DNA of 63,088 bases from Archaeoglobi archaeon JdFR-42 (GTDB lineage: Archaea > Halobacteriota > Archaeoglobi > Archaeoglobales > JdFR-42). The stretch covers positions 1 through 63,088 of the forward strand of contig MTND01000040.1 in the NCBI GenBank assembly GCA_002010305.1, given 5' to 3'. The position numbers were made by a program, and so were the translations under genes. Under the pieces are notes generated by a model, which was not told the DNA's origin, made no database searches, and worked only from the letters and a program-made list of their open reading frames with translations. Position 1 is the stretch's first letter. Each line of letters opens with the position of its first letter. Below, piece by piece: positions 1 to 63,088 of this stretch.

Positions 1-105
1 GAAGGAGTGGGGAAAGTAACTAACAACAAGAGGATGTATTTGATTCATGGAGAGGAGAGGGAGCTACTGTTTGATTTCAATTCGGAGAGTATATTTGGAT
101 TCTAG
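1..105 (+). CDS. C-terminal fragment of an unidentified protein
   Basis: An open frame runs from the first base to a TAG at 103-105 and gives 34 residues ending in SESIFGF. The rest lies upstream of the window. Charged residues (HGEERELL) followed by a short hydrophobic end look like ordinary protein sequence, but no family can be named from so little. A TATA box for the next gene follows directly, consistent with the end of a transcription unit here. Confidence 0.4.
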   Translation, partial: EGVGKVTNNKRMYLIHGEERELLFDFNSESIFGF

Positions 106-132
106 AGATGTCGCTTATTGCCCGACAAATAG

Positions 133-140
133 TTATATAT
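133..140 (+). promoter_or_regulatory. TATA box of the gene at 162
   Basis: The sequence TTATATAT is centred about 26 bp before the ATG at 162, and no Shine-Dalgarno sequence lies between them. In archaea this spacing puts the transcription start at or next to the ATG, so the mRNA is probably leaderless. Confidence 0.5.
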
Positions 141-161
141 TCCTTTAATTAATTTTCTCCC

Positions 162-1064
162 ATGATATTGCCTGAGCATTGCAAATTCGTTGGTGTCACT
201 GAATATACAGGCGAATTTTCAGAGAACGCCCTAGAAAAAATTATCGATAATGTGAGAGTATATGGCATATCAAAATATATTATACTGAGTCCCGATGCAA
301 AAAACCTTAAAAATAACTCTAAAGCGGGTATTATCCAGATATATACATCAGGAAACTCTATGATGAAGCATATTTCTGGTTTTAAAATTATCACCCATCC
401 AGAAGAGACTCAGGTAGTGGTTGACACTGACATCGATGTTATGAACCCTCCTGAACTAATCCCATTCGCAATAAGACAGAGCAAGGTCTCAGGGAAAAGA
501 GGGATAGTAGTAAAGGGGAAAGATAACCATGTTAATTTTGTATGTTTCGACGCGTATCCCGAAATCTTAACTCTCAAAGTGATAGATGTTTTTCCCGACG
601 GGAAACTTGCCCGGATGGTTAAAGAACTTATATCTTCAGGCCTTATAAATAGTTCAGAACCGGTTGAAATCAAAAATGAAAAAATTAACTTACTTGCACT
701 GGCCGAAAAGGCTTCAAAGAAAGATGTCGATGCAATAATTTTCCCCTGTAGGATGGATGTTCCAACGGAATTACATGGTAAAGCTGTCGGATTTGCTGAC
801 AGGCCAATAACCCACTCTCGTATAGCTCTTATCGGGTGTGATATCTCTAGAATGGTCGTTGAAGAAACTTTTGATGGCAAGATGATTCATTTCAATATGT
901 GTCCCAGACAAAAGGCACCTGATGAGGAACTCTTCATCACCCGATGCTGTAAAAAGGAAAATACTGGAAAATGGAAAAATGGCTATGTAGTACATTGGGG
1001 GGCATCATACCGAGATGTGCTGCGGGCTCTGAATGTCATCTTAACTAAGAAAAACAACCGGTAA
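162..1064 (+). CDS. Conserved-looking archaeal protein of unknown function
   Basis: A 300-aa soluble protein that I do not recognise. It shows no signal peptide or membrane segment. The C-terminal half carries scattered cysteines (FPCRMD, IGCDIS, NMCPRQ, TRCCKKE) that could bind metal or be redox-active, and several acidic/Val-rich stretches suggest an alpha/beta fold. The ATG at 162 is favoured because a TATA box sits about 26 bp upstream and no ribosome-binding site is present, which suggests a leaderless transcript. It stands alone: the next gene is convergent. The open frame of this length and its promoter support a real gene; a role cannot be assigned. Confidence 0.75.
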   Translation: MILPEHCKFVGVTEYTGEFSENALEKIIDNVRVYGISKYIILSPDAKNLKNNSKAGIIQIYTSGNSMMKHISGFKIITHPEETQVVVDTDIDVMNPPELIPFAIRQSKVSGKRGIVVKGKDNHVNFVCFDAYPEILTLKVIDVFPDGKLARMVKELISSGLINSSEPVEIKNEKINLLALAEKASKKDVDAIIFPCRMDVPTELHGKAVGFADRPITHSRIALIGCDISRMVVEETFDGKMIHFNMCPRQKAPDEELFITRCCKKENTGKWKNGYVVHWGASYRDVLRALNVILTKKNNR

Positions 1065-1122
1065 GAAGGAGAATTAATGAAGGATCTATAATCTAAAAAC
1101 AATCCAAAAAATAACCTAAAAA

Positions 1123-1995
1123 CTATCCCTCAAAAAATTTTGTTATGGCTTTTACTTTCAAATCTGTGCCGATGATGACAGCTTTCGGAGATACTTGCTT
1201 TTTACACTTTTCAAACGTCCAGTTCCCTCCTGAAACCTGAAAAGTATAATATACATCAGACATTATAAACCCTTTAGCTCTTATCACTACCCCATATTTT
1301 CCTTCAGCAAGATCTTGGACAAATTCTTTTAAACCCTTTTCAGAAATCGCTTTTCCAGGAGTTATCGAAACTGATACCAGATCCAGAATATAATCCTTAC
1401 TTTCTACATCTAAGATATCTCTTTTTCCTTCTACATCCGGAATGAATTTGCAGTAAGATGTTCTGATTATAACTGCTGTTGGATTTATCTCATTGATCTT
1501 TGCCGTTATCATATCAAGTGTCATTTCACCAACAAGGTCAGATTTATTTATAAGAATCACATCTGATGTCTCAATTTGATCCCGGAAAAAGTTACCAAAT
1601 TCAACCAAATAATCCATAAAATTACTGGCGTCAACAATACCTATCACTGGTTTAACTGTAAAATCACCAGAATTTTTTGCATCCCGTATGGCAACAAGAA
1701 TGTTTGACGGAGTGGCGATTCCAGAGGGTTCTATAAGTAGGATGTCTGGCATGTATGACTCATAAATCTGATCTATTGTCACAGGCAGTGATCCCCTTAG
1801 AGAACAGCATATACAACCGCTTGGTAGTTCCACAACTTCAAGATCATTTTCAGTTTTTATTATATCTCCATCTATTGACAGCTCTCCAAACTCGTTAACC
1901 AGAACTGCTACTTTTTTTTCCGTCTTTTTAAGAAAATTCAAGATGAATGTCGTTTTCCCAGAACCAAAAAAACCAGACACTATCTGAATTTCCAT
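1123..1995 (-). CDS. CobW/COG0523-family G3E GTPase (metallochaperone type)
   Basis: A P-loop GTPase of the SIMIBI G3E group (CobW, HypB, UreG, YjiA relatives), which typically help insert metal ions or cofactors. The P-loop GFFGSGKTT is at residues 8-16. The family's metal-binding CxCC motif (GCICCS) uses Cys61, Cys63 and Cys64, and the base-recognition motif NKSD is at 150-153. The remaining ~100 residues fit the CobW C-terminal region. The ATG at 1995 is chosen because the P-loop then lies at the usual distance from the N terminus; an in-frame ATG at 2028 would add 11 residues. The gene stands alone, so its metal and client are unknown. It is not cobW of a cobalamin cluster, since no cobalamin genes adjoin it. 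Confidence 0.85.
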   Translation of the reverse strand: MEIQIVSGFFGSGKTTFILNFLKKTEKKVAVLVNEFGELSIDGDIIKTENDLEVVELPSGCICCSLRGSLPVTIDQIYESYMPDILLIEPSGIATPSNILVAIRDAKNSGDFTVKPVIGIVDASNFMDYLVEFGNFFRDQIETSDVILINKSDLVGEMTLDMITAKINEINPTAVIIRTSYCKFIPDVEGKRDILDVESKDYILDLVSVSITPGKAISEKGLKEFVQDLAEGKYGVVIRAKGFIMSDVYYTFQVSGGNWTFEKCKKQVSPKAVIIGTDLKVKAITKFFEG

Positions 1996-2080
1996 ATTCG
2001 GAAATCCAATCTCCAATATATTTAACATTTATCTGTAATTATGGAATTCGAACCAATATTTGATATTTATACCAGTGGGC

Positions 2081-4030
2081 TTAGATGAACAGAGTAAACA
2101 ACAGATAGCCAATGGTCAGCATTATAACCGAGTGTTTAAAGCCGGCTGGAACACTGCCCTCACCCATAACACCTGCCACCAGACCAGATGAAAAGCCCTG
2201 CAATACGGCTGCATGCATAAATATTCTCTTGTAATACTCATAATCAAAAGTTGCAAGTCCTGAAAGACCGCCAACGTTACCCATTGTCGAGAATGACTTT
2301 GAACTTTCAGCAATTACAGATAGAAATGAAGACGAAAGGATATACACAATTCCAATGAATACAAAGAAGGAAATATATATGATCATAACATATATGAGCA
2401 TGTTGGTGGACCTTTCTTTCCTCATTATCTCTGCATTAGTAGCATCTTTGGCAGAAATCATTAGAACTTCCGTCACGTTGCCGCTTGATTTCATAGCCTC
2501 TATGATCAGAGTAACTGTCCTTGAAAGGGCATACACTTTTAATCTATTGGCAAATCGAATAAAAGCATCAGTGAGAGTTTGTCCCCAGTCAATATCTTTC
2601 CAGATTTTCTCGACATGGGGCCTCAGCGGTGATGTATCGGTTTTTGCAAGTAAACCAATGGATTGATAAAGAGTCATTCCTGTTTCATTAGTGCTAGCAA
2701 GCTTGTTTAAAAAATCAGGAATGAGTTTCATCACCTTTTTTTCCTGTCTTTGTTTAAGCTCATGGAAAATAGCAAAGGGTAAGAATATAACAACCAGAGT
2801 CATGAAAAAATAATCATCTACTTGGGTGACCCACATATTGAGATCTCCAGTAAACGGATGAAGGCGTAATCCAAAAAAGAGGAAAACAAGTCCAGCCGGC
2901 ACGGATATGAAAAACACTTTCAAGGGATCTTCCCTTATGGGTTTTATAGGATTTTTTAAAGCCTGCCTCATTTCATAGGATTTTATCTTTTTTCTCAATT
3001 GTTTAACGGCACTTTCGTATTCCTCTGGGATCTTCTTAAGACCAGCAATCACATCAAACTCAGTTTTCATAATAGGGGCTCTTCCTTCTACCCCCGGAGT
3101 CATGATCTTTATTACGAACATGAACATGATAGAACCAATGGGGATCATGATGTATATTATGGCTGCAAGGCTTACAGGATTTCCAGAGCCCATTATCAAC
3201 ATTATGGTCTGAATAACAATCAGGAAAAGGGGTCCGGCCACAAATGCTGTTACATACGATTCTGCCATAAGGGCCAGAGTTTCAAGAAAACCTTTTTGTT
3301 CTACTAATGCTCTGTCGAAATAATATTCTGCTTTATCAGATAGATATCGGGTGACATCCCCTCCACTATCTATTATAGTGATTAGACCATGAATAAATTC
3401 CTGAAAGTTAACAGATGGAGATATGGTAGCTATATTGGATAAAGCCGTTCTTAAATCTGTACCAAGCAATTCCATATCCCGTAACACTGTGGCAATTTCC
3501 TCAGATATCTCACCATACACCTGTTTCTGATTGGCAAGAGATTTGAAAATCTGGAGGAGATTCATGCCACCTTTACTGAGTGCATACATGAAAGTCACGG
3601 CATATGGTAAATTGCGATCGATTTTTGTTTTTCTATCACTAGCTCGAGAAGATGGATAAACCATGAAAAGAAAATTGATCAACACATAAAAAATGAGAGC
3701 CATTACGATAGTAGTAAAGGCAATGGCAAATTCCTCTTTGTAATCAAGAATCCACCACCATTTCGGTCCTAGAGTTATGTTAGTAATCCCTTCAGGGAGG
3801 CCAATTAGGTACACAATTAACAAAGATAGGAGGAGGCCAATCAAAGCTCCAACCACAGCAAAAACTATAGAATACAACTTTGCAGTAGCTACATACATTT
3901 CCGGAGGCATAGGTATGTGGGCTTGTTTCAGTTTTTGAGACAGATCATAGTATTTATGCCTCTTTTTCCTTATTTTTTCCCCAAAAAGAGATAATGCCAA
4001 GTTTGAAAGGGATGTAGGCTTCGAAATCAT
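2081..4030 (-). CDS. Type II secretion F-domain membrane protein (archaeal TadC/ArlJ-like)
   Basis: A 649-aa polytopic membrane protein, platform partner of the secretion ATPase upstream. Hydrophobic segments occur near residues 50-75, 100-125, 250-310, 370-425 and 540-650, with two soluble helical blocks between them (about 135-245 and 430-545) that match duplicated T2SF domains, for example the MYALSKGGMNLLQIFKSL and KLASTNETGMTLYQSIGLL stretches. Its start overlaps the ATPase stop by 4 bp (ATGA), so the two are translationally coupled. Pilus, archaellum and DNA-uptake machines share this pair. No pilin or prepilin peptidase adjoins, so the surface structure is unknown. The large size and duplicated domain resemble archaeal type IV pilus platforms more than ArlJ. 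Confidence 0.85.
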   Translation of the reverse strand: MISKPTSLSNLALSLFGEKIRKKRHKYYDLSQKLKQAHIPMPPEMYVATAKLYSIVFAVVGALIGLLLSLLIVYLIGLPEGITNITLGPKWWWILDYKEEFAIAFTTIVMALIFYVLINFLFMVYPSSRASDRKTKIDRNLPYAVTFMYALSKGGMNLLQIFKSLANQKQVYGEISEEIATVLRDMELLGTDLRTALSNIATISPSVNFQEFIHGLITIIDSGGDVTRYLSDKAEYYFDRALVEQKGFLETLALMAESYVTAFVAGPLFLIVIQTIMLIMGSGNPVSLAAIIYIMIPIGSIMFMFVIKIMTPGVEGRAPIMKTEFDVIAGLKKIPEEYESAVKQLRKKIKSYEMRQALKNPIKPIREDPLKVFFISVPAGLVFLFFGLRLHPFTGDLNMWVTQVDDYFFMTLVVIFLPFAIFHELKQRQEKKVMKLIPDFLNKLASTNETGMTLYQSIGLLAKTDTSPLRPHVEKIWKDIDWGQTLTDAFIRFANRLKVYALSRTVTLIIEAMKSSGNVTEVLMISAKDATNAEIMRKERSTNMLIYVMIIYISFFVFIGIVYILSSSFLSVIAESSKSFSTMGNVGGLSGLATFDYEYYKRIFMHAAVLQGFSSGLVAGVMGEGSVPAGFKHSVIMLTIGYLLFTLFI

Positions 4031-5736
4031 TCTATCCCCAGCTGTTTCAGAACTTTATCTGGTTTATTCTGATAAGCGTGAACCACCCCACTAACTCTCT
4101 TATAATCCATAATGTCTTTTTCAGCTAAGAACTCTAAAATCTTTCTTCTCCTATCCATCTCAAACTCAAGCTCTTTTGTCGTCCATCCTCTGTGAGTCTT
4201 GATATCTTCAAGAGCTTTAGAATTACCTACCATTTTATGTTCATCCTTCACAGAATCCCAAGCAAAAACAGTAGAGGTTCTGAGCATTTTGGTATGAGGG
4301 TCTAGATCAACAATTTCTGTCAGTTCGATGTTTCTCCTTACTCTTTTTCCACCTGTATAAGTTTGAGCCTGAATGCTTATGATATCCAGAGCCTCAATCA
4401 TGGGCCTTGGTACATTTATTGGTGGATTCTCAAGTCGATGGATTACACCGCTAACTGAATCCGCATGCAATGTCGAATATGTGGTATGCCCTGTTGCCAT
4501 TGCCTGGAAAAGGGTTAAAGCTTCCTTTCCCCTCACCTCTCCTACAAGAATATATTCAGGACGTTGTCTGAGAGCTGCCCTTAAAAGGTCATACATATCA
4601 ATCTTACCTATCTCACCTTGGAACGCGTCTCGTGTCACAGCTGGTATCCAATTTTCATGAGGGAGCATAAGTTCTCGGGTATCTTCAATAGAAACTATCT
4701 TTGCCTTTTTTGGAATGAAGAGGGAGATAGCATTCATTGAAGTTGTTTTACCACTCGCTGTGCCACCAGCAAAAATCAGGCTTTTACTGTTTTCGATGCA
4801 TATCCAGAGATATGCCATTTCTTCAGAAGAAAATGTGCCCCACTTGATGAGATGAATCGGTGTAATGGGCTCATCTCTGAACTTCCTGATAGTGAAGGTG
4901 GACCCGTGACTGGTCACTTCTTTTCCAAGAGTCATCTGGATCCTTGAACCATCCGGTAAACTTGCATCAACCATTGGCTCAGCAATGGAAATGTGCTTGC
5001 CAGATTTCTGTGCAAGACTTATCACATAGGAGTTCAATTCCTCTTCTTCAAAAACTATGTTAGTGGAGACATTCATATAATTCCGGTGGAATACATACAC
5101 AGGAATGCCATACCCATTACATGATATATCTTCAATCAACGGATCTTTCATGAGAGGAGTGAGTTTTCCATAATGGATGAAATCCCTCACCATGTAATAT
5201 ATAATCTTGTAATAGGTCACAGGATCAATCTTAATCCTAAAATCCTTTATCATCTGGTTTACAGCTTCAATTAACTGTTCCTCTTTATCCACAAATGGAT
5301 TTACTTCTTCAAGAATCAGGACGTCACGGAGCTTTTCTTCAATTTCATTTCTTACTTCCATTTCAAAAGGGTTCAGAGTGGGTTCATTAACCTGATAGAG
5401 ATAGTCATTTTCATCTTCGTTGAACAGAATAGATGCAAAAGCATAGGGTTTCTCCAGCCAGTATCGTTCTACTTCTTTATACCCTTCCACTTCTGGTGCT
5501 ATAGCCAGTTCTCCATGTTTTTCCGGATCGTAGGGCTCTACTTCAATACCTTTTCGTCTAATTTTAAGCTTTTCCTTCTTTTCTTTCTTCTTTTCTTTCC
5601 TGCGCTCTTTCCACCCTAACTTTTTCTCTTTTTTCTCTACTTCGGAGACCACTTCAGCTAACGCTTGTGAGACTTCATCCTTTTCCACTTCTATCACTTG
5701 TTGGACACCGGGATTTTTACGCCTGAAGAGCTTCAT
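4027..5736 (-). CDS. Type II/IV secretion system ATPase (archaeal GspE/TadA/ArlI family)
   Basis: A hexameric ATPase that would power assembly of a type IV pilus-like structure from the cytoplasmic face. After a very Lys/Glu-rich N-terminal segment (about residues 20-65) comes the N-terminal domain, then the core: Walker A GGTASGKTT at about 324-332, the Asp box around SIEDTREL, the Walker B region ILVGEVRG at about 396-403, and the His box GHTTYSTLHA at about 416-425. All catalytic motifs are intact. The ATG at 5736 follows AAGGAT, a weak ribosome-binding site; upstream in-frame GTG/ATG codons at 5766/5763 would add about 10 residues. It overlaps the F-domain membrane gene by 4 bp. Confidence 0.9.
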   Translation of the reverse strand: MKLFRRKNPGVQQVIEVEKDEVSQALAEVVSEVEKKEKKLGWKERRKEKKKEKKEKLKIRRKGIEVEPYDPEKHGELAIAPEVEGYKEVERYWLEKPYAFASILFNEDENDYLYQVNEPTLNPFEMEVRNEIEEKLRDVLILEEVNPFVDKEEQLIEAVNQMIKDFRIKIDPVTYYKIIYYMVRDFIHYGKLTPLMKDPLIEDISCNGYGIPVYVFHRNYMNVSTNIVFEEEELNSYVISLAQKSGKHISIAEPMVDASLPDGSRIQMTLGKEVTSHGSTFTIRKFRDEPITPIHLIKWGTFSSEEMAYLWICIENSKSLIFAGGTASGKTTSMNAISLFIPKKAKIVSIEDTRELMLPHENWIPAVTRDAFQGEIGKIDMYDLLRAALRQRPEYILVGEVRGKEALTLFQAMATGHTTYSTLHADSVSGVIHRLENPPINVPRPMIEALDIISIQAQTYTGGKRVRRNIELTEIVDLDPHTKMLRTSTVFAWDSVKDEHKMVGNSKALEDIKTHRGWTTKELEFEMDRRRKILEFLAEKDIMDYKRVSGVVHAYQNKPDKVLKQLGIE

Positions 5737-5856
5737 GCTATCCTTATGATAATAATGAAGCATCACTTATAAACTTTTCCTATTGACAACTTTTGGTATC
5801 ACTCGAAGTTATCTACCTCATTAGCTATTTATATATCCAGTAAGAATGCTGAATTG

Positions 5857-6639
5857 ATGGCAGATCCTATTGTTGACTACCTGCAGGAATTTGGATTAAG
5901 TAAATCCGAAGCACGAGCATACCTGATTCTTCTAAAAAATCCCGATATAACTCTGTCAGACCTGGGTAAAAAAATGAATGTCTCACCCCCTAGGATTCAC
6001 GCTATTATGTCCAACCTTGTAAAAAAAGGTGTTGTAGCACTGAGTCCTTCAAAAACAAAACGATACGTTCCATTACCAGTCGAAGTTGCGACTTCAGTAC
6101 TTTTAAGAAATTTTGAGGTGGAATTCTACTCAAAATTGCTTCTTAGGGATAAACTTCTCGCTACCTTGCAAGAACATGGCTACCGGGAGAGCCCAGTGCA
6201 ACATATCTCCATAGAACTGTCCGGCAGAAAAGCTCTAATGGACTTTTTAAGGGAGAGGATTGAAGGAGTTACATCAGAAATCATGGCTATGGTTACTGGT
6301 GAGAGCATGGTACGGATGGTATATCTTCACGAAAGTGAGTATATGAGGGCTCACGAAAGAGGTGTCAGTATAAGAGTTATGGCCCCTCTTAAAGAAGTTT
6401 CAACTGATATACGTCGTAAAATTCAGGAATGGGCTGAAATAAAAAATCTCAATGACGTGATGGCCAGAATCCTAACATTCGATAGGCAGGGTGTTATTTT
6501 TATGCCCATTTCTGGCTCAGGACCAAAAAAGTATACATATGATCGTGGGGTGTACATTCAAGACCCAGATATTACACTTTTTGCTCGCGAATTTCTGAAT
6601 AGGATCTGGGAATCCTTGCCAGAATTTCAAAAATCTTAA
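5857..6639 (+). CDS. TrmB-family transcriptional regulator
   Basis: A 260-aa DNA-binding protein with an N-terminal winged helix typical of TrmB: the stretch LQEFGLSKSEARAYLILL near residues 9-26 and the recognition-helix region with SPPRIHAIMSNLVKKG. The C-terminal ~160 residues form the effector-binding region; a full sugar-binding TrmB domain is not evident. A TATA box (ATTTATATA, about 5827-5835) lies some 25 bp before the ATG at 5857, so the message is probably leaderless; a TTG at 5854 is also in frame. It is divergent from the secretion ATPase operon, whose promoter shares the 120-bp spacer, so it could regulate that operon. That is inference. Confidence 0.85.
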   Translation: MADPIVDYLQEFGLSKSEARAYLILLKNPDITLSDLGKKMNVSPPRIHAIMSNLVKKGVVALSPSKTKRYVPLPVEVATSVLLRNFEVEFYSKLLLRDKLLATLQEHGYRESPVQHISIELSGRKALMDFLRERIEGVTSEIMAMVTGESMVRMVYLHESEYMRAHERGVSIRVMAPLKEVSTDIRRKIQEWAEIKNLNDVMARILTFDRQGVIFMPISGSGPKKYTYDRGVYIQDPDITLFAREFLNRIWESLPEFQKS

Positions 6640-6690
6640 TCTTTACGAATTCAATAAGATAAAAAATAAAAAATCCATCAGAAATGAATA

Positions 6691-7224
6691 TTAGTCTGGA
6701 AATCTGCGCTCAACAAGCACTGTTTCAACCTTAACATTCCTACCGAGAATACTACCAACCGGTGACGTTTTGGTTACTGCTTCGTGAAGCTGTCTAAGCT
6801 CTTCTTTCGGTATGGGCTGTTTAGTTTTTAAAAACACTCTGGCCCTAACCTCCGTAAATCCGGGCCATACTTCATCTGGATTTTCAAGACCCAAAAACCC
6901 AGGAAGATCTATATCTCCTTCTACATCAATTTCCAGTTTCTGTATTTCAATTCCTCTTACAGCTGCATTCATAACGTATCCCACAATGAGACAGCATCCA
7001 TACGCTCCAAGAACCATTTCTACCATATTGGGGGCTGTATTTGTTCCTCCAAGATCCGCTGGTTCATCCATTTGCACCCGGAAACCTCTGATTCTCGCCT
7101 CACACTTAAATCCATCTTTCCACACACTGGTAGCTCTCCATATTGTTTTACCCAGATTAGGATTTTCTTTAACCGCCTCAACTACGCCTTTCAAAAATTC
7201 TACATCCACACCATTAATTTTCAT
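6691..7224 (-). CDS. OsmC-family protein (peroxide/redox stress type)
   Basis: A 177-aa protein of the OsmC/Ohr superfamily. It shows the family pattern of an N-terminal beta sheet, a central helix beginning MVEMVLGAYGCCLIVGYV with vicinal cysteines, then a basic beta-strand region (IEIQKLEIDVEGDID) and the final helix with LRQLHEAVTKTSPVG. Ohr/OsmC enzymes reduce organic hydroperoxides with two cysteines; here only the CC on the central helix is obvious, so a peroxidase role is not certain. The ATG at 7224 gives the usual length; an in-frame start at 7257 is possible. Its 5' region holds an unusual tandem operator array at 7260-7341, implying dedicated control. Confidence 0.8.
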   Translation of the reverse strand: MKINGVDVEFLKGVVEAVKENPNLGKTIWRATSVWKDGFKCEARIRGFRVQMDEPADLGGTNTAPNMVEMVLGAYGCCLIVGYVMNAAVRGIEIQKLEIDVEGDIDLPGFLGLENPDEVWPGFTEVRARVFLKTKQPIPKEELRQLHEAVTKTSPVGSILGRNVKVETVLVERRFPD

Positions 7225-7259
7225 GTACCTTCTTCTTGTATTTCCTCTATTAAACATTA

Positions 7260-7341
7260 TGGTAAACTTCGTTTACTACTTGTCAACAAAGTTGACAATA
7301 TGGTAAACTTCGTTTACTACTTGTCAACAAAGTTGACAATA
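7260..7341. repeat. Tandem 41-bp duplication containing four phased palindromic operator-like sites
   Basis: Two identical 41-bp units, 7260-7300 and 7301-7341. Each unit contains two palindromes of the same design, GTNAAC-N3-GTTNAC: GTAAACTTCGTTTAC (7262-7276) and GTCAACAAAGTTGAC (7282-7296, extended by TT/AA on its flanks). The four centres fall near 7269, 7289, 7310 and 7330, so they are 20-21 bp apart, about two helical turns. The array lies between osmC (minus strand) and the peptide/cytochrome genes (plus strand). A likely osmC TATA element (TTTATAAG on the minus strand, 7360-7367) places the array just downstream of that start site. Confidence 0.85.
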
Positions 7342-7459
7342 TTTTGTAAATTCAATAAGCTTATAAATTCATCCACACATAACGTCGCTTACATTTAAAG
7401 CGGAAAACTTATTAAAGATAACGTTCATCGATATATCGAAATATGATAGGAGGTCAAGC

Positions 7460-7528
7460 ATGAAAGTGGAAAAAGTCAAGAAAAACGAAAGTTATGGCAC
7501 ATGCAAATGCCATAGAAGCTGTATGTAA
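7460..7528 (+). CDS. 22-aa Cys-rich peptide with strong ribosome-binding site
   Basis: An ATG at 7460 preceded by AGGAGGT at 7449-7455 opens a 22-codon frame ending in TAA at 7526-7528. The product is basic at its start and ends in TCKCHRSCM, with three cysteines and one histidine in nine residues (CxCH-x2-C). The near-perfect Shine-Dalgarno sequence with good spacing, and the cytochrome gene starting only 11 bp after the stop, suggest a real translated peptide cotranscribed with the cytochrome. Possible roles are a small metal- or heme-binding peptide or a regulatory leader peptide. No modifying enzyme adjoins, so a RiPP precursor is less likely. No family is known to me. Confidence 0.5.
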   Translation: MKVEKVKKNESYGTCKCHRSCM

Positions 7529-7539
7529 GGTGAAGCAGT

Positions 7540-7935
7540 ATGAAGAGAGAGATTAAATTTCTTTTTTATTTTATTTTGTTTATTTCTCTAATATCTGTGA
7601 CTTCAGGCAGACCGATGTATATGAAAACTTTTGTTGACTTTCCTGATGAGGTTAAGGTCTGTACTACATGCCATGTACAATCTTCAGGATATGGTGGATT
7701 GAATCCCTTTGGAAAAGATTTTTATGAATCCGGAAAAAGCTTAACACCAGAATTGATGCAACTGGACTCAGATGGAGACCTGTTTTCAAACATAGAAGAA
7801 TTAAGAGCTGGAACAAATCCAGGAGATAGTGGCTCTACTCCAAAAGAGGAATCGCCAGGAATGACTGCCATTATCGCGATTTCAGCTATAACACTTCTGG
7901 TAATTATCAGGCATACAGGTAAAAAGAGGAAATAA
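7540..7935 (+). CDS. Exported monoheme c-type cytochrome-like protein with Ca-binding loop and PGF-CTERM-like tail
   Basis: A 131-aa secreted protein. Residues 4-22 form a signal peptide (FLFYFILFISLISVTSG). One heme c attachment motif, CTTCH, is at 41-45, followed by GYGGLNPFGKDFYESG. A calcium-loop-like stretch (DSDGD at 76-80, then NIEELRAGTNPGDSG) resembles thrombospondin type 3 repeats, often found beside such cytochromes. After a Ser/Thr/Pro linker the protein ends with SPGMTAI, a hydrophobic helix and a basic end (HTGKKRK), the layout of a PGF-CTERM archaeosortase signal. It would be exported, loaded with heme by the Ccm system encoded at 14-19 kb, and anchored to the cell surface. Electron partner unknown. 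Confidence 0.75.
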   Translation: MKREIKFLFYFILFISLISVTSGRPMYMKTFVDFPDEVKVCTTCHVQSSGYGGLNPFGKDFYESGKSLTPELMQLDSDGDLFSNIEELRAGTNPGDSGSTPKEESPGMTAIIAISAITLLVIIRHTGKKRK

Positions 7936-8002
7936 AAAATGAGTGAATATATTACCATTAAACTGTAATAAACCAGTGAAACACGATCTTCTTAGATTTC
8001 GC

Positions 8003-8398
8003 TTACATATACTGATTAATTTTCGCTACAATATTCTGTTTTGGGTGTGCCCCTACCATCTGATCTACAAGCTTTCCATCTTTGAAGATTAGCAAAGTAG
8101 GAATTGCGGTAATATAAAATTGAGCTGCCACCTTTGGATTCTCATCAGTATTCAGTTTGGCAAACACAACTTTTCCAGCATACTCTTTTGCCAGTTCATC
8201 AATAATAGGTGCTATCATCCTGCAGGGTGCACACCATGGTGCCCAGCAATCCATCACAACAAGAGAGTTATTTGAGAGGACTTCTCTGAAATTTTCTTCG
8301 TTAACCTCTACAGGCTTATCCAGTACAGGTTCTTTTTTCGTCATTTTTTCCATCATCTCCTTCATTTTTTTCTCTCGAATCTTTTCGATATCGTCCAT
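8003..8398 (-). CDS. trxA: Thioredoxin
   Basis: A 131-aa thioredoxin-fold protein with active site WCAPC at residues 55-59 and the cis-proline region TAIPTLLIF about 45 residues later. A highly charged, Met/Lys-rich helix of about 25 residues (KMKEMMEKMTKK) precedes the domain, making it longer than the ~105-aa standard. There is no signal peptide, so it is cytoplasmic and probably not the CcmG-type thioredoxin of cytochrome maturation. The ATG at 8398 is chosen because GGGAG lies about 9 nt upstream; a TTG at 8407 is in frame but sits against that site. It is convergent with the cytochrome gene. Confidence 0.9.
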   Translation of the reverse strand: MDDIEKIREKKMKEMMEKMTKKEPVLDKPVEVNEENFREVLSNNSLVVMDCWAPWCAPCRMIAPIIDELAKEYAGKVVFAKLNTDENPKVAAQFYITAIPTLLIFKDGKLVDQMVGAHPKQNIVAKINQYM

Positions 8399-8559
8399 GT
8401 GGGTCAACTCCCGATTCAGATAACATATAATTTTCGGAACTTTCAGAGAGAAATCATAGCCGCCAAAAAAAGAGGCTTATACTAACAACCACTATTAACT
8501 ATAAAGATCACTACAGTCATTCTACCAGAGTAATACCTCTTATTTCTATTTATTAGGCT

Positions 8560-9534
8560 CTACGCCTTGCTTCTCTCAGGTGGTTTCCAGACTATTTTTT
8601 TCCCTGAAACCAGATTGAAGATGGCTACTAAGGCTGATACCTGCAAAATAATTGTGTGAATAGCGAGACCGCAGGTAAGCTTCAATGCTTCACCAAGTTT
8701 TCTTGTTTTTTTAAACGTTAGAATCGGGGATAAGAGATTTAAGGGGAAAAATACGATAATAATGAACGGCAATACCATTGCAGCGATCCACTGGATTTTT
8801 GTTCTTATAGGCATTGGTCCTTTAAAAAACTTCCAACAATATCTGATGGCTTCAAGAGCTCCGCTATACCACCTCACCCTCTGTGAGATTAGATCGAAGA
8901 TGTTTACAGGAGCCTGTTCCCTTATGAGGGTTTCTGAAGTTAGCTCTGCCCGGTATCCCTGGAGATACATTCGTGTAGTAAAATCAACATCCTCGCATAT
9001 TCTTTCCTCATTCAGCCTAAACTTTTTTAGCAAATCAAATCTGATCAGGCCTATCAATCCGTTAAACTGAAGGAAACCTCCCGAGAATTTTTTATATAAG
9101 TATCCGATAACTTCATATTCGAGGGCTACAATTCTGGTCAACCATTTTTCAGAACCATTACTAACGGCTCTTGGAGACGAGACTATAAAAACATTTTCTC
9201 CCTCCATAGCCCTGAGACACGCCTTCAAAAAATTCTTTTCAGGACGGGAATCCACATCAAAAATAGCAATATAATCACACTCACCTATGTTATCCAGTGC
9301 ATCATTTATCGCTCCAGCCCTCTTACCCCTTGGCTTTCTTGATATTATCTTTACTCCCTTTGCCATTAACTCATTTAGCTTTTTATCATTGGTTTCTGAA
9401 CCATCTACGTCAATAATATAGTAGACACTATGGGTAAAACCATTAGTCTCGAGGGCTTTTAAGGATTTGTATGATTTCTCAATAACATATAAAGGCTCGG
9501 TAGGCGCTACAGGAACAAGGGAAACTATTCTCAA
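8560..9534 (-). CDS. Family 2 glycosyltransferase, membrane-associated, processive type
   Basis: A 324-aa GT-A-fold glycosyltransferase. An acidic metal/nucleotide-binding motif is in IAIFDVDSRPEKN (about residues 90-102), ICEDVDF provides the catalytic Asp region, and QRVRW matches the QxxRW motif of processive beta-glycosyltransferases (cellulose/hyaluronan synthase-like). Two hydrophobic segments follow at about 248-275 and 283-310. It probably builds a surface polysaccharide or glycolipid. The start is TTG at 9534, supported by AGGTGA a few bases upstream. It follows the ModE-like regulator by 14 bp and may be cotranscribed with it, but a functional link is not obvious. Confidence 0.85.
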   Translation of the reverse strand: MRIVSLVPVAPTEPLYVIEKSYKSLKALETNGFTHSVYYIIDVDGSETNDKKLNELMAKGVKIISRKPRGKRAGAINDALDNIGECDYIAIFDVDSRPEKNFLKACLRAMEGENVFIVSSPRAVSNGSEKWLTRIVALEYEVIGYLYKKFSGGFLQFNGLIGLIRFDLLKKFRLNEERICEDVDFTTRMYLQGYRAELTSETLIREQAPVNIFDLISQRVRWYSGALEAIRYCWKFFKGPMPIRTKIQWIAAMVLPFIIIVFFPLNLLSPILTFKKTRKLGEALKLTCGLAIHTIILQVSALVAIFNLVSGKKIVWKPPERSKA

Positions 9535-9548
9535 TATCTCACCTGCAT

Positions 9549-10094
9549 CTATTGTTTTCCGATCATTATTTCTGTTGACTTTATAACAGCTTTCACCCTG
9601 TCTCCTTTTTTTAAACCAAGATGATTCAGAGCCTCTGTAGTGATTACCGATGTAATCTTAACAGGTACTTCCACATTCACAACAACTTTTGAACACACAT
9701 CTCCACGATCTATCTGCTCTACAACCCCAGATAGATAATTTCTTGCACTGATCAACCCAAGACTTTCCCAACCTGTATCATCAGACATAGCTCTCTGGAT
9801 AAAATCCTCGATTCTCCTGTACTCTTCAAGTAACTTCAATCCTAAAGCAGTCAATTTGGTTTCTCCCCCTTTATCTCCCCCTCTGTAACTTTCCACTACC
9901 TTTGCTCCAAGGGATTTCTCCAACTTTTTGATGTAATTCCAAGCATAACGATATGAAAAGCCACAAGCTTCGGCTGCTTTTTTCAGAGAGCCTAACTTAT
10001 GGACTTCAGAAAGCAGAGCGTACCCCCCTTTTCCAAGAAGAGATTGATCCTTATACTCAAGCCATACTTTGGTTTTCTTCTCAAAATCATGCAT
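9549..10094 (-). CDS. ModE-like molybdate/tungstate-responsive regulator
   Basis: A 181-aa protein with an N-terminal winged helix of the ModE/LysR type (SEVHKLGSLKKAAEACGFSY, then SYRYAWNYIKKLEKSLG) and a C-terminal Mop/TOBE oxyanion-binding domain (about 112-181), recognisable by GLISARNYLSGVVEQI and ALNHLGLKKGDRVKAVIK. Single-Mop ModE forms are known. It lies directly downstream of the tungstate transporter on the same strand, so the likely job is to sense tungstate or molybdate and control tupABC, perhaps through the dyad at 12687-12707. Its own 130-bp upstream spacer is very AT-rich and could hold a separate promoter. Confidence 0.88.
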   Translation of the reverse strand: MHDFEKKTKVWLEYKDQSLLGKGGYALLSEVHKLGSLKKAAEACGFSYRYAWNYIKKLEKSLGAKVVESYRGGDKGGETKLTALGLKLLEEYRRIEDFIQRAMSDDTGWESLGLISARNYLSGVVEQIDRGDVCSKVVVNVEVPVKITSVITTEALNHLGLKKGDRVKAVIKSTEIMIGKQ

Positions 10095-10224
10095 AACTGA
10101 AAAACCCCCGCAATATACTTAATTTTTCTTTTCTAACTAAAACTGTTATGATAAAACAATACTTATTATATTTTTCATTTTTGTTAAGCGTAACTTTACA
10201 ATTTGTCAGCACTCGCTAATAAAT

Positions 10225-10947
10225 TCACTCTGATCTGAGTTCCCCAGTAATGAATTTCTGCGTGATTTCAACTCCAGGATTTTCAAATATTTTGTCTGCA
10301 TCTCCAATCTCTACAAGCTTTCCGGAATATAAGTGCGCTACCCTATCGGCGAGTCTCTTCGCCTGAAACAGGTTATGGGTGGCAATCACCACAGTAGTGT
10401 TATTTTTTCTAGCCAGTTCCATTATAACTCTCTCGATCAGAGCTACATTTGTCGGATCGAGATTGGTTGTAGGCTCATCCATCAACAGAAGCTCTGGCTC
10501 AAGTACCAGAGCTCGAGCAAGGGCTACTCTTTGCTGCTCGCCCCCAGAAAGTTTTCTTGCGGTTGCTTTTTCAGTCCCCTCAAGTTCAACAAGAGATAGA
10601 ACATTCCTCACCTTATCTCTAATTTCTTTTTTCTCAATCCCTCTTAGCTTTAACCCATAAGCAATATTATCATATACACTACCTCTGAACATCACTGGCG
10701 ACTGGAATACCATAGTCACCTTTTTCCTGAAAAATCCGTTGATTTTAACTGGATTTCCTTTATATTTATAAACTCCCTTTGAGGGTGGCTCTAAAAGAGC
10801 CATTATTCTGAGAAGAGTGGTCTTTCCAGCGCCACTATGTCCCATTATCACCATAATTTCATTCTTTTTTATTTCTATATTGATATCCTCAAGGACAACC
10901 TGAGACCCGTATTGCTTCGATATACCTTTCAGTTCAATTAGAGTCAT
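10225..10947 (-). CDS. tupC: Tungstate ABC transporter ATP-binding protein
   Basis: A 240-aa ABC ATPase with Walker A GHSGAGKTT near residues 37-45, signature LSGGEQQR, Walker B ELLLMDEP and the switch His in VIATHNL. It lacks a C-terminal TOBE extension, as expected of TupC rather than ModC. It overlaps the permease gene by 4 bp and drives tungstate (or molybdate) uptake from the cytoplasmic side. Assignment to tungstate rests on the TupA-type binding protein in the operon. Confidence 0.9.
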   Translation of the reverse strand: MTLIELKGISKQYGSQVVLEDINIEIKKNEIMVIMGHSGAGKTTLLRIMALLEPPSKGVYKYKGNPVKINGFFRKKVTMVFQSPVMFRGSVYDNIAYGLKLRGIEKKEIRDKVRNVLSLVELEGTEKATARKLSGGEQQRVALARALVLEPELLLMDEPTTNLDPTNVALIERVIMELARKNNTTVVIATHNLFQAKRLADRVAHLYSGKLVEIGDADKIFENPGVEITQKFITGELRSE

Positions 10948-11651
10948 GTCAATCTACTCTGTATAACGTTTGAAATCATGCTAACTCCGAATACTATGAA
11001 GAGAAGAATAACACCGAGAGCTATTGCAAGATCGATTTCGCCTCTTGCAGTATACATCTGTATCGAGGTGGTGAGAACTCTCGTGTTAAGAGCGCTTCCT
11101 TTAACAAAGATGTTCCCTCCAATCATCAGAGCAACTCCCAGTTCAGCTACAGCTCTGTTAAATGCTGCAACGATGGAAAGAATTACTCCTCCGATAGCTT
11201 CTCTGATAACTGCTATGGAAGCCTCAAGTTCTCCAGCACCAAGAGTTATGGCAAGTTCACGTATTTCACTTCTTATCAGACTCACAGATCCTGCCACAAG
11301 ACTGATCACTATTGGTAGAACCAAGATGGCCTGACCAAGACTGATCCCCATTTCAGTGTAGATAAGTTTAAGAGAGCCAAAGGGACCCAGAGGAACAAGA
11401 ATCAAATACAATATGAGACCTAGAACAACAGTAGGAATGCCGAGCAATCCATTGAATAGACCCCTCACAATGTGCTTTCCTTTGAAATCGTACAACCCTA
11501 TGACAAGCCCTATGGGTAAACCAAATACAAAAGCTATAAGAGTGGCAATTCCAGATACTTTAACAGATCTGAGGCTTATCTCAATAATATCGGGATTTCC
11601 AGAAAAAATAAGGTGGAAAGCTCCTAAAACTCCTTGGATGATAAGACCCAT
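10944..11651 (-). CDS. tupB: Tungstate ABC transporter permease
   Basis: A 235-aa inner-membrane permease with about five or six hydrophobic helices and the ABC-transporter EAA-type loop around ELAITLGAGELEASIAVIREA (about residues 133-153) that docks on the ATPase. Size and order match TupB. It starts 3 bp after the binding-protein stop and overlaps tupC by 4 bp, so the three genes form an operon. Confidence 0.9.
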   Translation of the reverse strand: MGLIIQGVLGAFHLIFSGNPDIIEISLRSVKVSGIATLIAFVFGLPIGLVIGLYDFKGKHIVRGLFNGLLGIPTVVLGLILYLILVPLGPFGSLKLIYTEMGISLGQAILVLPIVISLVAGSVSLIRSEIRELAITLGAGELEASIAVIREAIGGVILSIVAAFNRAVAELGVALMIGGNIFVKGSALNTRVLTTSIQMYTARGEIDLAIALGVILLFIVFGVSMISNVIQSRLT

Positions 11652-11654
11652 TTC

Positions 11655-12683
11655 TTACTTCTCCTCCTCGAAAAATGATATATCTGCTTTATATCTGAAT
11701 TTTTGAGGGGATTCTGTCAATTTCCCATTGTCTTCAATAAATCCATACTTGACGATCCAGTTGTAAATATCACCATCCTTCTGTTCCAGAACTTTCACTA
11801 CAGGGAAGTACAGTGGAACGCCATAAGTATCCTTCCCATAGTCCCCTATTATCTTTTGGCCTTCCTCAGATACAAGCCACTTTTCTAACTCCATGGCCCC
11901 TTCAAAATCCTTATTATATTTTTCTGGATTTACTATTATAATAGCATATATATTAATCAACTCTTCACCTTTATCCACTACGGTTACAAGATCGATTAAC
12001 CCATCTTTCTTAAATTTTAGGTATGTTCCGGTATCTGACAAAGTATAAGCTCTCTGATTACTGGCATAATTAAGAGTTTGACCCATTCCAGCTCCAGTAT
12101 TCCTGAACCAAGGCTCATTTTTAATGTCTTCATAATTAAATCCAGCAGCTTTCCACAAATTAATTTCCTTGGTGTTTGTTCCGGATCCATCATCTCTCGA
12201 CACCCAGATGACTTTTCCCTGTTGTCCATACTCTGCAATCCTTTGCAATGCTCCAATAGGATCCATACCTTGGATCCCTGCGGGATCATCTTGTGGACCA
12301 ACTATAACGAAAAAATTGTAAGCAACGATCTTCCTGTTAACACCATAGCCTTCTTCCATGAACTTCAGTTCCTTACTCCTTGCATGAACAAGTATGGCAT
12401 CAGCTGCACCGTTTTTTGCATCCTGAATGGCAGCTCCGGTCCCTTTAGGAATGAAATGCAATTCAATACCTGTTCTTTCCTTGAAAGCAGGAGCAATGGC
12501 AGTTTCAAGAAGGCCAGTATCATACAGACTGGTTGTGGTTGAAATAGTAACAACTCTCTGGCCTGCCTGAATCTGGGCCTGATAATACCACACTACACCT
12601 ACAATACCCATCAGGACTATAATTACCACTAACAAAAGGGTTGCTGAGGATATTCCTCTGCTATCTCTTGCTAACCCATCCAT
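11655..12683 (-). CDS. tupA: Tungstate-binding protein TupA with a class III (prepilin-like) leader
   Basis: A 342-aa solute-binding protein. The diagnostic TupA stretch STTTSLYDTGLLE starts near residue 48, with further family features GTGAAIQDAKNGAADAILVH and the C-terminal VPLYFPV. Unusually, the leader is short and charged, MDGLARDSRG-ISS, followed at once by about 22 hydrophobic residues. R9-G10-I11-S12 fits the archaeal prepilin peptidase (PibD/FlaK) consensus, not a lipobox or a classic Sec signal. The protein would stay anchored by, or assembled through, its N-terminal helix. The ATG at 12683 has GGTGAT as ribosome-binding site, itself inside an inverted repeat. Confidence 0.88.
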   Translation of the reverse strand: MDGLARDSRGISSATLLLVVIIVLMGIVGVVWYYQAQIQAGQRVVTISTTTSLYDTGLLETAIAPAFKERTGIELHFIPKGTGAAIQDAKNGAADAILVHARSKELKFMEEGYGVNRKIVAYNFFVIVGPQDDPAGIQGMDPIGALQRIAEYGQQGKVIWVSRDDGSGTNTKEINLWKAAGFNYEDIKNEPWFRNTGAGMGQTLNYASNQRAYTLSDTGTYLKFKKDGLIDLVTVVDKGEELINIYAIIIVNPEKYNKDFEGAMELEKWLVSEEGQKIIGDYGKDTYGVPLYFPVVKVLEQKDGDIYNWIVKYGFIEDNGKLTESPQKFRYKADISFFEEEK

Positions 12684-12686
12684 CCC

Positions 12687-12707
12687 ATCACCGAAATGAA
12701 CGGTGAT
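12687..12707 (-). promoter_or_regulatory. Inverted repeat over the tupA start site; candidate ModE-type operator
   Basis: A perfect 7-bp inverted repeat, ATCACCG at 12687-12693 and CGGTGAT at 12701-12707, separated by 7 bp. It sits 4-24 bp before the tupA ATG and includes the ribosome-binding site GGTGAT. A TATA box (TTTAAATA on the minus strand, 12717-12724) predicts transcription starting within the repeat. A bound regulator would block initiation; as RNA it could mask the ribosome-binding site only if the start is upstream of it. Confidence 0.55.
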
Positions 12708-12804
12708 GCATAACGGTATTTAAACATTGTGTTTTTGTTTTCTATAGATTTGAAATACATAGATGCGAAGAACTAATGAACTTTGATCCACGTACAGCTA
12801 TCTA

Positions 12805-13947
12805 CTATATCTCGATTAGGTCTATGGGTGTATCTGTTATTTCCTTGCCACCTTTCTTTGTGACGAGAAAAGTTGACTCAAGACCAATTCCTGATGCATC
12901 TGGAAATACAAGCTTTGGCTCAACAGAAATGGTCATATTTTCTTTTAATTTAGCTTTGTATCCCGATATGACTGGAATTTCATCCAGCTCCAAGCCTATA
13001 CCATGTCCTACAAATTTTACCTGATTTGGAGGCATTCCCATGAAGTTCTTTTTATATCCACGCTTTTCCGCAAGTTTAACAACCCCATAGTAAATCTCAT
13101 CACTATGATTGCCATCTTTTAATTCATCCTTAAGTTGAAGATATACCTCTTTGATGAACTCATAAGCCTGGTAAACCGACTCATCAGCCCTCCCAAGAAC
13201 ATAACATCTAGTTTCATCTGTAACATACCCATTGTAATGGCCACTTATGTCTATCCAGATGACATCCCCCTTTCTGAGTTTTTTTCGACTGGCTCCTAGA
13301 CCACCTGGAATACTTAGCCCTCTCCCATCCACAACCGTATTAAGTCTTCCTGGAATCATGCTTCCTGATGACAATACAAACACATTCAGGATGTTACTGT
13401 TCCAATCTCTCATTCTAAGATTCCCTTCATGTCCGCTAATTCGCATCACATACTCGAGAGCTGCTGATAGTTCCAGTTCTGTCATACCCTCTTTAACAAT
13501 CTCCGGGACAATCTCTAAGGCTTTTTTGCTCTGTTTTGCTGCTAATCTCATATTTTCTATTTCTTCTTCATCTTTCACAGCTCGTATTTGCAATATCTCT
13601 GGAGTGATGTTAACACTCTCACAATCCGTTGTTTTGGTCATTCTTCTGAACACCTGCACAGGAAGTATGTCCTCTTCCAAGCCGATTTTTTTAATTTTCA
13701 GATCTTTAATATAATCCAGTACTTCTCTAAAGCTTTTAACAGGAATAACCTGAAGATCTGTTTCCTGAAGTGCCCTGTTCCTATCTTTAAGGACGAAAAG
13801 AAATGCATTATCGAGAGTTATTAGTAGAGAAGATAACTGAACCGTTCCCGTGAAATAATATACATCCTTATAATACAGCAGAAGAGCCCCATCAAGATTT
13901 TTATTTCTCAGCGATTCCTGTAGTTTTCTGATCCTGATCCTGTGCAT
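12805..13947 (-). CDS. M24-family metallopeptidase (Xaa-Pro dipeptidase-like)
   Basis: A 380-aa protein with an N-terminal creatinase-like domain (1-~125) and a C-terminal pita-bread peptidase domain. Metal ligands appear intact: the Asp pair in IDISGHYNGYVTDETR, His in VGHGIGLELDE, Glu in SVEPKLVF and Glu in GLESTFLV. Such enzymes remove N-terminal residues from X-Pro peptides in the cytoplasm. The ATG at 13947 lies about 27 bp from a TATA run on the minus strand (around 13969-13979), suggesting a leaderless start; a GTG at 13959 would add four residues. It stands alone, divergent from nothing obvious. Confidence 0.88.
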   Translation of the reverse strand: MHRIRIRKLQESLRNKNLDGALLLYYKDVYYFTGTVQLSSLLITLDNAFLFVLKDRNRALQETDLQVIPVKSFREVLDYIKDLKIKKIGLEEDILPVQVFRRMTKTTDCESVNITPEILQIRAVKDEEEIENMRLAAKQSKKALEIVPEIVKEGMTELELSAALEYVMRISGHEGNLRMRDWNSNILNVFVLSSGSMIPGRLNTVVDGRGLSIPGGLGASRKKLRKGDVIWIDISGHYNGYVTDETRCYVLGRADESVYQAYEFIKEVYLQLKDELKDGNHSDEIYYGVVKLAEKRGYKKNFMGMPPNQVKFVGHGIGLELDEIPVISGYKAKLKENMTISVEPKLVFPDASGIGLESTFLVTKKGGKEITDTPIDLIEI

Positions 13948-14112
13948 AAAAGGTTTCACTTAATGAGAATTATATATATGTATTGATTTAATATCAGTAT
14001 GATACATACCAAGTTAACGCGAGCTTTGAGATCATCGATCTGTCCTGAAATCCTAAAAGACTCGAAATTTAACTATCCTCTAACTCTTTTTCATAGAGCC
14101 TTTAGACCTTCT

Positions 14113-16122
14113 CTAAATTCGAGATTCTATTTTCATTCGCCTCATTTTTTCTCTCTTACGTTTCAATCGTAAATCATCTATAAGAGTGCAAATCATCCCA
14201 GAAGCCATTAAAAAAATTCCCACCCACAATGGCATAACCCACGGGATAATCTTGATTTTCAATGGAATCAATATTTCAGAAGGATTACTGGGATTTTGAA
14301 CTACACCCTGAAAGATCACATATATATCTTTAGAAATCCCTCTGTCAATGTACACGTCTGTAACAGTACCATATGGAGAATCTCTGAAAACGGCTACCCC
14401 TTCGCTCAGTTTCGTTCCGCCAGAATATATCCCGACAAAGACAGCCTGTTTCCAGAAACCCTGCCTATCTTGATGAACATCAAATCTATATAACTTGATT
14501 CCAATTTCATCAACCATTTTAATGATTCCCTGTTCCTCTATTTCAAAAGTTACCACCTGTTCTCTCTCAAAGGAGGTCGAAACAACGGCTCCAGCGAGTA
14601 TGAAAATTATTGAAATGTGGATTATATGTTTACCCCATATTCTGAGTGAGTTTTTTGGATTCGATAATTTCTTCAAATCCCTTCGGATTGCAAAGCCTAT
14701 TCCGATAAGAGCATATATTACAGGCGGAACCAGAGACAGTAGCGATAAACTGGCGAAAGCCCTGGTTAATCCAGAACTTTTAACAAAAAAAGACTTGTCA
14801 GGCTCAACAAGCATATAATCTTTACCGGGAGTTATGAAAAGCAGAACTAAAGTCAAGATTGTAAAAATCAGAGAAATCTGGATCAGAAGCTTTATATTTC
14901 GTTTATTGAATGCAAAACAAAAACCAAGAACTCCCAGAAGAATCAGAACAAATGGGTAGCTCCACAGATTAAAAAACTCAGGATCTACTGCTATTTGCTG
15001 GTTCCTGACAGCCTGAGAAATAAGGGGAAAAGTTAGCCCCCAGAAAGATATAAAAGCAAGAATTGAGAGGATAACCACTGTTATAAAGAGAATTGTTCTT
15101 TCATGATCTTGACTTTCGTCTTCTTCCATTTTATAGTGCCGGTCATGATAATATACAGAAAATACAAGCATCACTAGACCAAAAATTAGAAATCCTGCAA
15201 GAAATAATCCTGTGGTAGTTTCTGAAAAAGCATGGACAGACTGCCAGAGGCCGCTCCTAGTTATAAATGTTGCATAAACCACCAGAATAAAAGTAATTAT
15301 ACCCACAGACGGTGTATATAATCGAAGAGCTTGTTTAGTTCTAAACTGGTAAGATCCATGAAGATAGGCCGTAAGAGTTAACCAAGGGATTAAAGATGAG
15401 GTTTCAACCGGATCCCATGCCCAGAAACCTCCCCATCCCAGAACCTTGTAACTCCAGTATCCTCCAACCGCAATTCCTAGAGTCAAAAATAACCAAGAAC
15501 CCTTAGCCCACGACCTGCCTATTACTTCATATCTGGAATCGTTGGTCCACAAGTATAGCAGCGAGCCTGCAAAAGTTATTGTAACAAGGGCATATCCGAT
15601 GAAAATTATAGGGGGGTGAATGGCCATCCACGGATCCTGTAAAAGGGGATTTAGCCCCCTGCCATCTGGAGGTATAAAAGTTCCAGGTAACGATGGTTCT
15701 ATCTCATAAATGGTTTTATAGGGAGACATAAGGACAGTGAGAAAGATAAAAAACGCATTTACAACAGTTGTGATTGTTATTACATCCCGGTATCTCTTTC
15801 TGGAAATTCCTCGACGAAGTACGAAAATACTTATTGAAATTATCCAAGCCCATAATAAATATGTCCCTTCCTGACCAGCCCATACAGCTGAAAATTTATA
15901 GACTAATGGCAACTCATGACTGGAGTAAGAATACACATAAAAATATCTGAAATCTGAAGAAAGAAAATAGTAAGTAAGAAGCAGTACATCAATGGTCAAA
16001 AGAATAAACACACCTACCAGAAGTTTTTTCGCAAATCTGATATTCTTTCCAGTCCTTATTAATAAAATCGAAAGTACGGTGAGAAGGAAAGAGAGGATTA
16101 AAAATATATCCCCTACAGTCAT
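14113..16122 (-). CDS. ccmF: Cytochrome c maturation protein CcmF (heme lyase subunit)
   Basis: A 669-aa polytopic membrane protein of the HHP family, last gene of the ccm operon. The tryptophan-rich WWD heme-handling motif WGGFWAWD is at residues 230-237 and the conserved histidine region WMAIHPPIIFIGY at about 165-177; some 14 hydrophobic segments are visible. A soluble region before the last membrane helix (about 525-630) matches the periplasmic domain. CcmF takes heme from holo-CcmE and joins it to CxxCH cysteines outside the membrane. It overlaps ccmE by 4 bp. It is about the size of bacterial CcmF, with no CcmH fused. Confidence 0.93.
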   Translation of the reverse strand: MTVGDIFLILSFLLTVLSILLIRTGKNIRFAKKLLVGVFILLTIDVLLLTYYFLSSDFRYFYVYSYSSHELPLVYKFSAVWAGQEGTYLLWAWIISISIFVLRRGISRKRYRDVITITTVVNAFFIFLTVLMSPYKTIYEIEPSLPGTFIPPDGRGLNPLLQDPWMAIHPPIIFIGYALVTITFAGSLLYLWTNDSRYEVIGRSWAKGSWLFLTLGIAVGGYWSYKVLGWGGFWAWDPVETSSLIPWLTLTAYLHGSYQFRTKQALRLYTPSVGIITFILVVYATFITRSGLWQSVHAFSETTTGLFLAGFLIFGLVMLVFSVYYHDRHYKMEEDESQDHERTILFITVVILSILAFISFWGLTFPLISQAVRNQQIAVDPEFFNLWSYPFVLILLGVLGFCFAFNKRNIKLLIQISLIFTILTLVLLFITPGKDYMLVEPDKSFFVKSSGLTRAFASLSLLSLVPPVIYALIGIGFAIRRDLKKLSNPKNSLRIWGKHIIHISIIFILAGAVVSTSFEREQVVTFEIEEQGIIKMVDEIGIKLYRFDVHQDRQGFWKQAVFVGIYSGGTKLSEGVAVFRDSPYGTVTDVYIDRGISKDIYVIFQGVVQNPSNPSEILIPLKIKIIPWVMPLWVGIFLMASGMICTLIDDLRLKRKREKMRRMKIESRI

Positions 16123-16529
16123 TCACCAGCCCTTTCCCGTATTTTTTCCTGATATTTACTGGGGCATTTAGCCAGAAGTTTTACCGCTTTAAACGTGCCA
16201 TCAGGACCGATTGTCCCATACACAACACACCCCTGTGATGGATCAAAAGCAGCTGGCAAATCTCCCTCGTACACCACATGCATATTCATCTTACCATCAG
16301 TTAAGTCAAACTCATATACTTTCGGATTATCTGACACTTGCCTGAAGCTGCCATCTACGATGAGACCGGCCACATACACGGGTTCACTACTATACTTGCT
16401 ATCTTCCTTCACTTCCCATACATACTTATAAGGGCTCAAAAACTGAGAAAGGCTGGAATAGGCAATTACCAGTACAATTACGATTATAGCAATACCTATG
16501 AGAACCTTTTTATTATCCAAAGGATTCAT
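16119..16529 (-). CDS. ccmE: Heme chaperone CcmE, Cys-type (CxxxY)
   Basis: A 136-aa protein with one N-terminal membrane anchor (residues 9-26) and an exported OB-fold domain. In Escherichia coli the covalent heme ligand is His in an HxxxY motif; here the equivalent position reads KCPSKY, giving Cys122 and Tyr126 (CxxxY). This Cys variant is known from archaeal and some sulfate-reducer Ccm systems. It follows the CcmD-like gene with an ATGA overlap and overlaps ccmF by 4 bp. Its role is to carry heme from CcmABCD to CcmF. Confidence 0.93.
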   Translation of the reverse strand: MNPLDNKKVLIGIAIIVIVLVIAYSSLSQFLSPYKYVWEVKEDSKYSSEPVYVAGLIVDGSFRQVSDNPKVYEFDLTDGKMNMHVVYEGDLPAAFDPSQGCVVYGTIGPDGTFKAVKLLAKCPSKYQEKIRERAGE

Positions 16530-16675
16530 CTCCTTTTCTCAATTTCTTTTCCATAGCCTGAACGTTCTAATAACCTCATCGCCTTCTTTAGCTTCAACAC
16601 CATATCAATGTGAAGGCCAAGCATTATGATCATAAAAATCAAAACTGCAAGGAAAACACCTGTCAAAATTTCCAT
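16526..16675 (-). CDS. ccmD: CcmD-like small membrane protein
   Basis: A 49-aa frame starting ATG at 16675, directly after the ccmC stop, and ending TGA at 16526-16528, overlapping the ccmE ATG. It has one membrane helix (LAVLIFMIIMLGL, about residues 9-21) followed by a basic cytoplasmic-looking tail (LKLKKAMRLLERSGYGKEIEK). Position between ccmC and ccmE, size and topology match CcmD, which helps release holo-CcmE from CcmABC. Sequence conservation in CcmD is poor, so the call rests on context. GGAGGTGG at the end of ccmC acts as ribosome-binding site. Confidence 0.75.
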   Translation of the reverse strand: MEILTGVFLAVLIFMIIMLGLHIDMVLKLKKAMRLLERSGYGKEIEKRR

Positions 16676-17350
16676 TTACACCACCTCCTGGATCCGAGAT
16701 TCTAATTTTTTTATTTGCACATCTATCCATAACAGACTCCCAAAGATGAGGGTCAAGGCAATTATCATGGTGACGAAGACCTGTATCATATTCGGTTCAA
16801 GCTGTATTCCCGAAGTTCTTATCACTACCGGATGCAGGGAATACCAGATCCTTGTGGAAAGATAAGATAACGGAACTGCTACATAGCCGAAAATAGCAAG
16901 AATTGCTGACGATCTGGCTTTTGCTTCAAATTCTTCTATTGCAGATCTAAGGGCAAAATATGCAGCATACACAAACCAGAGGATCAACACTGTGGTCTGT
17001 CTTGGATCCCAGTTCCAGTAAGCACCCCACGCGAGTTTTGACCATATGGAACCCATGAATAGAGCTGAAGTTATGAAAACAAGTCCGAGCTTTGCAGAAG
17101 AGGAAGACACATAATCATATACCACATTTCGCTTAGCCAGATACAAAATGCTGAAAATGAGAGTGAAAGTGAATCCAAGAAAAGAGATAATGGCCGCTGG
17201 AGTGTGGAAAAAGAAAATACGGTAACTATCTCCTAAAGTTCTCTCAGGTCCTAGTACTAAGAGGGCCCGATAAGCTGCAAATATGGCCAGAACAAATCCA
17301 ATAATAGAAACTAACATGAAAATTCCTGGTTTTTTATTGGTAATCTTCAC
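16676..17350 (-). CDS. ccmC: Cytochrome c maturation protein CcmC (heme transfer to CcmE)
   Basis: A 224-aa membrane protein with six predicted helices. The WWD motif WGAYWNWD is at residues 108-115, flanked by conserved histidines in FFHTP (His49) and SLHP (His173), the axial ligands of heme in CcmC. CcmC presents heme to CcmE on the outer face. It starts 55 bp after ccmB; the ccmD-like gene follows with no gap. Confidence 0.93.
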   Translation of the reverse strand: MKITNKKPGIFMLVSIIGFVLAIFAAYRALLVLGPERTLGDSYRIFFFHTPAAIISFLGFTFTLIFSILYLAKRNVVYDYVSSSSAKLGLVFITSALFMGSIWSKLAWGAYWNWDPRQTTVLILWFVYAAYFALRSAIEEFEAKARSSAILAIFGYVAVPLSYLSTRIWYSLHPVVIRTSGIQLEPNMIQVFVTMIIALTLIFGSLLWIDVQIKKLESRIQEVV

Positions 17351-17405
17351 TCCCTCCTTTTTTAGCCTCTATCGGTCATATATCTCCGCTATACCTATAT
17401 AAGCT

Positions 17406-18068
17406 TTAATCTTCGAGGGCGTGGTCAAAAGTTAGCAAAGAGACCGTGAGCATGATAATCGTAAATGATAATATGAGTACAATTTCCTGTGAGGTATCCA
17501 TTAACCCACCACCTTTTATTGCAGTAGAGAGGGCACTGATGGTAGATGAAATTATTGGATAAATCACGGGAAACAAGATGATAGGAATGAGTAATTCTCT
17601 GGATTTGGCCTTTAATACCAGAGGAGATAGAGATGATGAAACCACCACAAAGCCCACATTACCAAGGGTAATCACTCCAAAAGCCAGAAAAAGATTCTCT
17701 ACTCTGAGATCAAACAGCCCAATAAACAGCGGAAAAACAATTAACTCAATAATCAATACCAGAACAAGATTGTAGATAATTTTTCCAAGGAGTATATCTG
17801 CTGGAGATACAGGTGCGATTTTAAGACCATCAAGGGTACCCATCTCCAATTCTCTTAAAAAAGCCCGTGAAAACCCGAGAAGTCCAACAAAAAGAAAGAC
17901 TAGCCATAATAAACCAGGGGCGACATCTCTAACCGCACTTAAAGGTACAGAGATACTGAACATCATGGAAGTAATTAGTCCGAATAGAATCATGAAAGTA
18001 ATGGTATTTTTCGTCCTGAATTCGATCTTAAGATCTTTGAAAGCTATTTCAAAAATATCCTGCATCAT
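17406..18068 (-). CDS. ccmB: Heme exporter protein CcmB
   Basis: A 220-aa ABC-type membrane subunit with about six hydrophobic helices. The family segment FSRAFLRELEMGTLDGLKIAPVSPADILLGK spans about residues 65-95; only its start (FSRAFLRELEMGTLDGLK) is quoted as the key motif. CcmB pairs with CcmA to release heme-loaded CcmE. Its ATG overlaps the ccmA stop. A second ATG immediately follows the first. Confidence 0.92.
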   Translation of the reverse strand: MMQDIFEIAFKDLKIEFRTKNTITFMILFGLITSMMFSISVPLSAVRDVAPGLLWLVFLFVGLLGFSRAFLRELEMGTLDGLKIAPVSPADILLGKIIYNLVLVLIIELIVFPLFIGLFDLRVENLFLAFGVITLGNVGFVVVSSSLSPLVLKAKSRELLIPIILFPVIYPIISSTISALSTAIKGGGLMDTSQEIVLILSFTIIMLTVSLLTFDHALED

Positions 18069-18766
18069 GAGCCTTCCACCAGAGAAAGATAATACTCTTT
18101 CAGGTCGAGAGATTCTTTAACTTCAGTGATTTCCAGCACCTGTCCTTTATTCATTATGGCTACTACATCACAAACCCTATATACCTCTTCGAGATTATGA
18201 GTGGTAAATACAATAGTTCGATTTTCGGCTTTAATGGCATCAATAAGCCTGAAAAGTTCCATTCTGCTCTGTATGTCCAGACCTGCTGTGGGTTCATCCA
18301 GTATTACGAGATCTGGGGAATGTAAAAGAGCACGGGCTATAGCAAGTCTCTGTTTCATACCCCTGGAAAAATTTCTTACCAGATCGTCTGCCCGTTCATA
18401 CAGATTCATTTTACTAAGAATCTCTTTAATTTTTTTATCCAGAGATTCGACACCATATAGCTTGCCATAAAATCCAAGATTTTCCCATGCAGATAGATCA
18501 TCATACAGAAACGTATTATGAGATATTACACCCAGTCTTTTTTTTACATTTTTTGAGAATTCTCTTGTATTCTCTCCAAAAACCCTGACCTCTCCTGAGG
18601 TGGGCTTTACCTGTCCACTTAAAATCCTGACAAAAGTAGTCTTTCCTGCCCCATTTGGCCCAAGTAATGCAAAAGACTCGCCTTTCTTCACATTAAAAGT
18701 TACATCATTTAGAGCTAGAAAATTTCCATATCGCTTTACAAGATTTCTAACTTCGATAGCATTCAT
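18065..18766 (-). CDS. ccmA: Heme exporter ATP-binding protein CcmA
   Basis: A 233-aa ABC ATPase with Walker A GPNGAGKTT at 36-44, signature FSRGMKQR, Walker B LVILDEP and switch histidine in VFTTHNLEEV. The F-S-R-G-M signature is typical of CcmA-like ATPases rather than LSGGQ importers. Its ATG overlaps the stop of the upstream FAD oxidoreductase by 4 bp, tying that enzyme to the ccm genes. Confidence 0.92.
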   Translation of the reverse strand: MNAIEVRNLVKRYGNFLALNDVTFNVKKGESFALLGPNGAGKTTFVRILSGQVKPTSGEVRVFGENTREFSKNVKKRLGVISHNTFLYDDLSAWENLGFYGKLYGVESLDKKIKEILSKMNLYERADDLVRNFSRGMKQRLAIARALLHSPDLVILDEPTAGLDIQSRMELFRLIDAIKAENRTIVFTTHNLEEVYRVCDVVAIMNKGQVLEITEVKESLDLKEYYLSLVEGS

Positions 18767-19956
18767 AACTCATCGATCACCTTTTTCACACCCATAGCAA
18801 TACCTTCCACTTCAATTCCATCCCCTTTGGCTCCATCACCCACTACATATAGATTTTCGAAAGGAGTATTATTTCCGATATCATGCCCCGCCATAACGCG
18901 ATTCACCGGCCATCTCTCTCGATAACTTTGGATGGCTATTATTTCATAATTTCTATGCCCAATAATCTTTTTCAGGTCTTTAAGGCCAAGACGTATCTCA
19001 TATTTAATATTCTTAGTTACCAGCGGCTGATGGGTCATTACAAGATGACGGCCAGAGGGGGCGAGTTCGGGATCGGCTTGAGTAACCTCATTCACTCCAG
19101 CAATTCTTTTTGTATCCAGAGTAAACATCACACCCGTATGACCCAACACTGGTTCTTTTACACTCACAGAAATCTTTATTCCACCTGAAGACTGTAGATC
19201 ACTGACCTTATTAATATAGCTCTCATCTCCAGTTAATTCTGCAGTCTCAGGATGTCCGATGTCCGATATTATCAGATCAAACTCTTTTTTTTCTCCTTTA
19301 ACAAAAATAGCCCGAGCAACTTTATTCCTGATTTCAATACCTTTCACTGGATTTTTGGTAGATATTATCACTTCATTAGACTCAAGATAGTCCATAAGAC
19401 CATCGATAATACTCTTGCATCCTCCAATAGGAATTCCTGGTCCACGGTATTTCCTTATACTGTCATAAATACGCTTCATTTTTGGAAAAGGTATGTCTTC
19501 AGGCAAAACACTCAGAGACCATCCACAAAAAGCCCTCGTAAAGGCCTTGGAAAAAGGATCAAGCTTTTCCGAAACATCTGCCAGAGAGCGTTCAACATTG
19601 AACAATTTATGTCTGAGAATTTCCCAGTTAAATTTTAGTATAGATGCGATTGGGAATCTACCCGTGACCACTTCAAAAATTTCTCCGCCATACTGGGCTG
19701 TGGCAACGGGAGTTGAATCAACTATCTCTACATCAATTCCCAGTTCTCTTAAGGCCATAGCAAGAGGTCCTCTGTTCCCATGAGGCAACATGTGCAGTGC
19801 TCCGGTGGTCAATTGAAATCCTTTATACTCTATATTGGTAAATCTACCCCCTACAAAGGGTAACTTCTCGAATATCTCAACCTTATAACCCTTCTCCGCA
19901 AGAAACCCAGCTGCCAGTAGTCCGCCAATTCCGCTCCCGATTACTCCTGCTCTCAT
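18763..19956 (-). CDS. FAD-dependent oxidoreductase, phytoene-desaturase/protoporphyrinogen-oxidase-like
   Basis: A 397-aa flavoprotein of the amine-oxidase/CrtI superfamily (COG1233-like). The Rossmann FAD motif GSGIGGLLAAG starts at residue 7, with the acidic end EIFEK and the GGR motif of this superfamily at about 37-39. The C-terminal FAD contact YVVGDGAKGDGIEVEG is near 368-383. No signal peptide: cytoplasmic. It is sandwiched by 4-bp overlaps between a 2[4Fe-4S] ferredoxin and ccmA, so it is probably reduced or oxidised by that ferredoxin and tied to heme or cytochrome maturation. Carotenoid desaturation or lipid saturation are alternatives; none can be proved from sequence. Confidence 0.8.
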   Translation of the reverse strand: MRAGVIGSGIGGLLAAGFLAEKGYKVEIFEKLPFVGGRFTNIEYKGFQLTTGALHMLPHGNRGPLAMALRELGIDVEIVDSTPVATAQYGGEIFEVVTGRFPIASILKFNWEILRHKLFNVERSLADVSEKLDPFSKAFTRAFCGWSLSVLPEDIPFPKMKRIYDSIRKYRGPGIPIGGCKSIIDGLMDYLESNEVIISTKNPVKGIEIRNKVARAIFVKGEKKEFDLIISDIGHPETAELTGDESYINKVSDLQSSGGIKISVSVKEPVLGHTGVMFTLDTKRIAGVNEVTQADPELAPSGRHLVMTHQPLVTKNIKYEIRLGLKDLKKIIGHRNYEIIAIQSYRERWPVNRVMAGHDIGNNTPFENLYVVGDGAKGDGIEVEGIAMGVKKVIDEL

Positions 19957-20123
19957 CTATCCACAACCTTAATAGCATCAAGAGGGCAGTACATAATACA
20001 GCGCTTGCATTCATTGCATAGATCATGGAGGATTTTAGCTTTACCTTCTACTTCAATGGCCTCCTTTTTGCACACAAACGAGCACTGGGAACAGCCAACG
20101 CACTGTTCACTCACGAGTAACAT
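19953..20123 (-). CDS. Small 2[4Fe-4S] ferredoxin
   Basis: A 56-aa ferredoxin. Two CxxCxxCxxxC motifs are complete: Cys8, 11, 14, 18 and Cys36, 39, 42, 46, the last followed by Pro. The ATG at 20123 lies inside the last codons of purT (17-bp overlap); longer in-frame starts exist up to 20162 but the short form gives a standard ferredoxin. Its stop overlaps the FAD oxidoreductase ATG, so it is likely the dedicated electron carrier for that enzyme. Confidence 0.88.
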   Translation of the reverse strand: MLLVSEQCVGCSQCSFVCKKEAIEVEGKAKILHDLCNECKRCIMYCPLDAIKVVDR

Positions 20124-21387
20124 GTTTATCCCACATCTCTTGTCTGTACCTACTACCCCCAACCTCCACTTCGACCATGTGAGCGGCTTTCTCTGCTTTT
20201 ACCATTGCATCCTCAATGGATTTTCCTGCTGACAGGACGACCCCCATACGTCTGTTTTTATATGACTCTGGTTTTCCAAAAAATAGTATGGTGCTGTCTC
20301 CAGTTCTATATTTTATGTGATATTTCGGATACCAACCTTCGCCATGAGATAGTATCACATGAGAAGCAGAAGGCCTGACCGGATGTATAACCCTCCCTGG
20401 AGTATCTGAGAAGATTGGGATACCTGAAATGGCTTTTACATGAAGGGCAAATTCAGAATACCCTACAGGCATTGAGTATATGGTGACCAATCCAGTATCA
20501 TGAGGCCTGCATGCAGTCTCATTGGCATAAATCTTCCCATCTTTTAGACTGACAAACATTTCATGGGCAAAAATGCCATATCCACCGAGAGCAGTCATTA
20601 TCTTCTCCGAATATTCATAAATTTGCTCTTCCAGTTCTTCTTGACCCTCTGCCCAAGGATGCCAGCTACTGTGATAATCTCCTTGGATCTGATAATGGCC
20701 TATGGGTCTGACAAAAGTTTTCGTTTCATTACCATCCTGATCAAGATGTCTCACAGAAAGAGCAGTAATCTCCACATCAAAATCTACGAATTCCTCTACA
20801 ATTATTTTTTTGGCCGGAACCCTTGCTTTTGTCCTTGCCTCTTCAAAAGCTTTAGGAACATCTTCAGGACCTTGGATAAAATACGATCCCTTCCCACTGC
20901 TAGACATGATGGCCTTTGAAACACACGGATATCCAATGGACTCGCAGGCATCCAGCAATTCATCTTCAGTCGTGGCATACGCATACTTGCTGGTGTTAAC
21001 TCCTGTCGATGTTATCAGCTCTCTCATTCTTTCTCTGTTCATGGCAATCCAGGTGGCTTTTGCGTTTGGAACTACGAAGAATCCCTCTTTCTCGAATTCA
21101 AATAACATATCAGTATTTATAGCCTCTATTTCTGGAACTATTACATCAGGTTTTTCCCTGTAAACCACATTCCATAATGCAGATTCATCCATCATGTTCA
21201 TTGTATAGTTCTTGTGAGCCACCTGCATTCCAGGAGCATCGGGGTATCTATCCACTGCTATGGTTTCCAGACCCAGACGATGAGCTTCAAGGATCATCTC
21301 TTTTCCAAGCTCCCCACTTCCGAGGAACATCAACTTAAAACTCTCGCCTGAAAGAGGTGTAGCAAGTTCTCTCAAGAGAGATACCAT
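20107..21387 (-). CDS. purT: Formate-dependent GAR transformylase PurT
   Basis: A 426-aa ATP-grasp enzyme that makes formyl-glycinamide ribonucleotide from GAR, formate and ATP in purine synthesis. It shows the PurT N terminus (FKLMFLGSGELGKEM, about 17-31), the ATP-grasp loop MSSSGKGSYFI near 164-174, HEMFVSLKDG and the C-terminal NRRMGVVLSAG. Length is close to the usual ~390-430 aa. It is the first gene of the run through ferredoxin, flavoprotein and ccmA-F, possibly because it carries the operon promoter; a functional link to cytochromes is not expected. Confidence 0.93.
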   Translation of the reverse strand: MVSLLRELATPLSGESFKLMFLGSGELGKEMILEAHRLGLETIAVDRYPDAPGMQVAHKNYTMNMMDESALWNVVYREKPDVIVPEIEAINTDMLFEFEKEGFFVVPNAKATWIAMNRERMRELITSTGVNTSKYAYATTEDELLDACESIGYPCVSKAIMSSSGKGSYFIQGPEDVPKAFEEARTKARVPAKKIIVEEFVDFDVEITALSVRHLDQDGNETKTFVRPIGHYQIQGDYHSSWHPWAEGQEELEEQIYEYSEKIMTALGGYGIFAHEMFVSLKDGKIYANETACRPHDTGLVTIYSMPVGYSEFALHVKAISGIPIFSDTPGRVIHPVRPSASHVILSHGEGWYPKYHIKYRTGDSTILFFGKPESYKNRRMGVVLSAGKSIEDAMVKAEKAAHMVEVEVGGSRYRQEMWDKHVTRE

Positions 21388-21511
21388 GGTTCTGGCCTTG
21401 TTTTTTTTAAGACAAAAAGCTTTCTATTTTTTCAGAGATGGTATACGACAGAGAAGTCTGTAAATCCAACAGCAAGGAAAGATATTTAAATATCCTAGAT
21501 GAGCTGACTTC

Positions 21512-22036
21512 ATGTCCAGAATTCTGCCACCAACAGATGAGGAAATCAGAGAGGACATACTGGAGATACTCAAAGATAGGTTCAGAGAAAGAGAAATAAC
21601 CCCCACATACAGGATCTTTGCCATAACACCTGACGTTCTTGCAAAGTTTCTTCCACTCAGAGATGAGATCATGCAGGATGGTGCTATTAATATGGGCATA
21701 AAAGAGATGTTGGCTGTAAAGGTCTCTCTTTTAAATCAGTGCAATCCATGTTCAATCGGACATATACGAAGATTAAAGAAGATTTATGGAGATGAGATGG
21801 TAGAGGAAGTGGCTAAATTCAGCGTTGAATCAGACGAGGGAGAGACAAAACTTGGAGACAAAGAGCAAGCAGCCCTCATATTCGCTGAAGAGGCAGTCCT
21901 GAACAGAGGGAGAGTGAGGGAAGAGACATTTTCTCGTCTTATGGCATATTTCTCACCAAAAGCAGTAGTAGAAATCATTGAAGTCATATGCCTTTATATG
22001 TTTCTGAATACTTTCAACACCCTCCTAGATCTTTAA
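21512..22036 (+). CDS. AhpD/carboxymuconolactone decarboxylase-like protein
   Basis: A 174-aa all-helical protein with the AhpD-type redox motif CNPCSIGH (Cys77, Cys80, His84), in which the two cysteines and histidine form a thiol relay in peroxidase-linked members. The surrounding helix (GIKEMLAVKVSLLNQC) also fits the family. It is divergent from purT with about 120 bp between. Substrate unknown; a thiol-redox or peroxide-defence function is the best guess. Confidence 0.8.
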   Translation: MSRILPPTDEEIREDILEILKDRFREREITPTYRIFAITPDVLAKFLPLRDEIMQDGAINMGIKEMLAVKVSLLNQCNPCSIGHIRRLKKIYGDEMVEEVAKFSVESDEGETKLGDKEQAALIFAEEAVLNRGRVREETFSRLMAYFSPKAVVEIIEVICLYMFLNTFNTLLDL

Positions 22037-22053
22037 TTCTTTAGATACCACTT

Positions 22054-22896
22054 TTATTCGGATGCGAACAACGAACTCCACTTTACAAAACCACTTTCAG
22101 TGATAACACCAGATATAAGATTTGCAGGAACGAATTCAAAATAATAATTTTCGGCTTTAACTTCTTTTGATACTTCTTTGGGGTCCTTCATAGAAGTGAT
22201 TTGAGGGGCTTTTCTATCAATGAGTTTAATTGTAGGAGCGACTATAATCACATCATTCCCATAATATTTTGCCATTAAGCTGAGAGGGAAAGAGCCTATT
22301 TTATTCACAATTCCATCCCTGTAAATCCCATCAGCCCCCATTATTACTTTGCTACTTCTTTTAACTGCATAACCCATGGCTGCATCTACCATAACTTTAA
22401 CCTTTATACCATGACTTTTCAGAAATTTTGCTGTATGGATTCCCTCCAACATGGGTCTTGATTCGAGAACATAAACACATCCCAGTTTTTTCTTTGCCTC
22501 GATCAACCCATTCTCAACAATATGGCTTCTGCTGAGTATGGTTATTTTATCTCCCTTTTGAAGATACTCTGCCAGATGTTTCGATGTAGCGGCTGATTTG
22601 ATAGATATCTCCGTTATTTTCCTTTCTATAAGTTTTTCAACCTCTTTCTGAGCGCTGTTAATTTCTTTTAAAGTCTTAGCCAAGATTACCATATCTCCAT
22701 GAACCTTGAGAATTTCACTTATGGCATATCTCAAAAGATTCCTATCATCTGCAATATTTTTCAGATAACTCAGGACATTTTTTATTATTGCTGATGAACC
22801 ACTTACATTGTCTTTAAGAATGTTCTCAAGTTCATTTTGGAGATTATTCATCATCAGTGTAGTATCTAATTCCCATGAGTTAATCATTTTTTCCAT
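22054..22896 (-). CDS. aIF2B/ribose-1,5-bisphosphate isomerase family protein
   Basis: A 280-aa member of the eIF2B-alpha/methylthioribose-1-phosphate isomerase/R15P isomerase family. It has the N-terminal helical region and the Rossmann-like C-terminal part with ILSRSHIVENGLI, ESRPMLEGIHTAKFL and MGADGIYRDGIVNKIGS, the usual ligand loop. Archaeal members act either as aIF2B subunits or as isomerase of the AMP pathway; sequence alone does not separate these here. It is convergent with the AhpD-like gene. Confidence 0.85.
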   Translation of the reverse strand: MEKMINSWELDTTLMMNNLQNELENILKDNVSGSSAIIKNVLSYLKNIADDRNLLRYAISEILKVHGDMVILAKTLKEINSAQKEVEKLIERKITEISIKSAATSKHLAEYLQKGDKITILSRSHIVENGLIEAKKKLGCVYVLESRPMLEGIHTAKFLKSHGIKVKVMVDAAMGYAVKRSSKVIMGADGIYRDGIVNKIGSFPLSLMAKYYGNDVIIVAPTIKLIDRKAPQITSMKDPKEVSKEVKAENYYFEFVPANLISGVITESGFVKWSSLFASE

Positions 22897-23095
22897 TTAG
22901 GTGTAATAAAGATCTCAGAAAGTATAATGTATAAAGAGCTCTGTATAGGGAACCATCAGGTAATTCCATATTTCATAAGTGGTCTCTAAAAACTTAAAAA
23001 AGAGTTTATTATTTTATACGATCGTAACATCTATATGGTAAAAGGACTAACTCATATAGAATAACTTTTAAATAATAAATTCCTGACAAAATTAG

Positions 23096-23416
23096 ATGGA
23101 TCTATGGGAATTAGCAACTTTCATACTTATTCTGGATCTACCTTTCGGTCATTGGAAAGCCAATGTTAGAAAGTTGTCCAGAGAGTGGTTTCTTTCCATT
23201 CATCTTACAGTTCCAGTTGTAGTTGCCTTTAGAACACTTTCAGGCATAGGTTGGGCATTTATATCGTTTCCATTATTGGTAGGTGCATTTTTCTCCGGTC
23301 AGTTTTTAGGCGGAAAACTGCAAAAATGGTTAAAAAACCATTCTAAGACCCAAGTAACTTCTTGCCTCGTCATGGACATAATGAGAAATTGCAAATATAT
23401 CTGTGAAAGAGACTGA
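23096..23416 (+). CDS. Small membrane protein of unknown function
   Basis: A 106-aa protein with three hydrophobic stretches (about residues 5-16, 35-48 and 52-72) separated by basic loops, and a basic C-terminal tail ending CKYICERD. No family recognised. A TATA-like run (TTTTAAATA, about 23067-23075) lies some 26 bp before the ATG, which supports expression from a leaderless mRNA. The decayed gene just downstream on the other strand encodes a similar-looking hydrophobic segment, so the two could be relatives; that is tentative. Confidence 0.55.
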   Translation: MDLWELATFILILDLPFGHWKANVRKLSREWFLSIHLTVPVVVAFRTLSGIGWAFISFPLLVGAFFSGQFLGGKLQKWLKNHSKTQVTSCLVMDIMRNCKYICERD

Positions 23417-23442
23417 AGTAAATATCGGGTAAGGATCTCTTT

Positions 23443-23870
23443 TTATTCTTTCACATTTATCAGCATAACAACCAAATAAGCTCTCAATGCAAGATGGAGA
23501 ACAAGCCAAAAGAGACCTGTGTTATCGCCCAAAAATAGGTATGTCCTCTGACGAGAAACACAAATGAAATTCTCAATCCAGTGAAAGCAAAGATGGCGGG
23601 GGTCGCTACAATATGAGCTAGATGTTTTCGACCAAAAATCTTTGCCTTTATGTCTTTTTTATCCCCCTCTCAAATTCACTTAGTCTGTCCCCATCTATAC
23701 CACATTCCTGTTTACAGCTACTGACTTTAAAACCTATAACCTTTTTCTTGTTTTTCCTCTTTCCTTACCCAAATTAGGCATAATTGTCCGCCCTATCACA
23801 TCCATGGCAAATCTACCATCCAGGAGTTACTCTAACCCCTGGAAAGTGATCTTTCTACTATATCTTACCT
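23443..23870 (-). pseudogene. Decayed gene with in-frame stop and frameshifts, unknown membrane protein
   Basis: Protein-like sequence can be followed on the minus strand only by crossing frames. Going downstream one reads KITFQGLE, an in-frame TAA, then LLDGRFAMDVIGRTIMPN, a shift near an A-run, VIGFKVSSCKQECGIDGDRL and SEFERGIKK, a shift in an A6 tract, then KIFGRKHLAHIVATPAIF and a hydrophobic segment, and after another shift a short tail ending in VKE and TAA at 23443-23445. Two of the shifts lie in homopolymers, so sequencing error is possible, but the in-frame stop argues for true decay. No homologue recognised. Confidence 0.45.
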
Positions 23871-23912
23871 TCTCTATAAAACTACTCAAAATCGAAAGCT
23901 TTATGTATTAAA

Positions 23913-23942
23913 TGTTATATATACATAACATAAAGTTATAAC
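23913..23942 (+). promoter_or_regulatory. Palindromic operator-like sequence over the TATA region of the DUF2178/XRE operon
   Basis: TGTTAT-ATATAC-ATAACA (23913-23930) is a perfect 18-bp dyad with 6-bp arms, followed by GTTATAAC (23935-23942). Repeated GTTAT/ATAAC half-sites cover the likely TATA box and start site of the gene at 23966. The second gene of the pair encodes an XRE repressor-like protein, so autoregulation is plausible. Confidence 0.5.
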
Positions 23943-23965
23943 GATATAACATGAGGTCAGGAAAA

Positions 23966-24337
23966 ATGAATCGAAAACAATTTGCATTATATGGGATGAT
24001 GATAACAGCGGCTATGGGAGCGACGATTGGATGGTCTATATCTATCGGAAATGCTGTATTGCCAGTGGCCACAGTAATTTTAGGAATGGTATTGCTATAT
24101 CTTGGCAAGACCAGAGTTACAGAAGTACTCGAGGATGAAAGAATTCATAGGATAAGTGAAAAAGCTTCTAGAAGAACACTCCAGATTTTTGGAATATCTA
24201 TTGCGATAATTGGCGTGGTTCTAGTAGCACTTAAGGAATTTACAGAAATAGGATTTACACTAGCTTATTCTACCATTGCTTTACTGTTTCTGTATTCAAT
24301 CTTCTACAGATACTACAGCATAAAGACTTTGGATTAG
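23966..24337 (+). CDS. DUF2178-type membrane protein
   Basis: A 123-aa membrane protein with four hydrophobic segments in two pairs (about 6-25, 28-45, 70-90, 95-115) and a charged loop [19 protein letters not shown] between the pairs, the recognisable signature of archaeal DUF2178 proteins. Such genes commonly pair with a small XRE regulator, as here (28 bp apart). The ATG at 23966 is preferred over 23951 because GAGGTCAGGA precedes it as ribosome-binding site. Function unknown. Confidence 0.75.
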
Positions 24338-24365
24338 AGATAAGATTTTGAAAGAGGCCTTTCGA

Positions 24366-24563
24366 ATGAGAACCAGAATCAAGGAATTTAGAGCAAGATA
24401 CAATTTGACCCAGGAAGAGCTTGCAAAAAAGGTTGGAGTTAGAAGAGAGACAATCCTCTTTGTAGAAAAAGGAAAATACAATCCTTCTCTTAAGTTAGCG
24501 TACAAAATAGCCAAAGCCTTAAACACAACAATTGATGAACTATTTATTTTCGATGACGATTGA
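24366..24563 (+). CDS. XRE-family helix-turn-helix regulator
   Basis: A 65-aa single-domain DNA-binding protein. The helix-turn-helix is clear: [20 protein letters not shown], then [20 protein letters not shown], ending in the typical [11 protein letters not shown]. The ATG at 24366 follows GAGG at a workable distance; an upstream in-frame TTG at 24348 is less likely. It is paired with the DUF2178 membrane protein and may repress their common promoter. Confidence 0.88.
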
Positions 24564-24851
24564 ATTTAATATCCAAATGCATATGGGAACTTCTCAAACC
24601 GTAGACTATGATTGAACCTAAAAGGTCTAAAAAGATCTTATTTTAGTGCAATGAACTGAATCTATCTAGGAACTGACCCAGAGAAAACAACCATACGGCT
24701 AAAAGTTACTCAAAATTTTTTGAAGAGATATTTGAAAAAGGATCAGAGTAGAGCTTAACTGACCTCATTCGAATTACGGCGTTATCTTTCAATCAATCTC
24801 AGATATAAAAATTATCAAGAACAGGTAGAAGCAAACATATGAATACAAAAC
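24564..24851. other. Intergenic spacer without a recognisable gene
   Basis: Between the XRE gene and the convergent antiporter. Short open frames only, no tRNA-like structure, no repeats seen. It probably holds two transcription ends. Confidence 0.5.
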
Positions 24852-26387
24852 TTACAGTTCCTCTGCCAGCTCAACGTCTATCCTCTCTATTATCTTTCTT
24901 GCCACTTCCTCAGATATCAAGCCTTTCACAACTGCATCATTCAACGCACTTTTTTCAGCCTGAAGAATCCTTCTTCTAGCTATCATATCCATTTCTTTTC
25001 TCAACAACCCGTCCTCTCCAATCAATGCAGCAATTTTTTTGGAAAGTTCCTCTGTTTCTTTTTCAAACTGGACATTCAACTCTTCAGCTATCACATGAGC
25101 AATCAATCCCTCTTCTACCATTTTTTCAAGTTCTTTCCTAGCTGCTTTTACTGCGATTGCTTTTCCCATCAACTCTTCGTATTCAAGCTGTTTTTCCTCT
25201 TTCCTTACAAGAGAAGATCGTTTAATGAAAAATTCCATACTCAATCCCTGAACAACGAGAGAGAAAAGTACTACACCAAATGTCATACTGGCCAGTAAAT
25301 CACGATAAGGTACATCCCCCAATCCAAGAGCTAGAGCTACCGGGATGGTTCCATGCAGCCCTCCCCAGAAAATCACATGCTGCCATTGAAAAGGGATTTT
25401 AAGCTTTGACTTTATATTGGAAAGATTGACGAGAGGATACACTGATAAGGCTCTCTCTATCAGTACCACTACCACAGCCATAACAATAGGTTTCCAGTAC
25501 ACGATCAGCTTATCTAAATGGATGTCCAATCCTATGAGGAGAAACACGATTGAATTCACAATAAATACTAAAAAACCCCAAAAAGTGATGAGAGTGACTC
25601 TTGTAGTAGGTGACATGGAAAGGTATTTCCCATAATTTCCTATTATTAGCCCTGCCATTACAACTGCAATAACTCCTGAAACTTTGAGAGTCTCAGCAAT
25701 TATAAAGACAGAAAAGGCGAGTATAAGAGTAATGGTCACTTCTATCAGATGATCATCAATGTAACCTAGAATCTTATAGCCCACATATCCGAGAATGAAT
25801 CCTATTGCTGCACCACCAATAACGACAACCAGAAAAGTTATAGCACCATCAATCAAATCCAATCCAGATCCTCTAACCATTTCGAATAATATGCCAAAGA
25901 GTACCACACCTGTTCCATCGTTGAGTATGCTCTCTCCTTCCACAATGGTAGATAGTCGCTTGGGAACTCCAAGAGCCTTGAAAGCTGCTAGGACAGACAC
26001 CGGATCAGTAGGAGTTATCATGGCACCAAATAGTAAGGCAATGGCAAGAGGAATTGCAATCAGATATGACATTAAATATCCCACCGTTAAGGTAGAAATG
26101 AGTACTCCAGCAATAGCGAGGAGAGATATGGGCCTGAAATTATTCTTTATGTGCTGAATGTCCATGTTTAAGGCGCCTTCAAATAGAAGGGGAGGGAGGA
26201 TAAGGTAGAAAATGATTTCCTCTGTCAGAGGAACTTCGGGTAATAACCTGACCATTCCGACAAAGAGTCCAACTAAAACCAGAGCAATGGTGTAGGGAAG
26301 TCGAATATATTTAACGAGAACGGCGACAGCGGTGGCAATCATCAACAGAGCCAGCAACTCGGTAAGTTCGAAGGCAAGACTGTCCAT
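24852..26387 (-). CDS. nhaP: Na+/H+ antiporter, CPA1/NhaP type
   Basis: A 511-aa protein with about 12 membrane helices in residues 1-395 and a cytoplasmic, Glu/Lys-rich helical tail (about 400-511). CPA1 features include the early loop PPLLFEGALNMD and the ion-site region with GAMITPTDPVSVLAAFKALG (TP near the unwound helix) and VEGESILNDGTGVVLF, where Asn-Asp bind the cation. It exchanges Na+ for H+ for pH or salt homeostasis. It stands alone. Confidence 0.92.
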   Translation of the reverse strand: MDSLAFELTELLALLMIATAVAVLVKYIRLPYTIALVLVGLFVGMVRLLPEVPLTEEIIFYLILPPLLFEGALNMDIQHIKNNFRPISLLAIAGVLISTLTVGYLMSYLIAIPLAIALLFGAMITPTDPVSVLAAFKALGVPKRLSTIVEGESILNDGTGVVLFGILFEMVRGSGLDLIDGAITFLVVVIGGAAIGFILGYVGYKILGYIDDHLIEVTITLILAFSVFIIAETLKVSGVIAVVMAGLIIGNYGKYLSMSPTTRVTLITFWGFLVFIVNSIVFLLIGLDIHLDKLIVYWKPIVMAVVVVLIERALSVYPLVNLSNIKSKLKIPFQWQHVIFWGGLHGTIPVALALGLGDVPYRDLLASMTFGVVLFSLVVQGLSMEFFIKRSSLVRKEEKQLEYEELMGKAIAVKAARKELEKMVEEGLIAHVIAEELNVQFEKETEELSKKIAALIGEDGLLRKEMDMIARRRILQAEKSALNDAVVKGLISEEVARKIIERIDVELAEEL

Positions 26388-26576
26388 AAAAGACTTTAAG
26401 TATATTCCCGCTTATAATAATTGGGGTTTAAAAATAGAGTCTTCTGAGTTTATATTCCATTAATTTCCTGGTAACTCCTACTAATTCGATGGAGTTTAAA
26501 TGAACAGCAATACCAAATATCGAATAAAGGAGAGTATTTCTATATGCTATATTAATGCTAAATTAACAACGGGGGA

Positions 26577-26804
26577 CTAAGCCTTCTCCGAGCCTTTCTC
26601 AATTACTTCTGGCCTTAATAGAATGTAAAGAATAAGTCCCAATATATGGGTGAAAAAAACTACCAAGAGCCATAGTAATGGCTTCACGCTTCCATAGGGG
26701 TATCTGGTTACGGCATCACGATACACCCATACCAAGATGAGGATCAACACCAGTCCAAGCAAAAAAACAATAGCAAGCATCAATACTTCCGAGACGCCGA
26801 TCAT
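26577..26804 (-). CDS. Small membrane protein, PLDc_N-like
   Basis: A 75-aa protein with two membrane helices (about 5-27 and 40-63). The pattern WVYRDAVTR, then LWLLVVFFTHILGLILYILL, matches the short PLDc_N (phospholipase D nuclease N-terminal) membrane module found alone in many archaea. A TATA-like run (about 26825-26838) lies about 27 bp upstream of the ATG. Function unknown. Confidence 0.65.
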   Translation of the reverse strand: MIGVSEVLMLAIVFLLGLVLILILVWVYRDAVTRYPYGSVKPLLWLLVVFFTHILGLILYILLRPEVIEKGSEKA

Positions 26805-26857
26805 AACTAGAACTATGGTATTTCGTTATTTAATATTTATGGTCATAATTTTGAAAA

Positions 26858-27454
26858 TTATTTAATTTTCTTTAACCTATCCATGTAGGGATAAAACCAT
26901 ATAGAGACAATGCCAGAAATCAATAATACCTTTCTGACAAAGGGCATCGAATCCCAGAGGACAGTTTTCCAGACATCCATATATGTGTGCAGATCAACAT
27001 ATTCTGGAAACTTCCATTTACCATCGACATATATCGCAGCAGATTGATTTTCAAACTTTTTAACAAAATCTGTCTGTTCTTTTCCTTCATAGTCAACCCA
27101 AAAATGGATTGGGGAGATCTCAAAAGAGAATGGTATGTTTTTCTCATTCAAAATAGAGGCTAACAGAATTGCTCTGCTCTTACAATCCCCCTTGCCGTTC
27201 TTTATAACTTCCTCCGGATGTGGAAGATACCATGGAACTCCATAAACCCTAAAATCATATTCATACCTCACGAATTCAATAACAAATCTTTCAATCTCCT
27301 CTGGATCAGATGGTAATATAGACACATTTACAGGGCTTTTTTCAATAGGTGGATTATTCAACCGTTCAACGCTTACTACTAAAAGGTAAGGGTTAGGATA
27401 CATAACAAAGAAAATCCATAACACAGAAATTATTCCTTTTAATTTTAACTTCAT
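26858..27454 (-). CDS. Membrane-anchored transglutaminase-like protein
   Basis: A 198-aa protein with an N-terminal membrane segment (about 8-28), a transglutaminase-like core and a C-terminal hydrophobic helix (about 172-190). The nucleophile is in GKGDCKSRAILLASIL (Cys91) and the histidine in SPIHFWVDYEG (His117), followed by AAIYVDGKWKFPEYVD supplying the likely acidic residue. Such proteins act as cysteine proteases or amidases on surface proteins. Both ends hydrophobic implies the domain faces outward. A TATA-like run lies about 29 bp upstream. Confidence 0.75.
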   Translation of the reverse strand: MKLKLKGIISVLWIFFVMYPNPYLLVVSVERLNNPPIEKSPVNVSILPSDPEEIERFVIEFVRYEYDFRVYGVPWYLPHPEEVIKNGKGDCKSRAILLASILNEKNIPFSFEISPIHFWVDYEGKEQTDFVKKFENQSAAIYVDGKWKFPEYVDLHTYMDVWKTVLWDSMPFVRKVLLISGIVSIWFYPYMDRLKKIK

Positions 27455-27583
27455 AATTTGCGTGTGGTTAGCACAGAATTATATTTAAAATTTATCACAA
27501 TATGTCTGAAATCAGAGAATATAGCAGTTCAGTCACACGATTGAACTAACGACTCCTGAAATCCCCTTCATAAAACTCCATAC

Positions 27584-28366
27584 TTAATTACCCTCATACC
27601 TTCCTGTAGCTATTTTTTCAATTATCTTTTTATGTCTTTCACAGAACTCGGGATCTGAAGTTTGAGCGTGTATCATATCTTCCTGCCAATGGGCATTATA
27701 TAGCCTACAATCTTTATTTTCACAAAAAGCTTCATGGGTAAAATGATACACAATCCCTTGCATAACATAACCTTTAGCAATTTCTGTCAATCGTTCATCC
27801 TCATAATCAATAAATCGCCCCTTAAATTGGTCTTTAATTGTTTCAGGAGGGATACCAAAGGGAGCCAGCTTCTGTTTTGCGATATAATATTCTTTCGGTT
27901 TGGCTGGAGCCTCAATCATTCCTGTAATCGATATTACTACAGGAATCCCCAGAATTACTATTCTAGCATGATATCTGTCCTGCAATGTTGCTATCAGTCG
28001 ATCAGTAAACACGAGATGAAGGTTAGATACATGCAACTCTTCAGTCGGTATTATTTTCCTTATAAGAGCTGACAGATCCAGACCATCATAAAGAACTCCT
28101 AAGACTCTAGACTTTCCAGTTAAAACCCTTTTCTCAAATTCAATTTCACCATATAGAGGTTCAAAATCAGATATCTTCTTACATATATCCCTTACTCTGC
28201 ATTTGGCCAACTCTTTGGCCAGAAACTCAGTATGTTCTGGAGACGAGGAAAAAATATTATCTCTGATCTTAATTTGAAACGGGAATTTCTCCAGAAGATA
28301 TTCCCTAATCTCTCTGAGATCAATAGTCTCACTTTCAGGCCCATATAGGTATATGTGTGTGTTCAT
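27584..28366 (-). CDS. Putative metallopeptidase-like archaeal protein (resembles DUF6775)
   Basis: A 260-aa soluble protein. The C-terminal third has GIVYHFTHEAFCENKDC, then YNAHWQEDMIHAQ and EFCERHKKI: a cluster of His and Cys reminiscent of archaemetzincin tails (HExxH-derived site plus a Cys4-like zinc knuckle), but without a canonical HExxH. The middle includes VFTDRLIATLQDRYHARIVI. I place it only tentatively with DUF6775 putative metallopeptidases. It starts 21 bp after thi4 and is probably cotranscribed with it. Confidence 0.5.
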   Translation of the reverse strand: MNTHIYLYGPESETIDLREIREYLLEKFPFQIKIRDNIFSSSPEHTEFLAKELAKCRVRDICKKISDFEPLYGEIEFEKRVLTGKSRVLGVLYDGLDLSALIRKIIPTEELHVSNLHLVFTDRLIATLQDRYHARIVILGIPVVISITGMIEAPAKPKEYYIAKQKLAPFGIPPETIKDQFKGRFIDYEDERLTEIAKGYVMQGIVYHFTHEAFCENKDCRLYNAHWQEDMIHAQTSDPEFCERHKKIIEKIATGRYEGN

Positions 28367-28387
28367 TAGTCCAGATGATTACCTAAT

Positions 28388-29170
28388 TCACTCCTTCAGT
28401 TTTTCAATTGCAACTTCTGCAGCCCTTTTGCCCGAAAGCAACATCGCACCAAAAGTCGGTCCCATTCTGGGCAATCCATAGGTGGTAGAGACGGCCATTC
28501 CCATAACTATCAGACCTGGATGGGCCTCTCCAGTATGCTCCACAATAAGATCCTCAGATTTTTCGACCCACATTGCACCATAACCTGGAGTTTTTATCAT
28601 TCCTCTTTCCTCAAGTTTACTTACCACTACAGCATCATGCCCAGAGGCATCCATTACCAGTCTTGCCTCCAATGCAATAGGGTCTACACAGGTTATTTCT
28701 CTCGGTAAAGCTGATACCGGAGTCCAGTTTACCACTACTCCTGATACCCTGTTGTCCTCTCTTAAAACAACATCATCGAATTTTGTCATGTTCAGGATCT
28801 TTGCTCCAGCATCACATGCTGCAGCAATAAGTTTGGAACAGGCATGTGGACCATCTGCCACATAAAGACCGGGAACATACTCAGAATAGGGAATCTCTAA
28901 CTCATCAAGAACTTCATTTCCCGGCCCTCTAACAGTGACTTTATTCATCAAGTAACCGCCTATCCAGAAACCTCCACCCAGATAATTATTTCTCTCAATT
29001 ATGAGGACCTGAATTCCATTTTCCGCAAGTTCTTTTGCAGCCATCAATCCACTGGGTCCACCACCGACTATTATCACATCAGAACCAGCATATCTCTCAA
29101 AATCACGGGTAAACTCAGACACTATTGCCCTTGTGACATCCTTTTCTCCAACTTTATCAAACTGCACCAT
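28388..29170 (-). CDS. thi4: Thiamine thiazole synthase (Thi4 family), Cys-type
   Basis: A 260-aa FAD/NAD-fold protein that makes the thiazole moiety of thiamine from NAD and glycine. The dinucleotide motif [17 protein letters not shown] is at about 36-52, with [13 protein letters not shown] at about 65-77 and the C-terminal [18 protein letters not shown]. At the sulfur-donor position the sequence is [11 protein letters not shown], giving Cys161, as in yeast-type suicidal Thi4; many archaeal Thi4 have His there and use free sulfide. ThiL, which phosphorylates thiamine monophosphate, is encoded at 38.97 kb. Confidence 0.9.
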
Positions 29171-29205
29171 GTCTTAACACCTCCATTCAATTTTACCTCA
29201 TACTT

Positions 29206-29799
29206 TTAATCTCTTCGATTTGATGTTGAAGGATTGCTCCTCATGTACATTTCCTTAACAACTTCATCAGTAAGAAAAACCCGATATTTAAATCCTGCTC
29301 TACCATCTGCTAGCATGGCATTTCGTATTGTCGATTGCATTTCCTCAATAGTGGCTAGTTTGATTCCTGCAATTTCTTTTTTATCCCGGGGAATCATATC
29401 TCCTTCCACATACCTGGCTTGAAAAACGTGAGATACCCATGGTATAACCTCATCACCGCAAATAAATCGTGCATATACCCTGAGCAGATATCTCTTAAGA
29501 CTTATTATCGTTCCAGTTTCTTCAAATATTTCACGGTTAATTCCATCCAAAACACTTTCTCCCTCATTTATCCCACCACTGGGGGCTCTGTAGACTCCAT
29601 CAGGATATGAATGTTTTTTTATAAGAATGAGCCTATTTCCTTTGAATATAAATACAGTAACATCGTGATTCCTTCCTTTTCTGGCAGACATTCGTACCAG
29701 TTCACACTCACTATCATCCATCACAATATCAATGTGACTCTCTCGAGGAACCCCATACTCTTTTTCGAGATTTCTAATTTCATCGTTAGGAAGATCCAA
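29206..29799 (-). CDS. Nudix hydrolase
   Basis: A 197-aa protein with a complete Nudix box at about 75-97 (GGINEGESV, then REIFEETGT), whose glutamates bind Mg2+ for cleavage of nucleoside diphosphate-linked substrates. About 40 extra residues precede the domain. It ends a tight three-gene run with the CBS and amidohydrolase genes upstream. Substrate unknown. Confidence 0.88.
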   Translation of the reverse strand: MDLPNDEIRNLEKEYGVPRESHIDIVMDDSECELVRMSARKGRNHDVTVFIFKGNRLILIKKHSYPDGVYRAPSGGINEGESVLDGINREIFEETGTIISLKRYLLRVYARFICGDEVIPWVSHVFQARYVEGDMIPRDKKEIAGIKLATIEEMQSTIRNAMLADGRAGFKYRVFLTDEVVKEMYMRSNPSTSNRRD

Positions 29800-29813
29800 C
29801 CCAGAGACACCTC

Positions 29814-30644
29814 TTACAAAATAGCTCTAATGAGGTTTCGATCAAATAGAAGACCAAGGAGATTCTCTTCTGGAGTTATAACAGCGAGGTAATCTATTTT
29901 GGTTTTAACCATTTTTTTTGCACATTCTACTACACTCACCTGGGGATACACCGACACAGCCTCACTCATTACATTTTTCACAGGTTCATCTGGAAGCCGT
30001 ATAACTGTGACTTCAAAATATTTTCTGGTGTAGTCCCTTAACCCTTCCCATGTCCATTCATCATCTCCCCCAGCCTGAGAATAATCAGATTTTTCAACCA
30101 GATCTTCCAGAGAGATGAGGTTGATAATGCCTTTTTCATCAATAATTCCAGACAGTTTTCCCCTAGAGTCAAGTACGGGGAGGGCTTCTGACCTACCAAG
30201 CCTCATAATTTCCACTATGACATTTAAAGGGGTCTCTTCCCATACCGGACAAGTATATTCAGATATGAAATCCCCTGCTCTTTTATCTATGTCCATTTCC
30301 GCCATAGCCTTCACAACATCAGCGACTGTTATTATCCCAACTAACTTGGAATCCTCTACCACAGGAATTCTCCGGATATTGGATTTGATAAGAACCTCCA
30401 CCACCTCAGTGATATCTACATTTGGATCTACAACAATAGGATTTCTGGTCATTAACAGGGCAATCTGCTCTTCCTCTGGATTATTTAATATGTCTTTCCT
30501 TGTTATAATCCCTACAAGAGTTCCATCTTTCAAAACTGGAACCCCAGAGATCCCGTGCTCTTTCAAAACATCCAGAACCTCATCTCTAGAACCAGGTATG
30601 GAGACAGTTATAACATCCTCATTCATTATATCTCTAGCGATCAT
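29814..30644 (-). CDS. Four-CBS-domain protein
   Basis: A 276-aa protein built from CBS repeats: DIMNEDVITVSIPGSRDEV, LMTRNPIVVDPNVDITEVV, YTCPVWEETPLNVIVEIM and NVMSEAVSVYPQVSVVECA begin the four motifs. CBS pairs bind adenosine nucleotides and tune partner enzymes. The ATG at 30644 is chosen since GAGGTG lies 6 nt upstream; an ATG at 30683 would add 13 residues and abut the amidohydrolase stop. No catalytic domain. Confidence 0.85.
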   Translation of the reverse strand: MIARDIMNEDVITVSIPGSRDEVLDVLKEHGISGVPVLKDGTLVGIITRKDILNNPEEEQIALLMTRNPIVVDPNVDITEVVEVLIKSNIRRIPVVEDSKLVGIITVADVVKAMAEMDIDKRAGDFISEYTCPVWEETPLNVIVEIMRLGRSEALPVLDSRGKLSGIIDEKGIINLISLEDLVEKSDYSQAGGDDEWTWEGLRDYTRKYFEVTVIRLPDEPVKNVMSEAVSVYPQVSVVECAKKMVKTKIDYLAVITPEENLLGLLFDRNLIRAIL

Positions 30645-30686
30645 CATACACACCTCAGCCGGCGACCTACTGAACCAACTCATTGC

Positions 30687-31739
30687 TTAAAAACCTTTCT
30701 TCCGGTAAAAAATCCATGATCCATTCCTGATAATCCCTGTTATATCGCTTGCTTCACTCCTTCTGACAAAAGAACGTATAGGGTCGGATGAAAAATCCAT
30801 ATTGTTTGTCTTAAGATCCATTACCAGAAATGAGTCCACCTTCTTTTTAAATATGCGATATCCATTAAAAATTCCTCTTATCACTGCTTTATCATTTTTA
30901 AAAAAATGTTTGGATGCAAATTCCATTTCTCTGAAAATGTTGGGAGAGTTTATCATAACATTATCTGTACCTAATACGATATGTTTATAATTTCTAAAAA
31001 ATTCCGCATTGGTGGTGTCAAGATTTCCATAGGCAGCGTTAGACCTTAAACATAGACAAATAGGAATCTCAAGATCTTCTACCATACGCAACTGACGTCT
31101 GGTTGCCGAAAGCATATGTATCAATAGATCAGGTTCTAATGCCAGTGCATCATCTACATCTCTATCGTCTAATTCCCCGGCATGAATGGCAAAAATTCCA
31201 TTGTTTTTTCTAACTATTTCTCTGAGATCTTCAAGAAACTTATAGCTGTGATCCCTAACACTGCTCATGCCAAATCCATCAGAAACCTCAATAAGCTTTT
31301 CTCCCTCCTCGATATCACCTGGTCTGGATAGAATGATCAATTTAGGGGCTAAATCAGCAGCGTTTATGGCCCTTAATAGAATATCCACTCCTTTTAATCC
31401 TTCTTCCCTGAACTCTACCCCATAACCTGTACCTGCTGAAAGCATATACTGAAGGGTCCTGGAAATAGCCTTTATTTTGGCCTTTTCTTGTGATGTGCTT
31501 AAAATTCTATGTTTCAACCCATCAGGTGGGGATACTAGCTTTTTAAGAGGTATATACGGAGGATCTTTAAAAATGGAATCGCCAAGATGCACATGAGCAT
31601 TGAATAGAAGAGGGAGGATAAGATGCTTAGGGTCGACTGTATCATCTTCTTCAAAAATCACTCTCTTTCCTTTTTTTACTATCCTTCCCCTAAAGAGGTT
31701 AAGATCTAGATCTAGATATACTCCCTCCACAAGAATCAT
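30687..31739 (-). CDS. Amidohydrolase-superfamily enzyme (deaminase-like)
   Basis: A 350-aa TIM-barrel hydrolase. Metal ligands are seen in FNAHVHLGD (His49, His51), IFAIHAGELDD (His and Glu), LLIHMLSAT (His) and VLGTDNVM (catalytic Asp). This is the pattern of chlorohydrolase/guanine-cytosine deaminases (subtype III). Substrate not determinable, perhaps a nucleobase or nucleoside given the Nudix and CBS neighbours 3-15 bp downstream. Confidence 0.8.
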   Translation of the reverse strand: MILVEGVYLDLDLNLFRGRIVKKGKRVIFEEDDTVDPKHLILPLLFNAHVHLGDSIFKDPPYIPLKKLVSPPDGLKHRILSTSQEKAKIKAISRTLQYMLSAGTGYGVEFREEGLKGVDILLRAINAADLAPKLIILSRPGDIEEGEKLIEVSDGFGMSSVRDHSYKFLEDLREIVRKNNGIFAIHAGELDDRDVDDALALEPDLLIHMLSATRRQLRMVEDLEIPICLCLRSNAAYGNLDTTNAEFFRNYKHIVLGTDNVMINSPNIFREMEFASKHFFKNDKAVIRGIFNGYRIFKKKVDSFLVMDLKTNNMDFSSDPIRSFVRRSEASDITGIIRNGSWIFYRKKGF

Positions 31740-31976
31740 AGTGGAAACTAATCCGCACCTCTGATTTAAATCTTACCAGAATCTAAGAGTTAAATATGGC
31801 TGTAGAGAACGACAAAAATAGGGTTATCTCTTATCGTTATGTAAGCCTCTTATTTCAGAAGAGACCTCATTCTACATCAATTCTACTAACAATTTCTTAT
31901 ATACTGCCAAGCCTATAATCCTTTCGACAATGAGATAGTAAACTTAAAATAATAGATTCGACGACTGGATATTTGT

Positions 31977-32150
31977 ATGGCAAAAGGGAAAAAAAGTCAG
32001 TCTCCTTTAATGTCCTCAGCTGGAATAATGAGGTATTATGAAGTAGAAGATTCTGCGATTAAAGTAAGTCCCAAAAGCATCATTATTCTTGGACTTGTAG
32101 TGACAGTCATTGTGATAGCTCTCAACGCATATTATGGTCTCTGGCCGTGA
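31977..32150 (+). CDS. secG: Preprotein translocase Sec61-beta/SecG subunit
   Basis: A 57-aa protein, too short for routine gene finding thresholds. It has the archaeal Sec61-beta layout: basic start, PLMSSAGIMRYYEVEDSAIKV (the SSAG...RYY motif), then one C-terminal membrane helix (IIILGLVVTVIVIALNAYY). It is the tail-anchored third subunit of SecYEG. A TATA-like run (about 31941-31953) lies near 28 bp upstream. Its stop overlaps the GTG start of engB. Confidence 0.93.
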   Translation: MAKGKKSQSPLMSSAGIMRYYEVEDSAIKVSPKSIIILGLVVTVIVIALNAYYGLWP

Positions 32151-32746
32151 ACCGGCGTAATGAATTTGTTTTTGTCGGACGTTCTAATGTTGGGAAATCC
32201 ACCCTATTCAGGCAGATATTTGGAGTAAAAGTCAAGATAGGGAAAAAACCAGGAGTTACTCTAAAACCATTTCATTTTAAATGTAAAGGATTCATTTTTA
32301 CAGATCTTCCTGGATATGGTTACATGCATGGGTTGAGAGGGAAGGACATAAGGCGGATTGGTGTAGGAGTCCTTGAGTACATTGAAAAGAGATCCACCTC
32401 AATAACAGCTGTTATTCATGTGATAGATGCTCCTGGATTTATAGACATAGCTAAAAGGTGTACAAGAAAAGGAGAGATACCAGTGGATGTGGAGCTTTTT
32501 CATTACTTTCATGTGTTTGACTTTCCAGTGATACTGGCTATAAACAAAATGGATAAGATACGTGATCCTGACCAAGCTATCGACTACATAATTGAGTGTA
32601 TGGGTCTTTTGCCCCCTTGGAGACAGTGGCCGGATGTGGTAGCACCCATCAGTGGTAAATCAGGGGAAGTCGAATCTTTAAAAAAGATTTTGAAAAACCT
32701 GATAATTTCTTCAAGAAAACATGAAGCATTAAAATGTATACGGTAG
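32147..32746 (+). CDS. engB: EngB-family GTP-binding protein
   Basis: A 199-aa GTPase. G1 GRSNVGKST is at residues 11-19, G3 DLPGYGY near 56-62, and G4 NKMD near 131-134, as in EngB/YihA, which assists large ribosomal subunit assembly. The GTG start at 32147 overlaps the secG stop (GTGA), so the two are translationally coupled. Length is normal. Confidence 0.92.
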   Translation: MNRRNEFVFVGRSNVGKSTLFRQIFGVKVKIGKKPGVTLKPFHFKCKGFIFTDLPGYGYMHGLRGKDIRRIGVGVLEYIEKRSTSITAVIHVIDAPGFIDIAKRCTRKGEIPVDVELFHYFHVFDFPVILAINKMDKIRDPDQAIDYIIECMGLLPPWRQWPDVVAPISGKSGEVESLKKILKNLIISSRKHEALKCIR

Positions 32747-33119
32747 AACTGTTCTGTCAAATTTCTTCACATTGTCTAACATGAGTTATAATCACTTACT
32801 ATTCTGAGACCTTGATAGGAGAACTATCTTTCAGTAGTATTTATATTTTCCATATTATTATTTATTTAACTATCCCTTCAATAGAAGAGGATACTTCAAA
32901 AGTATTTAAAGAGGAGTAAACGAATAAATGAGGCTGATATGAATTCTGTTTTACTGGTATCTGTCCGTCTTTAGTAGTAAAATTGAATAAAGGCATAAAT
33001 ACATGTCAAAGGGAAGTATTGACAACAAGAGATACCTCATTGCAGATCAAACGAGTGCGTTTGATGGTAGAAAAACGACACTTTTTTAAATACAACACTG
33101 AAATTCAGTGGTGATCTGT
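32747..33119. other. 373-bp AT-rich spacer without a supported gene
   Basis: No tRNA, repeat or convincing protein gene was seen. The last 40 bp carry a TATA-like run (TTTTTTAAATAC, about 33082-33093) for the coaD operon. A 28-codon frame at 33003-33089 has no ribosome-binding site. The length leaves room for a small RNA that cannot be recognised by eye. Confidence 0.45.
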
Positions 33120-33572
33120 ATGAAAGTGGCTCTGGGCGGTACCTTTGAACCCCTCCATGAAGGTCACAAAGCCCTTATTGATAAGGCTATAGAGCTAGGA
33201 GGAGAGAACACACTTATTGGGGTTACCTCTGATGAAATGGCCAGAAAGAGGTTGAGGTCTGTGCTTCCATTTCACCTCAGAGCAGAAAATGTCAGACAAT
33301 ACATTAAATTGAAATATGGTCTAGATTTGCCTATAATAAAACTAAGAACTCCATATGGAACCACTCTTGAAGAAGACTTTGATTATCTGGTTGTTTCTCC
33401 TGAAACATATCCTGTGGGTGAGGAAATAAATCAGATTCGTGTTCAAAAAGGGCTGAGACCTATAACAGTGGTCAAGGTGGATTTCGTCTTCTCCCAAGAT
33501 GGAAAACCAATTTCTGCAACAAGGATAAAAAATGGAGAGATAGATCGATATGGTGTTCTATTATGCGATTGA
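33120..33572 (+). CDS. coaD: Archaeal phosphopantetheine adenylyltransferase
   Basis: A 150-aa nucleotidyltransferase of the cytidylyltransferase-like fold: GGTFEPLHEGHKALI contains HxGH at residues 13-16 and ISATRIK near the C terminus replaces the ISSTxIR motif. It forms dephospho-CoA from phosphopantetheine. The ATG at 33120 gives the standard N terminus; GTG codons at 33108 and 33111 are in frame. It overlaps the next gene by 10 bp. Confidence 0.9.
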   Translation: MKVALGGTFEPLHEGHKALIDKAIELGGENTLIGVTSDEMARKRLRSVLPFHLRAENVRQYIKLKYGLDLPIIKLRTPYGTTLEEDFDYLVVSPETYPVGEEINQIRVQKGLRPITVVKVDFVFSQDGKPISATRIKNGEIDRYGVLLCD

Positions 33573-34090
33573 GAGTGGGTTCTTTGAATCCTGTTAAGAT
33601 TCATGCAGTTAAAGATGCTTTTTCCCTGTTTTTTGATGATATACTGGTTGAGGGCGTGAAAGTGGATTCGAAGGTCTCATCTCAACCAGTAGGTGACGAA
33701 GTCATATTAGGAGCGGTCAACAGGGCTAAAAACGCATACTCAGAGGAAATAGACTTCTCTATTGGGATAGAAGCAGGATTAGTACCATTCCCCCACACCA
33801 CTACCGGTTATCTGGATCTCCAGTTTTGTGCTATTTTTGATGGGAGCAGGACCTCCATAGGATGTGGGCCCGGATTTGAATACCCTGCTATGGTCGTCCA
33901 GAAAGTCAAAAAGGGTAGAGAGGTTGGTGAAATCATGGCCGAGATATCAGGAATAGAGAATCTCGGTAAAACTACCGGAGCAGTTGGATTTTTGACAAGA
34001 AATAAATTAAGTAGGAGGGATATTACAAAAATAGCGGTAATTATGGCCCTTATACCCGTCCTCAATAACAAAGTCTACTATCCTTTTTAA
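33563..34090 (+). CDS. Inosine/xanthosine triphosphatase (DUF84/YjjX family)
   Basis: A 175-aa house-cleaning NTPase. Family motifs: VGSLNPVKIHAVKDAF at the N terminus, SIGIEAGLV and the C-terminal TGAVGFLTRNKLSR. It hydrolyses ITP/XTP to keep deaminated purines out of nucleic acids. The ATG overlaps the end of coaD. Confidence 0.9.
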   Translation: MRLRVGSLNPVKIHAVKDAFSLFFDDILVEGVKVDSKVSSQPVGDEVILGAVNRAKNAYSEEIDFSIGIEAGLVPFPHTTTGYLDLQFCAIFDGSRTSIGCGPGFEYPAMVVQKVKKGREVGEIMAEISGIENLGKTTGAVGFLTRNKLSRRDITKIAVIMALIPVLNNKVYYPF

Positions 34091-34314
34091 TCAAATAGAT
34101 CCTCATCTTCTCCTGACAGATCCTTTCTGCGAATATATATAGTTACGTAATCACCGCTCAAGTAACATACACTGCAATTGCCACCATCATCCATCCCACA
34201 GCCTTCTGTTTCTTCTATCTTCACCTCGTAACCCATGGATTCATACATATCTACGAATTCTTTCATTCTTTCTTTCTCAATTGTGAAAGCTTTCTCCCAA
34301 CTCTCTTCCGACAT
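34087..34314 (-). CDS. Small acidic Cys-containing protein, unknown
   Basis: A 75-aa protein starting ATG at 34314, 5 bp after the ferredoxin stop. A helix (WEKAFTIEKERMKEFVDMY) is followed by beta-like segments and the cysteines GCGMDD, GNCSVCY, which could bind zinc or a cluster. It ends in an acidic tail. Its stop overlaps the convergent NTPase gene by 4 bp. Likely functions with the ferredoxin; family unknown to me. Confidence 0.6.
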   Translation of the reverse strand: MSEESWEKAFTIEKERMKEFVDMYESMGYEVKIEETEGCGMDDGGNCSVCYLSGDYVTIYIRRKDLSGEDEDLFD

Positions 34315-34319
34315 AAAAA

Positions 34320-34607
34320 TTACCAAGAATGAGAAATGGCATCTGTCGAACAGGATTCTATACAGGGTAAAGTCTTCCATCCACCAGTTGGTTTGCATGG
34401 AGCACAACTAAACCTGAGCTTTTTTCTGTGTTCTTCTTTCACTTTAGCAACCGGTTCCTCTCGAAAAGGGTCGGCTTCATCTTCTCCAACTTCAAAAACA
34501 CCAGCCGGACATGCTGTGACACACTCTCCACACCCGTTACATTTATCGGTATCTATACTAATGTAATACGTTCCAGAGCCGTCTTTATAACCATACTGCG
34601 CAATCAT
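34320..34607 (-). CDS. 4Fe-4S ferredoxin with one atypical second cluster motif
   Basis: A 95-aa protein. The first motif is canonical, CNGCGECVTACP (about residues 23-34). The second is stretched: CAPC, ten residues, C, three residues, C (CxxC-x10-CxxxC). This spacing occurs in some specialised electron-transfer subunits rather than in plain 2[4Fe-4S] ferredoxins. The ATG at 34607 has AGGTGAGG as ribosome-binding site. The partner enzyme is not adjacent. Confidence 0.85.
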   Translation of the reverse strand: MIAQYGYKDGSGTYYISIDTDKCNGCGECVTACPAGVFEVGEDEADPFREEPVAKVKEEHRKKLRFSCAPCKPTGGWKTLPCIESCSTDAISHSW

Positions 34608-34713
34608 TTCCTCACCTTTATATATCTCTATTCTCTTTACAATATAAACTTTTTGGAGCTATATCTATAATAATGTCATGAATTACCTTATACATACCAT
34701 AATTTGTAAACCA

Positions 34714-35394
34714 CTAATCTGGAGAAATTACAGTTCCAACTCCCTCTCCTCTTGCAGCTTTGGAGATATTCTCTGGATCTTTCCCGTTTATTACAACAGT
34801 TCGTATACCACTTCTTTCTATTATTTTCGCTGCAACCGGATCAAGAACGGAACTTATACCTGCAGACATGACCTCTTTCATTACGATTTCACATAACTCC
34901 TCAGGAGTCATTCGATGAATCATCCTTGCGTTTTTATCTTTTTTCGGATCTGAAGTGTACACTCCATCAACGGAAGTAGCATTTATGAGCAAGTCTGCAT
35001 TCACATATTCGGCCAGAAGAGCTGCTATAGCGTCAGTAGTCTGACCGGGAAACATACCCCCAAGAACCACGATATTATTTCCTTTAGAAGCATTCATTGC
35101 TTCTTTAAAGTCAAGAGCTACTTCCTGATAGGCATTATCTCCAAGAGCACTTATCAATAACCTTGCGTTAACATGCGTTATTTCTATTCCAATAAGATCG
35201 CAGATGGCTTCTTTCGCTCCGAGACGTCTTGCTGCGGTTATATACTCTCTAGATATCCAGCCTCCACCTACAACGACGAAGACTTTATTATCTCTGGCGA
35301 TGGTATTTATTACCTCTGCATATTGCTTAATCCTTTCCACATTAAAATCTGGTATAAGTATAGAACCACCGATCGATATTACAAGGACCGACAT
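34714..35394 (-). CDS. pyrH: UMP kinase
   Basis: A 226-aa amino-acid-kinase-fold protein of the archaeal UMP kinase type: ISIGGSILIPD at the N terminus, VVVGGGWISREYITAARRLG, GGMFPGQTTDAIAALLAEY and DGVYTSDPKKDKNARM. It phosphorylates UMP to UDP. The ATG at 35394 is preferred to an in-frame TTG at 35397. Confidence 0.92.
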   Translation of the reverse strand: MSVLVISIGGSILIPDFNVERIKQYAEVINTIARDNKVFVVVGGGWISREYITAARRLGAKEAICDLIGIEITHVNARLLISALGDNAYQEVALDFKEAMNASKGNNIVVLGGMFPGQTTDAIAALLAEYVNADLLINATSVDGVYTSDPKKDKNARMIHRMTPEELCEIVMKEVMSAGISSVLDPVAAKIIERSGIRTVVINGKDPENISKAARGEGVGTVISPD

Positions 35395-35657
35395 CAACTG
35401 TAGGAGGCTTTACTTATATCTTAACTTTTCGGATTATGTTGACTTATTGTTGATGTCGGAGAGTTGACTCATTAGTTATATGTAGAACCATTACATATAA
35501 AACCTTGATATATAAGACTCATATCTTGGAAATGAGAAAGTGCACTATTACCACAAAATTTAGACTTTCTACTTTCGATGTAAAAGGACGTGTTATCAGG
35601 AGGGCTTTCAAAAAAATTAAATATTAAATAAAAGATAATAATCTCCGGTGATGGAAG

Positions 35658-36065
35658 ATGCCTATTACTTTGAAAGTAAGAGATGTAGAGCATAAAAAGG
35701 TCACTTCGATTGATGAGAAGGCCAGTGTTTGTGAGGCTGCTGAAAAAATGGCAAGTGAGGGCAGAAAATGTTTGCTTGTTACCAGAGATAGTTTGCCCGT
35801 TGGAATAATTACAGAGGGGAGCATCCTTAGAAAAGTGGTAGCCAGGAAACTTAATCCCGATAAAGTAAAAGTTTCAGAGGTTATGAGCTCCCCCTTGATT
35901 ACAATCGAAGAGGATGCCAGCCTGTACGAGGCTACACGACTGATGTTGGAAAAGAATATTAAACAGGTATATGTAACAAAAGATGGAGAAGTGGTTGGGC
36001 TGGTGACTCAACAGGATTTGATTCAGGGGATTATGAATTCCTTCCTGTCAATTCTGTCTGTGTAG
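35658..36065 (+). CDS. CBS-pair protein
   Basis: A 135-aa protein consisting of one CBS pair: VTSIDEKASVCEAAEKM, then VGIITEGSIL, and VMSSPLITIEEDASLYEA, then VVGLVTQQDLI. Probable adenine-nucleotide sensor without a catalytic domain. GGTGATGGAAG precedes the ATG region. It is divergent from pyrH and convergent with leuS. Confidence 0.85.
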   Translation: MPITLKVRDVEHKKVTSIDEKASVCEAAEKMASEGRKCLLVTRDSLPVGIITEGSILRKVVARKLNPDKVKVSEVMSSPLITIEEDASLYEATRLMLEKNIKQVYVTKDGEVVGLVTQQDLIQGIMNSFLSILSV

Positions 36066-36066
36066 A

Positions 36067-38883
36067 TTACTCCACATATATCGCCGGTTTACCCGGCGAC
36101 GCTCTTTTACTCCTATTTTGAGGGTCATATTTGGGTGATTCCGCCCTTTCAACTATCACCTTACATTTAAATTCATTTTCGAGGAATTTTCGCTCTCTAT
36201 TTAGCAATGTAAACTCGTCCAAAAGAGCAAAATCCATATTTACTTTTCCCTCATACACTTCAGTTATAAGTTGTGATACTTCCTTTCCCTTCTCTCTCAT
36301 GAATTTATCTTTAAAAATGGCTTTCATTGCTTCTCTGGGATCTTTCCATTCTCTTGAAGATTCAACAACCTTTTTCTTCCACTCAGGTGCGACGTATATC
36401 CATATGCCACCGATATCCTCTTTTTTAATTAAACTAACCACCTCACGGATATCATCCATCACTGAGATCAAGTAGTTTTCCTGTATTTCTACTTCCTTGC
36501 TGATCAGACTCTCATCCCATTCAGGGAATGATGCTGTAGAAACAAGTCCCTCTTCAAACCAAGAGAACACCTCTTCAGCGATATGGGGGGTGAAAGGTGC
36601 AATAAGTCTAACCCATATATGGAGGATATCTTTGAGGAGTTTTTTCCCCCCACGTTTCATATACCATCTCACATCATTCATTAGCTCATAAAAGGCTGTA
36701 TGTATAGCATCTCTAGTCTCGAGTTTTTCAAGGGCGAGAGTTACTTCTTTTATCCTGAAATTTAAACGGCTCATCATCCATGTATCTACTGTGCTTTCAG
36801 GGCCACTGCCTGTAAACATCTCTTCAGCAAGTTGTATAAACCTATAGAGATGATTTACAATATTTTCGACCTCTTTTTTCCTCCAATCCACATCCTGTAG
36901 GTGTGATGCTTTGCTGAGAATGTACAATCTGGTTGCATCCGCTCCATATTTTTTTACAGCTCTTTTCATGGTGAGTAATGGTCCTTTAGATTTGCTCATC
37001 TTTTTCCCTTCAAGTGAAACATAGCCATTGACTGCTATTGCTTTAGGCCACTTTTCTGGAGGGAACAGAGCAACATGATGAAACAAGAAAAACAGCAGAT
37101 GATTGGCCACTAGATCTTTGCCTGATGATCTTAGATCTACAGGATACCAGTATTCGAATTCTTCTCTAATTAGGTTCAGTAAGTCTTCAGATATCCCAGA
37201 CTTTTCTGCAGTTTTCTTTCCGTCTCCGAGTCCATAAAACACATAATCAAAAAATTCATCATTTAGATTATCAGCTATTATTAGTCCTGAGTTAATGTAA
37301 GAGGCGAGAACATAATAGGCCATGTAGATGGTTGAATCAGCCAAAGATTCGATCAACCACTCTGGATCCCATGGAAGCTTTGTTCCAAGACCTTTCCTTC
37401 GGGCACATGCTTTATCTTTCAACCAATCTATTTTATTTTCGAATTCAATCCTGTAAGCCTCGGGAATTATATCCATATTCTCAAGGCATTTCATAACTTT
37501 CTGTTTCCATTCTGGATTGGAATAATTCAAAAACCACTGATCTTTTACTACCCGAACCACACATTTGGTCCCACACCTACAAATTACTGGCTTTACACTG
37601 AATTCGTAAAAAACATCTGCAATCTTTTTTTCCATTAATTCGCTAACCAGTAGATCTTTTACCTCTGAAACCTTTTTTCCTGCATATTTTCCAGTTGTCT
37701 GATTCAACACGCCTTTATGGAATTCTTTTTTGTATATCAGTTTTGTAACTCGTTCCAGTTTCTCATGGTCTATCTGGCTTTTAATTTTCTCTCGTACTAC
37801 CACATCTTCTGCTGGAATTTTGAAACCCTCAATTTCGATTAACACGATGGGTTTAATGGATTCAATAATGCTTCTGTCAATTCCATAACGGACCAGTATT
37901 TCGTCATTTTTTTCCAGCTCTTTCAAGGCAACATAATCATAAGGCGCATGGGCAGGAACACTCATCACCACACCAGTCGCACTATCACCATCCACGAAAG
38001 TGGCTGGCAACACTGGAACTTTGTCACCTGTAACGGGATTCAAGACGTATTTTCCAAAGAATTCACTTGAATCAACTTCTCTTATAATCTCAACATTCTT
38101 ATCAGTAAATCTTAGTTTTTCCTCAGCCTCTACACTGACTACCCACTGTTCGTCATCCACATTTACCAGAAAATATCTACCTTCCGGGTTCAGCCATATG
38201 TTGGTAACACCAAAAACAGTTTCTGGTCGTAGAGTGGCACATGGAAAAATGACACCGTCCAACTTAAACTTAATTACCGTATAATCCACAATAGTTGCCT
38301 CATCACCCACAAGAATGTCATGATCTTCTACTGGATTCTGGTCATGAGGACAGTACCTGACCGGATGAGAGCCTTTTACCACTAGATTTTTCTCTTTAAG
38401 CCTTCTGAACTGCCATTCAATAAATTTTTTATAAGTATCATCGGTGGTGGTAAATTTCCTTCTCCAGTCGATGGAAAAACCAATGGCTTTCATGGCTTCT
38501 TCAGCCTCTTTACTAAAATACTCCACTATGCGCTCAGGAGTTGTCAGAGTAGTGAGGATGTCCAGAGGAACATCATGGTATCTAGAATAGACCTCCATGG
38601 TCTGAGGATCCTTTTTAGCGATCAGTTCTGCGAGCCCGATGATGGGAGTACCAGTTACATGGAATCCCATGGGAAACAGAACGTTAAAACCTTTCATTCG
38701 TTTAAATCTGGCTATGACATCTCCAATTGTGAAGGTCCTAGTATGACCTGCATGGAGGTTCCCGTTTAAATATGGATAGGGTATCGTGATGAAGAATTTT
38801 TTTCTCCCATCAGGGTCTGCTTCAAACACTCTCTGCTTTATCCATTCTCTCTGCCATTTTTCTTCAATCTCAGTCAGCTCCAA
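36067..38883 (-). CDS. leuS: Leucyl-tRNA synthetase, archaeal type
   Basis: A 938-aa class I synthetase. HAGH (residues 44-47) is the HIGH signature, within NGNLHAGHTRT, and KMSKSK is at 628-633. The editing (CP1) domain lies between, with LRPETVFGVTNIWLNPEG. The C-terminal anticodon-binding and tail regions (about 700-938) are of archaeal/eukaryotic style. A GGGGTGGA run about 6 nt upstream supports the ATG at 38883. Confidence 0.95.
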   Translation of the reverse strand: MELTEIEEKWQREWIKQRVFEADPDGRKKFFITIPYPYLNGNLHAGHTRTFTIGDVIARFKRMKGFNVLFPMGFHVTGTPIIGLAELIAKKDPQTMEVYSRYHDVPLDILTTLTTPERIVEYFSKEAEEAMKAIGFSIDWRRKFTTTDDTYKKFIEWQFRRLKEKNLVVKGSHPVRYCPHDQNPVEDHDILVGDEATIVDYTVIKFKLDGVIFPCATLRPETVFGVTNIWLNPEGRYFLVNVDDEQWVVSVEAEEKLRFTDKNVEIIREVDSSEFFGKYVLNPVTGDKVPVLPATFVDGDSATGVVMSVPAHAPYDYVALKELEKNDEILVRYGIDRSIIESIKPIVLIEIEGFKIPAEDVVVREKIKSQIDHEKLERVTKLIYKKEFHKGVLNQTTGKYAGKKVSEVKDLLVSELMEKKIADVFYEFSVKPVICRCGTKCVVRVVKDQWFLNYSNPEWKQKVMKCLENMDIIPEAYRIEFENKIDWLKDKACARRKGLGTKLPWDPEWLIESLADSTIYMAYYVLASYINSGLIIADNLNDEFFDYVFYGLGDGKKTAEKSGISEDLLNLIREEFEYWYPVDLRSSGKDLVANHLLFFLFHHVALFPPEKWPKAIAVNGYVSLEGKKMSKSKGPLLTMKRAVKKYGADATRLYILSKASHLQDVDWRKKEVENIVNHLYRFIQLAEEMFTGSGPESTVDTWMMSRLNFRIKEVTLALEKLETRDAIHTAFYELMNDVRWYMKRGGKKLLKDILHIWVRLIAPFTPHIAEEVFSWFEEGLVSTASFPEWDESLISKEVEIQENYLISVMDDIREVVSLIKKEDIGGIWIYVAPEWKKKVVESSREWKDPREAMKAIFKDKFMREKGKEVSQLITEVYEGKVNMDFALLDEFTLLNRERKFLENEFKCKVIVERAESPKYDPQNRSKRASPGKPAIYVE

Positions 38884-38970
38884 TGTTCCACCCCACGGTC
38901 GAGCAAGGCTTTACAATCCAGCAATCTAAATAAATCTTTTGATTACGGATATTAATTAGCGGCCGATAAT

Positions 38971-39909
38971 TCATCGAAAATGGGAATAGCCTTTTTCTAT
39001 GATTTGTTCTCTACCACCACATTCATCAACCAAATATATCCCTTCAGCCACCACTTTTCCAATACAAGGGTATCTCAGATCTCTTCTTTCTGAAGTAAAA
39101 AGGAGTTGAAAATCTCCCCCACCATAAAGTGAAAGCTCAATAGCCCTCTCTTTCCCGTAAAATGAGACAGCCTCTTCGAAAATGGGCAGACGATCTTTAT
39201 AGATCTCAAATCCCACATTACTAGCCCTCGAAAGATCGTACAAAGATACTGCAAGACTATCACTTATATCAGTCATACATTTTCCTACCCCAGAGGCAAG
39301 GATATCTCTTCCTTCCTGTATCTTTGGCGTAGGTTTGAACAGAAGTTCTATATTGTTTATCTCTTCTCTGGTTTCGTTATTTCGTAATCTTTCAAGAATG
39401 TACTCTGCAGCTCCAAGAGGTCCAGTAACGTATACATAATCCCCCACTTCTGCTCCTTTTCGGGTAAGAAATCTCCCTTCAGGAAAAATACCTATACCCG
39501 TAGCAGACAGAGTTAGTTCCTCATGGTAGTCTACATCTCCCCCGATAAGAGCAACTCTATACCTTTGCAAACATTCGAGTACACCATCGACAATTCTCTC
39601 AAGGATCTCCTTTTCCAGTTCTCCGGGCAATCCAGCAGATAGAAGGCAAAAAGCTGGGTCTGCTCCACAGGAGGCAAGATCGCTTAAATTTACAGCTATG
39701 GCCATAAATCCAATTTCTTCTGGCGTCATCCCCGTTGGAAAATCTGTAGTTTCATGAACCATGTCAGTCGTTATGGCAAGGTAATTCCCACCAATATTGA
39801 CTATAGCACAATCATCATCTCCAGGGCCCACCACTACTCTTTCATCTTCATAGGGAGCATTTTTAAAAATTTCCACAATCTCCCTTTCCACCATATCTGA
39901 TATTCTCAT
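38971..39909 (-). CDS. thiL: Thiamine-monophosphate kinase
   Basis: A 312-aa PurM/ThiL-fold kinase that makes thiamine diphosphate. Motifs: VVGPGDDDCAIV, ITTDMVHETTDFP, AVNLSDLASCGADP and IGGDVDYHEELTLSATGIG, which hold the Mg-binding aspartates. The ATG at 39909 overlaps the nep1 stop by one base; a longer in-frame start at 39936 would overlap further. Thi4 at 28.4 kb supplies the thiazole branch of the pathway. Confidence 0.92.
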   Translation of the reverse strand: MRISDMVEREIVEIFKNAPYEDERVVVGPGDDDCAIVNIGGNYLAITTDMVHETTDFPTGMTPEEIGFMAIAVNLSDLASCGADPAFCLLSAGLPGELEKEILERIVDGVLECLQRYRVALIGGDVDYHEELTLSATGIGIFPEGRFLTRKGAEVGDYVYVTGPLGAAEYILERLRNNETREEINNIELLFKPTPKIQEGRDILASGVGKCMTDISDSLAVSLYDLSRASNVGFEIYKDRLPIFEEAVSFYGKERAIELSLYGGGDFQLLFTSERRDLRYPCIGKVVAEGIYLVDECGGREQIIEKGYSHFR

Positions 39910-40574
39910 TATAAGGTCATCTCCTCGAAAACACATAATACTTTTGAAGCTGTGTATAAGGCAGATAGACTTGTACTCCCTAAAGAGATGGGGAAACCAT
40001 GAAAATCCCTTTTAAATTCTCCATGGGGAAATCCACCTATAATGACCCATGTTTTTACGTTATTCTCTATATTTTTTCGAAAAATCCTTTGCATATCTTT
40101 AATGGTTCCATAACCTGTTGAAGTCATAACAATGACAGGATCGCTTAAAATATCCTCAACAGAACAGTTTAAGAGCTTTAACAGAGTTGTATCTTCGCTG
40201 ACAATCTCCTTTTTACATAACAGGTCCTCCATTAGTCCTACAAACCGATTGTAATTTCTCGGTAATCTAGTAATCGGATTAACGTAGATCATAAGGTCCT
40301 GAAGTGTATGGATATACACTTCCAGAAAATTGTTACGTGAAGCCAGCGAATCCAAAAGAAGTAACAGGGTAGAATGAATTACATCAGGTCTCCCTCTTTT
40401 CTCTCTGTTTTCAAGGTACCTCATTGCCCGATGGTGTCTGGATGAGTCCAGTAAAATTTTTGAAGGATGCTTATTTCGCTTTTTAGCATCTTTTACTATC
40501 TCTGGTGCATTCCACAACTCTTCGGGTACTGTTTCAAGAGAACTTTCAGCCAGTAAAACCGATAAAAGAGCCAT
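39909..40574 (-). CDS. nep1: 16S rRNA pseudouridine methyltransferase Nep1
   Basis: A 221-aa SPOUT methyltransferase of the Emg1/Nep1 family, which N1-methylates a pseudouridine in helix 35 of 16S rRNA during small-subunit assembly. Family features: SRHHRAMRYLENREKRGRPD, HTLQDLMIYVNPITRLPRNY and the knot end with WVIIGGFPHGEFKRDF and SLGSTSLSALYTASKV. Complete and typical in length. It is translationally linked to thiL. Confidence 0.92.
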   Translation of the reverse strand: MALLSVLLAESSLETVPEELWNAPEIVKDAKKRNKHPSKILLDSSRHHRAMRYLENREKRGRPDVIHSTLLLLLDSLASRNNFLEVYIHTLQDLMIYVNPITRLPRNYNRFVGLMEDLLCKKEIVSEDTTLLKLLNCSVEDILSDPVIVMTSTGYGTIKDMQRIFRKNIENNVKTWVIIGGFPHGEFKRDFHGFPISLGSTSLSALYTASKVLCVFEEMTL

Positions 40575-40608
40575 ACAGGATAAAAAAGAAAGTTACATTA
40601 AAAAATCT

Positions 40609-40881
40609 TTATGGTTTAGCCAAAACAATTTCAATTCCAGAAACATTGATGTCTCGTCCATTTTCATCTGTAAGCTCTTCTGTAGTAATGTCGATTTTTT
40701 TAAGTTGGATCTCCGGAAGTACTCTCCGTCTGATCAACTCTGCAACATCGACTGCTCTGGAAATCGCTCTTCCTCGTGCTTTTAGTGTCACCTCCCCAAT
40801 TCCATTGCTGAATTTCGCCATAGTAGCCATTACGTAGTTCATCAGAGGCTTATTTCCAACAAAGATCACTCCATCATCCAT
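40609..40881 (-). CDS. albA: Alba chromatin protein
   Basis: A 90-aa DNA/RNA-binding protein. The Alba signature is clear: IFVGNKPLMNYVMA (Lys11, the acetylatable-type lysine position), LKARGRAISRAVDVAELIRRR. Dimers coat archaeal DNA and RNA. The ATG at 40881 follows GGAGGTGATG, a near-perfect ribosome-binding site, so the longer in-frame start at 40914 is rejected. Confidence 0.93.
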   Translation of the reverse strand: MDDGVIFVGNKPLMNYVMATMAKFSNGIGEVTLKARGRAISRAVDVAELIRRRVLPEIQLKKIDITTEELTDENGRDINVSGIEIVLAKP

Positions 40882-40980
40882 GACATCACCTCCCAACTTT
40901 GTCCCTTCATGCAAGATACACCACAGCCCGTTAATAAATTTTTTGTTAATTCAAGATTTTTAGGTTATTATGGCTAGATA

Positions 40981-41736
40981 TTATTTTTTATAAAAAAGTT
41001 TTTCATGGAGTGTGACAACCCTTCCAATAACCACAATTGCAGGAGGTCTTACTTTATTCTTTTCCGCCATATCTACTATATTCTTCAGCTTACCAACTGT
41101 AACTTTTTGGAAAGGTGTCGTTCCTTTCTCGATTATTGCTACAGGTGTTTCTGGGCTCATACCATATCCTAAAAGGCGAGTGATGTTGTCTGCAAGTTTT
41201 TTTACACCCATCAAGATGACCAAAGTTCCTCCAAGTTCAGCTAACGCTTTCCAGTTAATCGATGTCTTCTCTTTCTCATCTGCCTCATGACCTGTGATAA
41301 ATGTTACAGAAGAGGCAAAATCTCTGTGAGTCACAGGAATCCCAGCACTAGCAGGTACTGCAATGGCAGAGGTTATCCCCGGTACCACTTCGACCTCAAT
41401 TCCCTCTTCAGCGATTACTTCAGCCTCTTCTCCACCTCTTCCAAACAGATAGGGATCACCGCCTTTCAATCTGACTACTGTTTTTCCTTCTTTTGCGTAC
41501 CCAACAATCATCTGATTTATCTCATCTTGAGAATATCTGTGAAATCCCCCCCTCTTACCAACATCAATTAATTCAGCTTCCATTTCCATGAGCATCTCTA
41601 TAATCTGCTCTCCGACAAGACTATCATATAGAATCACATCAGCTTCCTCAAGAACTCTCCTGGCTTTTACGGTCATTAATTCTGGGTCTCCTGGTCCAGC
41701 TCCGACCAGGAAAACCTTACCGAACCGCTTTTTCAA
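40981..41736 (-). CDS. cobA: Uroporphyrinogen-III C-methyltransferase
   Basis: A 251-aa SAM-dependent methyltransferase (SUMT) that makes precorrin-2. Motifs: FLVGAGPGDPELMTVKARRV, LYDSLV, VRLKGGDPYLFGRGGEEA (about 92-109) and VPGITSAIAVPASAGIPVTH. It lacks a HemD fusion, which matters because no hemD is seen here. Its ATG overlaps hemC by 20 bp; it ends the operon. Confidence 0.95.
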   Translation of the reverse strand: MKKRFGKVFLVGAGPGDPELMTVKARRVLEEADVILYDSLVGEQIIEMLMEMEAELIDVGKRGGFHRYSQDEINQMIVGYAKEGKTVVRLKGGDPYLFGRGGEEAEVIAEEGIEVEVVPGITSAIAVPASAGIPVTHRDFASSVTFITGHEADEKEKTSINWKALAELGGTLVILMGVKKLADNITRLLGYGMSPETPVAIIEKGTTPFQKVTVGKLKNIVDMAEKNKVRPPAIVVIGRVVTLHEKLFYKK

Positions 41737-42619
41737 TCAAATCTCCTCCTCCTTTTTCCACTAACATATTACCAATTTTTCTGGCTTCTTTGATCCAGTC
41801 ATCAAAAGGTATTGATTTCTCAACCCTTACTGTCTCTTCCCCATTAGAAGAAAGGATCTCGGCAATAACTTCAATAATCGAACCGGTATAACGGGCATGT
41901 ACTCCTACAGGGACTATACATCCTGCCCCAAGAACCCGGATTATCTCTCTTTCTACCATTCCTTCCACATATGTCGTCTCATGATTATAATCTCTCACCA
42001 GATACTCTTCTCCTTTCCTAGTAGCAATGGCTACTATTCCCTGATTGGCTGATGGAACGAAATCTTTCAGGTTCAGAGGTTTGTAATCAGCAGAAATTCC
42101 AAGTCGTTTGATTCCAGCTTCAGCAAGAATGATGGCATCATACATACCTTCCCGAAGTTTCCTCAAGCGTGTATCAACATTTCCCCTCAGATTTTCCACA
42201 ATGACATCCTTTCGGTATCGTTTGAGCTGTGCTCTCCTTCTCATGCTTGAAGTGCCAATAACAGCTCCTGAGGGCAGTTCATCCAGATTTCCTTTCCTTG
42301 ATACTAGAACATCGAATGGGCTCTCTCTTGGCAGTACTGCTGCAATCACTGTACCCTCTATTCCCTTCGTTGGAACATCTTTAAGGCTATGGACTGCTAC
42401 ATCAATTACTCCTTTTACAAGAAGTTTATCGATTTCTCTTACAAAGGCACCCATCCCACCGAATTCGGTAAGAGGTTTTTCAGTAAATCGATCACCACTT
42501 GTTTTTACAATCTTTATTTCATATTCGACACCATCTTTTGAGAGAAGATCTGCCACCATCTTTGTCTGGGCTAATGCGAGTTTACTGCCCCTTGTTCCTA
42601 TCACAATCTTTTCAGACAT
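41717..42619 (-). CDS. hemC: Porphobilinogen deaminase (hydroxymethylbilane synthase)
   Basis: A 300-aa enzyme that links four porphobilinogens. [16 protein letters not shown] at the N terminus, [22 protein letters not shown] and [12 protein letters not shown] are all present. Cys234, in [11 protein letters not shown], carries the dipyrromethane cofactor. It overlaps both hemL (19 bp) and cobA (20 bp). Confidence 0.96.
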
Positions 42620-43872
42620 ACATGTACGGCCTCAATGGTTTTCTGAATATCTTCTGTTTCATGAGCGTAGCTTATAAAGCAGGTTTCATACTGGGAGGGG
42701 GGGAAAAATATCCCTTCTTTCAAGAGTTCGTAGAAGAACTGAAGAAATCGATCTTTATCACATTGCAACGCTTCCTCATAATTACCCGGTGTTTCACCAA
42801 AAAAGAGGCAAAACATAGAGCCCAGTGACGAGAGATTATATTCCAATTTCAGATCATGAATTGTATCATTTATCCCCTTGTTTAATTCCTTTCCACACTG
42901 TTCCAGGTACCCATAGACATCATTATTTCTCAGAAAGCGAAGAGTGGCGAGTCCAGCTGCCAGTACTAACGGATTTCCATTAAAAGTCCCGGCCTGATAC
43001 ACCTTCCCAGACGGAGATAAATGCTCCATTATCTCCTCTTTTCCACCTACAATACCAAAAGGGAGTCCTCCCCCTGCTATCTTTCCAAGAGTGGTTAAAT
43101 CGCTGTGCACCCCATAGTAATCCTGGGCACCTCCATAGGATACCCTAAAACCAGTTATAACTTCGTCAAAAATCAGCAGTACATCATTCTCTTCTGTGAC
43201 GCGTCTCACTTCTTTGAGATATCCATCCTTAGGTAAAATAAGGCCTGAGTTTCCCATCACTGGCTCCATTATAAGACAGGCAACATTATCTCTGTTTTTC
43301 TCAATCAACTCGATCAATGCCTCAACATCGTTATAGGGTACCTGGAGTGTGTTTTTCACAAAATCTACAGGCACACCCATAGAGTTGGGCACCCCGTGTG
43401 TTGTAGCTCCAGACCCAGCCTTTACAAGCACAGCATCATGGGCGCCATGGAATCCTCCTTCAATTTTAATAACCTTCTCCTTACCTGTAAACCCCCTTGC
43501 AATCCTAAGGGCTGACATAGTAGCTTCCGAGCCAGAATTCACAAACCTGACCATCTCAATACTTTCAAACGCATCAGCTATCATTTGAGCCATATCCAGT
43601 TCAGATGGAGTGGGAGTGCCATACAACCATCCTTTTTCCATCTGCTCGGCTATGGCCTGCTGAATAGTAGGATTTCTGTGTCCAAGTATCAGAGGGCCGT
43701 ATCCCATACAATAGTCAATATACTCATTCCCATCGACATCATAAAGTTTTGAGCCTTCTGCTCTAACTGTATAAAAGGGGTAAGGCTTTATCGCCCTGAC
43801 AGGACTGCTAACACCACCCGGAAGTAGATTCCTGGCCTTCCGATATAATTTCTCAGATTTCTCCATATTCAT
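42601..43872 (-). CDS. hemL: Glutamate-1-semialdehyde 2,1-aminomutase
   Basis: A 423-aa PLP enzyme of the C5 pathway. Family motifs: [37 protein letters not shown] and [15 protein letters not shown]; the PLP lysine is Lys264 in [14 protein letters not shown]. The ATG at 43872 gives the normal N terminus and overlaps hemB by 20 bp; upstream in-frame ATGs would extend it into hemB. Confidence 0.95.
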
Positions 43873-44833
43873 GCAATCGCCTCGCCACATCTTTAGCAAA
43901 GTACGTGAGTATAAGATCAGCTCCAGCTCTTTTAATGGAGATCAACATCTCATTAACTATTTCCTCTTCTTTCAGCCATCCCTGTATAGCTGCTGCCTTT
44001 ACCATTGCATACTCTCCACTAACGTTGTATGCTGCTGTCGGCATACCGAATTCAGATTTAACTTTGATGATGATATCTAGATAGCTTAGAGCAGGTTTAA
44101 CCATAATAATGTCTGCTCCTTCAATGATATCTAGCTCCACCTCACGCAATGCCTCGTCGGAATTGGGGGGATCCATCTGATACCCCATTCTATCTCCGAA
44201 TGAGAACCCTGAGTCTGCTGCATCTCTGAAGGGGCCGTAAAACGCCGAAGCATATTTTGCTGCATAAGACATTATCAACACATTCTCATAACCCTCTTCA
44301 TCGAGGGATGTTCTTATGGCCTCAACCATTCCATCCATCATACCAGAAGGGGCAACAATATCAGCTCCAGCTCTTGCATGGCTTACTGCAGTTTTTCCTA
44401 GTATTTCCAGAGTAGGGTCATTGAGCACAGATTCATTTTCTACTATGCCACAATGGCCATGAGAGGTGTACTCACACAAACACACATCTGTAATCACTAC
44501 AGCGTCTGGATGGTCAGCTTTTATAGATTTCACTGCCCTTTGAATTACACCATCCTCATCAAAAGCTGAAGAACCGATATCATCCTTTGAGGAAGGAATG
44601 CCAAAAAGGATGAACGCCTTTAAGCCAGTTTCAAGACAATTACCCACTTCATCAGAAATCTGTTCAACTGGATATCTGTACTGGCCTGGCATTGATGATA
44701 TCTCTACAGGTTTTTTTATAGTCTCATCCACAAAAAAGGGCATTATAAGGTCATTAACAGAAAGAGTTGTTTCACGAATTAACGGCCTGATTCTCTCCAG
44801 TCTTAACCTCCTCATCCTTCTTTTCGGAAACAT
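43853..44833 (-). CDS. hemB: Porphobilinogen synthase (5-aminolevulinate dehydratase)
   Basis: A 326-aa TIM-barrel enzyme. It starts with the usual [11 protein letters not shown] and contains the zinc-binding cysteines [14 protein letters not shown], plus the two Schiff-base lysines in [15 protein letters not shown] and [12 protein letters not shown]. The Cys set indicates a zinc-dependent type. The likely ATG at 44833 follows GGTGA; it lies 62 bp inside the end of hemA, an unusually long overlap. Confidence 0.95.
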
Positions 44834-46076
44834 CATGAGTTTCACCAGTTACAAAGAGCTTTTCTACCGCTTTTATTAAATCTTTCGATTCATTTCGAGC
44901 TGCATTTCGTAACACCACAGTAGGCCTGTGAAAGAGTTTTTTTATTAGAGACGAAGCAAAATCCTCAAGGACTGGAAGCACCTCTTCATCTACTCCGTAC
45001 CTCGCTTTCAGTTTATGAAACAGTTCTACGATTTCGTGATCCTTTATAGTTTCAGCAGAACCATAAATTCTACTTATGAGATCATTAACTTCTCTTTCTT
45101 TGAGCAACTGACTAAGATGGTTTAACTCTTCAGCAATAATAGCTTCTGCTTTTTTTGCCTCTTTCAACCTCCTCTCTAGATTTTTCCTGCTGATCTCTCT
45201 CAAACCATCTATAGTCACAACGACCACATCGTCTATATCCTCAACACCCTCTTCAATATCCCGCGGAAGTGCTATGTCTATAAGATATAACGGTTGATTT
45301 CTCAGTTTCATCACACCTTCCACCAGAGATTTTGTAATGACCGGGTGTGGTGCTGCAGTGGCAGAAATCACAACATCACAACCAACCATATACTTGCCAA
45401 GTTCCTCGAAGGGTACTGCTATACCATCAATCTTATTGGCAAGAAACTTTGCTCTTTCAAAGGTTCTGTTTGCCACCAGAATTACATCGGCGTTCTTATG
45501 AGCTAGTGCCCTTGCCACAAGGGTTCCCATCTCACCTGCTCCCACAATCAGCACTTTTTTATCCTTAAAAGAGCCTAACCTGTTTTCTGCAAGCTGTACA
45601 GCCGCAGATCCTATCGAAACTGCCCCCTTATTTATGGAAGTTCGATTACGTACTTTCTTACCTACATTAATGGCTTTTTTAAAAACTATATCCAGTATTT
45701 CTCCAACTCCTCCCATTTCCTTGGCAAGACAGTAAAACTCTTTTACCTGACCCAGAATCTGATCCTCCCCTACCATCATAGATTCAAGGCCAGAAGCGAC
45801 TCTGAGAAGATGCTCCAAACATTTCGAATTTTCGTGGATTTCAATTATTCGTTCACATACATTCATGCGTTTAGCAAAAGAATATAGAAACTCTTTACAT
45901 TGGGTACCCACAACGTACAGTTCGACACGGTTACATGTATTTAAGACAGCACACTCTTTTATACCAGGATTCGAGAGAACCTGCTCAATAAGAGATCTGT
46001 AATCACCATGCCAGGCCTTCTGGATTTCTTCAACACTAGCCCGCTTATGGGAAATTACCAGATTTGCGATCTCCAT
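44772..46076 (-). CDS. hemA: Glutamyl-tRNA reductase
   Basis: A 434-aa enzyme, first committed step of the C5 pathway. Catalytic Cys48 is in [14 protein letters not shown]; the NADPH domain contains [20 protein letters not shown] near 170-190, and [17 protein letters not shown] follows. The C-terminal ~20 residues ([17 protein letters not shown]) are a charged tail that exists because the frame overlaps hemB. It overlaps the met8-like gene by 32 bp. Confidence 0.95.
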
Positions 46077-46701
46077 TTTTCAACCTCTTAAAAGCATATC
46101 TTTCAGCTTCTTCATAAGATTGGTCAAGCAACTCCCACATATGAGCATCATTCATAATCTCCCATAGGAGTTTTTCTCTTTCTTTCTGATCTGATATCTC
46201 CATTTTAATGTAATTTCTTAGCTCTGTAATAAGTTTTACCATTAAATCAAAATTCTTCGGGATACATTCCTCTAATTTAATCCTTAATAATTTTGAGAGA
46301 CCAGGACTCATACCATGAGTAGAAATGGCTATAGAGAAATTGTCCTTTGATATCAGGGAAGGGAGGAGGACTTCCCCCGCAGATGTGGTGAGGTTCACAA
46401 GCTTCCCCATTCGTTGAGCTTCTTTAGCTATTTTTTCATTTAACGAAGGATCATTTGTGGCTGGAATAACCAGAAATGCATCCTGAAGGAATCTATGGAA
46501 ATTATGTTCATTGATAGTGGCAACAATGATCTCAACTCTATGATTTGCCATTTGTTTAAAATCAGAGGGTATGGATTCACTAATAATCCTTATTTTAGCC
46601 TTACCCATAAAATAAAGCATTTTTCTTTTACCCACTGATCCTGCTCCAAAAATAACCACCAGTTTGTTACTGAAGTCCAGAAAAATTGGAAGGTATTTCA
46701 T
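46045..46701 (-). CDS. Precorrin-2 dehydrogenase/sirohydrochlorin ferrochelatase (Met8/CysG N-terminal type)
   Basis: A 218-aa NAD-dependent enzyme that oxidises precorrin-2 and may insert iron to give siroheme. The N terminus YLPIFLDFSNKLVVIFGAG, with GAGSVGKRK replacing the more usual GGGxVAxRK, is diagnostic, and ISTHGMSPGLSKLLRIKLE is the dimer/active-site region. It is 7 bp downstream of ahbB and overlaps hemA. Confidence 0.92.
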   Translation of the reverse strand: MKYLPIFLDFSNKLVVIFGAGSVGKRKMLYFMGKAKIRIISESIPSDFKQMANHRVEIIVATINEHNFHRFLQDAFLVIPATNDPSLNEKIAKEAQRMGKLVNLTTSAGEVLLPSLISKDNFSIAISTHGMSPGLSKLLRIKLEECIPKNFDLMVKLITELRNYIKMEISDQKEREKLLWEIMNDAHMWELLDQSYEEAERYAFKRLKNGDRKSGNFP

Positions 46702-46708
46702 ACACCCT

Positions 46709-47188
46709 TTACCTGACTCTGAAATGAGTCTTTTTATACTCTTTCACACTCCACACAACACGATATTCTTTCTCCCCTATCGTCTTGGAAATCTCTTCTA
46801 TCTTCTCAATTACTTCATCTCTTGTTCTTCCATGGATCATGGCATATATATTGTAATTCCAGTCTTCTAATCTTGGGCGTTCATAACAGTGGGTGACCTC
46901 TGGGAACTCTGCAATTTTCCTACCGATTTCTTCAACCCTATCATCCTCAACATTCCATACAACCATCCCATTAGCTCCAAATCCAGCCTTCCTGTGTTTA
47001 ATGGATGCACTTAACCTCCTGATCACTCCCAGTGATATTAATCTTCGTAATCGCTCCATTACTTCATCTTCATTGATTCCAAGTCTTTTCCCGATTTCCA
47101 GATATGGCCGTCCCTCTATGGGAAACCAGTCCTGGATCAATCGTATCAGTTTCCAGTCCATTTCATCTAAATTCGAATTTGACTCCAA
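46709..47188 (-). CDS. ahbB: Siroheme decarboxylase subunit AhbB (Lrp/AsnC fold)
   Basis: A 159-aa protein with an Lrp-like helix-turn-helix (about 8-65) and RAM-like domain. It resembles a regulator, but features of siroheme decarboxylase are present: VIRRLSASIKHRKAGFGANG, EVTHCYERP with the active-site His, WNYNIYAMIHG and the C-terminal WSVKEYKKTHFRV. AhbA and AhbB together decarboxylate siroheme to didecarboxysiroheme. Overlaps the ahbA fusion by 26 bp. Confidence 0.88.
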   Translation of the reverse strand: MESNSNLDEMDWKLIRLIQDWFPIEGRPYLEIGKRLGINEDEVMERLRRLISLGVIRRLSASIKHRKAGFGANGMVVWNVEDDRVEEIGRKIAEFPEVTHCYERPRLEDWNYNIYAMIHGRTRDEVIEKIEEISKTIGEKEYRVVWSVKEYKKTHFRVR

Positions 47189-48263
47189 TTTTAAACACCC
47201 TCTTCGCTGGCAGGTTATATGGTTTATATCCAGTTACGTCTTCAATTTTCTTAAGGATTTCTTGCACTCTTTTTTCATCTTTTGCGGTTATAGTAAACCA
47301 CAAATTGTATCCACCATCCCTTGCATAATTGTGTGTAACTTCAGGGAACAACCCTATACTCTCTGCCACACTATCTAAATCTTCCGGCTCAACCTTCATG
47401 GCAACCAGAGTACTCACATATCCAATAGCCCGGGGATTTATTATCGGTCCGATCCTCCGGATTATACCTTTGTCAATCAGACGTTCAATAGTCTGAAGTA
47501 CCTGCTTCTCAGATAAATTAATTTGTTCTCCGATCACTTTAAACGGTCGTTGTTCCACAGGAATTTCATTCTGAATTATGTTCAACAACTTTTTTTCTGA
47601 TCTGTTCATACTACCCACATCATCAACTCCTAAATCGTCATACAACCGGTAAGCAAGGCTGAATATTATATCTACAAGAATTGCAAACAGGCCTACCAGA
47701 TATATAGCATCAAAAACTCCAGCCCCTCCAAAAATCAATGAGAACTCATGAGGGACAGTTTGGCTGATTTTTGTCAGGTTAAGGATGTCCGCTCCAATTA
47801 TAACACCCATACTCCCAGAGATATACGCAATTGGTCCTTTTTCGTCATATTTCCTAGTAGAAGCAAGAGAATATAGAGAAGATACGAGAACGATAGCGGG
47901 TATGTTGCTCACTAGCACGCCCTCTAAACTCACCTCAGAATTGGTTTGAACTAGGTATCCAACAATAGCTATTCCAACTAAAGATCTGATAAGCGGTGCT
48001 CTTTTGGTCACAATCAGTCTGATGGATAATAAAAACGGGATTAAAAAACCTGCTATATTAGCCATTAGATTCATGTTGTTGTACGTGATTAAATGAATAT
48101 CAGGGAGATAAAAAAAGGCAACGAGAGAACCAAAGACTACTACCAGTGTCTCACTAAAAGTAAATCCGACAGAGGCAAAAGCCCTGATCACATAATACAT
48201 CAAAATTGCGATAAAGGTTATTGCAAGGGCCGATATTATCAATATCGTATGGGCTACCATCAT
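47163..48263 (-). CDS. ahbA: DUF1614 membrane domain fused to siroheme decarboxylase subunit AhbA
   Basis: A 366-aa fusion. Residues 1-~208 form a polytopic membrane domain of the DUF1614 type (IFGGAGVFDAIYLVGLFAIL near 177-196 is its hallmark). Residues 219-366 are a full-length AhbA: EIPVEQRPFKVIGEQINLS, GIIRRIGPIINPRAIGY, EVTHNYARDGGYNLWF and the end LPAKRVFKIGVKFE. Inside the frame, AGGAG (47627-47631) lies 8 nt before an in-frame GTG at 47616-47618 (Val216), and ATG Met219 follows, so free AhbA could also be made. The ATG at 48263 is 25 bp from a TATA box and probably leaderless. First gene of the tetrapyrrole operon. Confidence 0.88.
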   Translation of the reverse strand: MMVAHTILIISALAITFIAILMYYVIRAFASVGFTFSETLVVVFGSLVAFFYLPDIHLITYNNMNLMANIAGFLIPFLLSIRLIVTKRAPLIRSLVGIAIVGYLVQTNSEVSLEGVLVSNIPAIVLVSSLYSLASTRKYDEKGPIAYISGSMGVIIGADILNLTKISQTVPHEFSLIFGGAGVFDAIYLVGLFAILVDIIFSLAYRLYDDLGVDDVGSMNRSEKKLLNIIQNEIPVEQRPFKVIGEQINLSEKQVLQTIERLIDKGIIRRIGPIINPRAIGYVSTLVAMKVEPEDLDSVAESIGLFPEVTHNYARDGGYNLWFTITAKDEKRVQEILKKIEDVTGYKPYNLPAKRVFKIGVKFEFR

Positions 48264-48283
48264 TCTCGAGTTTAATCAACTCT

Positions 48284-48291
48284 TATAAAAT
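48284..48291 (-). promoter_or_regulatory. TATA box of the tetrapyrrole operon
   Basis: TTTTATAA on the minus strand, centred about 25 bp before the ATG at 48263, predicting a leaderless message. Just upstream is a loose dyad, GTTAAA (48296-48301) and TTTAAC (48312-48317), which could bind a regulator but is AT-rich enough to be chance. Confidence 0.5.
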
Positions 48292-48382
48292 TGTTGTTAA
48301 AGTTCTTATTTTTTAACGAATAACACGATTATTGACAATTAAAATACAGACAATAGAGAGATAAAACTACCTTGGAGAGTAA

Positions 48383-48565
48383 TCACTCTTTTACACCCAC
48401 AATTGACTTGGGTGATCTTGCTATCCTCCGCCTTTTCTTTCCCCTGGAAGTATATTTCTGATTAGGACCTGGCTTTTTGTATCTCTGCCTCTTCTCTGGA
48501 ACAAGTCTAGTTTGACCTTTTCTTCCTTTTATTTTAATCCACGTTACACTTCCAGTTTTTCCCAT
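48383..48565 (-). CDS. Small basic protein, DUF5350-like
   Basis: A 60-aa very basic protein (MGKTGSVTWIKIKGRKGQ, then KKPGPNQKYTSRGKKRRR). The start and the PGPNQ/RRR segments resemble DUF5350, a small family known mainly from methanogens, probably RNA- or ribosome-associated. Family assignment is from memory. It lies upstream of the tetrapyrrole operon on the same strand with about 120 bp between. Confidence 0.65.
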   Translation of the reverse strand: MGKTGSVTWIKIKGRKGQTRLVPEKRQRYKKPGPNQKYTSRGKKRRRIARSPKSIVGVKE

Positions 48566-48715
48566 AATATCACTGGTTTGCAGAGTGGCTCATCTCTTTT
48601 AAAAACTTTTCGCTTAATTTTTTGAGAATATGTTTTGCCAATCAGGGGAAAAATAAACTCAAGAACAATATTTAGAATTGTTATATCTCAATCTATAAAG
48701 AATTGGTGAAAAACT

Positions 48716-48744
48716 GATATCCTGAAGAGAGGGGATATCCTGAA
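48716..48744. repeat. Direct repeat GATATCCTGAA x2 upstream of the HExxH protein
   Basis: Identical 11-bp copies at 48716-48726 and 48734-48744, 18 bp start to start, located about 35-60 bp before a TATA box (TTTATATA, about 48778-48785). The placement fits an activator-binding site. The rest of the 48566-48884 spacer shows nothing further. Confidence 0.5.
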
Positions 48745-48884
48745 AGTCTTACATGGAGGGGTTTATCTCTTGCAAAGTTTATATAAAGAGAGTTCATATT
48801 GAACAAAAAAGAGACTAAAATTCGTTGAAAACGAAGTTTAATTGTCGAGAGAGCTTGGAAAGGCTCTGCTTGCAAATAAAAAAG

Positions 48885-50006
48885 ATGATAAAAGGAGAGA
48901 AAACTACATATAAAATAAAAAAATTATTGAAGTTTGTAATGCGTAAACAAATTATTATCGCTGGACTACTTCTGGGCCTTTTTATACAGATTATCTCGGC
49001 CTATGACTCTATTTCTGTAGATAACAATATTCCTGAAACCAACGGATGTGATAAAAATATAATGCCCGATGACTTGTATGATGACTTTACAGACGCGATT
49101 AACACAGTACTTGAGAGTGGTGTCATGGACGATGTCGATAAGCAAATAAAGAACAAAACTAATACCAACAAAAAGGTTCCAATCGAAATATATCTTGTTG
49201 ATGAGGAAGAATTTAAAGAGGAATATAGTAATGACGTTGATGATATATATCCAGAGAAATCAAAAACTGATCTTGAAAAAGAGGCAGTGAACATATTTGA
49301 AAATAATACAGGATATACATACACAACCGATACAGTGAAAAATGGAGTCCAAGTGGTTAAAATAAAATTCTTCTGCAAAGACGATCTGAGAACTTCCACC
49401 ATAGATAATACCGAATCAAGTGGCTACAAACTGTATGATCTTATTATTCATGAGTTAGTTCATGCTAAACTATACTCGATTATGATACTGAATGGCACTA
49501 AACCCTTTGAAGATCATGATGATAAATTTTATAAAGAAATAGAGAGACTTAAAGAAAAATTGATTGGCGAAATAAAAAAGAAGGAAGAAGATTCACGGAG
49601 AACATCTCAGGAACAAACTTCAATTGACATTGATAAGCTAGTAAATGCATATAATAACAACTCTGATGTGTCTCCATGGATCGTTAAAACTATGCTCAAT
49701 AATGAACGGATTAATATATTCATCACAAAGGAAAATGGCACATCGAATAGTATTCCTGAAACTATATCATTTAACCTTGAGACGAGAAAAGGCCAGATAA
49801 TCGAATATTCGGAAGGTCCAGGGTCAAAACCCACTATGAATCTATATATATCCGAAGAGAATTTTAAAAATCTGATGAACTCTCAGAATCCAGGATCTAC
49901 CTTCATCTCCCTTTATAGCAATGGCGATATAATTATAAAAGAGATCAGCCTTATGACAAAAATTAAATTTGGGATTGGAAAACTCCTCATGAGATTCTTC
50001 ACATAA
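48885..50006 (+). CDS. Secreted HExxH zinc-protease-like protein with SCP2-like C-terminal domain
   Basis: Counting from the ATG at 48885 the product is 373 aa; frames open from a TTG at 48825, and ATG 48939 is also possible. A basic N terminus leads into a signal/anchor helix (IIIAGLLLGLFIQIISA). The central domain has YDLIIHELVHAKLYSI, a zincin HExxH site, with EDHDDKFYKEIERL 18 residues on, supplying a third ligand as in SprT/WLM-type enzymes. The last ~110 residues (ETISFNLETRKGQIIEY, MNLYISEENFKNLM, NGDIIIKE) resemble an SCP2-like lipid-binding fold. Lys/Asp/Asn-rich composition is unlike the neighbours. Function unknown. Confidence 0.65.
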   Translation: MIKGEKTTYKIKKLLKFVMRKQIIIAGLLLGLFIQIISAYDSISVDNNIPETNGCDKNIMPDDLYDDFTDAINTVLESGVMDDVDKQIKNKTNTNKKVPIEIYLVDEEEFKEEYSNDVDDIYPEKSKTDLEKEAVNIFENNTGYTYTTDTVKNGVQVVKIKFFCKDDLRTSTIDNTESSGYKLYDLIIHELVHAKLYSIMILNGTKPFEDHDDKFYKEIERLKEKLIGEIKKKEEDSRRTSQEQTSIDIDKLVNAYNNNSDVSPWIVKTMLNNERINIFITKENGTSNSIPETISFNLETRKGQIIEYSEGPGSKPTMNLYISEENFKNLMNSQNPGSTFISLYSNGDIIIKEISLMTKIKFGIGKLLMRFFT

Positions 50007-50007
50007 T

Positions 50008-50021
50008 AAGATATATATATC
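50008..50021 (+). promoter_or_regulatory. TATA element of the L15e-exosome super-operon
   Basis: AAGATATATATAT-type run ending near 50021, about 34-40 bp before the L15e ATG; with GGGTGT as ribosome-binding site this gives a short leader. Confidence 0.45.
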
Positions 50022-50054
50022 AGAATACGAGTTTCACCAGTCAAGGGTGTTCAG

Positions 50055-50639
50055 ATGTCTGCATCGATGTACAAATATATAAGAGAGGCGTGGAAAAAGC
50101 CGGAAAACAGCTACGTGAGTGACCTAATGTGGGATAGACTCCGGCAGTGGAGAAGAGAAGGTTCCGTGGTTAGAATCAATAGACCAACTAGACTGGACAG
50201 GGCCCGTTCTCTGGGATATAAGGCTAAACCAGGAATAATAGTGGTCAGAGCCAAAGTTCGGCGAGGAGGTCGAAGGAAGTCGAGATTCAGGAAAGGCCGA
50301 AGAAGTGCCCACATGGGTGTTAAGAGAATTACTCCAAAAAAGAGTTTGCAATGGATAGCTGAAGAGAGAGCAGCAAGAAAATATCCAAATATGGAAGTGC
50401 TGAATTCATACTGGGTCGGTGAAGACGGGAGATATAAGTGGTTCGAAGTTATATTAGTGGATAGAGCTCACAGCTCAATCTTGAAGGATGATAAACTTTC
50501 TGGGATTGCACAACAGAAAGGAAGGGTATTCAGAGGATTGACGTCTGCAGGGAGGCGCTCTAGAGGCCTCATGAAAAAAGGCAGAGGAGCAGAGAAAATT
50601 AGACCTAGTATTCGGGCCCATCAAAGGAGAGGGAAGTGA
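50055..50639 (+). CDS. rpl15e: Ribosomal protein L15e
   Basis: A 194-aa basic protein of the large subunit, matching archaeal/eukaryotic L15e throughout: [52 protein letters not shown] and the C-terminal [14 protein letters not shown]. First gene of the RNA-processing super-operon; its stop overlaps the next GTG start. Confidence 0.96.
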
Positions 50640-51076
50640 TCAACAGGATATCAATAAGAGCCCACGTATACACAACTGAAAGCAAAAAGAAAGTTAAACA
50701 ATCCCTTTATAATTTTACTGGGTTTTATGTTGAAGTCTCAGAAGAGAGAACAGAAGGCCATTTTGGGAATGAAATAACCATCTTAACCTGTGAGATATCT
50801 AACAGAAAAAAGGCTGAAAAACTATGGAAATCTATAGTTGGAAGATTGTCTGAAGAAGACAGAAATAGAATAGTAGAGGAACTGGAATTGAGACTTGATG
50901 ACGAGAATAATCTGCGTTTAAAATTTGATAAACAAAAATCCCTCACTGAGAAAAAACTGAAACTAATCTCCAAAGGAGATGGTATACAGGTAACCGTCAA
51001 ATTCATTACCTATCCTTCCAACAGGAAAGCAGTAACGCAGGAAATCATAGAGTGGATGAAACATGAACCCAATTGA
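50636..51076 (+). CDS. COG1325-type RNA-binding protein (exosome-cluster)
   Basis: A 146-aa protein always found near archaeal RNase P and exosome genes. It has [37 protein letters not shown] and the C-terminal [15 protein letters not shown]. Predicted RNA-binding fold; precise role unproved. GTG start overlaps the L15e stop (GTGA) and its end overlaps rnp3 by 14 bp. Confidence 0.82.
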
Positions 51077-51701
51077 TTGTCAGGTTGAGATCGATTATGG
51101 ATTTCAAATTCCTTTTGAGCTTGGGTTCAAGGGTATTATATGCTTTTCTTCTCAACCGACAACGGAAGAAGTACAGACTCTGAAAGTGTATCCTGGCACG
51201 GTTATTGAAGCTACAACTCCCCGTGAGTTAAAAGAAAAGCTCAATAGAGTTGATGGAGAGAAAATTGTTGGTGTAAAAGGCCCTCTTGAGGTTAACAGAG
51301 CGGCTGTTGAGGACCGGAGGGTAGACCTGATCCTAGATCATAACAACAGGGACCTCGATTATGTCACCCTTAAAATGGCTTCTAAAAAAAGGATATTTAT
51401 CTCCATTTCTATTCGTAAATTGATTGTAAATACGGGTTTAAAGCGAGTGAGAGAGATTGAAAAAACCAGAGAGACTGTAAAGGTTATCCGAAAATTTAAC
51501 ACGCCTTTTCTCCTGACCTCTGGAGCTATAAATCCTATGGAGCTTAGACCATTTCGTCAAGTGGTGGATTTATCTTCACTGTATGGTATCGATGAAAAAA
51601 TGGCAATGGAAGGTCTCACCATTAATCCTGCAAACCTTATACGCAAGAAATTTGACCCTTCTTATGTTATAGATGGGGTTATCCTGGAGGACTGGAGATG
51701 A
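51063..51701 (+). CDS. rnp3: Ribonuclease P protein component 3 (Rpp30)
   Basis: A 212-aa TIM-barrel protein subunit of archaeal RNase P, which binds the catalytic RNA with Pop5 for tRNA 5' maturation. Family parts: IVGVKGPLEVNRAAVEDRRV, DLILDHNNRDLDYVTLKMAS, SIRKLIVNT and TPFLLTSGAINPMELR. Overlaps both neighbours. Confidence 0.92.
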   Translation: MNPIDCQVEIDYGFQIPFELGFKGIICFSSQPTTEEVQTLKVYPGTVIEATTPRELKEKLNRVDGEKIVGVKGPLEVNRAAVEDRRVDLILDHNNRDLDYVTLKMASKKRIFISISIRKLIVNTGLKRVREIEKTRETVKVIRKFNTPFLLTSGAINPMELRPFRQVVDLSSLYGIDEKMAMEGLTINPANLIRKKFDPSYVIDGVILEDWR

Positions 51702-52036
51702 AAAATGCCCCACCAAGCTTCAGATATAGAAAAAGATATATTGTATTTAAATTCATAAGTCCAGAGTGGGTTGATAAAAAAGACGTTGCAAGAGCGTTAT
51801 GGAGAAATTTCCTAACATTATACGGCGATACTGGAGCTGCAGAATCCCAGATGTGGCTGGAGTATTTTGATGGCACATACGGAATAGTGAAATGCGCTCA
51901 TACGTTCACAGAAAAGGTTAAAATAACACTTTCGACCTTACACAAAATCAGCGGAATGGATGTGTTACCGGTAATACTTGGCGTTACTGGTACTTTGAAA
52001 AAAGCTAAAAAATATATGGAAACAAATGGAGGATGA
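51698..52036 (+). CDS. rnp2: Ribonuclease P protein component 2 (Pop5)
   Basis: A 112-aa RRM-like subunit of RNase P: FRYRKRYIVFKFISPEW at the start and YGIVKCAHTFTEKVKITLS in the middle are typical of archaeal Pop5. Its ATG overlaps the rnp3 stop by 4 bp, matching their function as a heterotetramer. Confidence 0.92.
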   Translation: MKNAPPSFRYRKRYIVFKFISPEWVDKKDVARALWRNFLTLYGDTGAAESQMWLEYFDGTYGIVKCAHTFTEKVKITLSTLHKISGMDVLPVILGVTGTLKKAKKYMETNGG

Positions 52037-52042
52037 TAGAAT

Positions 52043-52789
52043 ATGCAACTTCCCCAGATGGGATACGATAGAGCAATAACAGTTTTCAGTCCTGATGGAA
52101 GGCTGTTTCAGGTAGAATACGCACGAGAAGCTGTAAAGAGAGGAGCGACAGCCATAGGCGTTAAAACACAAGAAGGAGTATTACTTCTCGCAGATAGACG
52201 AGTTGCCAGCAAACTACTTGAACTTGAAACAGTCGAGAAAATCTATAAAATAGACGAACATATTGGAGCTGCCACCTCAGGTCTTGTCTCTGATGCAAGA
52301 GTACTGATAGACAAAGCCAGGATAGAGGCTCAGGTTAATAAATTATGGTACAATGAAGCCATAACAACTAAAGAACTTGCTAAAAAAATCTGTGATTTCA
52401 AACAGACCTACACCCAGTATGGTGGAGTAAGACCTTTTGGTACCTCTCTTCTTATAGCAGGAGTGGACGAATCTCCTAGACTTTTTGAGACAGATCCAAG
52501 TGGTGCATTGCTGGAGTATAAAGCAACCAGTATAGGTTCTGGAAGAAACGTGGTTATGGACTATTTCGAGTCAAACTATCGAGAAGATATATCGATGGAA
52601 GAAGGGATCAACCTTGCCATGATTGGTCTGGGGAAGGCAATTGAAAGCGAACTAACCCCCGATGGGATAGAGCTGGGTGTCGTTTACTTAGAAGACAGGA
52701 AGTTCAGAGCTATCGAGGATGAAGAGCTTCAAAAATACGTTGATACTGCAAATGAGACAATAAAACAGGAACTGGCGAAGGTGAAATAA
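52043..52789 (+). CDS. psmA: Proteasome subunit alpha
   Basis: A 248-aa alpha subunit of the 20S proteasome. The alpha-type signature [20 protein letters not shown] is at residues 9-28, followed by VLLLADRRV and [17 protein letters not shown]. It lacks the catalytic threonine, as expected of the outer ring. An AGGATGATAG ribosome-binding site precedes the ATG. Confidence 0.96.
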
Positions 52790-52792
52790 CAG

Positions 52793-53497
52793 ATGGTCAG
52801 CCTTGAAGAGGCTGTAATAGCTCGATTGAAAAAAGAAGGAATGGAATTTGAAATTCTTGTAGATCCATATAAGGCGATGGAAGTAAAGGAAGGTAAAGAG
52901 GTCTCTATGGACGAGTTGGTAGCTGTAGAAGAGATATTCTCAGATTCAAAAAAAGGAGACCGAGCCTCCAAGGAAGGGTTGCTTAAGGCTTTTAACACCG
53001 ATGACTTTGAAACAGTTGTAAAAACAATCATTCTGGAAGGGGACATTCAGATTACAGCACAACAAAGGAGAGAGATGCAGGAAGCAAAGAAAAAGCAAAT
53101 CGTATATTTTATACACAGAAACGCAATAAATCCTCAGACAAACACCCCACACCCTCCTGAAAGAATTGAGAGAGCGCTTGAAGAGGCCAAAGTGCATATC
53201 GATGTGTTTAAGAGTGTTGATGAACAGATACCTGGGATAATCAAGGTTTTAAGGCCTATAATACCCTTGAAATTTGAAGAAATCGAAGTTGCAATAAAAA
53301 TACCTCCCCTTTATGCTCCCAAAGCGTATGGAGAACTCCACTCTTTTGGAAATATGGTACGTGATGAATGGCAGAACGATGGCTCGTGGATATGTATCAT
53401 AAAAATCCCTGCAGGAATGCAGGATGAGCTTTATGATATGGTAAACCGGATATCACGTGGGGAAGCCCAGACAAAGATAATCAAGAGGTTATCCTAA
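52793..53497 (+). CDS. sdo1: Ribosome maturation protein SBDS (Sdo1)
   Basis: A 234-aa SBDS ortholog. Domain 1 has [16 protein letters not shown] and YKAMEVKEG; domain 2 has [18 protein letters not shown]; domain 3 carries the ferredoxin-like fold up to [10 protein letters not shown]. In archaea and eukaryotes it helps release aIF6 from the large subunit. Three bases after psmA; its end overlaps rrp4. Confidence 0.95.
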
Positions 53498-54174
53498 TGA
53501 AAGAGACAATATCGCCGGAAAGGAAAATAGTACTTCCTGGAGATCTCGTAAGTACCAATCCAAGAAATGCAGGTTCAGGAACATATATTGAAAACGGAAA
53601 GGTTTACGCCAAAATTTTCGGGTTGTTGGATGAAAAAAGTAATAGGGTTATTCCTCTAAAGGGAAAATATATTCCAGAAGTTGGTAATCTTATCATAGGT
53701 ATCATTGAAGATGTGCAATCCAATGGATGGGTGGTGGATATAAACTCACCCTATGAGGCATTTCTTCCAGTGTCTGAATACCCAAAAGCCATAACAGGAA
53801 AGCAACCTAAGGAGATTATGGATACTGGGGATGTGATAGCAGCTAAGGTCGTTAATATCGATCCCATGATGAGGGTATATCTTTCGATGAAAGATAGAAG
53901 CGCAAGGATTCTACATCGTGGTCGCTTGATAGAGATACTTCACACAAGAGTTCCGCGGGTGATTGGGCGAAAGGGGTCCATGGTATCCCTTCTCAAAAAA
54001 GAACTGGGTGTTAAGATAATTGTAGGTCAAAATGGAAGAATATGGGTAGATGGTCCAGAAACAATGATTAATTTTGCAACAGATTGTATTCAGATCATCG
54101 AAAAAGAGGCCCATACTGATGGACTAACTGAGAGAATCACCAGTCATATTAAAAAACTTAAAAGAGGAGTATAG
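53497..54174 (+). CDS. rrp4: Exosome RNA-binding subunit Rrp4
   Basis: A 225-aa cap protein of the archaeal exosome. The N-terminal domain ([20 protein letters not shown]), S1 domain ([20 protein letters not shown]) and KH domain ([18 protein letters not shown], with GxxG as GRKG) are in order. It feeds RNA into the Rrp41/Rrp42 ring. ATG overlaps the sdo1 stop. Confidence 0.95.
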
Positions 54175-54175
54175 T

Positions 54176-54910
54176 ATGGAAGAAAATCAAAAATTTATAG
54201 TAAATGGTAAAAGAATAGATGGGCGTAAAATTGATGAATTGAGGCCAATAAAAATAGAGGCAGGGGTTCTTAAAAGATCGGACGGATCCTGCTACCTGGA
54301 GATGGGGAATAACAAGATTATCGCAGCCGTTTATGGGCCAAGAGCCCTCCATCCAAGACATCTCCAGGATCCGAACAAAGCAGTTATCCGTTACCGGTAC
54401 AATATGGCCCCTTTCTCAGTAGAGGAGAGAAAAAGGCCAGGTCCTGATAGGAGAAGTGTGGAAATATCCAAGGTGAGTAGAGAGGCCTTTGAACCTGTGG
54501 TGATCAAAGAGCTGTTTCCCAGATCATCAATTGATATTTTCATAGAAGTGTTGCAAGCAGATGCTGGAACGAGAGTTGCGGGGCTTAATGCCGCTTCTGT
54601 TGCTCTGGCTGATGCTGGTGTTCCAATGAAAGGAATGGTTACTGCTGTGGCTGTGGGAAAAGTAGATGACCATATTGTTCTTGATCTTTTCAAAGATGAA
54701 GATAACTACGGCCAAGCTGACATTCCAATAGCCATGTTTATCAGAGACGGAAAAATTGAGGGTATAACTCTATTGCAGATGGATGGTCAGATTACGAAGG
54801 ATGAGTTAAAAGAGGCCATTAAACTTGCAAAAAAAGGATGTCTAGAAATCTATAGACTCCAGAAAGAAGCTTTATTTAAGAGGTGCAGAGGTGAAGACTT
54901 TGTCGAATGA
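54176..54910 (+). CDS. rrp41: Exosome catalytic subunit Rrp41
   Basis: A 244-aa RNase PH-fold phosphorolytic 3'-5' exonuclease. Motifs: [57 protein letters not shown] and the catalytic-site [18 protein letters not shown]. Follows rrp4 by one base. Confidence 0.96.
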
Positions 54911-55679
54911 GATTATTGCTGATATTAAAAAAGATTTCGTTTACAGGAAACTGAAAAATAATGAACGGGTAGACGGACGTAAATTTGATGAATTCAGGAG
55001 TATCGAGATTATTCCAGGTATTATTCCTAGGGCAGAAGGTTCTGCCATGGTGAAACTTGGGGATACAGAAGTGGTTGTTGGAATAAAAATGCAACCTGGA
55101 GAACCTTTCCCAGATACTCCAGATAAAGGAGTCATCATAACCAACGCAGAACTTGTTCCCCTTGCATCTCCTACTTTTGAGCCAGGACCGCCGGATGAAA
55201 ACTCTATAGAGCTGGCAAGAGTTGTAGACAGAGGGATCAGAGAGAGTGGGGCCATAGACCTAGAAAAGTTATGTATCACCGAGGGAGAGAACGTCTGGAT
55301 CATCTTTATTGATATACATGCACTGGATGATGATGGTAATCTTCTTGATGCTTCATCATTGGCTGCAATAGCAGCCCTCATGAACACGACAATTCCTAGT
55401 GAAAAATTCGGATATGGAGACGATGAAATACTTCCAGTAAGGAATATTCCTGTTTCAGTAACTTCTCTTGTGCTGGATGAAGCAATACTGGTGGATCCCT
55501 CTTCTGATGAAGAGAAGCTCACCCCCAATAGGGTAACAATAACAAGCGATAGTGATGACAATTTAGTTTCAATGCAAAAAAGTGGGGCATTCCTTCTGAG
55601 TGAGGAAAAACTTTATGAACTAGTTGACCTATCTGTTGAGAAAGCCCGAGGTATCAGAGAAATGTTGAGGGATGTCTGA
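54891..55679 (+). CDS. rrp42: Exosome complex subunit Rrp42
   Basis: A 262-aa RNase PH-fold partner that is non-catalytic but completes the active site of Rrp41. [39 protein letters not shown] and [20 protein letters not shown] are present. GTG start at 54891 with GAGGTGCAGAG upstream, overlapping rrp41 by 20 bp. Confidence 0.95.
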
Positions 55680-55942
55680 TGAGAACAAAAAAAGTAAAAT
55701 CTGCTGGGAGATTTGGACCTAGGTACGGTGTTAAAGTAAGAAAATTGGTTGCAAGCATTGAAGAAAAGATGAAGCAGGAGCATGTGTGCAGTAGATGTGG
55801 GCATAAAACCGTTAGAAGAGCTGGTACCGGAATATGGGAATGTACAAAATGTGGTTATAAATTTGCTGGAGGATGCTATTATCCTTCTACTCCTATGAGT
55901 AAGACTGTAACTCAGGCAGTACAGAGAGCAACAGGAAAGTAA
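55679..55942 (+). CDS. rpl37Ae: Ribosomal protein L37Ae
   Basis: An 87-aa zinc-ribbon ribosomal protein: [20 protein letters not shown], then Cys37, Cys40, Cys55 and Cys58 (CSRCGHK and CTKCGY). The TG of its ATG overlaps the rrp42 stop. Typical length. Confidence 0.95.
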
Positions 55943-55953
55943 CAGGTGAGATC

Positions 55954-56097
55954 ATGAACTCCTATAGGTGTATAAATTGCAAAACTCCTGTGGATGTGGA
56001 CTTCGAGAGCCCATATATCCAATGTACCAAATGCGGGAGTAGAATTTTAGTAAAAGAGAGGCCTCCCGCCAGTAAAAAACGGGTTAAAGCAATTTGA
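55954..56097 (+). CDS. rpoP: RNA polymerase subunit P (RpoP/Rpb12)
   Basis: A 47-aa zinc-binding subunit, below common gene-finder cut-offs. Cys6, Cys9, Cys24 and Cys27 form the ribbon (YRCINCK and IQCTKCGSRILVKERP), the RILVKERP end being the family hallmark. It starts 11 bp after rpl37Ae behind AGGTGAGAT, the normal archaeal gene order. Last gene of the super-operon. Confidence 0.94.
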   Translation: MNSYRCINCKTPVDVDFESPYIQCTKCGSRILVKERPPASKKRVKAI

Positions 56098-56203
56098 GGT
56101 TAATCTGCCATACTTAGCTCATATACCTGTACCCAATATCTGAAATTCTAGGCCTCTCTATCAAATCTTTATGAAATATCATCTCCAGTAAAAGTTCAAA
56201 AAA

Positions 56204-56308
56204 TATTTATAGCGAATTTACTTTAAAATTGATGACAATTTAAACCGTTATTGAGTAGAGAGATGTGAGGCATATTTAAGCACATAGAGGTATATTAAAA
56301 AGGAGGTG
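56204..56308 (+). promoter_or_regulatory. Promoter and ribosome-binding site of the ABC transporter operon
   Basis: TATTTATA at 56204-56211 is the best TATA box, giving a leader of roughly 80 nt. A second TATA-like run at 56272-56280 would start transcription inside the ribosome-binding site and is less likely. AGGAGGTG at 56301-56308 is an ideal Shine-Dalgarno for the ATG at 56317. Confidence 0.5.
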
Positions 56309-56316
56309 TTTGACAA

Positions 56317-57618
56317 ATGGAAAACAGACCTGGAAAAAGGAAGCAAATGATTGTTTTGGTATTGATTGCAGCGATACTGATAATATCTGCACTAACCCTT
56401 GGTTGTGCTGAGAAAAAAGAGGAGGCTAAAGAACCAATAAAGATTGGGGTTCTCGCACCAATGACTGGAGCTCCAGCAAGAGCGGGGAATGCTATGGCGA
56501 AGGCGGCCGAGATGGCAGAGGAAGATATTAACGCAAAAGGAGGACTGCTTGGCAGACCGGTAGAAATAATAGTCTATGATACTGAAGATAAGCCCGAAAC
56601 AGGAAAGCTTGTAGCTGAAAGAGCAATTCTCCAGGACGGAGTGGTTGCACTTGCAGGAATCTTTAGAAGTGAAGTTTCTATGGTTGTTGCTGAAGTTGCG
56701 GCTGAAAACAAAGTCCCTCTTGTGATTGGAACTGCTCAGACTCCCAAGCTTTCAAAGCTTGTTGAAGAAGATTACGAGAAATACAAGTACGTTTTCAGAG
56801 CTACAACAAATGCCACAATCCTTGGGAATCAGCTTACTAACTTCATAATGGACTATCTTGCTCCAAAATATGGAGTTAAGAAAGTAGCATTCTTGACTGA
56901 GGATGTCCTATGGGCTAGAGGTCTTACTGCAATAGAAACAAAAAGACTTGAATCTAAAGGTTTCGAAGTAAAATCCTGGCTTATTCCTCTGGGAGTCACA
57001 GATATACCAGAGATGAAAGAAATGGAAGCATGGGGAGCAGATGTTATATTCCCTGTGTTCTCATCTGATAACGGATACCTCGTCACAAGACTCTACACTG
57101 AACAGAAAATAGATGCCATACTGCTGGGAGTAAATAACCCAATAGCAAGTCCTGAAGCCTGGGAAAAGACAGAGGGAAGAGCAGAATTCGAGACAACCGG
57201 TTTTGCAGCTCCTGTTATAAAATATCCTGTAACAGATGAAGTCGTGCCATGGACAGAGAAATATGTCAGCAAATATGGTGTAGAGGGTATAAACCAGGCA
57301 GCAGACACCTATGAAGCTCTGCAGGTTATTTTCCAGGCAATAGAAAAAGCAGGAACCACCGATGCAGATAAACTGGTTCAGGTAATGGAAGAGAACGAAT
57401 TCAACGTTCTGAGAGGCAAGGTGAAATTCAGCAAGAAGAACCACGACCATATGGCTTGGCTTGGACCTCCATACAAAGTTGATTCTCCGTTGGGAGGTCT
57501 GGTCGGACAGTGGCAGAAGGTTGATGGAACTCCGAAAATTGTGGTTGTCTGGCCACAGCCTATTGGGAATCCTGACGACTGGAAACCTGCACCATGGATA
57601 ACAATACCAAGACCATAA
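56317..57618 (+). CDS. livK: Branched-chain amino acid-type ABC transporter substrate-binding lipoprotein
   Basis: A 433-aa periplasmic-type binding protein. The hydrophobic leader ends in LTLGC (Cys30), a lipobox, followed by an EKKEEAKE linker. The mature domain begins IKIGVLAPMTGAPARAGNAM and continues AEEDINAKGGLLGRPVEIIV, typical of Leu/Ile/Val/amide receptors. The ligand is not certain: members bind amino acids, amides, urea or aromatic acids. First and most strongly initiated gene of a complete five-gene operon. Confidence 0.9.
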   Translation: MENRPGKRKQMIVLVLIAAILIISALTLGCAEKKEEAKEPIKIGVLAPMTGAPARAGNAMAKAAEMAEEDINAKGGLLGRPVEIIVYDTEDKPETGKLVAERAILQDGVVALAGIFRSEVSMVVAEVAAENKVPLVIGTAQTPKLSKLVEEDYEKYKYVFRATTNATILGNQLTNFIMDYLAPKYGVKKVAFLTEDVLWARGLTAIETKRLESKGFEVKSWLIPLGVTDIPEMKEMEAWGADVIFPVFSSDNGYLVTRLYTEQKIDAILLGVNNPIASPEAWEKTEGRAEFETTGFAAPVIKYPVTDEVVPWTEKYVSKYGVEGINQAADTYEALQVIFQAIEKAGTTDADKLVQVMEENEFNVLRGKVKFSKKNHDHMAWLGPPYKVDSPLGGLVGQWQKVDGTPKIVVVWPQPIGNPDDWKPAPWITIPRP

Positions 57619-57637
57619 ATCCTACGAGAGTGGTCCA

Positions 57638-58498
57638 ATGGACATATCACTGATAATCAACGGAGTCTTTATTGGGTCAGTGTTTGCAATTGCAACCATT
57701 GGCCTCTCTTTTTTTTACACTACAACTGGTGTGTTTAATTTTGCACATGGGGCTCTTTTGATACTCGGGGGTTATCTGACTTACACAGGTCTTACTCATC
57801 TTAATCTTTCTCTTGTTCCAGCAGCTTTTCTCAGTGTTGTTGCTGTTGGATTATTTATGACTCTGTTTTACAGATATGCGCTTTTACCTATCCGTGAACA
57901 ACACATTACTGCGATCATAATCACACTCGCATTACTACTCATGCTGGAAAGACTCATAGTCGTTCTCTATGGACCGTGGGGGCTCCCATTTCCAACATTT
58001 TTCCCTGGGGTAGTTATCGTATCAGGGACAGAAATTAGCATCCAGAAAATGTTTGTCTCTATCTCGAGCTTAATTGCCATCGCTCTTATGTGGGTTCTGA
58101 TATCAAAAACATGGATTGGGCTAGGTATCAGGGCTACAATAGATAATGAACACATCGCTGCGTCCCTTGGTATTAACGCAGGTCGAATGCACCTTTTTAG
58201 CGTTTTCATATCCTCTGCGATAACTGCTTTCGGAGGGATAAACATAGCTTCCACTCTTTTCCTTTCACCCATCCTCATGTCCCAGATGAATATGATAGCC
58301 ATTACGGTTTCAATTCTAGCTGGATTAGGCAGTATATGGGGTGTTATTCCTGCAGCCTTTATTCTTGGAATCGCTGATACTATCGGTGCAAGCTATCTTG
58401 GAGGGTGGTTCAGATTCGTCAGCATGACCGTAGTTGTTATTCTTGTACTGGTGATTCGGCCAAGAGGACTGTTTGGTCAGAAAGAGAGGGTAATATGA
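57638..58498 (+). CDS. livH: Branched-chain amino acid-type ABC permease LivH
   Basis: A 286-aa permease with about eight hydrophobic helices. Family marks: SFFYTTTGVFNFAHGALLIL near the N terminus and IRATIDNEHIAASLGINAGR, the cytoplasmic loop contacting the ATPases. Nineteen bases after livK; the end overlaps livM by 4 bp. Confidence 0.92.
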   Translation: MDISLIINGVFIGSVFAIATIGLSFFYTTTGVFNFAHGALLILGGYLTYTGLTHLNLSLVPAAFLSVVAVGLFMTLFYRYALLPIREQHITAIIITLALLLMLERLIVVLYGPWGLPFPTFFPGVVIVSGTEISIQKMFVSISSLIAIALMWVLISKTWIGLGIRATIDNEHIAASLGINAGRMHLFSVFISSAITAFGGINIASTLFLSPILMSQMNMIAITVSILAGLGSIWGVIPAAFILGIADTIGASYLGGWFRFVSMTVVVILVLVIRPRGLFGQKERVI

Positions 58499-59445
58499 AG
58501 AAGATGTGGAATCATTCCGTCTTGATATTAGCTATACTGATCTTGCTTATTTACGCCGTATATCCGGTTGTAACAGGGGACTCCTATCTAATACGAGTTT
58601 TTATCCTCATTCACATTTTTGCCATTCTTGCCGCAAGTATGGATATCATAGTGGGATACACTGGACAGTTGACTGCAGGCCATACAGCTATATGGGGCTG
58701 GGGTGCTTTCTTTGGAGCTTGGTCCATAGTGTATCTGAATATTCCTCCTGTACTGGCCATAATAATTGGTGGAGTCGTGGGTGCTCTTCTTGGACTGGGA
58801 ATTGGAATCCTCTGCTTGCGCTTTAGGTATCTCCTTCTCACTCTTGTAACCTTCGCTATACTCATACTTTCCTATGCTCTGGCTAGGCAGTTTGCTTCCA
58901 TTACAGGTGGGGAACTAGGAATTCATGGAATTCCAGTTTTATCAACAAACAGGATCATCGTTTTCTATATTAGCCTGTTCGTTCTTATTGCTACAATTGT
59001 TTCCCTTAAACTGATTGGAAGATCAGAGATTGGTATGAGAATGAGGGCCATTAAAGATAACGAAGAAGGGGCGAAAGTTCTCGGAGTGGATGTGGTCAAA
59101 TACAAAGTCATGGCAAGTGTCATAGGCTCATTCTTTGCCGGGGTGGCTGGTGGTCTATATACAACTTACATGGGGAGTGTGGGAGCAAGTATATTTTTCC
59201 TTGACCATCTCCTTCGCCTGATTCTCATGTGGGGCATAGGAGGTGGCGGCACTATAATAGGTCCAGCTCTAGGGGCTTATGTAGTGATTCTACTTGGAGA
59301 ATATCTTAGATTCATAGAAGAGTACAGACTCATACTCTTAGGAATAGCTCTTATAGTTATTCTCAGAGTATTTCCAGCAGGTGTATACGGTGTCCTTGAA
59401 AAAATCCTATCATATCCGAAACGTTTACGGGGGGATCATAAATGA
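58495..59445 (+). CDS. livM: Branched-chain amino acid-type ABC permease LivM
   Basis: A 316-aa permease with about ten hydrophobic segments and the LivM motifs GYTGQLTAGHTAIWGWGAF and MRAIKDNEEGAKVLGVDV. The ATG at 58495 overlaps the livH stop; a frame open upstream inside livH is not used. Confidence 0.92.
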   Translation: MKKMWNHSVLILAILILLIYAVYPVVTGDSYLIRVFILIHIFAILAASMDIIVGYTGQLTAGHTAIWGWGAFFGAWSIVYLNIPPVLAIIIGGVVGALLGLGIGILCLRFRYLLLTLVTFAILILSYALARQFASITGGELGIHGIPVLSTNRIIVFYISLFVLIATIVSLKLIGRSEIGMRMRAIKDNEEGAKVLGVDVVKYKVMASVIGSFFAGVAGGLYTTYMGSVGASIFFLDHLLRLILMWGIGGGGTIIGPALGAYVVILLGEYLRFIEEYRLILLGIALIVILRVFPAGVYGVLEKILSYPKRLRGDHK

Positions 59446-60146
59446 CACTGTTACAGGTTGAAGATCTAGTCAAACGGTTTGAAGGAGTAATTGCTGTAGA
59501 TCACGTGAGTTTTTCTGTAGATGAGAGCGAAATAGTTGGTATTATCGGTCCAAACGGAAGTGGAAAAACCACCACCCTTAACTTGATCAGTAAATTAATT
59601 GAATTTGATGAAGGGGAAATGTACTTTAAGGGACACTCTTTCTCTAAATTGAAAGCCCATGAAATAGCTTTGATGGGCATAGGGAGAACATTTCAGATTA
59701 CGAGACTTTTCAGGAGTTTAACTGTACTGGAGAATATGTTTGTCCCTGTTATCGAAGCCAGCAAAGAGAAAAAGCATAAAGAAGCTCTTGAGTGGTTAAA
59801 CTTCGTTGGTCTCTCTCATCTGAAAGATGAGCTTGCAGGGAATCTATCAGGAGGACAGCAGAAGCTTCTTGAAATTGCAAGAGTTATGGTGATGGAGCCA
59901 GTTCTACTCCTGATGGATGAACCTTTCGCAGGAGTGCATCATTCTATAGTTTCAAAAATTGTCGAGCTTATAAACAAATTGAGGGAAGAGGGTAAAAGTT
60001 TTCTCATCGTCAGTCACGATATGCACACTATTTTCGGGCTGTGTGACCGAATGATTGTGATGAATGAGGGTAAAAAGATAGCAGAGGGAGACCCAGAAGA
60101 GATTCGGAGAGATAAGGAGATAATACGAGTATATCTGGGGGTGTAA
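59442..60146 (+). CDS. livG: Branched-chain amino acid-type ABC ATPase LivG
   Basis: A 234-aa ATPase: Walker A GPNGSGKTT, GIGRTFQITRLFRSLTVLEN (the LivG Q-loop region), signature LSGGQQKL, Walker B VLLLMDEP and IVSHDMHTI. Overlaps livM by 4 bp. Confidence 0.93.
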   Translation: MTLLQVEDLVKRFEGVIAVDHVSFSVDESEIVGIIGPNGSGKTTTLNLISKLIEFDEGEMYFKGHSFSKLKAHEIALMGIGRTFQITRLFRSLTVLENMFVPVIEASKEKKHKEALEWLNFVGLSHLKDELAGNLSGGQQKLLEIARVMVMEPVLLLMDEPFAGVHHSIVSKIVELINKLREEGKSFLIVSHDMHTIFGLCDRMIVMNEGKKIAEGDPEEIRRDKEIIRVYLGV

Positions 60147-60148
60147 CA

Positions 60149-60865
60149 ATGTTGAAAGTGGAAAAACTCCATTCAGGATATTACACTGATATCAATGTTT
60201 TATCTGAAGTATCTTTAGAGGTTAAAAAAGGTAATGTTACTACTGTTCTAGGACCCAATGGCTCAGGCAAGTCTACTCTCCTGAAAACCGTGTATGGATA
60301 TCTAAAACCTTTCAGTGGAAATGTCATATTTAGAGGAGAAGATATAACAGGCAAAGAGCCACACAGTATGATTGAACGTGGAATCGCATATATATCCCAA
60401 GAACACGGGATATTCCCCCATCTTACAGTTGAGGAGAACTTGAAGACTGGATTGTGGGTGATGAGAAAAGACAAACAAGAGATCTGGAAAAGAATAAAAA
60501 CAATTTATGAAAAATTTCCTGTGCTCGAAGAGAGAAAGAACATGAAGGCAGGATTTTTGAGTGGAGGGCAACAGAAGCTTCTTCAATTCAGTATAGCTCT
60601 GCTGACAAATCCTGTACTTTTGTTGATTGATGAACCGACTGCAGGACTTTCACCCATTCTCAGCGAAGATATCTATCAGCTTATCAATTCCATAAAAAAA
60701 GAAGGGAAGACCATTCTTCTGGTAGAGCAGAATATAAGGAAAGCCCTTGAGATATCAGATTATGTCTATGTACTGGAACTGGGTAAAATCAGATATGAGG
60801 GAGGACGAGATGATTTTGAAAAGGGTCTCAAAGAGATTCTAACACTATGGGGATTCGAACATTAA
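60149..60865 (+). CDS. livF: Branched-chain amino acid-type ABC ATPase LivF
   Basis: A 238-aa ATPase: Walker A GPNGSGKST, ISQEHGIFPHLTVEENL, signature LSGGQQKL, Walker B LLLIDEP and switch region LLVEQNIRKALEI typical of LivF. Two bases after livG; end of the operon. Confidence 0.93.
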   Translation: MLKVEKLHSGYYTDINVLSEVSLEVKKGNVTTVLGPNGSGKSTLLKTVYGYLKPFSGNVIFRGEDITGKEPHSMIERGIAYISQEHGIFPHLTVEENLKTGLWVMRKDKQEIWKRIKTIYEKFPVLEERKNMKAGFLSGGQQKLLQFSIALLTNPVLLLIDEPTAGLSPILSEDIYQLINSIKKEGKTILLVEQNIRKALEISDYVYVLELGKIRYEGGRDDFEKGLKEILTLWGFEH

Positions 60866-61031
60866 ATTCTTTACATTGGATTTTTTATTTGCAAAGATGC
60901 TCAAAGTATAAAAGCTAAAGTCTATTGATATCTATATAGCTCTGGTATTCACATACACGGCTATACCTCACTACGTACTGAGATCTAAGAAGTACTAGAA
61001 CATCTTAAGTAGGGGAAAAGTGTTCTGAGGA

Positions 61032-61496
61032 TTATTTCTCATCTTTCTTAGTCAAGATCTGTCCGAATGATTTTTCAATATGTTCTTTGATTTCATCCCT
61101 AATCCATCTGAATGCTTGCAGTATTTCCTCTTCAGTACCTGTCACTTTCGATGGATCTGGAAAACTCCAATGGAGATGTATCATCCCTTCCGGGAAAAAT
61201 GGACAGGTCTCTTTTGCAGTGTCACATACTGTAACAACGTAGTCGAATACTTCACCTCTAAATTCTCCTATAGACTTCGAGTACTGACCAGATATATCAA
61301 TCCCTAGTTCTTCCATCACTTTTATCGCGTAAGTATTCAATTCTGTTGGATTGGTACCACCACTAAATACTTCAAATACATCACTATAAAGGCTTTTCAG
61401 AATTCCTTCAGCTATTTGAGATCGAGCAGAGTTATGAGTACATATAAACAGCACTCTTTTTTTCAAGTGTAGCCTTTTTCGGTTGGATTGTTCCAT
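61032..61496 (-). CDS. arsC: Arsenate reductase, thioredoxin-coupled low-molecular-weight phosphatase type
   Basis: A 154-aa protein with the P-loop CTHNSARS (Cys19), FSGGTNP, and the redox pair CDTAKETCPFFP (Cys91, Cys98). The three cysteines match thioredoxin-linked ArsC of the Staphylococcus type. Reduces arsenate to arsenite; tyrosine phosphatase activity is an alternative. TATA (TTTATATAGG on the minus strand) lies about 27 bp upstream, so leaderless. No arsR or arsenite pump adjoins; thioredoxin is at 8.0 kb. Confidence 0.85.
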   Translation of the reverse strand: MEQSNRKRLHLKKRVLFICTHNSARSQIAEGILKSLYSDVFEVFSGGTNPTELNTYAIKVMEELGIDISGQYSKSIGEFRGEVFDYVVTVCDTAKETCPFFPEGMIHLHWSFPDPSKVTGTEEEILQAFRWIRDEIKEHIEKSFGQILTKKDEK

Positions 61497-61619
61497 TAAA
61501 CCCCATTTAAAGCCAAATCCTATATAAACTCTTCAAATTTGAGATAAGAGATGATTTCTCCTTCAAGGTCTTCCTGAACATAACAAAAAACTCTGCATTC
61601 CAATCTAACAACTACACCC

Positions 61620-62186
61620 TTATCCCATAGACGAAGATCTTTCTATTTGAAAAGTAAAATGAGTATCTCGGATAAATGACCTTACTCCTACTCCACACCT
61701 ATCTTCAAAAAAATGCCGGAGATATTCAGTGTAAAACTCACTCACCTTGATACCTAGGGAATGAAAGAAGGTTATACTGAACCTATTATCATCTTCTTCA
61801 ACGATTTCTATGTGTTCAAATATATTGGTGGTTTCATAGGCAAGTTTCAAGGCATCCAGTATTTTTCTGAAGTCTTCAGTTTCTATGGGTTTTTTAAGTA
61901 TCCATTCTACAAGCCGATCGATGACACGATTTTTATAAGCTTCTTCCTTTCTGTTTTCAACAAGATACTTGAAAAGGCGTTTTCCAATGGCCACTCCATT
62001 CAACTCTTCTCTGATGGCGAACCATATTCGCTCATGATCCGTTTTCAATCTGCATCTATCCTTTTCAAGAAGGGAGAGGGCAGCTTCTAAGGTCTTTTTT
62101 TGAGAACCGTACTCTTCCTTGTATTTCTCGAGAATCCTGTAGGCTTCCAGCGAAAGGGTTGTGTTGAGCCTTTTGACATCTTTCAT
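61620..62186 (-). CDS. Putative regulator with ribbon-helix-helix-like N terminus
   Basis: A 188-aa soluble protein. Residues 1-45 (LNTTLSLEAYRILEKYKEEY, then SQKKTLEAALSLLEKDR) look like an RHH DNA-binding strand-helix-helix. The remainder is a mixed domain (RFSITFFHSLGIKVSEFYTEY, then FFEDRCGVGVRS) that I cannot name, perhaps a sensing domain. It is divergent from the flavoprotein gene with 89 bp between, a classic local-regulator layout. TATA (TTTTATATG, 62211-62218 on the plus coordinates) implies a leaderless start. Confidence 0.55.
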   Translation of the reverse strand: MKDVKRLNTTLSLEAYRILEKYKEEYGSQKKTLEAALSLLEKDRCRLKTDHERIWFAIREELNGVAIGKRLFKYLVENRKEEAYKNRVIDRLVEWILKKPIETEDFRKILDALKLAYETTNIFEHIEIVEEDDNRFSITFFHSLGIKVSEFYTEYLRHFFEDRCGVGVRSFIRDTHFTFQIERSSSMG

Positions 62187-62195
62187 TTCTTGATG

Positions 62196-62236
62196 GTACG
62201 TATATGATGCATATAAAATTTTTTATCATTGCGTAC
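62196..62236. promoter_or_regulatory. Divergent promoter with GTACG/CGTAC dyad
   Basis: Within the 89-bp spacer between the divergent genes, GTACG (62196-62200) and CGTAC (62232-62236) are inverted about 36 bp apart, bracketing the TATA of the minus-strand gene. Candidate paired operator half-sites; short, so could be chance. Confidence 0.35.
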
Positions 62237-62275
62237 TGCTATAATGCCTCTGTATATTTTTGAGAGGGTTGGGAA

Positions 62276-63088
62276 ATGTACGAAGAGCTTGAATCGGATG
62301 TTGTCGTGATTGGAGGTGGTCTCGCCGGTTTGAACGCTGCCATAGCAGTGGGAGAGAGAGGCGGGTCGGTGTTGATCGTTGAAAAGGGTAATGTTAAGAG
62401 GAGTGGCTCTATAGCCGGAGGAGTGGACCACTTCATGGCGTATCTCAATCAAGAAGGAGATTGGGATACGGAAGAAGCATTTCTGGAGTATGTGAAAAAC
62501 TCCGTGTATGGAATTGTAAACCTGAAAATTCATAAAAAAGTATTCTGTGATGAACTGGAGGAAGCTATAAGACGAATGGAGAAGATAGGGAATCCTCTGT
62601 ATAGGGAGGATGGGAGATTTTTTAGAACTCGTTCATTTGGAATGCCTGGTCCGTATTTCATAAACTTCGATGGAAAGCATCTGAAACCCAAGCTCGCTAG
62701 ATATGCGAGAGAGATTGGATGTAAGGCTTTAAATAGAACCGTTCCTGTTAAGATAATCAAAGAGGATGGTAGAGCTGTAGGGCTGTTGGCCTTTAACTAT
62801 CGGAAGGGGGGATTTTACTACATCAAAACGAGGGCCATCATAATATCCACCGGAAACGCCAATCGATTGTACGAGACTCCTACTGGAATGCCCTTCAACA
62901 CATGGCTATGTCCATATAACACGGGAGATGGACAGGTTCTGGCTTTTAACGCTGGAGCAAAACTTGCCAATGTAGAATTCGTTAGACTGACTATCGTTCC
63001 CAAAGGATTTAGCGCTCCTGGGTTGAATGCCTTCATGGGTTTGGGAGCGAAGCTGGTGAATTCCCATGGTGAGGCTTTCATGGAGAGG
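62276..63088 (+). CDS. AprA/fumarate-reductase-like FAD oxidoreductase, N-terminal part
   Basis: An open frame of 271 codons runs off the window end. The FAD motif GGGLAGLNAAIAVGERGG is near residues 14-31, then IVEKGNVKRSGSIAGGVDH. NRLYETPTGMPFNTWLCPYN with GDGQVLAFNAGA resembles the alpha subunit of adenylylsulfate reductase and related flavoproteins more than succinate dehydrogenase. Whether it is true AprA cannot be told: catalytic residues and any AprB partner lie beyond. GAGAGG about 7-12 nt before the ATG serves as ribosome-binding site. Confidence 0.8.
   Translation, partial: MYEELESDVVVIGGGLAGLNAAIAVGERGGSVLIVEKGNVKRSGSIAGGVDHFMAYLNQEGDWDTEEAFLEYVKNSVYGIVNLKIHKKVFCDELEEAIRRMEKIGNPLYREDGRFFRTRSFGMPGPYFINFDGKHLKPKLARYAREIGCKALNRTVPVKIIKEDGRAVGLLAFNYRKGGFYYIKTRAIIISTGNANRLYETPTGMPFNTWLCPYNTGDGQVLAFNAGAKLANVEFVRLTIVPKGFSAPGLNAFMGLGAKLVNSHGEAFMER

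Follow-up and report, generated by a model that had tools for sequence, protein, structure and literature searches.

The window, the 63,088-nucleotide contig MTND01000040.1 of Archaeoglobi archaeon JdFR-42, contains a gene that appears to join a membrane protein family of no known function, DUF1614, to AhbA, a subunit of siroheme decarboxylase. The locus raises the question of whether the fusion is real, what a membrane-bound AhbA would be for, and whether the same gene also yields free AhbA.

The fusion gene in two related archaea

The ORF at 47163–48263 (− strand) is a single open frame of 366 codons with an ATG start and no internal stop. The computed mass of its product is 40.7 kDa, close to the full form of about 41 kDa expected by the first-pass annotation. 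Residues 1–208 (47640–48263, −) form a DUF1614 membrane domain with seven predicted helices, supported by Pfam, conservation among 36 sequences, and AlphaFold. A linker of about 10 residues (209–218; 47610–47639, −) was placed by the alignment of two genomes and by the full-length model. Residues 219–366 (47166–47609, −) form the AhbA domain, assigned with NF040708, PDB 4czd and 4ch7, and a residue check. Pfam DUF1614 (PF07758) matched residues 60–196 (E = 1.7e-22; 80.6 bits vs. a cut-off of 23.9), and the NCBIfam AhbA equivalog NF040708 matched residues 223–364 (156 bits vs. a cut-off of 140). The open frame and these matches confirmed the earlier description of one frame with a complete DUF1614 and a complete AhbA.

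Pfam divided the AhbA part into NirdL-like HTH (223–269) and AsnC_trans_reg2 (280–358), and the AhbB model scored below its cut-off on this domain. In the full-length model, the best match of the second domain was the solved AhbA. His311 and Arg315, four residues apart in VTHNYAR, correspond to His115 and Arg119 of the solved Desulfovibrio desulfuricans AhbA, which contact the bound product (iron ligand; propionate contact) (PMC4145669). Because the first 20 residues of the solved AhbA are disordered (PMC4145669), an N-terminal extension should be tolerated.

The partner subunit is encoded by ahbB (46709–47188, −; 187 bits vs. a cut-off of 125). AhbB His98, Tyr100, and Arg102 have proposed catalytic roles, with mutant support for Arg102 (PMC4145669), and the window AhbB retains H100, Y102, and R104. 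The ahbB gene overlaps the fusion gene: its TTG start lies within the last codons of the fusion (47163–47188), with an SD-like AGAGGG whose G001 counterpart (the second genome described below) is AAGGAGGG. From this arrangement, the start of ahbB is likely coupled to the end of the fusion gene.

As in the D. desulfuricans AhbA/AhbB (PDB 4czd/4un1; PMC4145669), the locus encodes a full AhbA with His/Arg and a separate AhbB with His/Tyr/Arg, but the purified D. desulfuricans enzyme has no membrane domain, whereas the fusion has one. AhbA joined to a pathway protein is a known theme, seen in NirDL (PDB 4ch7) and in the archaeal AhbA–AhbB and AhbAB–AhbD fusions (PMC11237513). Here the partner is instead an N-terminal membrane protein of a function-unknown family, and AhbB stays separate. 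Within the reach of our searches, DUF1614 and AhbA in one protein are an apparently unreported domain combination for a known enzyme.

G001, the sole other genome available from the window's family (f1), belongs to a different genus and carries the fusion on contig C206 (WAJW01000206.1; public record, 'Archaeoglobaceae archaeon' metagenome-assembled genome). The G001 protein has 364 amino acids, is fused end to end and in frame with no stop, and is 60–61% identical over the whole length, with His310 and Arg314 as the equivalents of His311 and Arg315. The linker is almost without conservation between the two. In each genome the fused gene alone exceeded the cut-off of the AhbA family (158.9 and 161.1 bits for NF040708 in the genome-wide search). 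The first-pass annotation had proposed searching AhbA homologues for the same fusion, and had named a stop or frameshift between the domains in independent reads of this genome, or absence of the fusion from all relatives, as arguments against it. The search succeeded in another genus at 61% identity, and the G001 gene is fused and free of stops.

The window genome (2.15 Mb, 99.6% completeness, two McrA genes) comprises 42 contigs and was probably assembled from a metagenome, but a separately assembled genome of another genus carries the same in-frame, end-to-end fusion, and an assembly or sequencing error joining two separate genes therefore has practically no probability. The DUF1614–AhbA fusion is confirmed as real. 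A scan of the genome collection with a domain alignment returned G001 and 79 other loci, with the AhbA fusion only in G001; the scan with the whole fusion as query returned no relative. The search of 394 genomes of the phylum, an even sample of a larger group, revealed no third case, and a joint domain scan of all loci obtained gave no DUF1614–AhbA fusion beyond the window genome and G001. The fusion is thus documented in two genomes, both fragmented and probably metagenome-assembled.

The membrane domain and the proposed enzyme

The search results show DUF1614 in many bacteria and archaea, and the literature search found no paper naming it. All 14 positions that are invariant in 36 DUF1614 proteins are kept in the fusion, indicating that its DUF1614 domain has not decayed into an anchor. 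D159 (GAD) and D185 (GGAGxFD), located in the last two helices, are invariant in the 36 sequences. The fusion contains both DUF1614 motifs, GxD and GGxGxxD, which were defined in this analysis from the same 36 sequences. The presence of GAD and GGAGxFD in adjacent helices gave the idea of an intramembrane aspartyl protease. It was rejected, as Foldseek with the high-confidence DUF1614 model found nothing in the PDB below E 0.6 and, at its sensitivity, no solved fold resembling the domain, and Pfam gave no protease match.

AlphaFold modeled the 208-residue membrane domain with a mean pLDDT of 95.3, as seven long helices whose loops on one face contain short strands. The full-length model showed two folded domains and a floppy linker, with low confidence at residues 214–217. 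Lys and Arg are mostly in loops 1–2, 3–4, and 5–6 and after helix 7, that is, on the face opposite to the strand-bearing loops. By the positive-inside rule, this placement predicts that the C-terminus of DUF1614 is inside and that the AhbA domain lies in the cytoplasm, together with its partner AhbB. A second DUF1614 paralogue was observed in both f1 genomes, directly 3′ of a small PRC-barrel gene (L048:5296–6250 and L049:5599–6568).

The fusion heads an operon on the − strand. It is followed by ahbB, met8 (precorrin-2 dehydrogenase/siroheme synthase N-terminal type; 46045–46701), hemA (glutamyl-tRNA reductase; 44772–46076), hemB (porphobilinogen synthase; 43853–44845), hemL (glutamate-1-semialdehyde aminomutase; 42601–43899), hemC (porphobilinogen deaminase; 41717–42619), and a cobA-type tetrapyrrole methylase gene (40981–41736); met8 to hemL were assigned by profile matches. 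G001 has the same gene order as far as its contig extends. The operon contains no AhbD, and a search of four genomes gave no protein above the cut-off of TIGR04545, the AhbD model. An AhbC candidate had TIGR04546 as its best match but scored below the cut-off of that model. Divergent from the operon start, a gene at 48825–50006 (+) encodes a 393-amino-acid protein with no Pfam match and a HELVH zinc-protease-like motif (IIHELVHAK).

On balance, we consider it probable that this gene, at the head of a tetrapyrrole operon, encodes a membrane-anchored siroheme decarboxylase subunit whose DUF1614 domain has its own tetrapyrrole role, with an extra soluble AhbA possible. The seven-helix DUF1614 would lie in the membrane, its C-terminus facing the cytoplasm, and hold AhbA through the short flexible linker, and AhbA would pair with soluble AhbB from the overlapping next gene. 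The pair would convert siroheme to 12,18-didecarboxysiroheme, which commits siroheme to heme. If siroheme decarboxylase is held at the membrane, the siroheme-to-heme branch can be organised there.

Candidate start signals at the domain junction

An SD-like AGGAG (47627–47631, −) lies 8 nt before an in-frame GTG, codon 216 (47616–47618, −), as the first-pass annotation had read. The predicted product from this candidate start is 17.3 kDa, not the 16.5 kDa given there for a soluble form. In another genome of this order, the 16S tail reads GGATCACCTCCT, which is complementary to AGGAG. ATG219, near the starts of stand-alone AhbA proteins, cannot use the AGGAG because 17 nt is too far. At the same junction, G001 has AGGAG-N9-ATG214 in a different nucleotide and amino-acid context. 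As to conservation of the internal AGGAG–GTG, an AGGAG and a start are found at the same place, but the G001 start is ATG with a spacing of 9. A strong in-frame SD plus ATG/GTG pair is found roughly every 1,100 codons of coding sequence in the window genome, and G001 has 20 in 15,779 codons; for the 21-codon stretch at the junction, the chance of such a pair is 1.9% and 2.6%, respectively. Since the pair in the window was seen first, only G001 is an independent test of the junction signal.

At the fusion start, a TATA-like TTTTATAA was read by eye at −27 (48283–48290, −), and a similar TATA-like TTTTATAC at −31 in G001. No SD was seen by eye at this start in either genome, and SD-like starts are also present at several genes further inside the operon. 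TATA-like boxes without an SD fit an operon whose first start is leaderless and whose internal starts are led by SD sites. The internal SD–GTG/ATG may let some ribosomes make free AhbA, and these signals make a second product from this gene plausible; the evidence is suggestive.

The anchored form could well be the sole product, with the junction signal a coincidence. This alternative, to which we give a substantial but less than even chance, differs from the anchored subunit with an optional soluble form only in the second product. It would agree with the frequency of strong SD–start pairs, not a rare feature of coding regions here (the window genome has 68 among 74,723 codons), and with the candidate start in the window being GTG and not the usual AhbA ATG. 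Internal in-frame initiation in an archaeon was, moreover, called a first in 2025, for Cas11b of Haloferax volcanii (PMC11899642). A coincidence is harder to reconcile with the independent SD–start at the same junction of G001, in a different sequence context. Cas11b has an internal in-frame start that gives the C-terminal part as a separate protein (PMC11899642), the arrangement suggested here. For Cas11b it was shown experimentally, whereas the DUF1614–AhbA junction offers a sequence signal alone.

It is unlikely that the frame holds two functionally separate proteins, whose stop was lost by drift and of which mainly free AhbA works, the fused form being incidental. The SD–start at the junction in both genomes, the almost unconserved linker, and the SD-like starts of other operon genes would all suit this reading. 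However, the open frame and the same spacing are kept across two genera at 61% identity, and TATA-like signals stand at the upstream start in both genomes. A stop in the linker would be costless if only free AhbA mattered, and neither genome has one.

A more specific version of the anchored-subunit model has the gene make both a leaderless, membrane-bound DUF1614–AhbA and an SD-started free AhbA. Siroheme decarboxylase would then be split between membrane and cytoplasm, and DUF1614 would sense or regulate tetrapyrrole flow from within the membrane. We regard this version as doubtful. If true, it would give a first function for DUF1614 and add to the archaeal examples of internal in-frame initiation. 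The junction start is a compact test case for such initiation in archaea.

DUF1614 next to hemA and the purpose of the fusion

In the tree, the fused DUF1614 domain is sister to the stand-alone DUF1614 of the Archaeoglobaceae-like family f2 (support 98/92). The f2 protein has the same domain (PF07758) in the same operon, but it is a separate protein, and ahbA is elsewhere. Stand-alone DUF1614 of this branch is immediately upstream of hemA in 12 of 12 f2 loci, which were picked because they hold such a DUF1614, and lies directly 5′ of hemA in at least five f2 genera (g8, g9, g11, g12, and g13). Six f2 genera (g5, g6, g7, g10, g14, and g15), as far as examined, have hemA with no DUF1614 just before it, indicating that the pathway can do without this partnership. 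The position in at least five genera indicates that the fused module is an old heme-operon partner and not a random anchor, and the neighbourhood data indicate that the fusion brought together two neighbouring members of a single pathway. The DUF1614 gene, already an operon partner, would have become joined end to end with ahbA.

In f2, AhbA and AhbB usually form a single protein, with most open frames at 308–348 amino acids; such fusions are found in most Euryarchaeota (PMC11237513). The f2 gene adjoins met8, away from hemA, in the two genomes examined (L046 and L047). Methanogen-type genomes usually have the order radical SAM (AhbD-like), ahbA, ahbB, met8, hemA, with no DUF1614. Identities and midpoint-rooted trees first pointed to a methanogen-like source of the ahbA–ahbB–met8 block, with hemA and DUF1614 native. 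This foreign origin was set aside as unproven: a single f1 + f2 clade was not rejected by AU tests for either protein (AhbA, p = 0.36; AhbB, p = 0.25), and the Met8 tree grouped f1 with f2 (97/96). It would be equally simple for the block to be ancestral and to have moved away in f2, the odd identities reflecting fast evolution there. The ahb block may have entered this site in f1, or f2 may have lost it from the site; the AU tests do not separate these histories.

In several other archaea of the phylum (L059, L061, L063, L065, L066, and L077), a DUF1614 gene of a related branch lies 3′ of argH–gatD–gatE (Glu-tRNA(Gln) amidotransferase); the families were checked in L059, and the other loci were assigned by likeness. 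GatDE and HemA both use glutamyl-tRNA, which could be relevant here or simply coincidental.

HemX, encoded in the hem operon of Bacillus and Staphylococcus, is likewise an integral membrane protein encoded with hemA (PMC5801465). It differs in having eight predicted helices with both ends outside, whereas the DUF1614 model has seven and a C-terminus predicted to be inside. The two showed no sequence relation, and the membrane domain of the fusion had no Pfam match to the HemX/cytochrome c assembly family. By analogy only, a membrane partner encoded with the hem genes and influencing the pathway, as HemX does in Firmicutes (PMC5801465), is a better model than tethering to Ccm, and DUF1614 may have its own job in tetrapyrrole handling or pathway control instead of being a mere anchor.

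In the first-pass annotation, the tether would place heme synthesis at the membrane, where heme is required by the Ccm system of cytochrome c maturation. The AhbA/B product is didecarboxysiroheme, and AhbC and then AhbD are still needed before heme, so AhbA/B acts two enzymes short of it. We consider this purpose very improbable. A ccmF-E-C-B-A cluster is present in the window (14113–18766, −), and the likely host has multiheme cytochromes (PMC6474303). However, the cluster is 28 kb from the fusion, with the shared product as the sole link, and the operon of the fusion has no AhbD. Stand-alone DUF1614 accompanies hemA, the first step, and elsewhere in archaea follows gatD–gatE, not ccm.

Being joined to AhbA in two related archaea, both known members of their family, DUF1614 is tied to heme synthesis. 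The main value of the finding is this pathway for the DUF1614 family, which the AhbA fusion and the repeated position before hemA make testable. Elsewhere in the window, a gene at 7540–7935 (+) encodes a small protein that looks secreted; it carries a CTTCH heme-binding motif and matches Temptin_C weakly.
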